A DNA stretch of 32,981 nt. It comes from a virus. The translations under genes were made by a program, and so were the position numbers. The DNA lies in the IMG/VR virus record IMGVR_UViG_3300042565_002211, positions 1-32,981 of that record; one strand, written 5' to 3'. Below the pieces are notes generated by a model. The model was not told the origin of the DNA and did not search any database. It saw nothing but the letters and a program-made list of their open reading frames with translations. Within the stretch, counting starts at the first letter, position 1, and each line of letters begins with the position of its first letter. Of this stretch, positions 1 through 32,981 are shown piece by piece.

Positions 1-1
1 T

Positions 2-481
2 GCTCTGGAAAGATTGCTTCACCAGCACATCTGCCAAACGAGTGGAGCATCATCAATTGTCTTAGCTTGCGGTGGATATGGTAAAGGCTTAGTAGAGTCT
101 GTTACTCAGATGTCTTTGCTGATTAATAGCCTTAATGCTAAGAAGGATCTTGGTGTTTACTTTTTGTGCCATTCAACAGTAAAGTCTGTGAATGATCCAA
201 CAAGAGGTGAATACGCTAGCTTCGGAGTTCGGGCTGATAAAGCCATGTCTGAATGGGTTACTTCTTGGGCTGATCTAATTGGATTTATTGAAATCGACCT
301 AATGGTGGGTGACGATGGTAAACCGATTATTAGGAAAGATGGTAATGAAGTCCGCAGAACCATTACTGTTACACCAAGGGGTGGGCTAACTGCAAAATCA
401 CGGATTCCAGGCGTAACTGGAACCATGACTGTTGATAGTTTTGTTACTAAGATCAATGAAATTTTTAAGAAAGGGAAGTAG
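2..481 (+). CDS. Sak4-like AAA ATPase, recombination protein (5' partial)
   Basis: This is the C-terminal part of a phage RecA-fold ATPase of the Sak4/AAA_24 type, which acts with a single-strand-binding protein in recombination or annealing. The frame is open to the left edge, so the true start and the Walker A motif lie outside the window; the first in-frame start-like codon (TTG at 14) is probably internal. The family-like part runs from a conserved CHSTVKSVNDP segment through a Y-x-S-F sequence to EWVTSWADLIGFI, resembling the usual 'W-x-D-x-V-x-F' end of the ATPase core. A DUF669 gene follows after 2 bases, the typical partner of this ATPase in phage replication modules. What is seen is the motif pattern and the neighbour; the family name is inferred without the nucleotide-binding half. 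Confidence 0.65.
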   Translation, partial: ALERLLHQHICQTSGASSIVLACGGYGKGLVESVTQMSLLINSLNAKKDLGVYFLCHSTVKSVNDPTRGEYASFGVRADKAMSEWVTSWADLIGFIEIDLMVGDDGKPIIRKDGNEVRRTITVTPRGGLTAKSRIPGVTGTMTVDSFVTKINEIFKKGK

Positions 482-483
482 TT

Positions 484-885
484 ATGAGCTTATCAGATGA
501 CTTTGAAATCTTTGGACAAGATGAAGCGAAAGAACTTCAGAAATCCGATATCCTCCCCGCTGGGGAATATCCAGTAACAATCACTAGGGCTGAAGTCCGC
601 ACCAAAGATGACAAAAAATGGTTGTCGCTTGGTTGTCAGATCGATGCCCCACATGATATGCAGGGGCGGTTTAAAACCTTTACCTTGTATATCAAGGATG
701 GTCATCCTAACCCACAGGTTTGCAATATTCATGCAAAACTCAGGCAGAGTCTTGATGCTGCCTTGGGCCTTGATCGGATGACCTTGACCAACATCATTGG
801 TCAATCATGCGTTGTTAAAATCAAGAATAGCGAGAAGAATGGTGCTACATATGAAAATGTAGAAAAATTCTTGAAAGCTATCTAA
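484..885 (+). CDS. DUF669-family protein, probable ssDNA-binding protein (copy 1)
   Basis: The 133-residue protein has the DUF669 pattern: a 'P-A-G-E-Y-x-V-x-I-x-x-A-E-V' strand near residues 25-39, a central L-x-L-G-C strand, a 'G-R-x-K' turn, a helical segment around LRQSLDAALGLD, and a final short strand. DUF669 proteins are small phage proteins found beside Sak4-type ATPases and helicases and are thought to bind single-stranded DNA. The ATG at 484 follows the upstream stop after 2 bases and has an AAGGGA-like site. A second, divergent DUF669 gene lies at 1574. The family assignment is from pattern recognition; DNA binding itself is inferred from context. Confidence 0.7.
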   Translation: MSLSDDFEIFGQDEAKELQKSDILPAGEYPVTITRAEVRTKDDKKWLSLGCQIDAPHDMQGRFKTFTLYIKDGHPNPQVCNIHAKLRQSLDAALGLDRMTLTNIIGQSCVVKIKNSEKNGATYENVEKFLKAI

Positions 886-940
886 TCTTTGCTCATGCTG
901 TGCTTGGAAGCAACCGATAAGAAAGGTAAGGAGGTGCAGC

Positions 941-1093
941 ATGAGTAAACTTTTAATTTTGTTAGTATGCTTTCTGATTGGATGTCAGGGAGTGAAAAAT
1001 TCGGTCGAAACAGGATTGTCAACACAGTTGATGTCTGACAGTCCTGTGATCGAAAAGATGGATCTGAATATTAAATTTAAAAAGGAGTGGTAG
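941..1093 (+). CDS. small predicted lipoprotein (50 aa)
   Basis: A short reading frame begins with ATG at 941 behind a near-perfect ribosome binding site (AAGGAGG, 928-934) and encodes 50 residues. The N-terminus has Lys3, a hydrophobic stretch (residues 4-13) and a lipobox L-I-G-C with the lipidated cysteine at residue 15. The rest is polar and ends in a basic tail (KFKKEW). The stop at 1091-1093 lies just before the next start at 1096, and the 3' end of this gene carries that gene's ribosome binding site, so the two are tightly coupled. Phages encode lipoproteins of this size as outer-membrane spanins (Rz1-like) or superinfection-exclusion proteins. Its place in the early module, away from lysis genes, favours exclusion, but that is inference. 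Confidence 0.75.
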   Translation: MSKLLILLVCFLIGCQGVKNSVETGLSTQLMSDSPVIEKMDLNIKFKKEW

Positions 1094-1095
1094 AC

Positions 1096-1572
1096 ATGGA
1101 AGTTATTGCCAATATTTTTGAGTTGCGAGCAGCGGTTACGAATGCCTTTGGTGAAAAAAGTTTTATTGAAACACTAGAGCGAAGAGGAATGTATCGTTCA
1201 CGAATCGCATCAGTTGTAGACACGGACTGGTCTACTGAAGATGGTCAACTAATAGCACATCATTGGACAGTCGATCCAGAACCTATTGTTGAAAAATTTA
1301 ATTTCCCGCCCAGTTGGTCAAACAAGGAATCTTGGAAAAACACCTTTGAGTCTGATTACCCTGAGTGTTTAGAAGATGCTCTTGATATAGCTCTGTGGAC
1401 TCCAAGAACTCCATCCAGATTAATTATCGAGGATGATAATGGGATTCGAGTTCTTAAGTCGATTGAAACAGATCCAGTTCAAAGGGTTGAAGAACGAAAA
1501 ATTAAGCCTGTTAGCTTCCCTATCAAAAGGAAGAAATTTGTAGACAATTCACCAACCTTATTTGGAGCTTAA
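1096..1572 (+). CDS. hypothetical protein (158 aa) of the replication module
   Basis: I do not recognise this 158-residue soluble protein. The ATG at 1096 is preferred over an in-frame GTG at 1087, because that GTG overlaps the AAAGGAG ribosome binding site that correctly spaces the ATG. The N-terminal half is helical and charged, the middle has many aromatic residues (DTDWSTEDG, HHWTVDPE, PPSWSNKESW), and the C-terminus is a basic stretch (KPVSFPIKRKKF) followed by a short acidic/hydrophobic tail ending in PTLFGA. No membrane segment or signal peptide is visible. It sits between the lipoprotein and the second DUF669 gene, one base before that gene's start, so a replication or recombination accessory role is the natural guess. 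The terminal TLF might be a sliding-clamp-binding peptide, but the match is weak. Confidence 0.75.
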   Translation: MEVIANIFELRAAVTNAFGEKSFIETLERRGMYRSRIASVVDTDWSTEDGQLIAHHWTVDPEPIVEKFNFPPSWSNKESWKNTFESDYPECLEDALDIALWTPRTPSRLIIEDDNGIRVLKSIETDPVQRVEERKIKPVSFPIKRKKFVDNSPTLFGA

Positions 1573-1573
1573 C

Positions 1574-1951
1574 ATGAGTGACGAACCTTTATTTGATCCC
1601 GAAGAAACTAAACCTATTCCCGCTGGAACTTACTCCGCTCGTATTATGCGAGCGGAGATTAAGACCAGCAGGGCGGGAAACAAGTACCTTGCTTGCGATA
1701 TGCAGATTCTTCAAGGATCACAGCAGGGCAGGGCATTAGATGCAAATTTCCACATCTTTTCGACTGACACAAAGTTTCGTGCGGACTCAAGAAGGAAGCT
1801 GGCTCGACTGGCTTCATCATGCGGTATCACTACTGTAATGAAACCCGAAGAACTTGTGGACAAACCTTTTCTTGTCGAAATAGGCGAAACAACGGATAAC
1901 TATGGTGCTACAAATTTGATTCTTGGGTATTCCAAACTAGGGAGAGGGTGA
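1574..1951 (+). CDS. DUF669-family protein, probable ssDNA-binding protein (copy 2)
   Basis: This 125-residue protein repeats the plan of the gene at 484: 'P-A-G-T-Y-x-A-R-I-x-R-A-E-I-K-T' near the N-terminus, then 'G-N-K-Y-L-A-C-D-M-Q-I-L-x-G', 'G-R', a helical RRKLARLASSCGI segment and a closing beta strand with YGATN, matched by GATYEN in copy 1. The two are clearly related in layout but strongly diverged. The ATG at 1574 has GGAG six bases upstream; an in-frame TTG at 1562 lies in the previous gene and is less likely. Its stop overlaps the next start (TGATG at 1949-1953). It is probably a second single-strand-binding or annealing accessory protein. Confidence 0.65.
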   Translation: MSDEPLFDPEETKPIPAGTYSARIMRAEIKTSRAGNKYLACDMQILQGSQQGRALDANFHIFSTDTKFRADSRRKLARLASSCGITTVMKPEELVDKPFLVEIGETTDNYGATNLILGYSKLGRG

Positions 1952-2373
1952 TGACGGAACAAGAAATAACAAAAATAAAAAAGGTTTTAGACAACATTGA
2001 TTTTCATTTAAAAAAAAATGAATATCCTTTTTCACTAAATGATTCAGAATACCAAAGATTTTTAGAAGCGATAAAAATTGTTTCTGATTTTTTATTTGAA
2101 GATAAGTATTTATTAAAAGAAGTAACAAATAGCGTACATTCTTTTAAAGACGGAATTACATTACAAGGAATTTATAAAGACATCTGGTATTGTTTTAAAA
2201 ATGTTTCTGATAAAGAAAAACACAAAGAAAAAATAAAAAGAGTTTTAGAACATTTGGTGCATAATGGCCATGTTGTTTATAAAAAAGCAAAAAGTGGATA
2301 TGGAAAATATTTTGCAGAGAATCGTTATAAAGAAAACGAAAAAAATGAACTTAAAAAGGAGAGCTTAGTATGA
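1951..2373 (+). CDS. hypothetical protein with possible C-terminal winged helix (140 aa)
   Basis: I do not recognise this lysine-rich 140-residue protein. The N-terminal half is predicted helical (KIKKVLDNIDFHLKK, YQRFLEAIKIVSDFL). The C-terminal third reads like a winged helix: a helix RVLEHLVHNGHVVYKK followed by a beta-hairpin-like GYGKYF, suggesting DNA binding. The start is the ATG at 1951, overlapping the previous stop by one base; the 3' end overlaps the HNH gene by four (ATGA). The DNA is visibly more A+T-rich than the genes before it and after 2932, and this property is shared with the HNH gene, so the pair may have arrived together. DNA binding is inferred. Confidence 0.7.
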   Translation: MTEQEITKIKKVLDNIDFHLKKNEYPFSLNDSEYQRFLEAIKIVSDFLFEDKYLLKEVTNSVHSFKDGITLQGIYKDIWYCFKNVSDKEKHKEKIKRVLEHLVHNGHVVYKKAKSGYGKYFAENRYKENEKNELKKESLV

Positions 2374-2939
2374 AAGATTATGAAATCAGACAAAATGTAA
2401 AAAAAGGCAAAGCACCACATTGGATACAAGAGTGCGTTGATTTTTGGAAGGACAAGATTGATGAATGTGATCTTGGGGTTGATTTTTCTGAAGCAAAAAC
2501 AAACTGCTGGAGATGCGGATATTTAAGAAAACTTCAGAAATGCCATATTATTCCTAAAAGTTTAGGTGGTGAAGATAAGCCAGAGAACATTATTCCTCTT
2601 TGTTATCAATGCCATGATGAAATGCCAGATGTACATGACAAAGAAGAAGTTTTTAAATGGATTAAATCTAATCATGGAACCATATACGATACATTTTGGG
2701 CTTTAGAATCTTTTAAAATTTCTGGTTGCAATATTGAAGAGGCACTTAATAAAACTGAAAACCCAGATTTAAAAGCAAAATTGTTTTTAGAAAGATATAA
2801 ATTTCACTTAGAAAAAACATCATCTCATTTTGGGCAATTTGCAGGGGGGTGTAAATTAAAACCAACCACAAGGGCATGGATTATAAAAAAGGCTTTTTAT
2901 GATACATTTCCAGAATATAAAAAGGAAAACAATGCTTAG
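2370..2939 (+). CDS. HNH endonuclease with zinc-binding cysteines
   Basis: A 189-residue protein with a clear HNH nuclease core: C46-x2-C49, then K-C-H-I-I-P with catalytic His59, P-E-N-I-I-P-L-C with Asn73 and C78-x2-C81-His82. Four cysteines form the structural zinc site common in phage and homing-type HNH enzymes. Upstream is a basic, possibly DNA-contacting segment, and the last 90 residues are a helical domain of unknown role. Its start overlaps the previous stop (ATGA) and its stop overlaps the helicase start by eight bases, so it is fully embedded in the operon rather than free-standing. Base composition is A+T-rich like its upstream neighbour. It may be a mobile nuclease or a working replication/packaging nuclease; the sequence does not decide. 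Confidence 0.85.
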   Translation: MKDYEIRQNVKKGKAPHWIQECVDFWKDKIDECDLGVDFSEAKTNCWRCGYLRKLQKCHIIPKSLGGEDKPENIIPLCYQCHDEMPDVHDKEEVFKWIKSNHGTIYDTFWALESFKISGCNIEEALNKTENPDLKAKLFLERYKFHLEKTSSHFGQFAGGCKLKPTTRAWIIKKAFYDTFPEYKKENNA

Positions 2940-4584
2940 AAAATATCAAAAAGATGCGGTGGATTCGCTATTCCAATTCCAGAATGATCGCCCTGGTCAT
3001 TCATCTGTAATAGTAATTCCAACTGGTGGCGGGAAAACTAGAGTTATGGCTGAAATAATCAGACGATCATTTGAAGCCAATCCTAATTGCAGGGGAATGA
3101 TTCTGTCTCATGTAAAAGAATTGCTTGAGCAATCATCCAAAACTTGTACACATTACGCTACCACAACAGGACTCCCTGTTGAGTCAATCGGGGTTTACTC
3201 CGCTGCTCTAAAACGCAGAGAAGTAAAACCTTTAACGATTGCAGGAATTCAAAGTGTGTACAGAAAAGGTGCTGACTTTGGATATCTGGATTTCATTATG
3301 ATTGATGAATGCCATCTAATCAGCCAGAACAAAGAAACCATGTACCGAAAGTTTTTGTCTCAGGCAAAGATTTCAAACTCTAGAGTCAAAGTAGTTGGCT
3401 TAACTGCAACCCCTTACAGACTTCAGAGCGGAATCATTTTTGGGCATAAAGAAAAGACCTTTGATAATTGCTGCTACGCAATCGGGGTCAGGGATTTGAT
3501 TGATGAAGGTTTTCTTTCACCATTAGTTACGATGGGTACAAGCGATTCACCTGACCTAAAAAATGTCCGCATTAGAGCGGGTGAATACTTTTCCAAGGAT
3601 CTTGATGCTATTCTTGAAAACGCTGACCTTGTTCAATCCAGCGTTAAAGAGGCAATCGTAAAAGCATCTTCAAGAAAATCTGTGTTAGTGTTTGCCTCAT
3701 CGATTAAACACGCTGAAATGATTCTTAATGAATTAAAGAAGCAGGGCCAATCGGCAAACATGATAACAGGAGAAACGCATTCAACGATTAGAGACTTTTT
3801 GATTAATGGATTTCGGGCTAACAGTTTTAAATGGTTAGTAAATGTAGCTGTACTTACCACAGGATTTGATGCCCCTGGGATTGATTGCGTTGTGGTAATG
3901 AGGCCAACGATGTCAAAGGGGCTTTGGTATCAGATGGTAGGCAGAGGATTTCGCCTTGCTCCAGATAAAGAGAATTGCTTGATCCTTGATTTTGGTGATA
4001 ACGCTCTTAGGCATGGTTGCATCGATCAGATCGTTGTTGATGCCCAAGGCATAGAACTTCCAGCAGCTAAAGTGAAACGCTGCCCTTCATGCAATTTGAT
4101 ACACAGGATTGGCAATATCATTTGCCCTTCATGCGGTTATTTCAAACCTAAAGAGGAAGAATCTTTATTCCCTGAGAAACTTTCTGCAAGCCAAACTAAT
4201 GGTGAAATACTTGCGGGAAGGCAACCAAAGCAATATGAGATTGTTGCTACTGGATACACAATTTATCGCAAGACTCCAGCATCAGATCCTTGCATACTAG
4301 AAACACACGAAACGCTTGAAGGTAAATTAATTCGATGCTATCACTCATTGAAACATGGACTAGAATTTATAGTTTGGAAATGGCTTAAGTCCATTGGGGC
4401 AAAAGGTTTACCAGACAAACATTGGAATATGAATAAAGAAGGCTTGCAATCTCAAGAGTGGTTGGATACGATCCCGAAACCAATTGCTATTAAAGCACAC
4501 ATAAATGAAAAGGGGTACTATCACATCGATAGTTATTCCTTTCAGAGTAATCGAGTAATAAGTGGGGAGATGGCGAAAGGGTGA
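2932..4584 (+). CDS. superfamily 2 DEAD/DEAH-like DNA helicase with zinc ribbon
   Basis: The 550-residue protein has SF2 helicase motifs in order: an N-terminal LRKYQKDAVDSL Q-motif-like segment, Walker A P-T-G-G-G-K-T at 30-36, motif II D-E-C-H at 125-128, motif III T-A-T-P near 158, motif V 'T-T-G-F-D-A-P' and motif VI 'Q-M-V-G-R-G-x-R'. Next comes a zinc ribbon of two C-P-S-C knuckles near residues 383-401, then a C-terminal domain of unknown role. The architecture fits phage helicases found with Sak4 and DUF669 genes, acting in replication or recombination. The ATG at 2932 is chosen because AAAGGA precedes it and it overlaps the HNH stop; a more upstream in-frame start would overlap the HNH gene further. 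Confidence 0.9.
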   Translation: MLRKYQKDAVDSLFQFQNDRPGHSSVIVIPTGGGKTRVMAEIIRRSFEANPNCRGMILSHVKELLEQSSKTCTHYATTTGLPVESIGVYSAALKRREVKPLTIAGIQSVYRKGADFGYLDFIMIDECHLISQNKETMYRKFLSQAKISNSRVKVVGLTATPYRLQSGIIFGHKEKTFDNCCYAIGVRDLIDEGFLSPLVTMGTSDSPDLKNVRIRAGEYFSKDLDAILENADLVQSSVKEAIVKASSRKSVLVFASSIKHAEMILNELKKQGQSANMITGETHSTIRDFLINGFRANSFKWLVNVAVLTTGFDAPGIDCVVVMRPTMSKGLWYQMVGRGFRLAPDKENCLILDFGDNALRHGCIDQIVVDAQGIELPAAKVKRCPSCNLIHRIGNIICPSCGYFKPKEEESLFPEKLSASQTNGEILAGRQPKQYEIVATGYTIYRKTPASDPCILETHETLEGKLIRCYHSLKHGLEFIVWKWLKSIGAKGLPDKHWNMNKEGLQSQEWLDTIPKPIAIKAHINEKGYYHIDSYSFQSNRVISGEMAKG

Positions 4585-4589
4585 AACCA

Positions 4590-4620
4590 CCTCCCCTGTG
4601 CTGGGAGGAAGCGGCCCAGC
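4590..4620 (+). promoter_or_regulatory. two mutually exclusive hairpins between helicase and primase genes
   Basis: Just after the helicase stop there are two overlapping inverted repeats. CCTCCC (4590-4595) can pair with GGGAGG (4603-4608), and GCTGGG (4600-4605) can pair with CCCAGC (4615-4620). They share the GGG at 4603-4605, so only one stem can form at a time. Neither is followed by a T run, so a simple terminator is unlikely. The rest of the 85-base gap is A-rich up to the primase ribosome binding site. An attenuator-like or RNA-processing role is possible but inferred. Confidence 0.35.
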
Positions 4621-4669
4621 ATCATTATCTTAACTAATTTAACAACAAAATCAAAGGAATAGGTGTGCC

Positions 4670-7147
4670 TTGGAAGAAATAAAAAAACAGGCGTTGCGGG
4701 TTCGTAAACAAGGGTTATCAGTCTTCTCTACTAAGGTAGATAAAACCCCAGTAATTAAGCGAACAAATCGCATAGTTGAGCTAAGGGCTAACCCACTATC
4801 AGACCTTGAAATTGAGATAGATTTCAGCCACGCAAATGTAGCAGGGATCGCCATCAACTGTGGCCCAGTTGTTGGTAAAAATAAGGACTTAGAATGCCTT
4901 GATATCGACTGCCCAAAGGTAGCACTTGACTTCCTTCCTGACCTTGAAGCATCAAGCAAAGAGCTACACGATAAACTTTGTGGATGCGTTGAAACAACAC
5001 CATCTGAAGGATTGCACATTTTCTACTATTTGCCACTAGGTAAATCAAAGTGCCGTGAATTGGCGGTAATGTCTACGGACAATGGCAAGAGATGGCTTGC
5101 CGAAGCTAAAGCCAAAGGGTCTACTAAAAAGGTTGCTCCACCATTGATTGAAACAAGGGGGGCGGGTGGGTATGTAGTTGGATTCTATTCTCAGGCAGTC
5201 TCAAAAATTGATGGATTAGTTAAGCCATATAAAATGATTCATGGAGATGTGGCAACAATTCCAACCCTGACTGCTGATGAGCATGAATTTTTGATGTCAT
5301 TTGCCCAGTCTTACGATCAAAAAGCAGCAAAGAGATTCATCGAACTAAACAAGGAACCTTACCAGTACAAAGAAATAGGTAAGAAAACGGCCCTTGACCA
5401 ATGGAGAGCGGAAACTTCTTGGCCAGAAATTCTTCCAGATTCTTATAGAGTCGTGGAAGTCAGGCATGATTACTTTTTAGTTTGGCATCCAGATTCGTCA
5501 GGCAGAGAACCTAACGCAATTGCAGGGTGCAAAAATGGTGGCATGGATCGCTATTGGAATTTCAGTCCATTAGACTGGAGATTGAGTCCAAACATTCCAT
5601 TAACCAAAGATTATGTCTACTGTATGAGTCGAGGATGGCAACCTGGAAGTAGAGAATGGAAAACATTTTACGCACAGGTGTTTGCTAAGTATTCAATAGA
5701 CAAAATTGAAGACGAACCTGTGAACGAATCAAGATGGGATTTCCTTGAAACAACAAAGTCAGGTAAGGTTAAACAAGTCAGAACTGTAGACATTGTGCCT
5801 GACGATGCCATTTCATTTCCTGGGTGGATCGATACATACATCGACTACTGTATGAGAAACGCACTATACCCAGAGAAGCGAATTGCTGCTGCATCTGCAC
5901 TAGGTATGTTCTCCGCTTTAGTGGGAAGATCCATCATGGGGCCAAATGAACTAAAGCTTAACTTGTATATAGTTGTTCTTGGCCTGACAGCTTCGGGCAA
6001 AGATTTCCCGCGAAAATTAAACGCTAGAATCTGTATGGAAATTGATAACGCAAGCTTGCTAATGACGAAAGTGGGTTCAAGAGAGGGTCTTGAAGAAAAA
6101 GTAATTCAAGGGCCAAAGTTTCTCATGGCTGATGAAGGTGCATTTGATCTTGAGAAAGCTAAATCGGGTGACACAAGGTTCAATGATGTTATGGGAACGA
6201 TGCTTGAACTATTTACATCGAACTATATCAAGAGGCGAGCAAAGGCGGGTGATGCGGATTCTGAAAACTTTATTCGCTATCCATTTCTTTCGATTATGAC
6301 CTCATCAACTCCAGAAGAGTATTTCAAAGCACTATCACCTAAAATGCTTCGGTCAGGTTTTTACAATCGTTTGCTAATTCTTCAGTCTGCAATCCGAGGT
6401 AGGATGAATCTTCGTGGAATGTCTGTATCAGAACCAATTCCAGAATATTTGGTTGAAGTTGCTGCAAGACTGATCGCCATGAATGAGAATCTTGTTCCTG
6501 GAGTTATCAAGGAATTCATGCAAGATACTAAGCTTGATGCACTTGGAAATGCACCACTAAACCAGATTGAAAAAGATTCAAAGGTTCTTTTGCTTGATGA
6601 AGATGCGTTAGAATTCTTTCAAACCCAAGTATGGGAAAATGATGATTTGTATTCCAAGTATCAGAAGAACAGCGAAGAAGAAAAGGCTTCTTCATGTGCT
6701 AGACTTCCTGAGTTGGCTTTGAAAATAGCTTGCCTGTGGGAATTAAGTCAGGACATAAACGCTGACACGATTTCTTTAGCTGGTGTAATGGCTGGATTTA
6801 AATTTGTTCGTGAAGTGAATAAGAGGCAAACTGCAAACACAGTCATGGTAAGCGATACTAAGTTTGGTGAAATTACAGATAAGCTACTAAACATGATCAA
6901 GGATTCGTTGAACGAAATCGAACCAGATGTGTATGGTGTAAAAATGATTGATGCTAAAAGACATCTCAGGAAGATCGTACACAGCGGACAATCGGTTGAC
7001 GATGCAATTCGATACCTTCAAGATTGCGGTGAAATTTCAATCAGAAAAAGCAGGGATAAAAATGGTGCTGGTTCAATGTATATCGTTATAAATGACCAAT
7101 CACCTTCTCGATCCCAATCCGAGGAATCGACATCAGAGCCAAGTTAA
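4670..7147 (+). CDS. PrimPol-type primase fused to DUF3987-like ATPase (primase-helicase)
   Basis: An 825-residue replication protein. Residues 1 to about 200 match the bifunctional primase/polymerase (archaeo-eukaryotic primase) fold: an N-terminal G-L-S-V-F strand, GIAINCG at 59-65, catalytic acidic pair D78-I-D80, T-P-S-x-G-x-H at 110-116, and an IETRGAGGYVV segment at 160-170. The C-terminal half resembles DUF3987 ATPase/helicase proteins, with Walker A-like G-L-T-A-S-G-K-D at 438-445 and a Walker B-like D-E-G at 488-490. The start is a TTG at 4670 with AGGTG just upstream and AAAGGA further up; no ATG is better placed. It would prime and unwind DNA at the phage fork. Its 3' end overlaps terL on the other strand by 62 bases. 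Confidence 0.8.
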   Translation: MEEIKKQALRVRKQGLSVFSTKVDKTPVIKRTNRIVELRANPLSDLEIEIDFSHANVAGIAINCGPVVGKNKDLECLDIDCPKVALDFLPDLEASSKELHDKLCGCVETTPSEGLHIFYYLPLGKSKCRELAVMSTDNGKRWLAEAKAKGSTKKVAPPLIETRGAGGYVVGFYSQAVSKIDGLVKPYKMIHGDVATIPTLTADEHEFLMSFAQSYDQKAAKRFIELNKEPYQYKEIGKKTALDQWRAETSWPEILPDSYRVVEVRHDYFLVWHPDSSGREPNAIAGCKNGGMDRYWNFSPLDWRLSPNIPLTKDYVYCMSRGWQPGSREWKTFYAQVFAKYSIDKIEDEPVNESRWDFLETTKSGKVKQVRTVDIVPDDAISFPGWIDTYIDYCMRNALYPEKRIAAASALGMFSALVGRSIMGPNELKLNLYIVVLGLTASGKDFPRKLNARICMEIDNASLLMTKVGSREGLEEKVIQGPKFLMADEGAFDLEKAKSGDTRFNDVMGTMLELFTSNYIKRRAKAGDADSENFIRYPFLSIMTSSTPEEYFKALSPKMLRSGFYNRLLILQSAIRGRMNLRGMSVSEPIPEYLVEVAARLIAMNENLVPGVIKEFMQDTKLDALGNAPLNQIEKDSKVLLLDEDALEFFQTQVWENDDLYSKYQKNSEEEKASSCARLPELALKIACLWELSQDINADTISLAGVMAGFKFVREVNKRQTANTVMVSDTKFGEITDKLLNMIKDSLNEIEPDVYGVKMIDAKRHLRKIVHSGQSVDDAIRYLQDCGEISIRKSRDKNGAGSMYIVINDQSPSRSQSEESTSEPS

Positions 7148-8642
7148 AGGCATCTGCAAGGTCAGGAGAGTGCTTAAGTCTACGCTTCATCATGTCCTTA
7201 GACTCGACCACTCTTCTTCCGTTCGTATCCACAATGTATACTGGTGTGCGTAACTCTTCCATCATTCTTTCCCGCATATGAAGCGGAAGATGTCCGATTG
7301 AAACTTTGCCTTCCATCGCAAGTTCTGCTGCTTCAAACCATAGAGCGGATCTCATGTTCGGGAACTCCCGCCACCTTGGTGCTTCACCAGATGAATTAAT
7401 GCCGTAAAACATATAGTCACCCTTGTTATCGACCACACCACCACCAACACCACCCTCATCAATAAGCACAGGGATTTTGTATTGCGATTGCCTTGGTGTT
7501 TCATACTTCTGACAATACTCTTTAATCTTTTCCGAGAATTCTTTCGTAGACAATCCACGATACTCCTTTGCATCTATGATGCAGCATCCATGCCTGACCA
7601 CTAAACAGGATCTATCGTCACCGAACCTTGCAGGGTCAGCACCGATTTGAACCACCCAATCTTTATTGAGCGGAATTGGATCAAGGATTTGTTTGAGTGC
7701 CAATGCACCCCATACCGAGTTGATCGCCTTACTTGGATATCTTCCAAGAACTTGAATATCAAAAAGCGGGTCTTCAACCATGTAGTTTTTATCATTGAAG
7801 GTAAAGTACCCTGGTTCAGATTCTTCACCCTCTCTAGCGGATCTACATTCGTTTTTTATGCGGTTCTCTACATACTCATAGTTAATAGCACCTGGCACAA
7901 GATCAGCCTTAAAAGCCACATTAGGATGATCTAAAGCAGACAAGTGAAACACTTTCCAGTCAGGAGAATTCTCAGCAAAATAGGCGGGAGATGAAGCATC
8001 GTATGGATTGAAAATGCAGAACCATAAACAATTCTCCTTGGAAGCTGAAAGCATCGACTCTGCTCGTTCCCAGAAGGTTGGTTCAATACCAGATGCTTCA
8101 TCAAACAGGATGCACAAACCGCCAGCGGAATGTCTTCCTTGGAAAGCATCAGCCTTCTGAGCGGTAAGTCCTTGAATGTAATGCGAAGGGTTCTTTTCTA
8201 ATCGATTAGCCTTGGGCATCCAGTTTGGATCTCTAGGTCTAACCCTGCGTAATTCTTTGAACACACCATCTTTAATTTGCTGGGCAACAGGTGCTGAAAT
8301 CAAAACTTCTGATGGAGTAAAGTGATCGTGAAACCAACTTGCAATAACAGCACACAAAAAAGTTTTGCCTTGATTGTGTGCGGATCTAACTAAAACTTTT
8401 CTTGCACCATTGGCAACCGAATCAAATATTTCCATCTGCTGGGGAGTCAGGCTGATTCCGAGGTATTCGCAATACTCCCCTGGGTCTTTCGGAATCACTA
8501 TAGTCTTCTGATTCTCCCGATTCACCCTCTTCACTTCTTGGATTTCCGAAAGTTTCCCCTGCAACGCTGGACTCGATAAGACCCTTTGCCATTTCTTTTG
8601 CAAGTTGTTTATTGAGGAGTTTTTGGAGTTCTTGCTCATCAT
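7086..8642 (-). CDS. terL: terminase large subunit
   Basis: A 518-residue packaging motor and nuclease. Walker A is S-A-H-N-Q-G-K-T at 87-94, Walker B is C-I-L-F-D-E with D181-E182, and the RNase H-like nuclease begins at I-G-A-D-P-A-R-F-G-D-D (about 333-343), continues through a V-L-I-D-E-G-G-V-G strand and closes with S-P-D-L-A-D-A. The start at 8642 is chosen because AAGGA lies a few bases upstream of a double ATG; the frame is open further up to 8729 but without such a site. With this start the gene overlaps terS by 221 bases in another frame. The stop is inside the 3' end of the convergent primase gene. ATPase and nuclease motifs are seen directly. Confidence 0.92.
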   Translation of the reverse strand: MMSKNSKNSSINNLQKKWQRVLSSPALQGKLSEIQEVKRVNRENQKTIVIPKDPGEYCEYLGISLTPQQMEIFDSVANGARKVLVRSAHNQGKTFLCAVIASWFHDHFTPSEVLISAPVAQQIKDGVFKELRRVRPRDPNWMPKANRLEKNPSHYIQGLTAQKADAFQGRHSAGGLCILFDEASGIEPTFWERAESMLSASKENCLWFCIFNPYDASSPAYFAENSPDWKVFHLSALDHPNVAFKADLVPGAINYEYVENRIKNECRSAREGEESEPGYFTFNDKNYMVEDPLFDIQVLGRYPSKAINSVWGALALKQILDPIPLNKDWVVQIGADPARFGDDRSCLVVRHGCCIIDAKEYRGLSTKEFSEKIKEYCQKYETPRQSQYKIPVLIDEGGVGGGVVDNKGDYMFYGINSSGEAPRWREFPNMRSALWFEAAELAMEGKVSIGHLPLHMRERMMEELRTPVYIVDTNGRRVVESKDMMKRRLKHSPDLADAFNLALMSIPRIGIEKVIGHL

Positions 8643-8880
8643 TTCGTTCCTTATTATTTCTCTCGATGATCCATTGCATGGCTCGCCAATCCTCAGCCCC
8701 ATGTTCATGGATAACCTGTTGCATGGCAATGGTTGCCTGTGCTTTAGCTTTAATCATCTCTTTCTTATGCCAAGGTTCAAGATCCCTTCTAGAGATGCCA
8801 AAAGCTTTCATTGCAAGTTTAAAGTCGATTCCACGCTGGATATTTTCCAGCATTTCATAGAAACTATCGGAGTCGATCAT
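8422..8880 (-). CDS. terS: terminase small subunit
   Basis: The 152-residue protein has a helix-turn-helix region at about 17-38 (IDFKLAMKAFGISRRDLEPWHKK) and the segment D-W-R-A-M-Q-W-I-I-E-R, very close to the D-W-R-A-A-x-W-x-L-E-R signature of many phage small terminases. It would recognise the packaging site and regulate the TerL motor. The ATG at 8880 has AAGGAG about 11 bases upstream and overlaps the stop of the preceding gene (ATGA). The last 50 or so residues are acidic, then basic and low in hydrophobic residues (GESGESEDYSDSERPRG), and are encoded within the region shared with terL, so this tail may be shaped by the overlap. Confidence 0.8.
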   Translation of the reverse strand: MIDSDSFYEMLENIQRGIDFKLAMKAFGISRRDLEPWHKKEMIKAKAQATIAMQQVIHEHGAEDWRAMQWIIERNNKERNDEQELQKLLNKQLAKEMAKGLIESSVAGETFGNPRSEEGESGESEDYSDSERPRGVLRIPRNQPDSPADGNI

Positions 8881-9068
8881 GATTTTGGAAACTCCTTGCC
8901 CCCTGGGAACTCAACATTTTCGGGTGTTTCTGGGTCTATCAACATTCTCATAAGTTCAAGTGTCTCAGAGATATAGATCAAACTTGCTGCTATTGATTGA
9001 GATGGTTTTCCTTTTTCATAAGCAGCAATGGCTTCTACCATCCAATCCGCTCCAGCTTTACTTAACAT
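8877..9068 (-). CDS. hypothetical protein, first gene of the terminase operon (63 aa)
   Basis: A 63-residue protein I do not recognise. The ATG at 9068 has an AAAGGA ribosome binding site with 8-base spacing. The frame stays open upstream to 9335, but that part is antisense to the divergent gene and has no ribosome binding site, so it is excluded. The sequence is one amphipathic helical region (ADWMVEAIAAYEKGKPSQSIAASLIYISETLELMRML, quoted here in pieces: ADWMVEAIAAYEKG / KPSQSIAASLIYIS / ETLELMRML) with a Pro/Glu tail. Its stop overlaps the terS start by four bases and a promoter-like element lies about 40 bases upstream, so it heads the terminase operon. Confidence 0.7.
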   Translation of the reverse strand: MLSKAGADWMVEAIAAYEKGKPSQSIAASLIYISETLELMRMLIDPETPENVEFPGGKEFPKS

Positions 9069-9069
9069 A

Positions 9070-9097
9070 TTGCATCCTTTCAAAAACAAGGTAAAAT
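9070..9097 (+). promoter_or_regulatory. weak candidate promoter for the plus-strand island
   Basis: TTGCAT (9070-9075) and TAAAAT (9092-9097) are separated by 16 bases and precede the gene at 9136. The -10 differs from consensus by one base, the -35 by three. It would overlap the 5' leader of the opposing gene, so the two promoters may interfere. Low confidence. Confidence 0.25.
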
Positions 9098-9107
9098 AGG
9101 TAACAGT

Positions 9108-9116
9108 ATTATAGCA
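9108..9116 (-). promoter_or_regulatory. extended -10 promoter for the terminase operon
   Basis: Reading the minus strand, TGCTATAAT spans 9116 to 9108: a perfect TATAAT with the TG of an extended -10 one base before it. No good -35 is visible at 16-18 bases, which is common for extended -10 promoters. Transcription would start near 9101, about 33 bases before the 9068 ATG. It lies in the 67-base divergent gap, the only divergent gap in the window, exactly where a leftward promoter is needed. Confidence 0.55.
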
Positions 9117-9135
9117 AAAAGCAAGAGGAATTTCG

Positions 9136-9651
9136 ATGGCAGATTTACTTGGAGCTATAGAAAAGCTTAAAAAATTATTGCAAGATAGAACTAGAAGAGT
9201 TGCTAGAGCTACTGGAAATAGTCCTGACCCAGATATTACCACCACTAGCGAGTCCGTTTTATATACACCACCTTCTAGGTGGATGAAATCTCTTGAATAT
9301 TTTCCAATGGCTAAAGCTCCGTCAGGATCGGTCATAATGAAAGCTAGAGGCCCAGATATTGGATATATTTACCCAAGGGTAGGTAAGGCCACTTTCAACA
9401 AATGGGTGGCAAATAACTGGAGAGGTGGCTTCATATACTGGTACGCTACACCAACATTGAAAGATTATTCTATCATAGCAAGAACAAGCGGTTCAAAAGC
9501 TAGGAAATCAACAGGAAGGGCATCTGCATGGGCATTCTTGAAAAACAAAAGAAGAAAGAATCTTAAAGCAAGGGTTATGAGAGGCCCGCAAGCTGGTAAT
9601 TTACCAGACCATGTTTTATCAAGGGCAAAAAAAGTTTACCACACTCCATAG
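9136..9651 (+). CDS. hypothetical basic protein, weakly KTSC-like (171 aa)
   Basis: A 171-residue protein starting at ATG 9136 with AAGAGGA upstream. Three parts are visible: a charged N-terminal helix (LLGAIEKLKKLLQDRTRRVA), a compact middle (about 48-110) containing S-R-W-M-K-S-L-E-Y, a Y-I-Y-P-R-V turn and G-G-F-I-Y-W-Y, and a very basic C-terminus (KNKRRKNLKARVMRG). The middle faintly recalls the KTSC fold (Y-x-Y-x-x-V-P then an S/G-G-x-Y-F close), a small domain found in phage and bacterial proteins, but the match is weak and I would not assign it. The basic tail suggests nucleic-acid or virion contact. It is the first gene of a rightward island and is followed by the next ATG after 8 bases. 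Confidence 0.65.
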   Translation: MADLLGAIEKLKKLLQDRTRRVARATGNSPDPDITTTSESVLYTPPSRWMKSLEYFPMAKAPSGSVIMKARGPDIGYIYPRVGKATFNKWVANNWRGGFIYWYATPTLKDYSIIARTSGSKARKSTGRASAWAFLKNKRRKNLKARVMRGPQAGNLPDHVLSRAKKVYHTP

Positions 9652-9659
9652 GAGAAGAA

Positions 9660-9968
9660 ATGTACCTAAATCCATACTATCGCCATATACAAGAAATGAA
9701 ACGATTCTATGTTGAATCCATTACTAAGGAAGACATGGCTATCGTAAAAAGTTGCCTAGTAAGAAAAATTCGGGGTGGAAACATGAAAGCGGTAGAACTT
9801 TTTATGAAGTTCACCGAATGGCAAAAAGAATTGGATGCTGCTAGTGATGCTAGACATGAACTTCAAGCCATCATGGGTTCACCTACGGATGGGCTAATGA
9901 AATCGCTTCGCCCTGGATCGATAGGAATTTCCACAGAACAACTTGAAGAAAAGAAGATGCAAGGATGA
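9660..9968 (+). CDS. hypothetical helical protein (102 aa)
   Basis: A 102-residue, all-helical protein with an AGGAGAAG ribosome binding site just before ATG 9660. The segment SITKEDMAIVKSCLVRKI followed by R-G-G-N-M-K-A-V-E-L-F-M-K-F resembles the 'helix, then G-(D/N)-x-K-A' repeat found in the DNA-binding or oligomerising part of some phage small terminase-like proteins, so it could be a second terminase-like accessory factor. That is a weak similarity, and terS is already present at 8422-8880. Its stop overlaps the start of the glycosyltransferase-like gene by four bases (ATGA), so the two are translationally coupled. Confidence 0.6.
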   Translation: MYLNPYYRHIQEMKRFYVESITKEDMAIVKSCLVRKIRGGNMKAVELFMKFTEWQKELDAASDARHELQAIMGSPTDGLMKSLRPGSIGISTEQLEEKKMQG

Positions 9969-10783
9969 TAAGCGTTCCGGTTGCCGTAAACACCCCTTTG
10001 TTCCAATGGCAACTTGATCTATTTTGGTTTAACCACCTCAATGTGTACGGAAATGAAGCATATCAAAAAGCATTAGCAATTATAATTAAAAGAAATCATT
10101 CATCATCTCCAACGATTAATCAATTCCCTTGGCATCAAGATATTCCTAACCAACTCTGCGAATCATTTTTCGATTACAATCTTGGAATAAAGGAAGACGG
10201 AATACTTCTTCCACTAAACATTCAGGTAGGTTTAATTCAAACCATATCAAGGTTTAAGGATGACGATGTAATAGAACTACTAGATTGCGATATGTTTCAT
10301 TTAAAAAAACATCCCAATATAGCTGTAGGCAAAAACGAATTAATTGTTAGCGACATATATGAAAAGTGGCATCTTAAAAGTTTATCAGGAAATAAAAGAA
10401 TTATTGGAAATTATACCGATAACAAAACGAACTATTATAATGGAGGCTTCGTTCCCATCGTTGGAAGAGCAGAAACATTTAAGAAGATTCTTTTGGATTG
10501 GATTTGGTTTCACAAAGATATAACTAAAAAAGAAGTTGATACAAATATTCGATGGTGGGCTGGAATGTACGCTTTACAGGCAGCTTGCGAATGCAATTCT
10601 GTAAAGATGAATTCCGTGAATATTCTTTATGTACCGGGAATAAACGAGTTAGAAAGATCGCACTACATCGTCCATTATTCCGTAGACACTTTGTTTGATA
10701 AAAAGAGATTTCCAAATATAGATGTGAGCAAATTTAAAGACAATATTTACTACGATAAAATCAAGAGTTGGCTTGCCTGTTAA
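9965..10783 (+). CDS. glycosyltransferase-like protein (GT-A type)
   Basis: The 272-residue protein has features of a nucleotide-sugar glycosyltransferase with a GT-A fold: a hydrophobic strand leading to E-L-L-D-C-D-M-F with a D-x-D motif at D107/D109 for metal and sugar-nucleotide binding, then Y-Y-N-G-G-F-V-P-I-V at about 157-166, resembling the acceptor-side 'N-G-G' segment of many such enzymes, and a W-W-A-G-M-Y-A-L-Q segment further on. No signal peptide or membrane segment is seen, so it would act in the cytoplasm on virion proteins, cell-surface precursors or DNA. Phages use such enzymes to decorate capsids or modify host receptors. The coding DNA is A+T-rich. Family-level call only; the substrate cannot be told. 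Confidence 0.6.
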   Translation: MISVPVAVNTPLFQWQLDLFWFNHLNVYGNEAYQKALAIIIKRNHSSSPTINQFPWHQDIPNQLCESFFDYNLGIKEDGILLPLNIQVGLIQTISRFKDDDVIELLDCDMFHLKKHPNIAVGKNELIVSDIYEKWHLKSLSGNKRIIGNYTDNKTNYYNGGFVPIVGRAETFKKILLDWIWFHKDITKKEVDTNIRWWAGMYALQAACECNSVKMNSVNILYVPGINELERSHYIVHYSVDTLFDKKRFPNIDVSKFKDNIYYDKIKSWLAC

Positions 10784-10807
10784 TTGATCGATCTATATAT
10801 TGATATC

Positions 10808-10899
10808 GTCCGAATGATTCTAGGACTTGTTTTAGCAATTTCCTGAGGCGAATTTTCCCCGAAGTAGAATTGCGTCAGGGGAAAAAGTTTCATTCGGAC
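10808..10899. terminator. bidirectional terminator region with nested inverted repeats
   Basis: The 106-base gap between two convergent genes holds several stems. TTTTCCCC (10853-10860) pairs perfectly with GGGGAAAA (10878-10885). An alternative stem pairs CCTGAGGCGAATT (10842-10854) with AATTGCGTCAGG (10868-10879), with a small mismatch and bulge. A 10-base perfect inverted repeat GTCCGAATGA (10808-10817) / TCATTCGGAC (10890-10899) encloses both, its right arm covering the stop codon of the leftward gene. The position between converging transcripts and the A/T-flanked GC stem fit a two-way terminator; the outer repeat is unexplained. Confidence 0.55.
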
Positions 10900-13853
10900 A
10901 TCTTAAAATCTTTGCATTGCATACAAGTTTTCCAATCCGTTTTTTCATGAACATCACATAAGCGAACCCACTTCTTAGGGCAATTGCAATCTTTTCTGTC
11001 GATTACTTTTCCAATGTGTTCGCATTGTTCAGGGTTAATCATTTCCATTGGTTTTCTTGAATTCATCAAGCTTGATGTTTGAATGTATTCAACATTTTCT
11101 AAAATCTGATTAAATTCAATTGGTAAGGCTTCTTGAATAAATTCATCAACAACTTCTTCAATAATTACATCGCATTGAAAACCAAAGAATAATGCACCAC
11201 CAATATTAGATTCAATATCAGACCAAGGGAATGTTACATTTATATTTGTTCTTGGAAAATTATAATAAAAATTAGAATAATGTGTTGCTGCATTTGTATT
11301 GTGGTAATTATCAAACTTAATTTGATGATATTTTATTTTTAATGGACTTAACGATATAACTTCAAAGTTTTGATTTACATTTTGGGGGGTATACCAAAAG
11401 GGGCCTTCAAATTGAAAATTTTCTAAATATATAGGATTATCAGGAAAAGTTGCTGGCATATAAAACTTTATAGATAATAGCCTGTAATCAGTATAAAATC
11501 CACCTGTACCTGATGTACTAAAAGAAAAATCAAATTTGCTATTAAATGAGGTTGGGTAATTAATACTTGAAGAATATGAAGCACCAAGAATATCTGCATT
11601 AACATTTGTTATATCAATATTGTTTGGATTTACATTTTCATATCTTGGAAGATTTTCTTTTGAAACATCTTTGTATTTAGACAAGAATTTAACAGTTAAA
11701 GTTTTGTTTTTGAACTGATCTTCTAATCCAACATTTGGAATGTAAATTCCATCATTTGCGTCTTCTAAGGTTGTTGCTATCCTAATTAAAGATTGTCCAG
11801 CAGTTTGCTTTTCATCCTTAATTTCTTCTATATAAATTGAATAATAAACAGTTGTACCTGAACCAAATTTAACTTCATTTCCTGTTTTCCAAACATCAGA
11901 ATCACCATTAATTAACAAACAACTTTTAAACCTACTAGGAACATCAAAATCAGGATAAACTCTTCCCGGAGTTGCTGTATATGAAGCAAGTTCTGGAGGA
12001 TCTATTTCTATTATGTCTTTTTTTATTATATTAAAAACGCCTGAATTAGAACTTTTTCTTACAAAAAAATCATTATTTTGATTTACATTGGGGGGTAAAA
12101 AAGCAATGTTTTCAAATTCTTCAATTCCATAGAATGAATATTGAAAATTATCAAAACTGCTTCTTCCATATAAAGCATATGTAAAAGCCATTTGAACCAT
12201 AAAATTATTAAACGCCTCTTCCGTATAAAAAGGATCTCCTATTAATGGTGTAGCTTCAAAGTAATTTAATGCTTGATAATACTTTAGCATATTATATTGA
12301 GGTATTTTTTCGTAATTCTCAAAATTCACTTTTAACTCTGTAACCCTTTTTAGCCTGTCAGGTATGTTTATTAGATTGCAATAAGGTACACTTTGAAACG
12401 ATATTTCTATATCAGATTCAAATCCTCCTTTTAAAATTGCTTGGTAATTTAATGGCACTTTTCCTGATGCAAGATTAGGTCTGTCAGCACCTAAGTCGTG
12501 TATGTAGTTGTTGGTTAAAAGTGTTTTTCCAGTCCATAAAACATTTTTTATTGTTAGAGTCGTTCTTCCTGTTGCGTTTGTAGTCGATGTTATTTGAGTC
12601 CTATTTGTTTTTGAAGCAATATAATTTATAGGCAATGCTGGTTGTGTTGGATAATCATAGAAAGTGCCAAATACATCTATTGTTTTTATACCAAAAAACA
12701 CTTCTGTTGGATCTCCACAGAAATTATAGTAATAAGGCCAAGTTTGATTTGGTATTACATCAACAAAAGATCCGTTTTTTGAATAACTACTTAATGTTTG
12801 ATCATCAAGGTATGTTGAAGATATTGCTGATACATAGGCAGGGATTACATCTACTGAAGTAATTTGCGTTCTTATCCACCAAGGTGGATTTTCTATTTGC
12901 AAATATGACGAGTAATTCACATTGTTGGTGTTTATTAAAGTTATTTTAGATGTGAACGAACCATTTTTGTCGATTGTAAAATTATTTAAAACATATCCGT
13001 CTTTATATATAGGCTTATTAGATCTTGATAAAAAATCATAAGACCAGTTAAAAGAGTCTGTACCTGAACATACTGTTGAAATAACATCTGGGCCAGTATA
13101 AATGTTTTCTATTGAATCAACGAAAGAATAATTAGGATGCGTATAAGAAAAGGAATATCCAGAAACATCAAGGTAAAAAACAGGATCTATTATTTTTACA
13201 ATATTGTTGGAACAACTTGTATTTGGATTTAGGCCTTCAACACTAAAGTCATGTGATGATATATAATCTAAATAATTGTCATAAGATCCAGAATCATCTC
13301 CTCCAATAAAAATATCTTTTCTTAAATATGTTGTAGAACTAAAAAAATTGATTCCCCAATAATATGGGTATGGCAATTGTTCTTTAAATCCTGTAGTTCC
13401 CGGTATAACAGCAACATCATATGGATAAGCAGTTTTTTCTCCTGAAGGAACTAATTTCCAATAACTAGAATAAGTTCCATATGGGTTTTGATATACGGTT
13501 GCTCGCTCAGTTGTCTCTCCATTACAATTTAAAAATGGATAGTAAGTCAAACTATCGGCCAATCCTTTTGGAATTACACTTTGTGATATTGGAGTTGGAG
13601 TTAATACATATTCCCCAAAACTGCTATTTGATGCTGGGATCATGTAATCAGAGAACTCTATTATTGTAGAACCAATAGATTGTTCATTAATAATTGGTTG
13701 AGCTTGTTTAAAATTTGTAATCAATAAGGTGGCATCTTCTGTTTTTTTGATGCAATAACCACAGGTGCAACAAGAAACAAATCCTTGTGAATCAAAGATT
13801 GTGTTTCTATGAATTATATTTTCTTGGATGTTATTTGTTGGTCTGTATGCCAT
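10890..13853 (-). CDS. large putative virion protein with C-terminal zinc knuckles (987 aa)
   Basis: The 987-residue protein is rich in Asn, Ser, Thr, Tyr and Phe, with predicted beta-strand character throughout, as in tail-tip, fibre or surface proteins, but I recognise no named family. The N-terminus has a Cys cluster C-C-T-C-G-Y-C at 28-34. The last 44 residues form a zinc-knuckle-like domain: C944-x-H946, C956-x-C958, C966-x2-H969, C977-x2-C980. Such Cys/His tails recur at the end of large phage proteins beside tail genes. The ATG at 13853 with GGGGAA upstream is chosen over an in-frame start at 13880 that overlaps the previous gene. The DNA is conspicuously A+T-rich relative to other late genes. 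It ends the leftward late transcript at a terminator-like region. Confidence 0.7.
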   Translation of the reverse strand: MAYRPTNNIQENIIHRNTIFDSQGFVSCCTCGYCIKKTEDATLLITNFKQAQPIINEQSIGSTIIEFSDYMIPASNSSFGEYVLTPTPISQSVIPKGLADSLTYYPFLNCNGETTERATVYQNPYGTYSSYWKLVPSGEKTAYPYDVAVIPGTTGFKEQLPYPYYWGINFFSSTTYLRKDIFIGGDDSGSYDNYLDYISSHDFSVEGLNPNTSCSNNIVKIIDPVFYLDVSGYSFSYTHPNYSFVDSIENIYTGPDVISTVCSGTDSFNWSYDFLSRSNKPIYKDGYVLNNFTIDKNGSFTSKITLINTNNVNYSSYLQIENPPWWIRTQITSVDVIPAYVSAISSTYLDDQTLSSYSKNGSFVDVIPNQTWPYYYNFCGDPTEVFFGIKTIDVFGTFYDYPTQPALPINYIASKTNRTQITSTTNATGRTTLTIKNVLWTGKTLLTNNYIHDLGADRPNLASGKVPLNYQAILKGGFESDIEISFQSVPYCNLINIPDRLKRVTELKVNFENYEKIPQYNMLKYYQALNYFEATPLIGDPFYTEEAFNNFMVQMAFTYALYGRSSFDNFQYSFYGIEEFENIAFLPPNVNQNNDFFVRKSSNSGVFNIIKKDIIEIDPPELASYTATPGRVYPDFDVPSRFKSCLLINGDSDVWKTGNEVKFGSGTTVYYSIYIEEIKDEKQTAGQSLIRIATTLEDANDGIYIPNVGLEDQFKNKTLTVKFLSKYKDVSKENLPRYENVNPNNIDITNVNADILGASYSSSINYPTSFNSKFDFSFSTSGTGGFYTDYRLLSIKFYMPATFPDNPIYLENFQFEGPFWYTPQNVNQNFEVISLSPLKIKYHQIKFDNYHNTNAATHYSNFYYNFPRTNINVTFPWSDIESNIGGALFFGFQCDVIIEEVVDEFIQEALPIEFNQILENVEYIQTSSLMNSRKPMEMINPEQCEHIGKVIDRKDCNCPKKWVRLCDVHEKTDWKTCMQCKDFKMSE

Positions 13854-13861
13854 TGCTTCCC

Positions 13862-15043
13862 CTATGGTAAATCGTACCAACCTTTAACACCATCCGAATT
13901 AGTTCCATAATATTTGTTTGCACCGGGAGTAAGTGCATCGTTTACGAGTTTGAATTGCACCGTAGAATTCAATGAGGATTGCTTTGGTATTATCGATGAA
14001 TCGGTTGGAGTGGTGAATGCAACTGTCGTAAACACTATACCTGATGAACTTGCAGTAAGTACTGCTCCAGACGCTCCAGAATAAGAAGATGGACAATCCT
14101 TTAGATTTATAAAAGACATTGATGGAACAACAACTGAAGATGGTGTAGTAGATGTAAATGTCAATGCGGTTGCGGTTGGATTTACTGCTACATAGTAATT
14201 TGCAACACCAGAATAAGAAGAAGGTGTATCGTTTAAACTAATAAAACTCTTTCTTGTGTCTTCGGCAACTTGAACCGTTTCTGAAGGGTATAGCGTTGCG
14301 TATGTGTTTGAAAGAACGCCATTTACACAAGTTACATCCGTAACTACCGTAATTCCTGTGGGGCCAGAAACAAGAGAATTCAAAAGAGTTACTCTTGGTC
14401 TTGGATCTGAATTTATTGGATCAGCAGGGAATGGGTCGTATGATGTTCCAACATAATAGCCAACATATTTCCTTCCAGAAATTAATTCGCCACCATTAAT
14501 ATCTTTGGCCCAAAATTTACCCATATTTGCAGAAGATTGAGAAAGTGTGTCAAATCCTAATGCTGGATAATATCCATTAATAATTCCTGTTTCGTCTATT
14601 TCTACAAAGCATTTTGACGAAGGATCAAGGCTTCTAATAAATTCGTACACATCCCTGCCATCAATTGAATCAACGCCTCGAAGCCTAGCAATGTAAACTA
14701 ATCCTTGACCTGATACCCCAACATTGCCGGTAAAGTTTCCTTGGTTGCTTGGCTCGTCAATATCGTATGGCATTGCATACATTTTAGGACAAGTTGTTCT
14801 AGTAGAGAAATTAGCTTTTAAACCTCCAACTTCTTCAACAAAATCAGTACCGTTCCAAATAACTTCATAAAAATCATAGAACCGATAGTACCCTGTGACT
14901 TCAACTTCGTCACCAAAAGGGATCTTATTGTTTACTCGAACATAAAGAAATGGGCTATTGCCTTCATTAGAAATCGTAATGGAGCCTGTGGATGCATCAT
15001 ATCCAGCGTTCATCCCGCTACCTTGAACTGGTTGTATTCTCAT
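13862..15043 (-). CDS. putative tail or surface protein with SSYSG repeats (393 aa)
   Basis: A 393-residue beta-rich protein with a cluster of features common in phage tail proteins. Two copies of the motif S-(F)-I-x-L-x-D-x-P-S-S-Y-S-G lie 44 codons apart (ending near 14208 and 14076), and the C-terminus is G-A-N-K-Y-Y-G-T-N-S-D-G-V-K-G-W-Y-D-L-P, a tail-fibre-like ending. The first 100 residues contain a beta-rich domain with Y-Y-R-F-Y-D-F-Y-E-V-I-W-N-G. The ATG at 15043 has AAGGGAAG upstream; the frame runs to 15103, but that part crosses the terminator hairpin. It is the first gene after the intrinsic terminator, with its ribosome binding site immediately beyond it. It is probably a distal tail or fibre component. 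Confidence 0.65.
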   Translation of the reverse strand: MRIQPVQGSGMNAGYDASTGSITISNEGNSPFLYVRVNNKIPFGDEVEVTGYYRFYDFYEVIWNGTDFVEEVGGLKANFSTRTTCPKMYAMPYDIDEPSNQGNFTGNVGVSGQGLVYIARLRGVDSIDGRDVYEFIRSLDPSSKCFVEIDETGIINGYYPALGFDTLSQSSANMGKFWAKDINGGELISGRKYVGYYVGTSYDPFPADPINSDPRPRVTLLNSLVSGPTGITVVTDVTCVNGVLSNTYATLYPSETVQVAEDTRKSFISLNDTPSSYSGVANYYVAVNPTATALTFTSTTPSSVVVPSMSFINLKDCPSSYSGASGAVLTASSSGIVFTTVAFTTPTDSSIIPKQSSLNSTVQFKLVNDALTPGANKYYGTNSDGVKGWYDLP

Positions 15044-15055
15044 CTTGCTTCCCTT

Positions 15056-15089
15056 AAAAAAAACAGGACACAGTTTTAATTGTGTCCTG
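15056..15089 (-). terminator. strong intrinsic terminator inside the late region
   Basis: On the minus strand, a perfect 9-base-pair stem CAGGACACA / TGTGTCCTG (15081-15089 and 15064-15072) with an 8-base loop is followed directly by eight T residues (15063-15056). This is a textbook rho-independent terminator. It lies downstream of the 92-residue gene and right before the ribosome binding site of the next leftward gene, so it separates the last two virion-protein genes from the rest of the late transcript. Confidence 0.88.
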
Positions 15090-15116
15090 CAATTATCATA
15101 CACATTTGCTTTTAAA

Positions 15117-15395
15117 TCAAGGGTTTTTGATCAATAAAGCCATGCATTGAATAACTTGAGGATATTGCATAAAGTTATTAGATTCAGAAGATAAAACCGA
15201 TTTAGCAAGATTAAGTTCTGGAACAGGAATTCCCCTGATTCCAGTCATTACATAATCTGCAAAAGCGTTTACCGCTTCATCTCTAGTAGCTTCCCCCTTG
15301 ATAAATCTTGCGAAAATGTCAAGTGAAGGATGCGTTAAAGGCATCCCAGATTGACCACCCATCATACCAGAAGGCATAGACATTTGGGGATTCAT
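15117..15395 (-). CDS. hypothetical small protein (92 aa)
   Basis: A 92-residue protein of unknown family. The ATG at 15395 has AAAGGAAG upstream. The N-terminus is flexible and rich in Met, Gly, Ser and Pro (MNPQMSMPSGMMGGQSGMPL), followed by a helical domain with FARFIKGEATRDEAVNAF and a second helix ending in VIQCMALLIKNP. No membrane segment or signal peptide is evident, so it looks cytoplasmic or virion-associated. It is the last gene before the strong terminator and follows the Cys-rich secreted protein by 12 bases. No function is proposed. Confidence 0.7.
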   Translation of the reverse strand: MNPQMSMPSGMMGGQSGMPLTHPSLDIFARFIKGEATRDEAVNAFADYVMTGIRGIPVPELNLAKSVLSSESNNFMQYPQVIQCMALLIKNP

Positions 15396-15407
15396 AAAAC
15401 TTCCTTT

Positions 15408-15623
15408 CTATCGACCACAACAGCTAGAACCACGAAGACTGAATCGAAGCTTTCCACCACGGAAAACTTTTGTGTCTTCTTTAACTGTTTCAATCTTAAT
15501 GGTTTTTTCGACCTTCTTTTCGACTTGCACTACTGGAGCAGAGCATTGCCCATTAGCACATGAAGAACCCTTGCGGATTGGGAGATCGATTACCATAGCT
15601 ACCGTCAACACTAGACTAAACAT
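15408..15623 (-). CDS. small secreted Cys-rich protein (71 aa)
   Basis: The ATG at 15623 sits behind a strong AGGAGGAAG ribosome binding site and gives a 71-residue protein. A hydrophobic N-terminal segment (FSLVLTVAMVI) fits a signal peptide or membrane anchor. A Cys-containing patch S-S-C-A-N-G-Q-C (C22, C27), a Lys/Val/Glu-rich middle, a basic segment and a final C-C-G-R (C68, C69) follow. Small secreted proteins with this plan (hydrophobic start, C-x-x-G-x-C, V-x-K repeats, C-terminal R-G-G and Cys) are frequent in Planctomycetes and their phages, which is a host clue. The frame continues upstream to 15812 but overlaps the peptidase gene and is rejected. Role unknown; disulfide-linked periplasmic or wall function is possible. 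Confidence 0.7.
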   Translation of the reverse strand: MFSLVLTVAMVIDLPIRKGSSCANGQCSAPVVQVEKKVEKTIKIETVKEDTKVFRGGKLRFSLRGSSCCGR

Positions 15624-15660
15624 ATTGCTTCCTCCTAAATAAAAAAAGTAACCAAACACA

Positions 15661-16641
15661 TTATATCGACCAGTCGATGGTTCGTGCAGGGTATCCATCA
15701 AAATTTGAGAAAGAAAATACTTCCTCAAGACAAATCCTATCCATATCTTTGGCTTTAATCCAGTAAGAACCCTTGGGTTCACCAAAATTTCCCGGTGGTG
15801 TTCCATGAGCATTACCCCATGAATTCTGAATCAAAAAGATTAATCCGAATTCTGGATGGGTAGTAAACCCTAAACACGATTGTTGATGCCCCCATGATTG
15901 GTTTCTTGAGGCTAATAGAACAGCAGGGTTTCCAGATGGCCTTACTTTTAAATCGCTAAATCCAAACCAAGAAGAAGCAATGGTAACAGGGTATCCGTTT
16001 GATAATGCTTGTTTTACTTGATCGCTATTTTTAAGCTTTGAGGTGCTTTTGACTTTGAATCTTTTGGCCGAATCAGAAAGATCGATTGGCGGTTTATTTC
16101 CGTTTGACCATGCCATTTCAGCCTTTGCACCAAAAGTCCAAGATCCGTCTTGCTGACAAACAGGTTGTGGATAGCTTGGATCTAATGGTGGGCAACCATC
16201 TTCATTTAAAGATTCTGCCATGCTTGAACCAAATGATCCTTCGCCTTCACCATTGAGGCCTCCACGCTTGCGAGATTGGCCATAATTATAAAGAATGAAC
16301 GGAAGCCTCCATTCCTCAAATGTTTCCCTCTGGGTGATAATCTCAACAGCTTGAAGGGTAGCCATGACTGCTAATGCACCTTGGCCTACACATGATCCTG
16401 TTTTTTGATCCCAAGGAAAGAATTCGTATCCCGCAGCTTTATTGACTACCTTGTAAAGAAGTGATTCTTTTAAGTCTAACGGAGGCCCAGCAATCTGAAA
16501 AGGAACAAGCTTTGCATTGAACTTGTCTTGAAGTTCTTTGGGCTGAGAATCAATTGGTAACCAACCGAATTTATTAGATTCAATTAATGGTTCTTTTGCT
16601 TTATTTCTTTCACCAAATTTTGGCTGGTTTTCCATACTCAT
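15661..16641 (-). CDS. papain-like (C1 family) cysteine peptidase
   Basis: A 326-residue protein with the complete papain active site: oxyanion Gln79 and nucleophile Cys84 in D-Q-K-T-G-S-C-V-G-Q-G, His252 in S-W-G-H-Q-Q-S-C, and Asn273 in Q-N-S-W-G. The order Q-C-H-N and the NSWG box are diagnostic of C1 peptidases. No signal peptide and no classical inhibitory propeptide is visible; the first 75 residues may be a short pro- or targeting region. The ATG overlaps the upstream stop by one base (TAATG). It lies among small secreted and membrane proteins between the fibre genes and a terminator, where a lysis gene would often sit. It could degrade host wall or surface protein at lysis or entry; that is inference. 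Confidence 0.88.
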   Translation of the reverse strand: MSMENQPKFGERNKAKEPLIESNKFGWLPIDSQPKELQDKFNAKLVPFQIAGPPLDLKESLLYKVVNKAAGYEFFPWDQKTGSCVGQGALAVMATLQAVEIITQRETFEEWRLPFILYNYGQSRKRGGLNGEGEGSFGSSMAESLNEDGCPPLDPSYPQPVCQQDGSWTFGAKAEMAWSNGNKPPIDLSDSAKRFKVKSTSKLKNSDQVKQALSNGYPVTIASSWFGFSDLKVRPSGNPAVLLASRNQSWGHQQSCLGFTTHPEFGLIFLIQNSWGNAHGTPPGNFGEPKGSYWIKAKDMDRICLEEVFSFSNFDGYPARTIDWSI

Positions 16642-17267
16642 TATTTTAATTCCTTTGCTATTTGATTAAATTCGCTGGTCAAAAGATCCCTGAGTTTTTG
16701 ATCAAGTTTAAGCGTTCCGTCCTTCGGAAGCCTTTGATTCAACCTCTTTCCAATTACATCTCTAAGGTTAAAAAGTTCGTTTTCCATGAATTGTTTATTG
16801 ATAGTTGCCTTTGCTGCCTTAAAGACATCTGTAAGAAATTCGTAGTCGTTTTTCTGACACTCTTTTGCAAGCTCTTCATAAAACATAGACAACCACTTTA
16901 CCTGATCTTTGTCTTCTTTTGCTGCTGCTGCTCTGATGTCATTGTCTGGATTTACTGGTGGAGCGGGTGCTGGCTCATCACCGATTACTACAGATGTAAA
17001 CGCTGGTTCAGAAGGCCCAAACTCATTGCCAACATAAGCAAACAGTCTGTACACACCTTCTGCCTGTGAAGTAACCACAAGGGTTTTTGAATCCTTAAGT
17101 AAATCCACAGGGAAAATGTTAAGACCTTTGTCAATTGAAACCCATCTTACAGTTTTCGCTTCAGTCTTTGAAGCAATGCTTATAAATGCCCCTGGTTGTC
17201 CAGAAACCTTTGCAGGGAGTTCTATAGTCGGTATTTGAAGAAATACTAAAAACAACAAATTAATCAT
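16641..17267 (-). CDS. putative secreted protein with Ig-like and helical domains (208 aa)
   Basis: The N-terminus is a hydrophobic stretch without basic residues (MINLLFLVFLQIP), possibly a weak signal peptide or anchor. Residues about 15-95 look like a beta-sandwich, with V-R-W-V-S-I-D and E-G-V-Y-R-L-F-A-Y-V-G-N, followed by a Pro-rich linker P-A-P-A-P-P-V-N-P near 100 and a helical C-terminal domain. This plan (beta-rich head with an 'E-G-x-Y-x-L-x-A-Y' strand, linker, helical tail) is one I associate with planctomycete and phage proteins of unknown function. The ATG at 17267 has AAAGGAG upstream. Its stop overlaps the peptidase start by one base, so the two are made together and may function together. 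Confidence 0.65.
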   Translation of the reverse strand: MINLLFLVFLQIPTIELPAKVSGQPGAFISIASKTEAKTVRWVSIDKGLNIFPVDLLKDSKTLVVTSQAEGVYRLFAYVGNEFGPSEPAFTSVVIGDEPAPAPPVNPDNDIRAAAAKEDKDQVKWLSMFYEELAKECQKNDYEFLTDVFKAAKATINKQFMENELFNLRDVIGKRLNQRLPKDGTLKLDQKLRDLLTSEFNQIAKELK

Positions 17268-17305
17268 AGTTGCTCCTTTTGTTTACGATGTGCTTTAAAA
17301 TGTGC

Positions 17306-17623
17306 TTATAAGAAAACAGAGATCAACAATTTTAATGCTGTTCTTAAAATTATTGACCAAGGAATAATTCCGATTGTAATTGGATTTCCGTGGAAATCAC
17401 CCTGAGGAATGGCTTGTTCTAGGATAGTTGCAAAGTCATCAAGAGATACTTCTTTGTCTTGAAATATTTGCCTATCATCTGGAATAACTTGGTCGGCAGC
17501 ATAGCCAACAATGTTCCATAATGCATTACTAAATTCTTTATTACCTACATCTTTTTTTCCACGAATTTTGTCCACAATTAACATCATGGCATCCGTAGGC
17601 ATAGAATCTGGAAAATCAATCAT
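17306..17623 (-). CDS. small protein with C-terminal membrane segment (105 aa)
   Basis: A 105-residue protein whose first 75 residues are polar and helical and whose last 25 (ITIGIIPWSIILRTALKLLI..) form one hydrophobic, probably membrane-inserted helix. The ATG at 17623 overlaps the stop of the preceding membrane protein by four bases and AAAGGAAG lies just upstream. A C-terminal tail anchor with a soluble N-terminal domain is compatible with a holin/antiholin or membrane-scaffold role, but no family is recognised. Position between the small membrane protein (17620-17889) and the secreted proteins supports membership in a lysis-like cassette. Confidence 0.6.
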   Translation of the reverse strand: MIDFPDSMPTDAMMLIVDKIRGKKDVGNKEFSNALWNIVGYAADQVIPDDRQIFQDKEVSLDDFATILEQAIPQGDFHGNPITIGIIPWSIILRTALKLLISVFL

Positions 17624-17889
17624 TGCTTCACTTCCTTTTTTAAAGTCCTAGTGTAATTTAACACTTCTGTTAAAATCCTCAAGCTTTCCGCTTGGGCCTT
17701 GGCCACCTCGCCAATGGAATTCTCTAACCTATCTATAAATACCATATGTCTTTGGTGCAATGGAAGTATAATATTTTGGCCTAACCAGCTAAATCCTTTA
17801 TAAACAGCCCATAACATAAAAACAAGAAAACTTAATGCCACACCGAATCGCTCAAAAATATCAACAATATTTATGTCTGCGAGCATCAT
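17620..17889 (-). CDS. small single-pass membrane protein, holin-like (89 aa)
   Basis: An 89-residue protein with one strong transmembrane segment at about 15-38 (FGVALSFLVFMLWAVYKGF) followed by a long, charged, predicted coiled helix (HMVFIDRLENSIGEVAKAQ..). The size and the layout of one membrane helix plus a cytoplasmic coiled domain resemble small holins or holin-associated proteins, but no family-specific motif is seen. The ATG at 17889 overlaps the preceding stop (ATGA), and its own stop overlaps the next start in the same way, forming a tightly coupled run 18428-17306. Confidence 0.6.
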   Translation of the reverse strand: MMLADINIVDIFERFGVALSFLVFMLWAVYKGFSWLGQNIILPLHQRHMVFIDRLENSIGEVAKAQAESLRILTEVLNYTRTLKKEVKQ

Positions 17890-18428
17890 ATTGCCTCTAC
17901 TTCTTCAATAGTTAACGCATTTTCAACAGCCTTTCTCTTGGATGCTATTTGCATAGACATTTGGGAGCGAGACTGGCCATACAACAGCATTAATTGTAGC
18001 ATTTCGGTAATGGTATTAAAAGACAATTCGTTGTTTTCGAGGGTTACTAAAGACGGTATTGGAAGGCCTAAATTTGCTGCTTCTTTAGCTAATGCGAATG
18101 CACCAGAGATTAAGGCAACATCATTAGGTGTTATGCCTAAATGCCCTTGTGGTAATCCTGTATCCCACCCTATTCTTTCAAGATTAAGCCATTCGTTATT
18201 TATTGATTGCAGCTTTCTTGCTTTTGCTTGAGATAAAGCATCTGGTTCAGCATCTGGAATGTAATTCCATGCTTGATTAATTAAATTGTTTACAAAAACA
18301 CCTTCATCTGAACTTAAAGCAATAGGCATTTTTATTGTTTTGCTTACATTGTTTTCGTCTGTTGCCATCAATGTAAATAAATAATCAGAGTCTATAACAA
18401 TTGCATTCAAACTTATTTGCGTAAACAT
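17886..18428 (-). CDS. DUF4376-domain tail-fibre-associated protein (180 aa)
   Basis: The 180-residue protein carries the DUF4376 pattern in its C-terminal two thirds: K-A-R-K-L-Q-S-I-N-N-E-W, then G-W-D-T-G-L-P-x-G-x-L-G-I-T-P-N-D-V, an A-F-A-L-A-K-E-A-A-N-L-G-L-P-I-P helix and a closing Y-G-Q-S-R helix with I-A-S-K-R-K-A-V. DUF4376 occurs in phage proteins next to tail fibres, often called fibre assembly or tail proteins. The ATG at 18428 has AGGAG upstream. It lies 8 bases after the large collar-domain fibre, as expected for a fibre partner, and leads into the small membrane genes. Confidence 0.7.
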   Translation of the reverse strand: MFTQISLNAIVIDSDYLFTLMATDENNVSKTIKMPIALSSDEGVFVNNLINQAWNYIPDAEPDALSQAKARKLQSINNEWLNLERIGWDTGLPQGHLGITPNDVALISGAFALAKEAANLGLPIPSLVTLENNELSFNTITEMLQLMLLYGQSRSQMSMQIASKRKAVENALTIEEVEAI

Positions 18429-18436
18429 GAGAACTC

Positions 18437-21112
18437 CTATGTTTTAATAATGTAATTTAACCCAATACTTGGTTGCATATTGTTATGCGATCCACCACCA
18501 CCAGTATTATTATTATTGGTAATAAAAATATTGTGTGAATGGTCTAATGAAGCAGAATTATTAATCCCAATGTTTTGCAGAGCAATATTAGAAGCACCGC
18601 CAGTAAATGTATATGGATTAGAACCGTTATTAGTCCATGCTGCTCTATCTACACTATGATTATGAACTGTATTTGCACTCATACCGCTTGTTATGTTGTT
18701 TGTTCCACCAGCAGTAGAACCAACTGTATTTGGGTGAGTATGTGCTGGAATTTGCGAAGATGTTAATGTTTCGCTTTCAGTTCCAACTGTACCACCTAAA
18801 GTTCTATTTGAAAGACCAGATGCTTGACCCACACCAATTGCAGTTCTTGATCTCATGTCAGGTAAATTAAATGTTGTACTTCCATCGCCTTGCCCATAGG
18901 GGCTAGAAGTCGTTCCTAATGCTGTCCACAATGCACTATATGTAGTTCTTGAAACCGCATTCCCATTAGCCAATAACCATCCAGTAGGTGCTGTTGTTGT
19001 TACCACACCAGAACTTACCGTTTGAGTAATTGCACCAGCAAACATTTGCATTGATGCAGATGGAAATATTGATGAAGAAGAAACCCAACTCGGTGCTGCT
19101 GTTCCATTTGATTGTAATACTTGCCCCGCTGTTCCCGCAGCAAGAAAACTAGTTGCACCAGATCCAGTATTGTAAGGAACTTGACCCGCACCACCACCAG
19201 CAATGTTAGTTGAAGTTGTTGCAGAGGTAGCAGAAGTTGCAGATGTTGCTGTTGATGCGTTTCCAGATAATGTTGCAGTAATTGTACCAGCGGAAAAATT
19301 TCCAGAAGCATCTCGTTGCACAACAAAAGAAGCAGTATTTGCACTAGATGCGTTAATTCCAATCGTGCCTGTTCCTGTTATTGTTCCACCTGTAATTGGT
19401 GAAGTTGTTGCAATTGATGTTACAGTTCCGGTTGTTGATGATGTACCAGCACCAATTGCAGTTCTAAAAGTTGCAGCATCCAAAGAAGAAACTGTATTGT
19501 CAGCGTTAAACCTTGGAAATGTAATCGCTGAAGGATTAGTAAGGGTAAACAAGTTACTACCAACAGTAGTTGCACCTAATGAGGTTCTACCTGTTGCAGC
19601 AACAAGGTTGGTTGCACCACCATCCCATTGCAATCTTTGCGTAAAAGCACTATCCCAGTTTGTTTGGCTTGAAGTTGTTGGTATTGAATAACCAGCAGTA
19701 AAAGAAAAAGCACCAGTTGTATTCGTATATGTCAATCCTGTTGCAGTTGAAGAAAGATCAGTTAGCTTAATACCACCTAAACCAGCAAGGGTATAAGTGG
19801 GAATATTTAAAGTATTGCTTGTTAAAGTTGCAGCACCTGATGAACCAGTAACGGTTAAGGATGTTATTCGATTTGTATATGCTGTATTAAAGTTTGTAAA
19901 ATCTGAAGAACTTAAAGCACCTCTATTAGTTGCAGATGCGGTTGGAATATTTAAGGTAATAACTGGTGTAGTAGTTCCTGTTGCAACTGTACTAGAAACA
20001 TCAGTTCCTGTTGTGCCTAAAGTTAATGCTGCAACTGAAGTAACAGTTCCAGAAGTTGAAGATGTTCCAGCACCTATTGCAGTTCTAAAAGTCGCAGCAT
20101 CTAAAGCAGAAACAGTATTATCTGCATTAAACCTTGGGAATGTTACTGCCGAAGGATTTACAAGGGTTAAAATATTGCTTCCAATTGTAGTTGCACCTAA
20201 GGAAGTTCTTCCTGTTGATGCAACTAAATTTGTATTTCCACCATCCCATTGTAATCTTTGTGTATAAGCTGAATCCCAAGTAGTTTGTGAAGATGTCGTT
20301 GGAATTGAATAGCCAGCAGTTAGGGAAAAAACCCCTGTGGTATTGGTGTAAGTTAAGCCTGTTGCCGTTGAACTCAGGTCAGTAAGTTTGATACCACCCA
20401 AACCAGCTAGGGTGTAGGTTGGAACATTTAAAACACCTGATGATAATGTGCTTGAACCGCTGTTTCCTGTTACAGTTAAAGATGTAAATGTTGCTGCTGA
20501 TGGTGTAGGAATATTTAAAACATTAGATACTAAGGTTGCTGCACCGCTTCCAGTTGTAGTTAAACTAGTTATTCGATTCGTATAAGCTGTATCCCAATTA
20601 GTTTGGGAAGTTGAAGTTGGAATTGAATAGCCAGAAGTTAAACTAAATACACCTGTTCCAGAAGTATAAGTTAAGCCTGTAGCAGTTGATGAAATTGAAT
20701 TTCTTGCATCAGAAACGGTAAATTGAGTTATTAAACTTGAAACAGTAAAATCTGGATAAGTTCCAGTTGCGGAAATCCCTGTACCGCTATTTATTTTAAC
20801 TGTTTGATCTGGTGCAGAATTTGTAACAGTAACAGCACCTGTTGTTTTATCTACACTAATACCAGTTCCAGAAGTAATAGAAGAAACTCCAGCAGTTGAA
20901 TCTGATTTCCAAGAAAGATTTCCAGATCCATCTGTTGAAAGAAGTTGTCCAGAAGTTCCGTTTGAATTAGGAAGAACTAAATTTAATGATGTTGTTAATG
21001 ATGGAGCTTTTATAGAAACAGATTCTGTACCTTCACCATTACTTTCAACGATTATAATTTCGCCCAAAGATATTTGGTTTACACTTGTTTTGTTATTGAT
21101 CTTTATTGGCAT
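18437..21112 (-). CDS. tail fibre protein with tail-collar domain (891 aa)
   Basis: An 891-residue fibre. The N-terminus (MPIKINNKTSVNQISLG, then L-N-L-V-L-P-N-S-N-G-T-S-G-Q-x-L-S-T-D-G) is the usual start of phage short-tail-fibre proteins. The body is Thr/Ser/Gly-rich repeats, including two long copies of about 130 residues offset by 207 codons. The C-terminus holds a phage tail collar domain: G-W-L-L-A-N-G, F-N-L-P-D-M-R-S-R-T-A-I-G-V-G, an H-x-H pair in P-A-H-T-H, and several further H-x-H motifs (H-N-H, H-S-H) that could hold metal ions. The final segment G-S-H-N-N-M-Q-P-S-I-G-L-N-Y-I-I-K-T is a classic collar ending. It would bind the host surface. The ATG at 21112 has AAGGAA upstream. 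Confidence 0.92.
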   Translation of the reverse strand: MPIKINNKTSVNQISLGEIIIVESNGEGTESVSIKAPSLTTSLNLVLPNSNGTSGQLLSTDGSGNLSWKSDSTAGVSSITSGTGISVDKTTGAVTVTNSAPDQTVKINSGTGISATGTYPDFTVSSLITQFTVSDARNSISSTATGLTYTSGTGVFSLTSGYSIPTSTSQTNWDTAYTNRITSLTTTGSGAATLVSNVLNIPTPSAATFTSLTVTGNSGSSTLSSGVLNVPTYTLAGLGGIKLTDLSSTATGLTYTNTTGVFSLTAGYSIPTTSSQTTWDSAYTQRLQWDGGNTNLVASTGRTSLGATTIGSNILTLVNPSAVTFPRFNADNTVSALDAATFRTAIGAGTSSTSGTVTSVAALTLGTTGTDVSSTVATGTTTPVITLNIPTASATNRGALSSSDFTNFNTAYTNRITSLTVTGSSGAATLTSNTLNIPTYTLAGLGGIKLTDLSSTATGLTYTNTTGAFSFTAGYSIPTTSSQTNWDSAFTQRLQWDGGATNLVAATGRTSLGATTVGSNLFTLTNPSAITFPRFNADNTVSSLDAATFRTAIGAGTSSTTGTVTSIATTSPITGGTITGTGTIGINASSANTASFVVQRDASGNFSAGTITATLSGNASTATSATSATSATTSTNIAGGGAGQVPYNTGSGATSFLAAGTAGQVLQSNGTAAPSWVSSSSIFPSASMQMFAGAITQTVSSGVVTTTAPTGWLLANGNAVSRTTYSALWTALGTTSSPYGQGDGSTTFNLPDMRSRTAIGVGQASGLSNRTLGGTVGTESETLTSSQIPAHTHPNTVGSTAGGTNNITSGMSANTVHNHSVDRAAWTNNGSNPYTFTGGASNIALQNIGINNSASLDHSHNIFITNNNNTGGGGSHNNMQPSIGLNYIIKT
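19405..20425 (-). repeat. long intragenic duplication in the collar-domain fibre
   Basis: Two copies of about 400 bases (approximately 20425-20025 and 19805-19405) encode near-identical segments starting at L-A-G-L-G-G-I-K-L-T-D-L-S and ending near G-T-S-S-(T/S)-x-G-T-V-T-S. They are offset by 621 bases (207 codons). A shorter unit (Y-T-N-R-I-T-S-L-T ... L-N-I-P-T) also recurs around them. Nucleotide differences are mostly silent or conservative, so the duplication is not brand new. Confidence 0.85.
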
Positions 21113-21121
21113 AAATATTCC

Positions 21122-23185
21122 TTAAACAATGTAAACACTAAAGTAATAAGATGACATTGAAGAAGTGCTGAGAAATGTAAACACTACTGATTGACCAGAA
21201 GTTATAGACATTGAACCAGAATTACTGTTAGTTCCGTTAATAACTCCAAGAGGACTTCCATTAACAAACATATTACCTGAAATTCCAGCACCCATCATAT
21301 CTGAAGTTGAATAATAATAATAAAGAGTTCCTGAAATTCCTGTATTAAATGTTAAGTCTGAAGAACCTGAAATAGAATCGTAATTAACATTTCCCTGCAA
21401 AGGATCTCCAGAACTTCCTCCAGTTCCAATGTAACTACCACCGCCACCGGATTGACTAACATATATAAATGGTGTAGGTGTTGGGGTTGGTGTAGGTGTC
21501 GGTGTAGGTGTAGGTGTAGGTGTAGGTGTAGGGGTTGGTGTAGGGGTAGGGGTAGGTGTAGGTGTAGGTGTAGGTGTAGGGGTTGGTGTAGGGGTAGGGG
21601 TAGGTGTAGGTGTAGGTGTGGGTGTAGGTGTAGGTGTAGGTGTGGGTGTAGGTGTGGGTGTAGGTGTGGGTGTAGGGGTTGGTGTAGGGGTTGGTGTAGG
21701 GGTTGGTGTAGGTGTAGGTGTTGGTGAAGGAGAATCATTGGTACAAATTAATAGGTCAACTTGACCACACCAATCAACTTCCATTCCGTTTTGACCCGTT
21801 GCAATAAAGCTTAATGCACCATCAATAGGATCAGCTTGAGCAACTATAGCCCAAGAATTATCTTGGGCAATAGTGGTATAAATTGGACTTCCTACCATAG
21901 CTGTAGTAGAAGCTAAAACACCCCGATCAATGCAACCTTCAATTTTAAATGCTGCACTATTATCAGTTGCACCTACTTGCCTTGCTGCAATCAAAGCAAT
22001 AAAAAGAACTGTTGAATTTGCAGGGATTGCAATTTGCGTGTTATCGTCTTGAAGCAAATATAATGGAGTATCATCAATCGAATTACCACCAATAACTTTT
22101 GTCGATGGAGGCAAAGGGTTAATAGGAGTTGTGCTTACACTAGTTATTTGACCAAACGAATTTACAGTAACGACTGGAATTGTAATTGAATTTCCGTATA
22201 TTCCTGCAATAACACCTGAAGATGCAAGATTAACTGAAAGAAATCCATCTGAAGTAATTGGTGTTGAACTTACAGATAATGTTGATGAGGTTAATCCAAC
22301 TGAAGTAACTGTACCAATACCACTTCCTGGAGTTCCAACAGTAATGTTTGTTGCTGATGTTATTCTACCATCTGAACCAATTGTAATTTGCGGTATAGAG
22401 GCATTACTACCGTATACACCCGATGTCACTCCTGTTGGGCCAGTTTCAACCGTAATATTTCCGTTGGTTGTTCTTGGTGAATTAGTAACGGTTAAACTAG
22501 ACGAAAGAATACCCACAGATGTCAATCCTTGGGTTGGAATTGAAATCGATGCTGTAGTTGCGTTTGTGATCTGTCCTTTTGCATTAACTGTAACAACAGG
22601 TATTTGTGTTGATGAACCATAAACACCAGAAGATACGCCTGTTGTTGCAAGGTTGGCAACTATAGTTCCTGATGAAGTTACAGGTGAACCAGATATAGCA
22701 AAATCACTTGATGTCATTGAAACTGAATTAACAGATCCAACAGCACCTCCTGTAACTACCTGAAGAGGTGAAGCAGCAGTTCCATCTCCAGTTAGAGTAT
22801 TGTTATGAGATACAGCGGTTAAGTATTTTGAAGAAATATCAGGGATGTCTGCTGCATTGATTGTTCTAAATGAAGGCAATCCAGAACCACTTACTGGCCC
22901 AGCAAGAAAAGTATTAGCACCAGTAGAAATAAAATTTAAATCAAATGTTCCATTAGTCGTAATTGGACTACCTGTTACCGTAAACACATTGGATTGTGCA
23001 GTAAGTCCTATAGATAAAGATGATGGAGTAAAACTAACATATCTAAAAACAGCTATGTTGCTGTCATCTAAAACAGTAACAGTAGAAACAGGGTCAGACA
23101 GGGTAGGAATAACCTGTGGAGCAGAAATTGTAACTCCAACAGGGTCTTCCAATACAGTTACTCTAGCGAAAATATCTGTTGCCAT
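21122..23185 (-). CDS. repetitive tail fibre with Pro-Thr linker (687 aa)
   Basis: A 687-residue fibre-like protein. The N-terminal half contains three related units of about 65-72 residues (roughly 22740-22540, 22530-22336, 22310-22118), each with an S-V-x-x-(T/S)-S ... P-x-T-x-x-G ... G-V-Y-G-S/N ... I-P-V-V-T-V pattern typical of phage fibre beta-repeats. A globular domain around 22070-21760 follows, then a (PT)42P linker (21724-21470), and a C-terminal domain of about 115 residues rich in Ser/Gly/Tyr ([14 protein letters not shown], ending Y-Y-F-S-V-Y-I-V). The linker would hold the terminal domain at a flexible or extended distance, as in a receptor-binding tip. The ATG at 23185 has AAGGAG upstream. 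Confidence 0.85.
21470..21724 (-). repeat. imperfect 6-base repeat encoding (Pro-Thr)42-Pro
   Basis: The 85 codons alternate strictly Pro and Thr. On the plus strand the units are GGTGTA, GGTGTT, GGGGTT, GGGGTA and GGTGTG. A longer block of about 54-60 bases (GGGGTT-GGTGTA-GGGGTA-GGGGTA then several GGTGTA) occurs twice within the array, showing higher-order duplication. The strand asymmetry leaves the plus strand rich in G runs. Confidence 0.95.
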
Positions 23186-23193
23186 GATGCTCC

Positions 23194-23544
23194 TTACGGT
23201 ACTGGTCTAGTGACTTCGGGAGAAACCGTAAAGCTGCCTTGAACAAGCCTAATAACATCAGCACCAGTCTGAATTTCAAGGTCGTATTTATAAGCACCAG
23301 TTGGCAATGCTTCTGTATCATCTGCAATAATATCAAGCGTAATGGTGTTATTGAGAAGAGTTATTCTTCCGTTTTCCGTAGTTAATTCAATAATGATTAC
23401 TGGAGATAAAACTGTAGGTCGAACTTGCATTCTTGCAGTAGAAGAAGTGTAATCGGGTTCGGTGTTGTCAGCGTTTACAACGGATATATTACGCTGAAAA
23501 GTCGCACCCTGTTCGCAAATTATGTTGTAGGTTCCCGCTAGCAT
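23194..23544 (-). CDS. putative baseplate/Ig-like tail protein, BppU-like (116 aa)
   Basis: A 116-residue protein beginning [16 protein letters not shown], then T-A-R-M-Q-V-R-P, a central G-R-I-T-L / I-T-L-D-I strand pair, [13 protein letters not shown] and a final V-T-R-P. This is the plan of a widespread small phage tail protein with an Ig-like beta-sandwich, similar to the N-terminal domain of BppU-type baseplate proteins, located beside fibre genes. The ATG at 23544 is preferred (AAGAGGTG six bases before) to an in-frame start at 23574, which would overlap the upstream gene. It is probably a fibre or baseplate connector; the structural role is inferred from family resemblance. Confidence 0.6.
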
Positions 23545-23554
23545 ATAACACCTC

Positions 23555-24823
23555 TTATGGTACTGGAACATCATTCATTTTATACGGTAATGCGTTAAAC
23601 ATCAACTCAAAAGGATAACTTCCATAGATCGGTTTTTTCCTAAGATTTGGTTCTGGAAGCGGGGATGAATCTTCTGATATTACTGGATAATACCTTTTAT
23701 TTACATTGGTCATTGCTAAATTATGACCAGCATTAATATAACTCAAATTGTCTGGATTTATAATCCCTGCTGGTTCACTAGGATAAGGATCGCCATTAAC
23801 ATCTGTTGAAAAAATAGGTATATAAAGAAAATTAAAGGTTATATCGGTGTAAAGAAGAGACTCTAAGGTAGGAAGATCAGCCAAATCACTTAAATTATAC
23901 GATATAACATCAAACTGATTTCTTATTTTTTGAGTATTTGTAAAACCAGTAAAAAGCAATTCCCCTGGTTCAAAACCATAAAAATAATTTTGATTAACTC
24001 TTCCTAGTGCTTCATAAATGTTTGTTGAAGCATCATTAGTGGGATCAACAAATTCATAAGGAACTTGAAACCATGTTAATTTAAATACAACTTTGGGGAT
24101 TAATGTTTTACCATAAAAACCTACAATCGTTTGACCATTAACCTGTTCTACATCAGAATCAAATTTATATGCACCACCCTTCATTGTCAAATATTCGGCA
24201 GAAGACTCCGTTGTATATGTTGAAAATCTTCTATATTCTCTAATTGGATTTCCAACAGCAACACCTTGACTGCCATCATCCATGTAATATGTTCCATCAC
24301 CTCCGTCTATTCTGTATACACCCTCATATTCTTCATTAAGCTTATCTATTGCAGCATCACTAACAACTAAGTATGGTTTTGTTGCAAATTCAACAACTAC
24401 TTCGTATTTGTCATATACCACATAATAAGGTGGAATATATTGCCAAGAGGCAGATGCGTTTGTATCCCAAGAAAGCAAATCAGAATCTGGTTCAGTATTT
24501 TTTCTTTCTAATCCAATACCTTTTATGCTTGATATTCTATCTGCATAAAGCCAACGAAATTGAGGATGAGTCATAGGTGGAGTTCTTATTAAAGAACCAT
24601 CAGTTGTATTTATTTTCGTATCGCCTAAAGCCTGTTGACAAAACAACGCTAATGGGTTTTCTGGATTTAAATCCATCCCAGGCCCATTTATGATGTATGT
24701 TAATGTTGCTCTACTATCACCTTCTATAGATAAAGAAGAAACCCCTGGAGATATGCTAGCTATTTTTTCTGATATATCACCTTCTGTCCAAAGATCCGGC
24801 TGGTTAAAAGGTACTGATGGCAT
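23555..24823 (-). CDS. putative distal tail/minor tail structural protein (422 aa)
   Basis: A 422-residue soluble, beta-rich protein of no family I recognise. It starts at ATG 24823 with AAGGAGAT upstream and has no signal peptide or membrane segment. Aromatic and acidic residues are evenly spread, and a few segments (GLERKNTEPDSDLLSW, YIPPYYVVYDKYEVVVEFA, FDVISYNLSDLADL) look like ordered beta domains. It comes directly after the tape-measure gene in transcription order, where siphoviruses put the distal tail or baseplate hub protein, and 10 bases before the Ig-like gene. Role inferred from position only. Confidence 0.65.
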   Translation of the reverse strand: MPSVPFNQPDLWTEGDISEKIASISPGVSSLSIEGDSRATLTYIINGPGMDLNPENPLALFCQQALGDTKINTTDGSLIRTPPMTHPQFRWLYADRISSIKGIGLERKNTEPDSDLLSWDTNASASWQYIPPYYVVYDKYEVVVEFATKPYLVVSDAAIDKLNEEYEGVYRIDGGDGTYYMDDGSQGVAVGNPIREYRRFSTYTTESSAEYLTMKGGAYKFDSDVEQVNGQTIVGFYGKTLIPKVVFKLTWFQVPYEFVDPTNDASTNIYEALGRVNQNYFYGFEPGELLFTGFTNTQKIRNQFDVISYNLSDLADLPTLESLLYTDITFNFLYIPIFSTDVNGDPYPSEPAGIINPDNLSYINAGHNLAMTNVNKRYYPVISEDSSPLPEPNLRKKPIYGSYPFELMFNALPYKMNDVPVP

Positions 24824-24840
24824 TTATATCTCCTTGGTTT

Positions 24841-27453
24841 TTAAACCGTTCCTAATTGAACTTGTTCTTGTTTGCTTAAAGCACCAGGTATTTTACCTTG
24901 TATCTGAACAGGTGGTGTAGTTTGTGGTTTATTATCTTTAGCTTTTTTCATTCCTTCTGCAAAAGCATCTGCCAATGCATTCTTGTCTAATTTATTAGAA
25001 ATATCGCCAAGCATATCTTCTTGAGTCTTTTGGCCAGATGCTGCCATCATTGCATTTTTTCTCACTTCGTCACCAACTCCAGCGATTGATGTTGATGAAA
25101 CTTCTCTTACTGCTGCACCAACAGAAGATCCTTTTTTTATCCTATCTTGTTCTGCTGGTTTACCTTGCTTAAGACTTTCACCTGACTTTGATATTGCTTC
25201 TCCACCTTTAGCAATACTTTTCCCAACATCTCCCATAAGAGGTATGTACGATATTACTTTCCCAAGACCTTGGATAATTAAACCAACAATGTTTACAAAT
25301 GCACCAAGTAATGTTTGAATTATTCCAAGAGTTGTTTTTATAACAAGTGTTAATGCATCAAATGCAAAACCAAGTGTTGCCATAGCTACAGATACAATTG
25401 GTGATGCAAGCACCCCAATTGTTTGAACCAATGCGGATGAAAAAGCAGTTATAAATTCTATTATTGGTTTTAATACATTTGAAACACCAACAACTACAAC
25501 AGCAAGACCATCAAATACTGGGCCAATTACACTATATATAACTGCACCTAGATCCATTAATGGGGAAACAACATTGTCAAACGCAACAGCAGATTTATTT
25601 ATTGAAGGAGTTAGCTTCTTCATCGAATAATCTACATAGTCAGCATACTTTCTAAGTAATGGAGAAAGATATTCTACCGCTGGTATCAATGCCCTTCCTA
25701 TTACACCACTAAGATCATTCATCACTATTTCAAGCTTTTGCATTAACGCTGGATTTGCTTTTGCAACCAATGGGCCAAAAACAGCAAGTGCTTGATTAGC
25801 TATTTTAACTGATTGAGTAATGCTATTAAAGGCAACACCTAATGCTGTAGATGCTGCACCAACAACAGTAATTGATTTAGCTGCATTTACTATCGTAGAA
25901 ACTGTAGAACCTATATTTACAACTGCTGATGCAATTATTGAACCAACTGATCCTCCAGCAGCATAATATCCAACACCACCAACAGAACCACCAGATGCAC
26001 GATATTCAGTTTTCTTCTTATTTCTACCGCTATTTATTGATTCAAGTTGTTTCCTATTTTCTGGATCTTTGGCAGCATCTTTCTTTACAACAAACTCACC
26101 TGGAGTAAGCATTGCTGGCTGAGTATCAGTACCCTTTGGCTTCATAGGCCCAGAAGCATCACCACCATCAGCAAGATACGAAACATCCCCGCCCTTAGAC
26201 ATTTGCTTTGGTTGCTTGTAACCAATACCTTTAGCAATCATCTTTAAGCCATAGTTAACTAATGGGCCTCTAAATAATGCCGATAGTCCTTGAAACCCAG
26301 CAATCATAGAATCCAATTCTTTTTGGGTTCTTTGATTTGCTTGCTCAAGTTGCCTAGCAGCTTGTTGTTGCTGTTTGATAAAATCTTCTGCTGCCTTTGA
26401 AGATTCTTGTGCTTCTTTTACAGCAGCTTTTGCAGACTCCTGTGCTTCTTTTTTTGACTTATTCCTAAAGTAAGTTCTTAATGTTTTTAGTGCCTTATCT
26501 TCTTCTTGCTCCGCTTTTTCTTTTCTTTTTGCTGCATCTTCAATAGCTTGGGCAGCAGCATCTGCTGCATCAGACAATGCTTTTGCAGCAGAATTTGCAG
26601 AAGCAATGTCCGCTTGTTCTTTGTCTTTTTTAGCCTTTTGATTTGCTAAATCTTCTTCTTCTAGACGAGGCCCAACAAACTTTTTTGTTCCTGGTATACC
26701 AAGCGATCTTACTTGTTTTTCTTCTTTTGTTTCTTTAGGTTCTTTTGCAGGCTTTTCTTCTTTAGCTGGTTTAGGAATTAATGCGTTTTTTAAACGCAAA
26801 GCAGATATCTGTGCATTGTTTTTTTGAGTCTGCAATCTTAGCTCGGCCGATTCATCTGCTCTTTTTCTTTTTCTTTGCTTTTCTGCTTCTACTATAGGGT
26901 CTATTACTTTTGGCGGCTTTGGTTCCTTTGGTGGCTTTGGTTCTTTAATTGGCTTCGGTTTTAATGCCTCTTCTAAACGCAAGGCAATTATCTTTGCTTG
27001 ATCTCTTAGCTTTTGACTTCTAACATCAGCATCATCTTGCTTTTGTTTTTTTACCTTTTCTTTTTCTGCTGCTTGTATTGGATCTACAACCTTTGGCAAT
27101 TTAGGTTGTTTTGCAACATCTATTTTTTCTGCTTCTATCTTAGGAGTTTTAGCCTTTTTTTCAGATGCTACTTCAGTCTTTGTTTCTTTTTCTTTTACAA
27201 CTTCTTTTGTAGATGTAGCTTTATCCTTAATTGCTGGCTTTTGAACCTTCTCAGGCTTTGCTACTACTTGGATTTTTATCGCTTTGATTGCGTTTACAAG
27301 TGTTGTTTGCAACCTTTTGATTGCCGTAGTCAAGCCAGTAAAGCTTTTGGTGAAATCCCTCGATCCCGCCTTAACGCTTTGGGCGATATTTTCTACTGCA
27401 CCAACCAGATCATTTGTCATCTCATCATCTGATTTTAATGGAATATCTGCCAT
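24841..27453 (-). CDS. tape measure protein (870 aa)
   Basis: The largest tail gene apart from the fibres. Residues 1 to about 400 are highly charged, helical and Lys/Pro/Glu-rich, containing two related 61-codon units (starting near P-K-V-V-D-P and P-K-V-I-D-P, about residues 119 and 180). A conserved tape-measure motif G-T-D-T-Q-P-A-M-L-T-P-G-E-F-V-V lies near 440-455, followed by Gly-rich turns (Y-A-A-G-G-S-V) and a long stretch of hydrophobic helices at about 490-760. The tail chaperones precede it, as in all long-tailed phages. At about 1.5 angstroms per residue, 870 residues would set a tail of roughly 130 nm, an estimate from family knowledge. The ATG overlaps the stop of the frameshift product by one base (TAATG), so its translation is probably coupled. 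Confidence 0.88.
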   Translation of the reverse strand: MADIPLKSDDEMTNDLVGAVENIAQSVKAGSRDFTKSFTGLTTAIKRLQTTLVNAIKAIKIQVVAKPEKVQKPAIKDKATSTKEVVKEKETKTEVASEKKAKTPKIEAEKIDVAKQPKLPKVVDPIQAAEKEKVKKQKQDDADVRSQKLRDQAKIIALRLEEALKPKPIKEPKPPKEPKPPKVIDPIVEAEKQRKRKRADESAELRLQTQKNNAQISALRLKNALIPKPAKEEKPAKEPKETKEEKQVRSLGIPGTKKFVGPRLEEEDLANQKAKKDKEQADIASANSAAKALSDAADAAAQAIEDAAKRKEKAEQEEDKALKTLRTYFRNKSKKEAQESAKAAVKEAQESSKAAEDFIKQQQQAARQLEQANQRTQKELDSMIAGFQGLSALFRGPLVNYGLKMIAKGIGYKQPKQMSKGGDVSYLADGGDASGPMKPKGTDTQPAMLTPGEFVVKKDAAKDPENRKQLESINSGRNKKKTEYRASGGSVGGVGYYAAGGSVGSIIASAVVNIGSTVSTIVNAAKSITVVGAASTALGVAFNSITQSVKIANQALAVFGPLVAKANPALMQKLEIVMNDLSGVIGRALIPAVEYLSPLLRKYADYVDYSMKKLTPSINKSAVAFDNVVSPLMDLGAVIYSVIGPVFDGLAVVVVGVSNVLKPIIEFITAFSSALVQTIGVLASPIVSVAMATLGFAFDALTLVIKTTLGIIQTLLGAFVNIVGLIIQGLGKVISYIPLMGDVGKSIAKGGEAISKSGESLKQGKPAEQDRIKKGSSVGAAVREVSSTSIAGVGDEVRKNAMMAASGQKTQEDMLGDISNKLDKNALADAFAEGMKKAKDNKPQTTPPVQIQGKIPGALSKQEQVQLGTV

Positions 27454-28228
27454 TATTTTATCCCTGGTGGTATGCTTCCAAATTGCTTAATCCAAGAACT
27501 TTTCATCTTGGCCTCACCCATTCCTAATGATGCTCCCATTTTCATAAAATTAAGGTATTTTTGCAACATCATATCTTCAATAGAAACCATTTTCTTCCTA
27601 GTATTCCACTCATGCTTTTCGTCAGGAATATTAACAGGAATACCCTTATCATCTCTTCTTCGATAATAAAGTTCTACTATCTGCCTATCGGTCAACTTCT
27701 CAATCTCCCAAGGCCGAAGGAGATAAGGCTTATCCATCAAATTTACATAATATGTTTTTAAATTAGGTGGAGGTATTGGTTCTTTTGGATTAAAAGAACC
27801 ATCGCCTACACCTTCTTGCCGTTTGGGAACGATTTATCCCGAACTATCTCCATTACGGCTTCAAACCTGTCATTTTCAGCAAGCATGATATCTTGAACTT
27901 CATTCTCAGGTGCTGAAAACAATATAGATGCGAATGCCAATGCTCCTGATGGAGTAGACAACGATGATATAGAGTTCTCGCTACCAAATGAATAAATTCC
28001 GCTCGCAATATCTCTTGTTACAGAAGAAATTGCTTCACGGAATTCAACAGGTTCTAACCTGTCTTTCATTGAGAAGATAGAATCGAGAGCTTTCTTCTCC
28101 ATTCTCTTTTCAAATTCAGCTTTAACTTTTTGTGTAATGAGTCCAGCGGTGTATTTTTTCCCATTGTATTCAATGGTCAAAGACCCTTCACCGCTGGAAT
28201 TTAACAAATTACCAACTGTATCTGACAT
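27453..28228 (-). CDS. tail assembly chaperone GT-like fusion by -1 frameshift (258 aa)
   Basis: This entry is the predicted fusion product, not a contiguous frame. Translation starts at 28228, passes 136 codons, slips back one base on C CCA AAC (27827-27821), then continues from CGG in the -1 frame for 122 codons to the stop at 27453. The -1 frame is open from 27833 to 27453, while the downstream part alone would have to start at an ATG (27737) or TTG (27740) with no ribosome binding site, which argues against an independent gene. The downstream part includes PYLLRPWEIEKLTDRQ and a basic, helical region. By analogy with lambda gpGT, this minor product would help load the tail tube protein onto the tape measure. 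The call rests on the heptamer, the open frame and position next to the tape measure. Confidence 0.78.
27806..28228 (-). CDS. tail assembly chaperone, G-like (140 aa)
   Basis: The unshifted product: 140 residues from ATG 28228 (AAGGAAG upstream) to the TAG at 27808-27806. It has an N-terminal beta hairpin (SLTIEYNGKKYTAGLI), a long helical middle (KVKAEFEKRMEKKALDSIF) and an Ala/Ser-rich helix ending in VMEIVRDKSFPNGKKV. Its length equals that of lambda gpG (140). It is placed between the tail-tube genes and the tape measure as the chaperone should be. The last six codons hold the slippery heptamer and a nearby stop. Confidence 0.75.
   Translation of the reverse strand: MSDTVGNLLNSSGEGSLTIEYNGKKYTAGLITQKVKAEFEKRMEKKALDSIFSMKDRLEPVEFREAISSVTRDIASGIYSFGSENSISSLSTPSGALAFASILFSAPENEVQDIMLAENDRFEAVMEIVRDKSFPNGKKV
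27821..27827 (-). promoter_or_regulatory. -1 ribosomal frameshift site C CCA AAC
   Basis: On the minus strand the heptamer is in the exact phase X-XXY-YYZ relative to the zero frame (TTC CCA AAC GGC), with the zero-frame stop four codons further on. Slippage re-reads CCC AAA and continues in an open frame that leads to the gene just before the tape measure. A stimulatory downstream structure is not obvious by eye. Confidence 0.78.
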
Positions 28229-28247
28229 GAATGCTTCCTTTCAAAAA

Positions 28248-28640
28248 TTAAGGGGCAACAGGCCCAACTCTAAAATCAAACTCGCCATATGTAGCAAATG
28301 TCACAGATATTTTTTGGACATCTTTTGCATCTGCTGTATAGGTTAATGATGTTATAACGCAATTAGTTATAACTACTGTTTGCTCTGGATCATCACCATC
28401 ACCAATAGATATTGATCCAACAGATCCTTGTTTCAATCCGTATCCACCAACAACTTCAAGTATATCAAGGGTTATTTCTGCTGAATACATACCGATAGCA
28501 TGAGAATCAAATCCTTGATTTATAAAAGTTGTTGTGTCAAGTAATTCTGCTTTTGAATTAACAGAAATATTTGTTGCTGGAAGAGGATCTGTAATACCAG
28601 TAAGAAGAACACTTCCGTTTCTGCCTGAAAGAATAGCCAT
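28248..28640 (-). CDS. putative tail tube protein, paralogue 1 (130 aa)
   Basis: A 130-residue beta-rich protein starting at ATG 28640 with AAGGAG upstream. It opens with GRNGSVLLTG, has a middle strand pair (S-A-E-I-T-L-D-I) and ends with C-V-I-T-S-L-T-Y-T-A-D-A-K-D-V-Q-K-I-S-V-T-F, the final strands typical of small phage tail-tube proteins. The neighbouring gene upstream (28658-29158) shares this C-terminal pattern and the S-A-E-I-T strand, so the two are paralogues. It sits directly before the tail chaperones, the normal place of the major tail tube protein. The tail-tube call is by fold resemblance and position. Confidence 0.68.
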   Translation of the reverse strand: MAILSGRNGSVLLTGITDPLPATNISVNSKAELLDTTTFINQGFDSHAIGMYSAEITLDILEVVGGYGLKQGSVGSISIGDGDDPEQTVVITNCVITSLTYTADAKDVQKISVTFATYGEFDFRVGPVAP

Positions 28641-28657
28641 TTTAAAATCTCCTTAAA

Positions 28658-29158
28658 TTATACTGAGAAATCAGCAAAGTTAACATCTGGTGTTGATGAA
28701 GGTATTAGAGTCAATTTAATCTTTTGAATGTCTTTTACAGCTACATCGTAAGTAACCTGACTTACGGTACAATTTTGAAACAAAAATTCTGCACCAGCAT
28801 TATTAGCAGCACGATATTCGTTTGTTCCTAATGTAGTTTGACTAAGTGTTGGATTTTCTGCTAAAAATGCTGCTCTATTGCCATCTTGTGAAAGCTTTAA
28901 ATCCGCTTTCATACCAGCAAAAATGACAGGCATTTGTGTTTTGTCATAAACGGCTTCTACAGTTATTTCTGCACTTTGAATTCCATCAGAAAGAATTGTA
29001 TATCCTAATCCATTATAATTGCTTGCATCTGGAGTATCCATTTTTGTAGCGATAGAAACAGATGTACAAGGGAGAAATACTGGGGTTAAAGTGTCAGTTC
29101 TTTCTATAAAAAGACTAGCTACTTTACCAGTAAGAAAAATATTATCTACTGCTGCCAT
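28658..29158 (-). CDS. putative tail tube protein, paralogue 2 (166 aa)
   Basis: A 166-residue beta-rich protein from ATG 29158 (AAGGAG upstream). It shares with the next gene the opening 'x-G-K-V-A-S-L-F-I', the S-A-E-I-T-V-E-A-V strand and the closing C-T-V-S-Q-V-T-Y-D-V-A-V-K-D-I-Q-K-I-K-L-T-L. A 36-residue insertion mid-protein makes it longer. One of the pair would be the main tube protein and the other a minor or tail-end variant, or the tube could be built from both. Which one is abundant cannot be told from sequence. Confidence 0.65.
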   Translation of the reverse strand: MAAVDNIFLTGKVASLFIERTDTLTPVFLPCTSVSIATKMDTPDASNYNGLGYTILSDGIQSAEITVEAVYDKTQMPVIFAGMKADLKLSQDGNRAAFLAENPTLSQTTLGTNEYRAANNAGAEFLFQNCTVSQVTYDVAVKDIQKIKLTLIPSSTPDVNFADFSV

Positions 29159-29173
29159 GTTTGACTCCTTAAA

Positions 29174-29653
29174 TTAAACTAAACCTTGTTCCATGAAACC
29201 ATATGATACCTTAAAACCAGTAACATTGTAAACTGTATTCGGGTTGCTGTTGACGGAAAACGGCTGAATACCTTTGATACTTATTCGTGATGGACTAAGT
29301 GAAGCCGTGAACTGGCTTATCTGATATATTTCTTTTCTTATCTTGTACCTATCATCAAGATCAGTATACACTAGATCCCTAGCATATTCTTGAATGTAAT
29401 AAACCCTGATTGAATATATGTACTCAGATATTCCACCAAAGGCTTCTATTCCTAATTCTTCGCCTTCTTCTGATGGTGCTATTACTACACATGGGAATGA
29501 ATCAGATTCCCTTATGACCGCACCCTTACGCTTGTATACGGTGTAAGTTAAATCCACTAGCTTTTCTGCAACAGTATCCATGATCGTAGTGTAACGATCT
29601 GCTGCATTAGCTGCCATTATCGGTCTTGGCTTGCGATATATTTTGTTATTCAT
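29174..29653 (-). CDS. putative tail terminator/completion protein (159 aa)
   Basis: A 159-residue protein. The ATG at 29653 is chosen; an in-frame TTG at 29674 would overlap the upstream gene and has no ribosome binding site, and the site before 29653 is only weak (AGAG). The middle contains C-V-V-I-A-P-S-E-E-G-E-E-L-G-I-E and Y-I-Y-S-I-R-V-Y-Y-I-Q-E-Y, a strand-turn-strand pattern like that of tail terminator proteins (gpU-like), which cap the tail tube. Between the small head-completion genes and the tail-tube genes is the standard position for it. The call is by position and general fold only. Confidence 0.55.
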   Translation of the reverse strand: MNNKIYRKPRPIMAANAADRYTTIMDTVAEKLVDLTYTVYKRKGAVIRESDSFPCVVIAPSEEGEELGIEAFGGISEYIYSIRVYYIQEYARDLVYTDLDDRYKIRKEIYQISQFTASLSPSRISIKGIQPFSVNSNPNTVYNVTGFKVSYGFMEQGLV

Positions 29654-29655
29654 AT

Positions 29656-29976
29656 TTAACTCTGTTGGGTGCAATCCAATCCGTAGTATTCTCTGTTTCC
29701 AGAGTTATCAACGCTATTGACATAATACTTAACCGAGTTAGTATCAGTTATCTCGCAATCAACCATTGGTTTAAACCCGCTAAGATTAGCTTTCCACACC
29801 AAAAACCTTGTGATGTTCTCAATCTTAGCTACACCACTTTGATCGGTGTAAGCTAATGTCATTGCTCTTCTAAATCCGTAATTTGTAGTGACGGTAGCAT
29901 TGTCTACATTTTTTAAATTAAGTACCTCTGGATTATCAAACACATGATATTCCTGAGATAAATTTAGCGTAGGCAT
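29656..29976 (-). CDS. putative head-tail connector or completion protein (106 aa)
   Basis: A 106-residue beta-rich protein with ATG 29976 behind AGGAG. The sequence is rich in Asn, Val and Tyr (NATVTTNYGFRRAM, KPMVDCEITDT), with no membrane segment. The location after the capsid gene and before the tail-terminator-like gene is that of head closure or neck proteins, which join head and tail. I do not recognise the family; the role is from order only. Confidence 0.55.
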   Translation of the reverse strand: MPTLNLSQEYHVFDNPEVLNLKNVDNATVTTNYGFRRAMTLAYTDQSGVAKIENITRFLVWKANLSGFKPMVDCEITDTNSVKYYVNSVDNSGNREYYGLDCTQQS

Positions 29977-29985
29977 ATATTACTC

Positions 29986-30198
29986 CTACATGAATTGTGT
30001 TTTAAATGTCTGCGGATTGACATAAGTCAAAAGCTTGTTTACTTGCGTAATATGTTGCAAGGTCTGCTGCCTCCACTCTGTTCTAGAAACAGCAACACCT
30101 TCCCATGAATAAGAAGGTTGTGGACTGGCAGAATCGGTCACCAATGCGTTTATATAGTTGTCTCTTATAGTCAGGAGGTTTTCGGCTGGAGTTGGCAT
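29986..30198 (-). CDS. small head-completion-region protein (70 aa)
   Basis: A 70-residue protein with ATG at 30198 and AAGAGGTG six bases upstream (an in-frame GTG at 30204 is less well placed). It is helical: P-A-E-N-L-L-T-I-R-D-N-Y-I-N-A-L and R-T-E-W-R-Q-Q-T-L-Q-H-I-T-Q-V-N-K-L-L, a pattern seen in short phage proteins between capsid and neck genes. I do not recognise a named family. It lies after the hairpin that follows the capsid gene. Confidence 0.6.
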   Translation of the reverse strand: MPTPAENLLTIRDNYINALVTDSASPQPSYSWEGVAVSRTEWRQQTLQHITQVNKLLTYVNPQTFKTQFM

Positions 30199-30222
30199 AA
30201 TCACCTCTTAAAAAGAAAGTCA

Positions 30223-30241
30223 GGGGTCAAGAACTGACCCC
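30223..30241 (-). terminator. stem-loop after the capsid gene (attenuating terminator candidate)
   Basis: GGGGTCA (30223-30229) and TGACCCC (30235-30241) form a perfect 7-base-pair stem with a 5-base loop, in the 63-base gap between the capsid gene and the next gene. On the minus strand the stem is followed after 4 bases by a T-rich stretch (TTTCTTTTT). The T run is not directly abutting, so partial termination or mRNA 3'-end protection is more likely than full stop. Confidence 0.6.
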
Positions 30242-30261
30242 CAACTTTAGGGTAGGTAGGA

Positions 30262-31479
30262 CTAGGCGGGAAGACCTTGAACCACATAACGAGGATCAGT
30301 AACACCAGCAGAACCCCACCAAGAAGCCTTGATGGCAACCGCAATGTCCTGATTAAACTCAGCCCAGTTGTTAGCGGGAGCTTGAACAACTTCCATAGGC
30401 TTGGCTTCTCTCCAAACAAACGCTTTCTTGAAGTTACCCAAGTAAACATATTTGTCTGCGGTAGAAGCTGCAATACCGCTAGTTACCAACAGGTTTCTCG
30501 CATGAGCGGATGTGAGAAGACCATAGTTAGTATCCAATGGGTTAGGACTTTCCAACTGTTCAACATCACCAGATGTTGCGAATGGCCCATTCTTAGTAAC
30601 TGTTTGAGGATTGAGAATCCTAGAAGCAGTATACTTTTGGAAAGGCATTACCAACATCTGCATACCAGGGCCAAAGATGTCGATTGGCTTGCCAGTATTA
30701 GGATCTTTCATCTGGTAGAACAACTGTTCTAGCGTATTAATGCTAGCAAAATTGCTCAACGCATAAGAAGCAACCTTATTGATGAAACCAAAAGTCATAC
30801 CCGCTTGTGCGGTAGTTGAATAGGTATTCAAGGTTGATTCCGAACCAGTAGCAGTACCGTATACATAGCTACCTGTTAGGCCGAGTACCGTGTTAAGAAT
30901 TCTTTCTTCACGCACTAGACCGCAATAAGTACCTACAGATTCAGCAGATGCTAAAGCCTGTGAAGTCTTATCCGAGTAAATCATTTCTGCGGTAATTGCA
31001 CAAATTCTACCCACCTTTTCGATGGCTGGAAGTCGTACATAGTTACCAGAGAACTGGGTTTGTGGATAAGGCATACCAGGTTGAACCACTTCTGGCGAAG
31101 GACTGATATCAGACAACCAAGGAATGATCTCAGTAGAAAGGTTCTGACCAGCAGGGATGGTCGATACAAGTTGATCACCAATGAATGATGCCAACTTATA
31201 CTTTTCTTGAACCGTAGTGATGAGGATCTGACCTGTGATGGCAGCAAAGTTAGAAGCATCTACTGCTTCGGTTGCTTCCATAAAGGTTCGATCTGGGCCG
31301 TTGAAGCGATTAAGCTGTTCAGCCCAATCATCGCCCATGATGCCTTCTGCAAGGCCACGAAGCGAAATTCGGCTTACCGAAATATCGCCTTTGCTGATAG
31401 ATTCCGAAAAGAACGCTTTGGTTTTTGCCAACCCATTTTGTTGGCCGAATTCCTTCAGCTTTTTACCTAGACTCTTCAT
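30262..31479 (-). CDS. major capsid protein (HK97 fold)
   Basis: A 405-residue protein with the layout of HK97-type coat proteins: a charged, helical N-terminal arm (to about residue 60) that may be a cleaved delta-domain, then A-S-N-F-A-A-I-T-G-Q-I, an E-I-I-P-W strand, a G-x-P-Y-P-x-x-x-F region, an E-K-V-G-R-I-C-A-I-T-A-E-M-I-Y-S-D segment typical of the spine helix and P-domain, and a C-terminal A-I-K-A-S-W-W-G-S-A strand. The ATG at 31479 has AAGGAG upstream. The neighbours (protease-scaffold and cement genes upstream, head completion downstream) fit. Family call rests on order and fold signature rather than an exact motif. Confidence 0.82.
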   Translation of the reverse strand: MKSLGKKLKEFGQQNGLAKTKAFFSESISKGDISVSRISLRGLAEGIMGDDWAEQLNRFNGPDRTFMEATEAVDASNFAAITGQILITTVQEKYKLASFIGDQLVSTIPAGQNLSTEIIPWLSDISPSPEVVQPGMPYPQTQFSGNYVRLPAIEKVGRICAITAEMIYSDKTSQALASAESVGTYCGLVREERILNTVLGLTGSYVYGTATGSESTLNTYSTTAQAGMTFGFINKVASYALSNFASINTLEQLFYQMKDPNTGKPIDIFGPGMQMLVMPFQKYTASRILNPQTVTKNGPFATSGDVEQLESPNPLDTNYGLLTSAHARNLLVTSGIAASTADKYVYLGNFKKAFVWREAKPMEVVQAPANNWAEFNQDIAVAIKASWWGSAGVTDPRYVVQGLPA

Positions 31480-31504
31480 ACTAATCTCCTTAAAAAGTTG
31501 TGGA

Positions 31505-31975
31505 TTATCGGGCCACAGGGTTTTGACTAGACAACAATTGGAATTTTACTACGCCAGTACCAGCAAGGGCTTCAACAACTCGACCGATAGCTAAAGCAGC
31601 GGAAGCAACTTTAACCAAGGATTGAGGCTGAAGAACGTTAGATACGGAAGTGGGGCCAACAAAATCCCCAACTAAAAGAGCGGAACCAGTATAATCACCA
31701 GCGTAGATACCAGAGCAATCAACCCGAATCTGGTTGGCTACCGAGTTACCGTACACAAGTGCTATATCTGCCCTCTTTAATTGACCTGACACACCTAGGA
31801 AAGCACTTGCAAACGCAGTTTGAGTGGTTGCCAAATTGGTATCCCAAGGAAAATCAAGAGCGGAGATCGCACTACCGGAAGATAGGGCTACTAGATCGCC
31901 AACTTGAATCGCCTTATTGGTGGCAACTGGAGCCACCACAGGATTAGTCGCATTGAAACTGTAAGTAATCGCCAT
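31505..31975 (-). CDS. capsid cement/decoration-like protein, DUF2190-like (156 aa)
   Basis: A 156-residue Ala/Val/Gly/Ser-rich, beta-rich protein starting at ATG 31975 with AAGGAG upstream. It carries the general pattern of DUF2190-type capsid cement proteins: I-Q-V-G-D-L-V-A-L-S-S-G, L-G-V-S-G, Y-A-G-D-Y-T-G-S-A-L-L-V-G-D-F-V-G and a closing A-I-G-R-V-V-E-A-L. Cement proteins bind the outside of the shell and stabilise it. The position directly before the capsid gene in the transcript is the usual one. DUF2190 is my best guess from pattern alone. Confidence 0.65.
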   Translation of the reverse strand: MAITYSFNATNPVVAPVATNKAIQVGDLVALSSGSAISALDFPWDTNLATTQTAFASAFLGVSGQLKRADIALVYGNSVANQIRVDCSGIYAGDYTGSALLVGDFVGPTSVSNVLQPQSLVKVASAALAIGRVVEALAGTGVVKFQLLSSQNPVAR

Positions 31976-31998
31976 TGATAGGACTCCTTAATGATGGC

Positions 31999-32607
31999 TT
32001 ACTTGCCAAGGACATTTTCACGGAACTGTTGATAATTCGACTCGCCTTGGATTGCAGTCGAACTAACTGGCTTAACACTAGCTCTAACAAGAGCAACCTT
32101 TTTCCTGTCTTCAATCGCTTCTGCCCACATCGTTTCACCGATAGCGGAAAGTTGCTTTACAAACACAGGGGTTGCTTCCAATTTATTCTCTTTAAGCAGA
32201 GAGAATATTTTTTCTTCATTGAGTTTTTCGGCCTTCCACTTGCGAAGGTCTTCAAGTTCTTTTAAAGATTCTTCAAGTTCATCTTCGGTTGGATCTTCTT
32301 CAGTATCACCAACTTTAGCTTGTGCTGGTGTTCCAGAAGTAGGATTTCCTGTTACATCAGAGGTTTCAGCGGTCATATCACCACCGAGGCCAGTTGCAGC
32401 AGCAATAAGATCAAGAATCATCTTGCCTTTTGCCGAACCTTCACCTGGGCCAACGCAAATTTCCATAATTTTCTTGAGCATATCAGAAGCTGGTTCTTCT
32501 TGAGCCGGTGCAGCAGCAGGTGCTTCTGTGGGTGCAGCATCTGGAACCTCTTCCTTATACATTTCCTTGACAGGATTTTCTTCGGTCATCATTTTGTCAT
32601 TTTTCAT
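31999..32607 (-). CDS. nested scaffolding protein from an internal start (202 aa)
   Basis: Inside the protease gene, in the same frame, ATG 32607 is preceded by a perfect AAGGAG (32619-32614) with 6-base spacing, stronger than most start sites in the window. It lies just after the protease domain's final V-D-L-V-A-N-P-A segment. The product would be the Ala/Pro/Glu-rich linker and coiled C-terminal part, as in the lambda C/Nu3 arrangement where an internal start makes a scaffold in excess over the protease. Seen: start, spacing, frame and position. Inferred: scaffold function. Confidence 0.72.
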   Translation of the reverse strand: MKNDKMMTEENPVKEMYKEEVPDAAPTEAPAAAPAQEEPASDMLKKIMEICVGPGEGSAKGKMILDLIAAATGLGGDMTAETSDVTGNPTSGTPAQAKVGDTEEDPTEDELEESLKELEDLRKWKAEKLNEEKIFSLLKENKLEATPVFVKQLSAIGETMWAEAIEDRKKVALVRASVKPVSSTAIQGESNYQQFRENVLGK

Positions 32608-32981
32608 TGCAGTCTCCTTGGATTCAAAAATGGTGGTGGTAGTTGCAGGGTTAGCAACTAGATCCACCGATCTTACTCTGTCGATTCGGACAACTCTTTC
32701 TGTACCATCTTGATCTGGAATCGATTTTCCACTAACGAGATGGGAAAAGCCTACATCACCGAGGCCATTATTTTCTGCGAACCACAAAAACGAATCAATC
32801 CCATCAGCATGGGGGTTGTATCTGAAGTCAGCGTATAAACCTTCTGAGGTAAAGCGGACATTTTGAAGCCATCCTAGCCGATCAGAAAACAAAGGTGCTT
32901 CGGTTTTGTGGTCTTTATTTACTGGAGCGTTTTCGTATAGCGGAACCGCATCACGAATCGCTTTTGGATCGTAGATTCTGC
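31999..32981 (-). CDS. prohead protease with C-terminal scaffold region (5' partial)
   Basis: The frame is open to the right edge and lacks its start. The visible part begins in R-I-Y-D-P-K-A-I, with V-N-K-D-H-K at about 32920-32905 (His codon 32908-32910, candidate catalytic His), then G-D-V-G-F-S-H-L with Ser at 32743-32745 (candidate nucleophile) and I-D-R-V-R-S-V-D-L-V-A-N-P-A, the C-terminal signature of phage S78-like maturation proteases. The rest is Ala/Pro/Glu-rich linker followed by a coiled, acidic/basic scaffold-like part (ELEESLKELEDLRKWKAEKL). It would cleave the scaffold and capsid N-termini during maturation. The gene also contains a nested start at 32607, listed separately. 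Confidence 0.8.
   Translation of the reverse strand, partial: RIYDPKAIRDAVPLYENAPVNKDHKTEAPLFSDRLGWLQNVRFTSEGLYADFRYNPHADGIDSFLWFAENNGLGDVGFSHLVSGKSIPDQDGTERVVRIDRVRSVDLVANPATTTTIFESKETAMKNDKMMTEENPVKEMYKEEVPDAAPTEAPAAAPAQEEPASDMLKKIMEICVGPGEGSAKGKMILDLIAAATGLGGDMTAETSDVTGNPTSGTPAQAKVGDTEEDPTEDELEESLKELEDLRKWKAEKLNEEKIFSLLKENKLEATPVFVKQLSAIGETMWAEAIEDRKKVALVRASVKPVSSTAIQGESNYQQFRENVLGK
32614..32619 (-). promoter_or_regulatory. internal ribosome binding site AAGGAG for the scaffold
   Basis: CTCCTT on the plus strand reads AAGGAG on the coding strand, six bases from the internal ATG at 32607. Its strength and location inside a long coding frame make it unlikely to be random and support a nested gene. 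Confidence 0.72.

Follow-up and report, generated by a model that had tools for sequence, protein, structure and literature searches.

The window analysed here is the whole stretch of 32,981 bases of the IMG/VR virus record IMGVR_UViG_3300042565_002211. Among its tail-fibre genes, and forming the end of a late-type operon on the minus strand, lies a cassette in which genes for small membrane and exported proteins surround that of a predicted cysteine peptidase. The genes and features, in operon order, are as follows.

5' of the 89-aa gene, first in the listed operon order, minus strand: 180-aa variable protein
17620-17889, minus strand: 89-aa protein with an N-terminal hydrophobic segment followed by a charged, probably coiled C-terminus; candidate holin-like protein
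17306-17623, minus strand: 105-aa tail-anchored membrane protein with a C-terminal hydrophobic segment
16641-17267, minus strand: 208-aa exported protein with a hydrophobic N-terminus, an apparently beta-rich domain, a Pro-rich linker and an apparently helical C-terminus
15661-16641, minus strand: 326-aa predicted papain-like C1-type cysteine peptidase (Gln79, Cys84, His252, Asn273)
15408-15623, minus strand: 71-aa Cys-rich exported peptide (SCANGQC ... SSCCGR)
15117-15395, minus strand: 92-aa accessory protein, optional among relatives
15063-15090, minus strand (read 15090-15063): intrinsic terminator with a conserved stem, closing the cassette

Neighbouring genes overlap by 4 nt (180-aa and 89-aa genes), 4 nt (89-aa and 105-aa genes) and 1 nt (208-aa and peptidase genes), and strong Shine-Dalgarno sites precede the 208-aa and Cys-rich genes, which bears out the coupled operon proposed in the first-pass annotation. 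The flanking proteins that it had named, two of membrane type, one exported and one Cys-rich exported, were all found at the positions listed above. For the Cys-rich gene, a mechanically called ORF of 134 aa was rejected, the better reading being the 71-aa frame at 15408-15623 behind AGGAGGA, and the GTG start listed at 15103 for the next ORF is unlikely, as the terminator occupies 15090-15063. No enrichment of promoters was found in the cassette region.

The terminator stem is kept in all close relatives with compensatory (covarying) changes, the paired arms being CAGGACAC/GTGTCCTG, CAAGACAC/GTGTCTTG, ATAGAACAC/GTGTTCTAT and CAGGGTGG/TCACCCTG. In contigs L008, L010, L013 and L034 the 92-aa ORF is absent and the terminator stands directly 3' of the Cys-rich gene, thus the 92-aa gene is not part of the core.

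Identity of the C1-type peptidase

The ORF at 15661-16641 encodes a Gln oxyanion residue and catalytic Cys, His and Asn residues that follow one another as in papain. No substitution of these four residues (Gln79, Cys84, His252 and Asn273) occurs in 23 close relatives, in the Planctopirus limnophila prophage pPLIM01 (NC_014149) or in five distant phages of 24-39% identity; Trp275 is likewise invariant in the combined alignment of close and distant members and in P. limnophila. As a single sequence, the protein had no match in Pfam or PDB. It falls below the detection threshold of Pfam PF00112, a limit that governs database searches and does not define the family biologically, and for this reason it is termed a divergent member of family C1. 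A profile of the close relatives matched xylellain (3ois) in PDB with E 0.0022, while the combined profile A7 of close and distant members retrieved the same structure with E 1.2e-8 across the Cys and the His/Asn motifs, followed by Cwp84 as second-best (1.5e-4) and by cathepsins (about 1e-3).

An AlphaFold2 model built with close relatives alone reached pLDDT 38.5, and the addition of distant homologues to the alignment raised this value to 76.7, with pTM 0.81. Xylellain was the top structure for the predicted model both in Foldseek (1e-10) and in VIA (Z 20.8, rmsd 3.2, 236 aligned), the latter giving Z 17-19 to cathepsins and papain relatives. Lysin A entries were weak matches in the fold search. 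The protein had no CHAP or NlpC match in Pfam, and the fold-search lists were filled by C1 enzymes. Comparison with relatives gave dN/dS values of 0.05-0.18, i.e. purifying selection in the testable comparisons, so the ORF is a selected gene and not a chance reading frame. As judged from its residues, profiles and modelled fold, the product of 15661-16641 (minus strand) is a divergent papain-like C1-type peptidase with predicted activity. The complete C1 catalytic set reported at first pass thus stands, its four residues being invariant in relatives down to 24% identity, with profile and fold in agreement.

Xylellain and the cathepsin-type C1 enzymes have in common with the window protein the fold, the Gln-Cys-His-Asn set and the Asn-Ser-Trp-Gly motif, but the latter is about 20% identical to them, under the PF00112 cut-off, phage-encoded and set in a multi-gene cassette. 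C1 peptidases of uncultured Caudovirales in BFVD (e.g. A0A6J5TCZ4) have the same fold (E about 1e-9) at 14-18% identity. Cwp84, a surface cysteine protease involved in S-layer processing, offers a functional analogy as a surface-layer protease, although it is bacterial and not phage-encoded. A papain-superfamily domain is also present in the phage lysin LysA of mycobacteriophages, though there the N5 papain-family domain belongs to a larger enzyme of several domains whose target is peptidoglycan (PMC3314691). Both papain-superfamily domains in phage lysins (PMC3314691) and predicted C1 peptidases in uncultured phages are already known.

Conservation of the cassette and its partner proteins

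Close homologues of the peptidase occur on about 38 IMG/VR contigs. The contig G001 (47,927 bases) encodes a peptidase identical to that of the window, the DNA being up to 99.6% identical in stretches, and G002, G004 and G005 (46.5-48.8 kb) are treated as complete because their termini carry identical ends of 126-127 bases. Among the listed contigs that are long enough, the order is fixed as holin-like, tail-anchored, an optional HNH-like ORF, exported 208-aa, C1 and Cys-rich, while the fibre gene immediately upstream varies from contig to contig. Conservation of the cassette order, which had been put forward as a check on the initial proposal, was thus found across the close contigs despite their different adjacent fibre genes.

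A motif scan and two follow-up searches added five distant phage contigs (L106, L107, L108, L109 and L110), and in these, as in pPLIM01, the exported protein and the peptidase are present as a pair, although the phages are in other respects unrelated. The carriers of the C1 cassette are a freshwater phage group and the prophage of the planctomycete P. limnophila. L110 retains a homologue of the 89-aa protein, the exported protein, the peptidase and a small exported peptide.

The 89-aa protein is conserved in all close relatives and is homologous to the product of L110 3426-3722 (40% identity, E 3e-20); it has no Pfam match. Neither this protein nor the 105-aa protein, each with one hydrophobic segment, matched a holin family in Pfam or PHROGs. 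C-terminally anchored proteins of similar size are encoded in the cassettes of L106-L108, with no significant sequence match to the 105-aa protein. The 208-aa exported protein adjoins the peptidase in every lineage. Its homologues are found in L110 (E 8e-37) and, weakly, in L107 (0.008; L025 against L107, 0.001), and the exported proteins of L106, L107 and L108 match that of pPLIM01 with about 1e-8 to 1e-10 (L108 pairwise 4e-10). This family gave no trustworthy fold or Pfam match and, by eye only, the 208-aa protein may be Ig- or PKD-like. Searches of single cassette proteins in Pfam and PHROGs yielded almost no matches overall.

The slot after the peptidase, which holds the Cys-rich gene in the window, holds in L106-L109 an exported thioredoxin with a hydrophobic, signal-like N-terminus (Pfam E 2e-15, 9e-13, 6e-9 and 3e-5, all above the cut-off), so that the thiol slot keeps its place. 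The N-terminus of the peptidase is Tat-like, of twin-Arg type, in L106-L108, Sec-like in L109 and an anchor in pPLIM01, and carries no export signal in L110 or in the window clade, where it is variable and, in some members, Pro-rich. So read, by eye and in part by hydropathy rather than by a trained predictor, the peptidase would be exported in some lineages and signal-less beside a holin-like protein in others. The signal-less peptidase of the window clade would need membrane proteins for its exit.

These features bear on two intracellular or virion-borne roles. A cytosolic protease serving host take-over would agree with the lack of an export signal in the window clade and L110, but homologues in other lineages appear exported and the genes that always lie beside it encode membrane or exported proteins, which makes this role highly improbable. 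As the cassette lies among tail genes, a virion role is possible, and a protease for tail or fibre maturation or for entry would suit both a gene between tail-fibre genes and a signal-less, variable and sometimes Pro-rich N-terminus. In pPLIM01 and L107-L109, however, the cassette is placed ahead of the terminase and apart from the tail genes, and the peptidase there has export or anchor signals, so that a virion-associated enzyme seems quite improbable.

The Planctopirus limnophila prophage and the host

A search covering 72,556 plasmids and 50,697 phage records gave pPLIM01 (E 1e-4, 81% covered) as the one meaningful match to the window peptidase. The L107 peptidase hit the same gene (1e-8), and the L108 exported protein weakly matched the gene beside it (E 0.05); here too no other plasmid record gave a meaningful match. 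pPLIM01 encodes a terminase, portal, capsid and tape measure, and its cassette comprises:

21-1133: TM/exported protein
1184-2218: C1 peptidase with an N-terminal anchor
2215-2622: small exported protein with Cys, followed by HNH and terminase genes

Apart from the peptidase and, weakly, the exported protein, pPLIM01 and the window phages have marginal protein similarity only. P. limnophila is said to harbour and maintain an extrachromosomal prophage (PMC11958385). The database comparison suggested at first pass thus returned no convincing match outside IMG/VR other than the planctomycete prophage and one phage contig mis-binned in a MAG. The latter, L053, from a MAG labelled Flavipsychrobacter (Bacteroidota), was rejected as host evidence on Shine-Dalgarno usage, strong sites amounting to about 40-50% in the phages, about 10% in shuffled sequence and 0% in the MAG of L053; among 198 sampled genomes of the class of Flavipsychrobacter, only partial generic C1 matches were found besides L053. 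A match in a Microbacterium phage, antisense inside a giant gene, was rejected as due to chance.

The sequence comparisons support a planctomycete as probable host of the C1-cassette family, and we infer a planctomycete as the host of the window phage itself. With a GC content of 38% for G001 against 57% for pPLIM01, the latter host may be of a different lineage.

Peptidoglycan-cutting enzymes and the proposed role of the cassette

Pfam scans disclosed no peptidoglycan hydrolase in G002 (ORFs other than the 1724-aa fibre ORF and proteins below 70 aa), in G016 and parts of G014 and G017, or among the best 25 of 39 families of pPLIM01 (down to E 3.5e-4), the best 25 being considered wherever family lists were longest. 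The C1 peptidase is the sole recognisable envelope enzyme of the scanned near-complete and complete relatives (G002 being taken without its 1724-aa fibre ORF and small ORFs). The absence of a wall enzyme claimed for the window therefore holds and extends to these genomes, and no conventional endolysin, named at first pass as a finding that would speak against the proposal, was recognised in the complete relatives or in pPLIM01. With a protease cassette and no recognisable peptidoglycan-cutting enzyme, exit by digestion of a protein-rich surface may therefore occur.

We infer for the cassette a lytic role and a substrate: it would be exported and envelope-attacking, most likely at lysis, with wall or S-layer protein as the favoured substrate, a reading held with middling confidence. 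One or both of the small membrane proteins would act as holin or pore formers and release the signal-less peptidase of the window clade, while in the distant relatives the enzyme would mostly leave through a signal of its own (Tat-like, Sec-like or anchor), in the fashion of an endolysin. The Cys-rich peptide or thioredoxin would handle disulfides, either reducing cross-links of surface proteins or keeping the peptidase thiol active, and the peptidase would cleave an envelope protein, in the favoured case a Cys-rich wall or S-layer protein, whereby the cell would open and the progeny leave. A protease that is exported or freed through a pore, and that is paired with a thiol/disulfide protein, is well matched to a layer of disulfide-rich protein, and the earlier idea of a chemistry based on disulfides or a protein wall agrees with the exported thioredoxin in the same slot of the distant relatives.

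The canonical lysis cassette (holin, endolysin, spanins) is alike in its small membrane proteins by an envelope enzyme, in having enzymes with or without export signals and in its sites after tail genes or before the terminase, but the present cassette has a C1-type protease instead of a murein hydrolase, and a thioredoxin or Cys-rich partner. The pseudomurein endoisopeptidases PeiW and PeiP are viral cysteine peptidases that lyse a non-murein wall; they belong to a different family (C71), have a different substrate and come from archaeal hosts.

Whether protein or peptidoglycan is the load-bearing layer of planctomycetes has long been disputed. Cys-rich YTV proteins are present in wall preparations of planctomycetes, and peptidoglycan-synthesis genes are reported missing from most Planctomycetales (PMC8567305); sacculi of P. 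limnophila have a DAP-containing, lysozyme-sensitive peptidoglycan (PMC4432640), which counts against a protein-only wall target. The more specific proposal that the phages break out of a protein-based planctomycete wall by reducing its disulfides and digesting its proteins in a coupled process, without a murein hydrolase and by means of a cassette spread between unrelated phages, is tentative and somewhat doubtful.

As the P. limnophila peptidoglycan is opened by lysozyme (PMC4432640), a hidden endolysin is possible and a peptidoglycan-cutting enzyme is still expected, and as the majority of proteins in these phages match no family, there is room for a cryptic murein enzyme that family searches possibly fail to recognise. 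Such an endolysin would cut the peptidoglycan, and the peptidase and its redox partner would be helpers only, stripping an outer protein layer in a role like that of LysB or spanins. This division of labour is rather unlikely, given that no murein-hydrolase family was matched in the scanned near-complete and complete relatives, and that the only PHROG match labelled endolysin (phrog_971, E 0.0026) was rejected, as it maps to the body of the tape-measure protein of the window.

Export signals and a thiol partner are compatible with any periplasmic role, and pPLIM01 is kept as an extrachromosomal prophage (PMC11958385). The peptidase might then act in the periplasm or at the surface during infection with no part in exit, e.g. 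in receptor stripping (superinfection exclusion) or surface remodelling; in the window clade, however, its gene is part of a late-type operon that follows tail genes, stands next to holin-like proteins and has a terminator at the end of the operon, and such a role is unlikely. A planctomycete phage with chronic, non-lytic release is on record (PMC10945688), and thus exit by lysis is not to be assumed.

The literature searched gave no account of a conserved cassette that joins an exported protease of C1 type to a thioredoxin or Cys-rich partner and recurs in unrelated phages, of a C1 cassette in the P. limnophila prophage, or of how phages breach planctomycete cells. A protease and thiol/disulfide cassette attacking the envelope would show, independently and by its function, which planctomycete layer must break, and would supply enzymes for opening planctomycete cells. 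Genetic tools exist for P. limnophila (PMC11958385) and, as a homologue of the peptidase lies on a prophage of this tractable species, the question is directly testable.

Terminator and flanking genes of the cassette

The minus-strand cassette carrying the papain-like C1 peptidase gene is followed by the feature below.

15090-15063, minus strand, intrinsic terminator 3' of the cassette

Its stem is preserved with compensatory changes across all close relatives. The mechanically assigned 5' end of the 413-aa ORF overlaps with this terminator, and translation of that ORF probably begins instead at an internal ATG, that of MRIQPVQG. Directly upstream of the cassette, the tail-fibre gene (18437-21112) is swapped among relatives, while the cassette itself is constant.

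HNH genes near the cassette

Many relatives carry an HNH-like ORF between the 105-aa and 208-aa genes (e.g. L029 9115-9360), which is absent from the corresponding interval of the window (17267-17306). In the Planctopirus limnophila extrachromosomal prophage pPLIM01, too, an HNH gene is found, two genes downstream of C1.

Other genes and the binning of one contig

The 272-aa protein encoded at 9965-10783 is probably the one that matches hydroxyproline O-arabinosyltransferase PF23452 (E 1e-4); it is found in the window and in G001, a contig with an identical C1 protein, and is missing at the corresponding place in the relative G002. L053 (G012 contig 148) belongs to this phage family and was binned in a Bacteroidota MAG labelled Flavipsychrobacter; Shine-Dalgarno usage shows this contig to be mis-binned. 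In the distant phage contig L109, the gene at 3377-3772 specifies a small GGQ protein (RF-1 domain), possibly a factor for peptide release or ribosome rescue.
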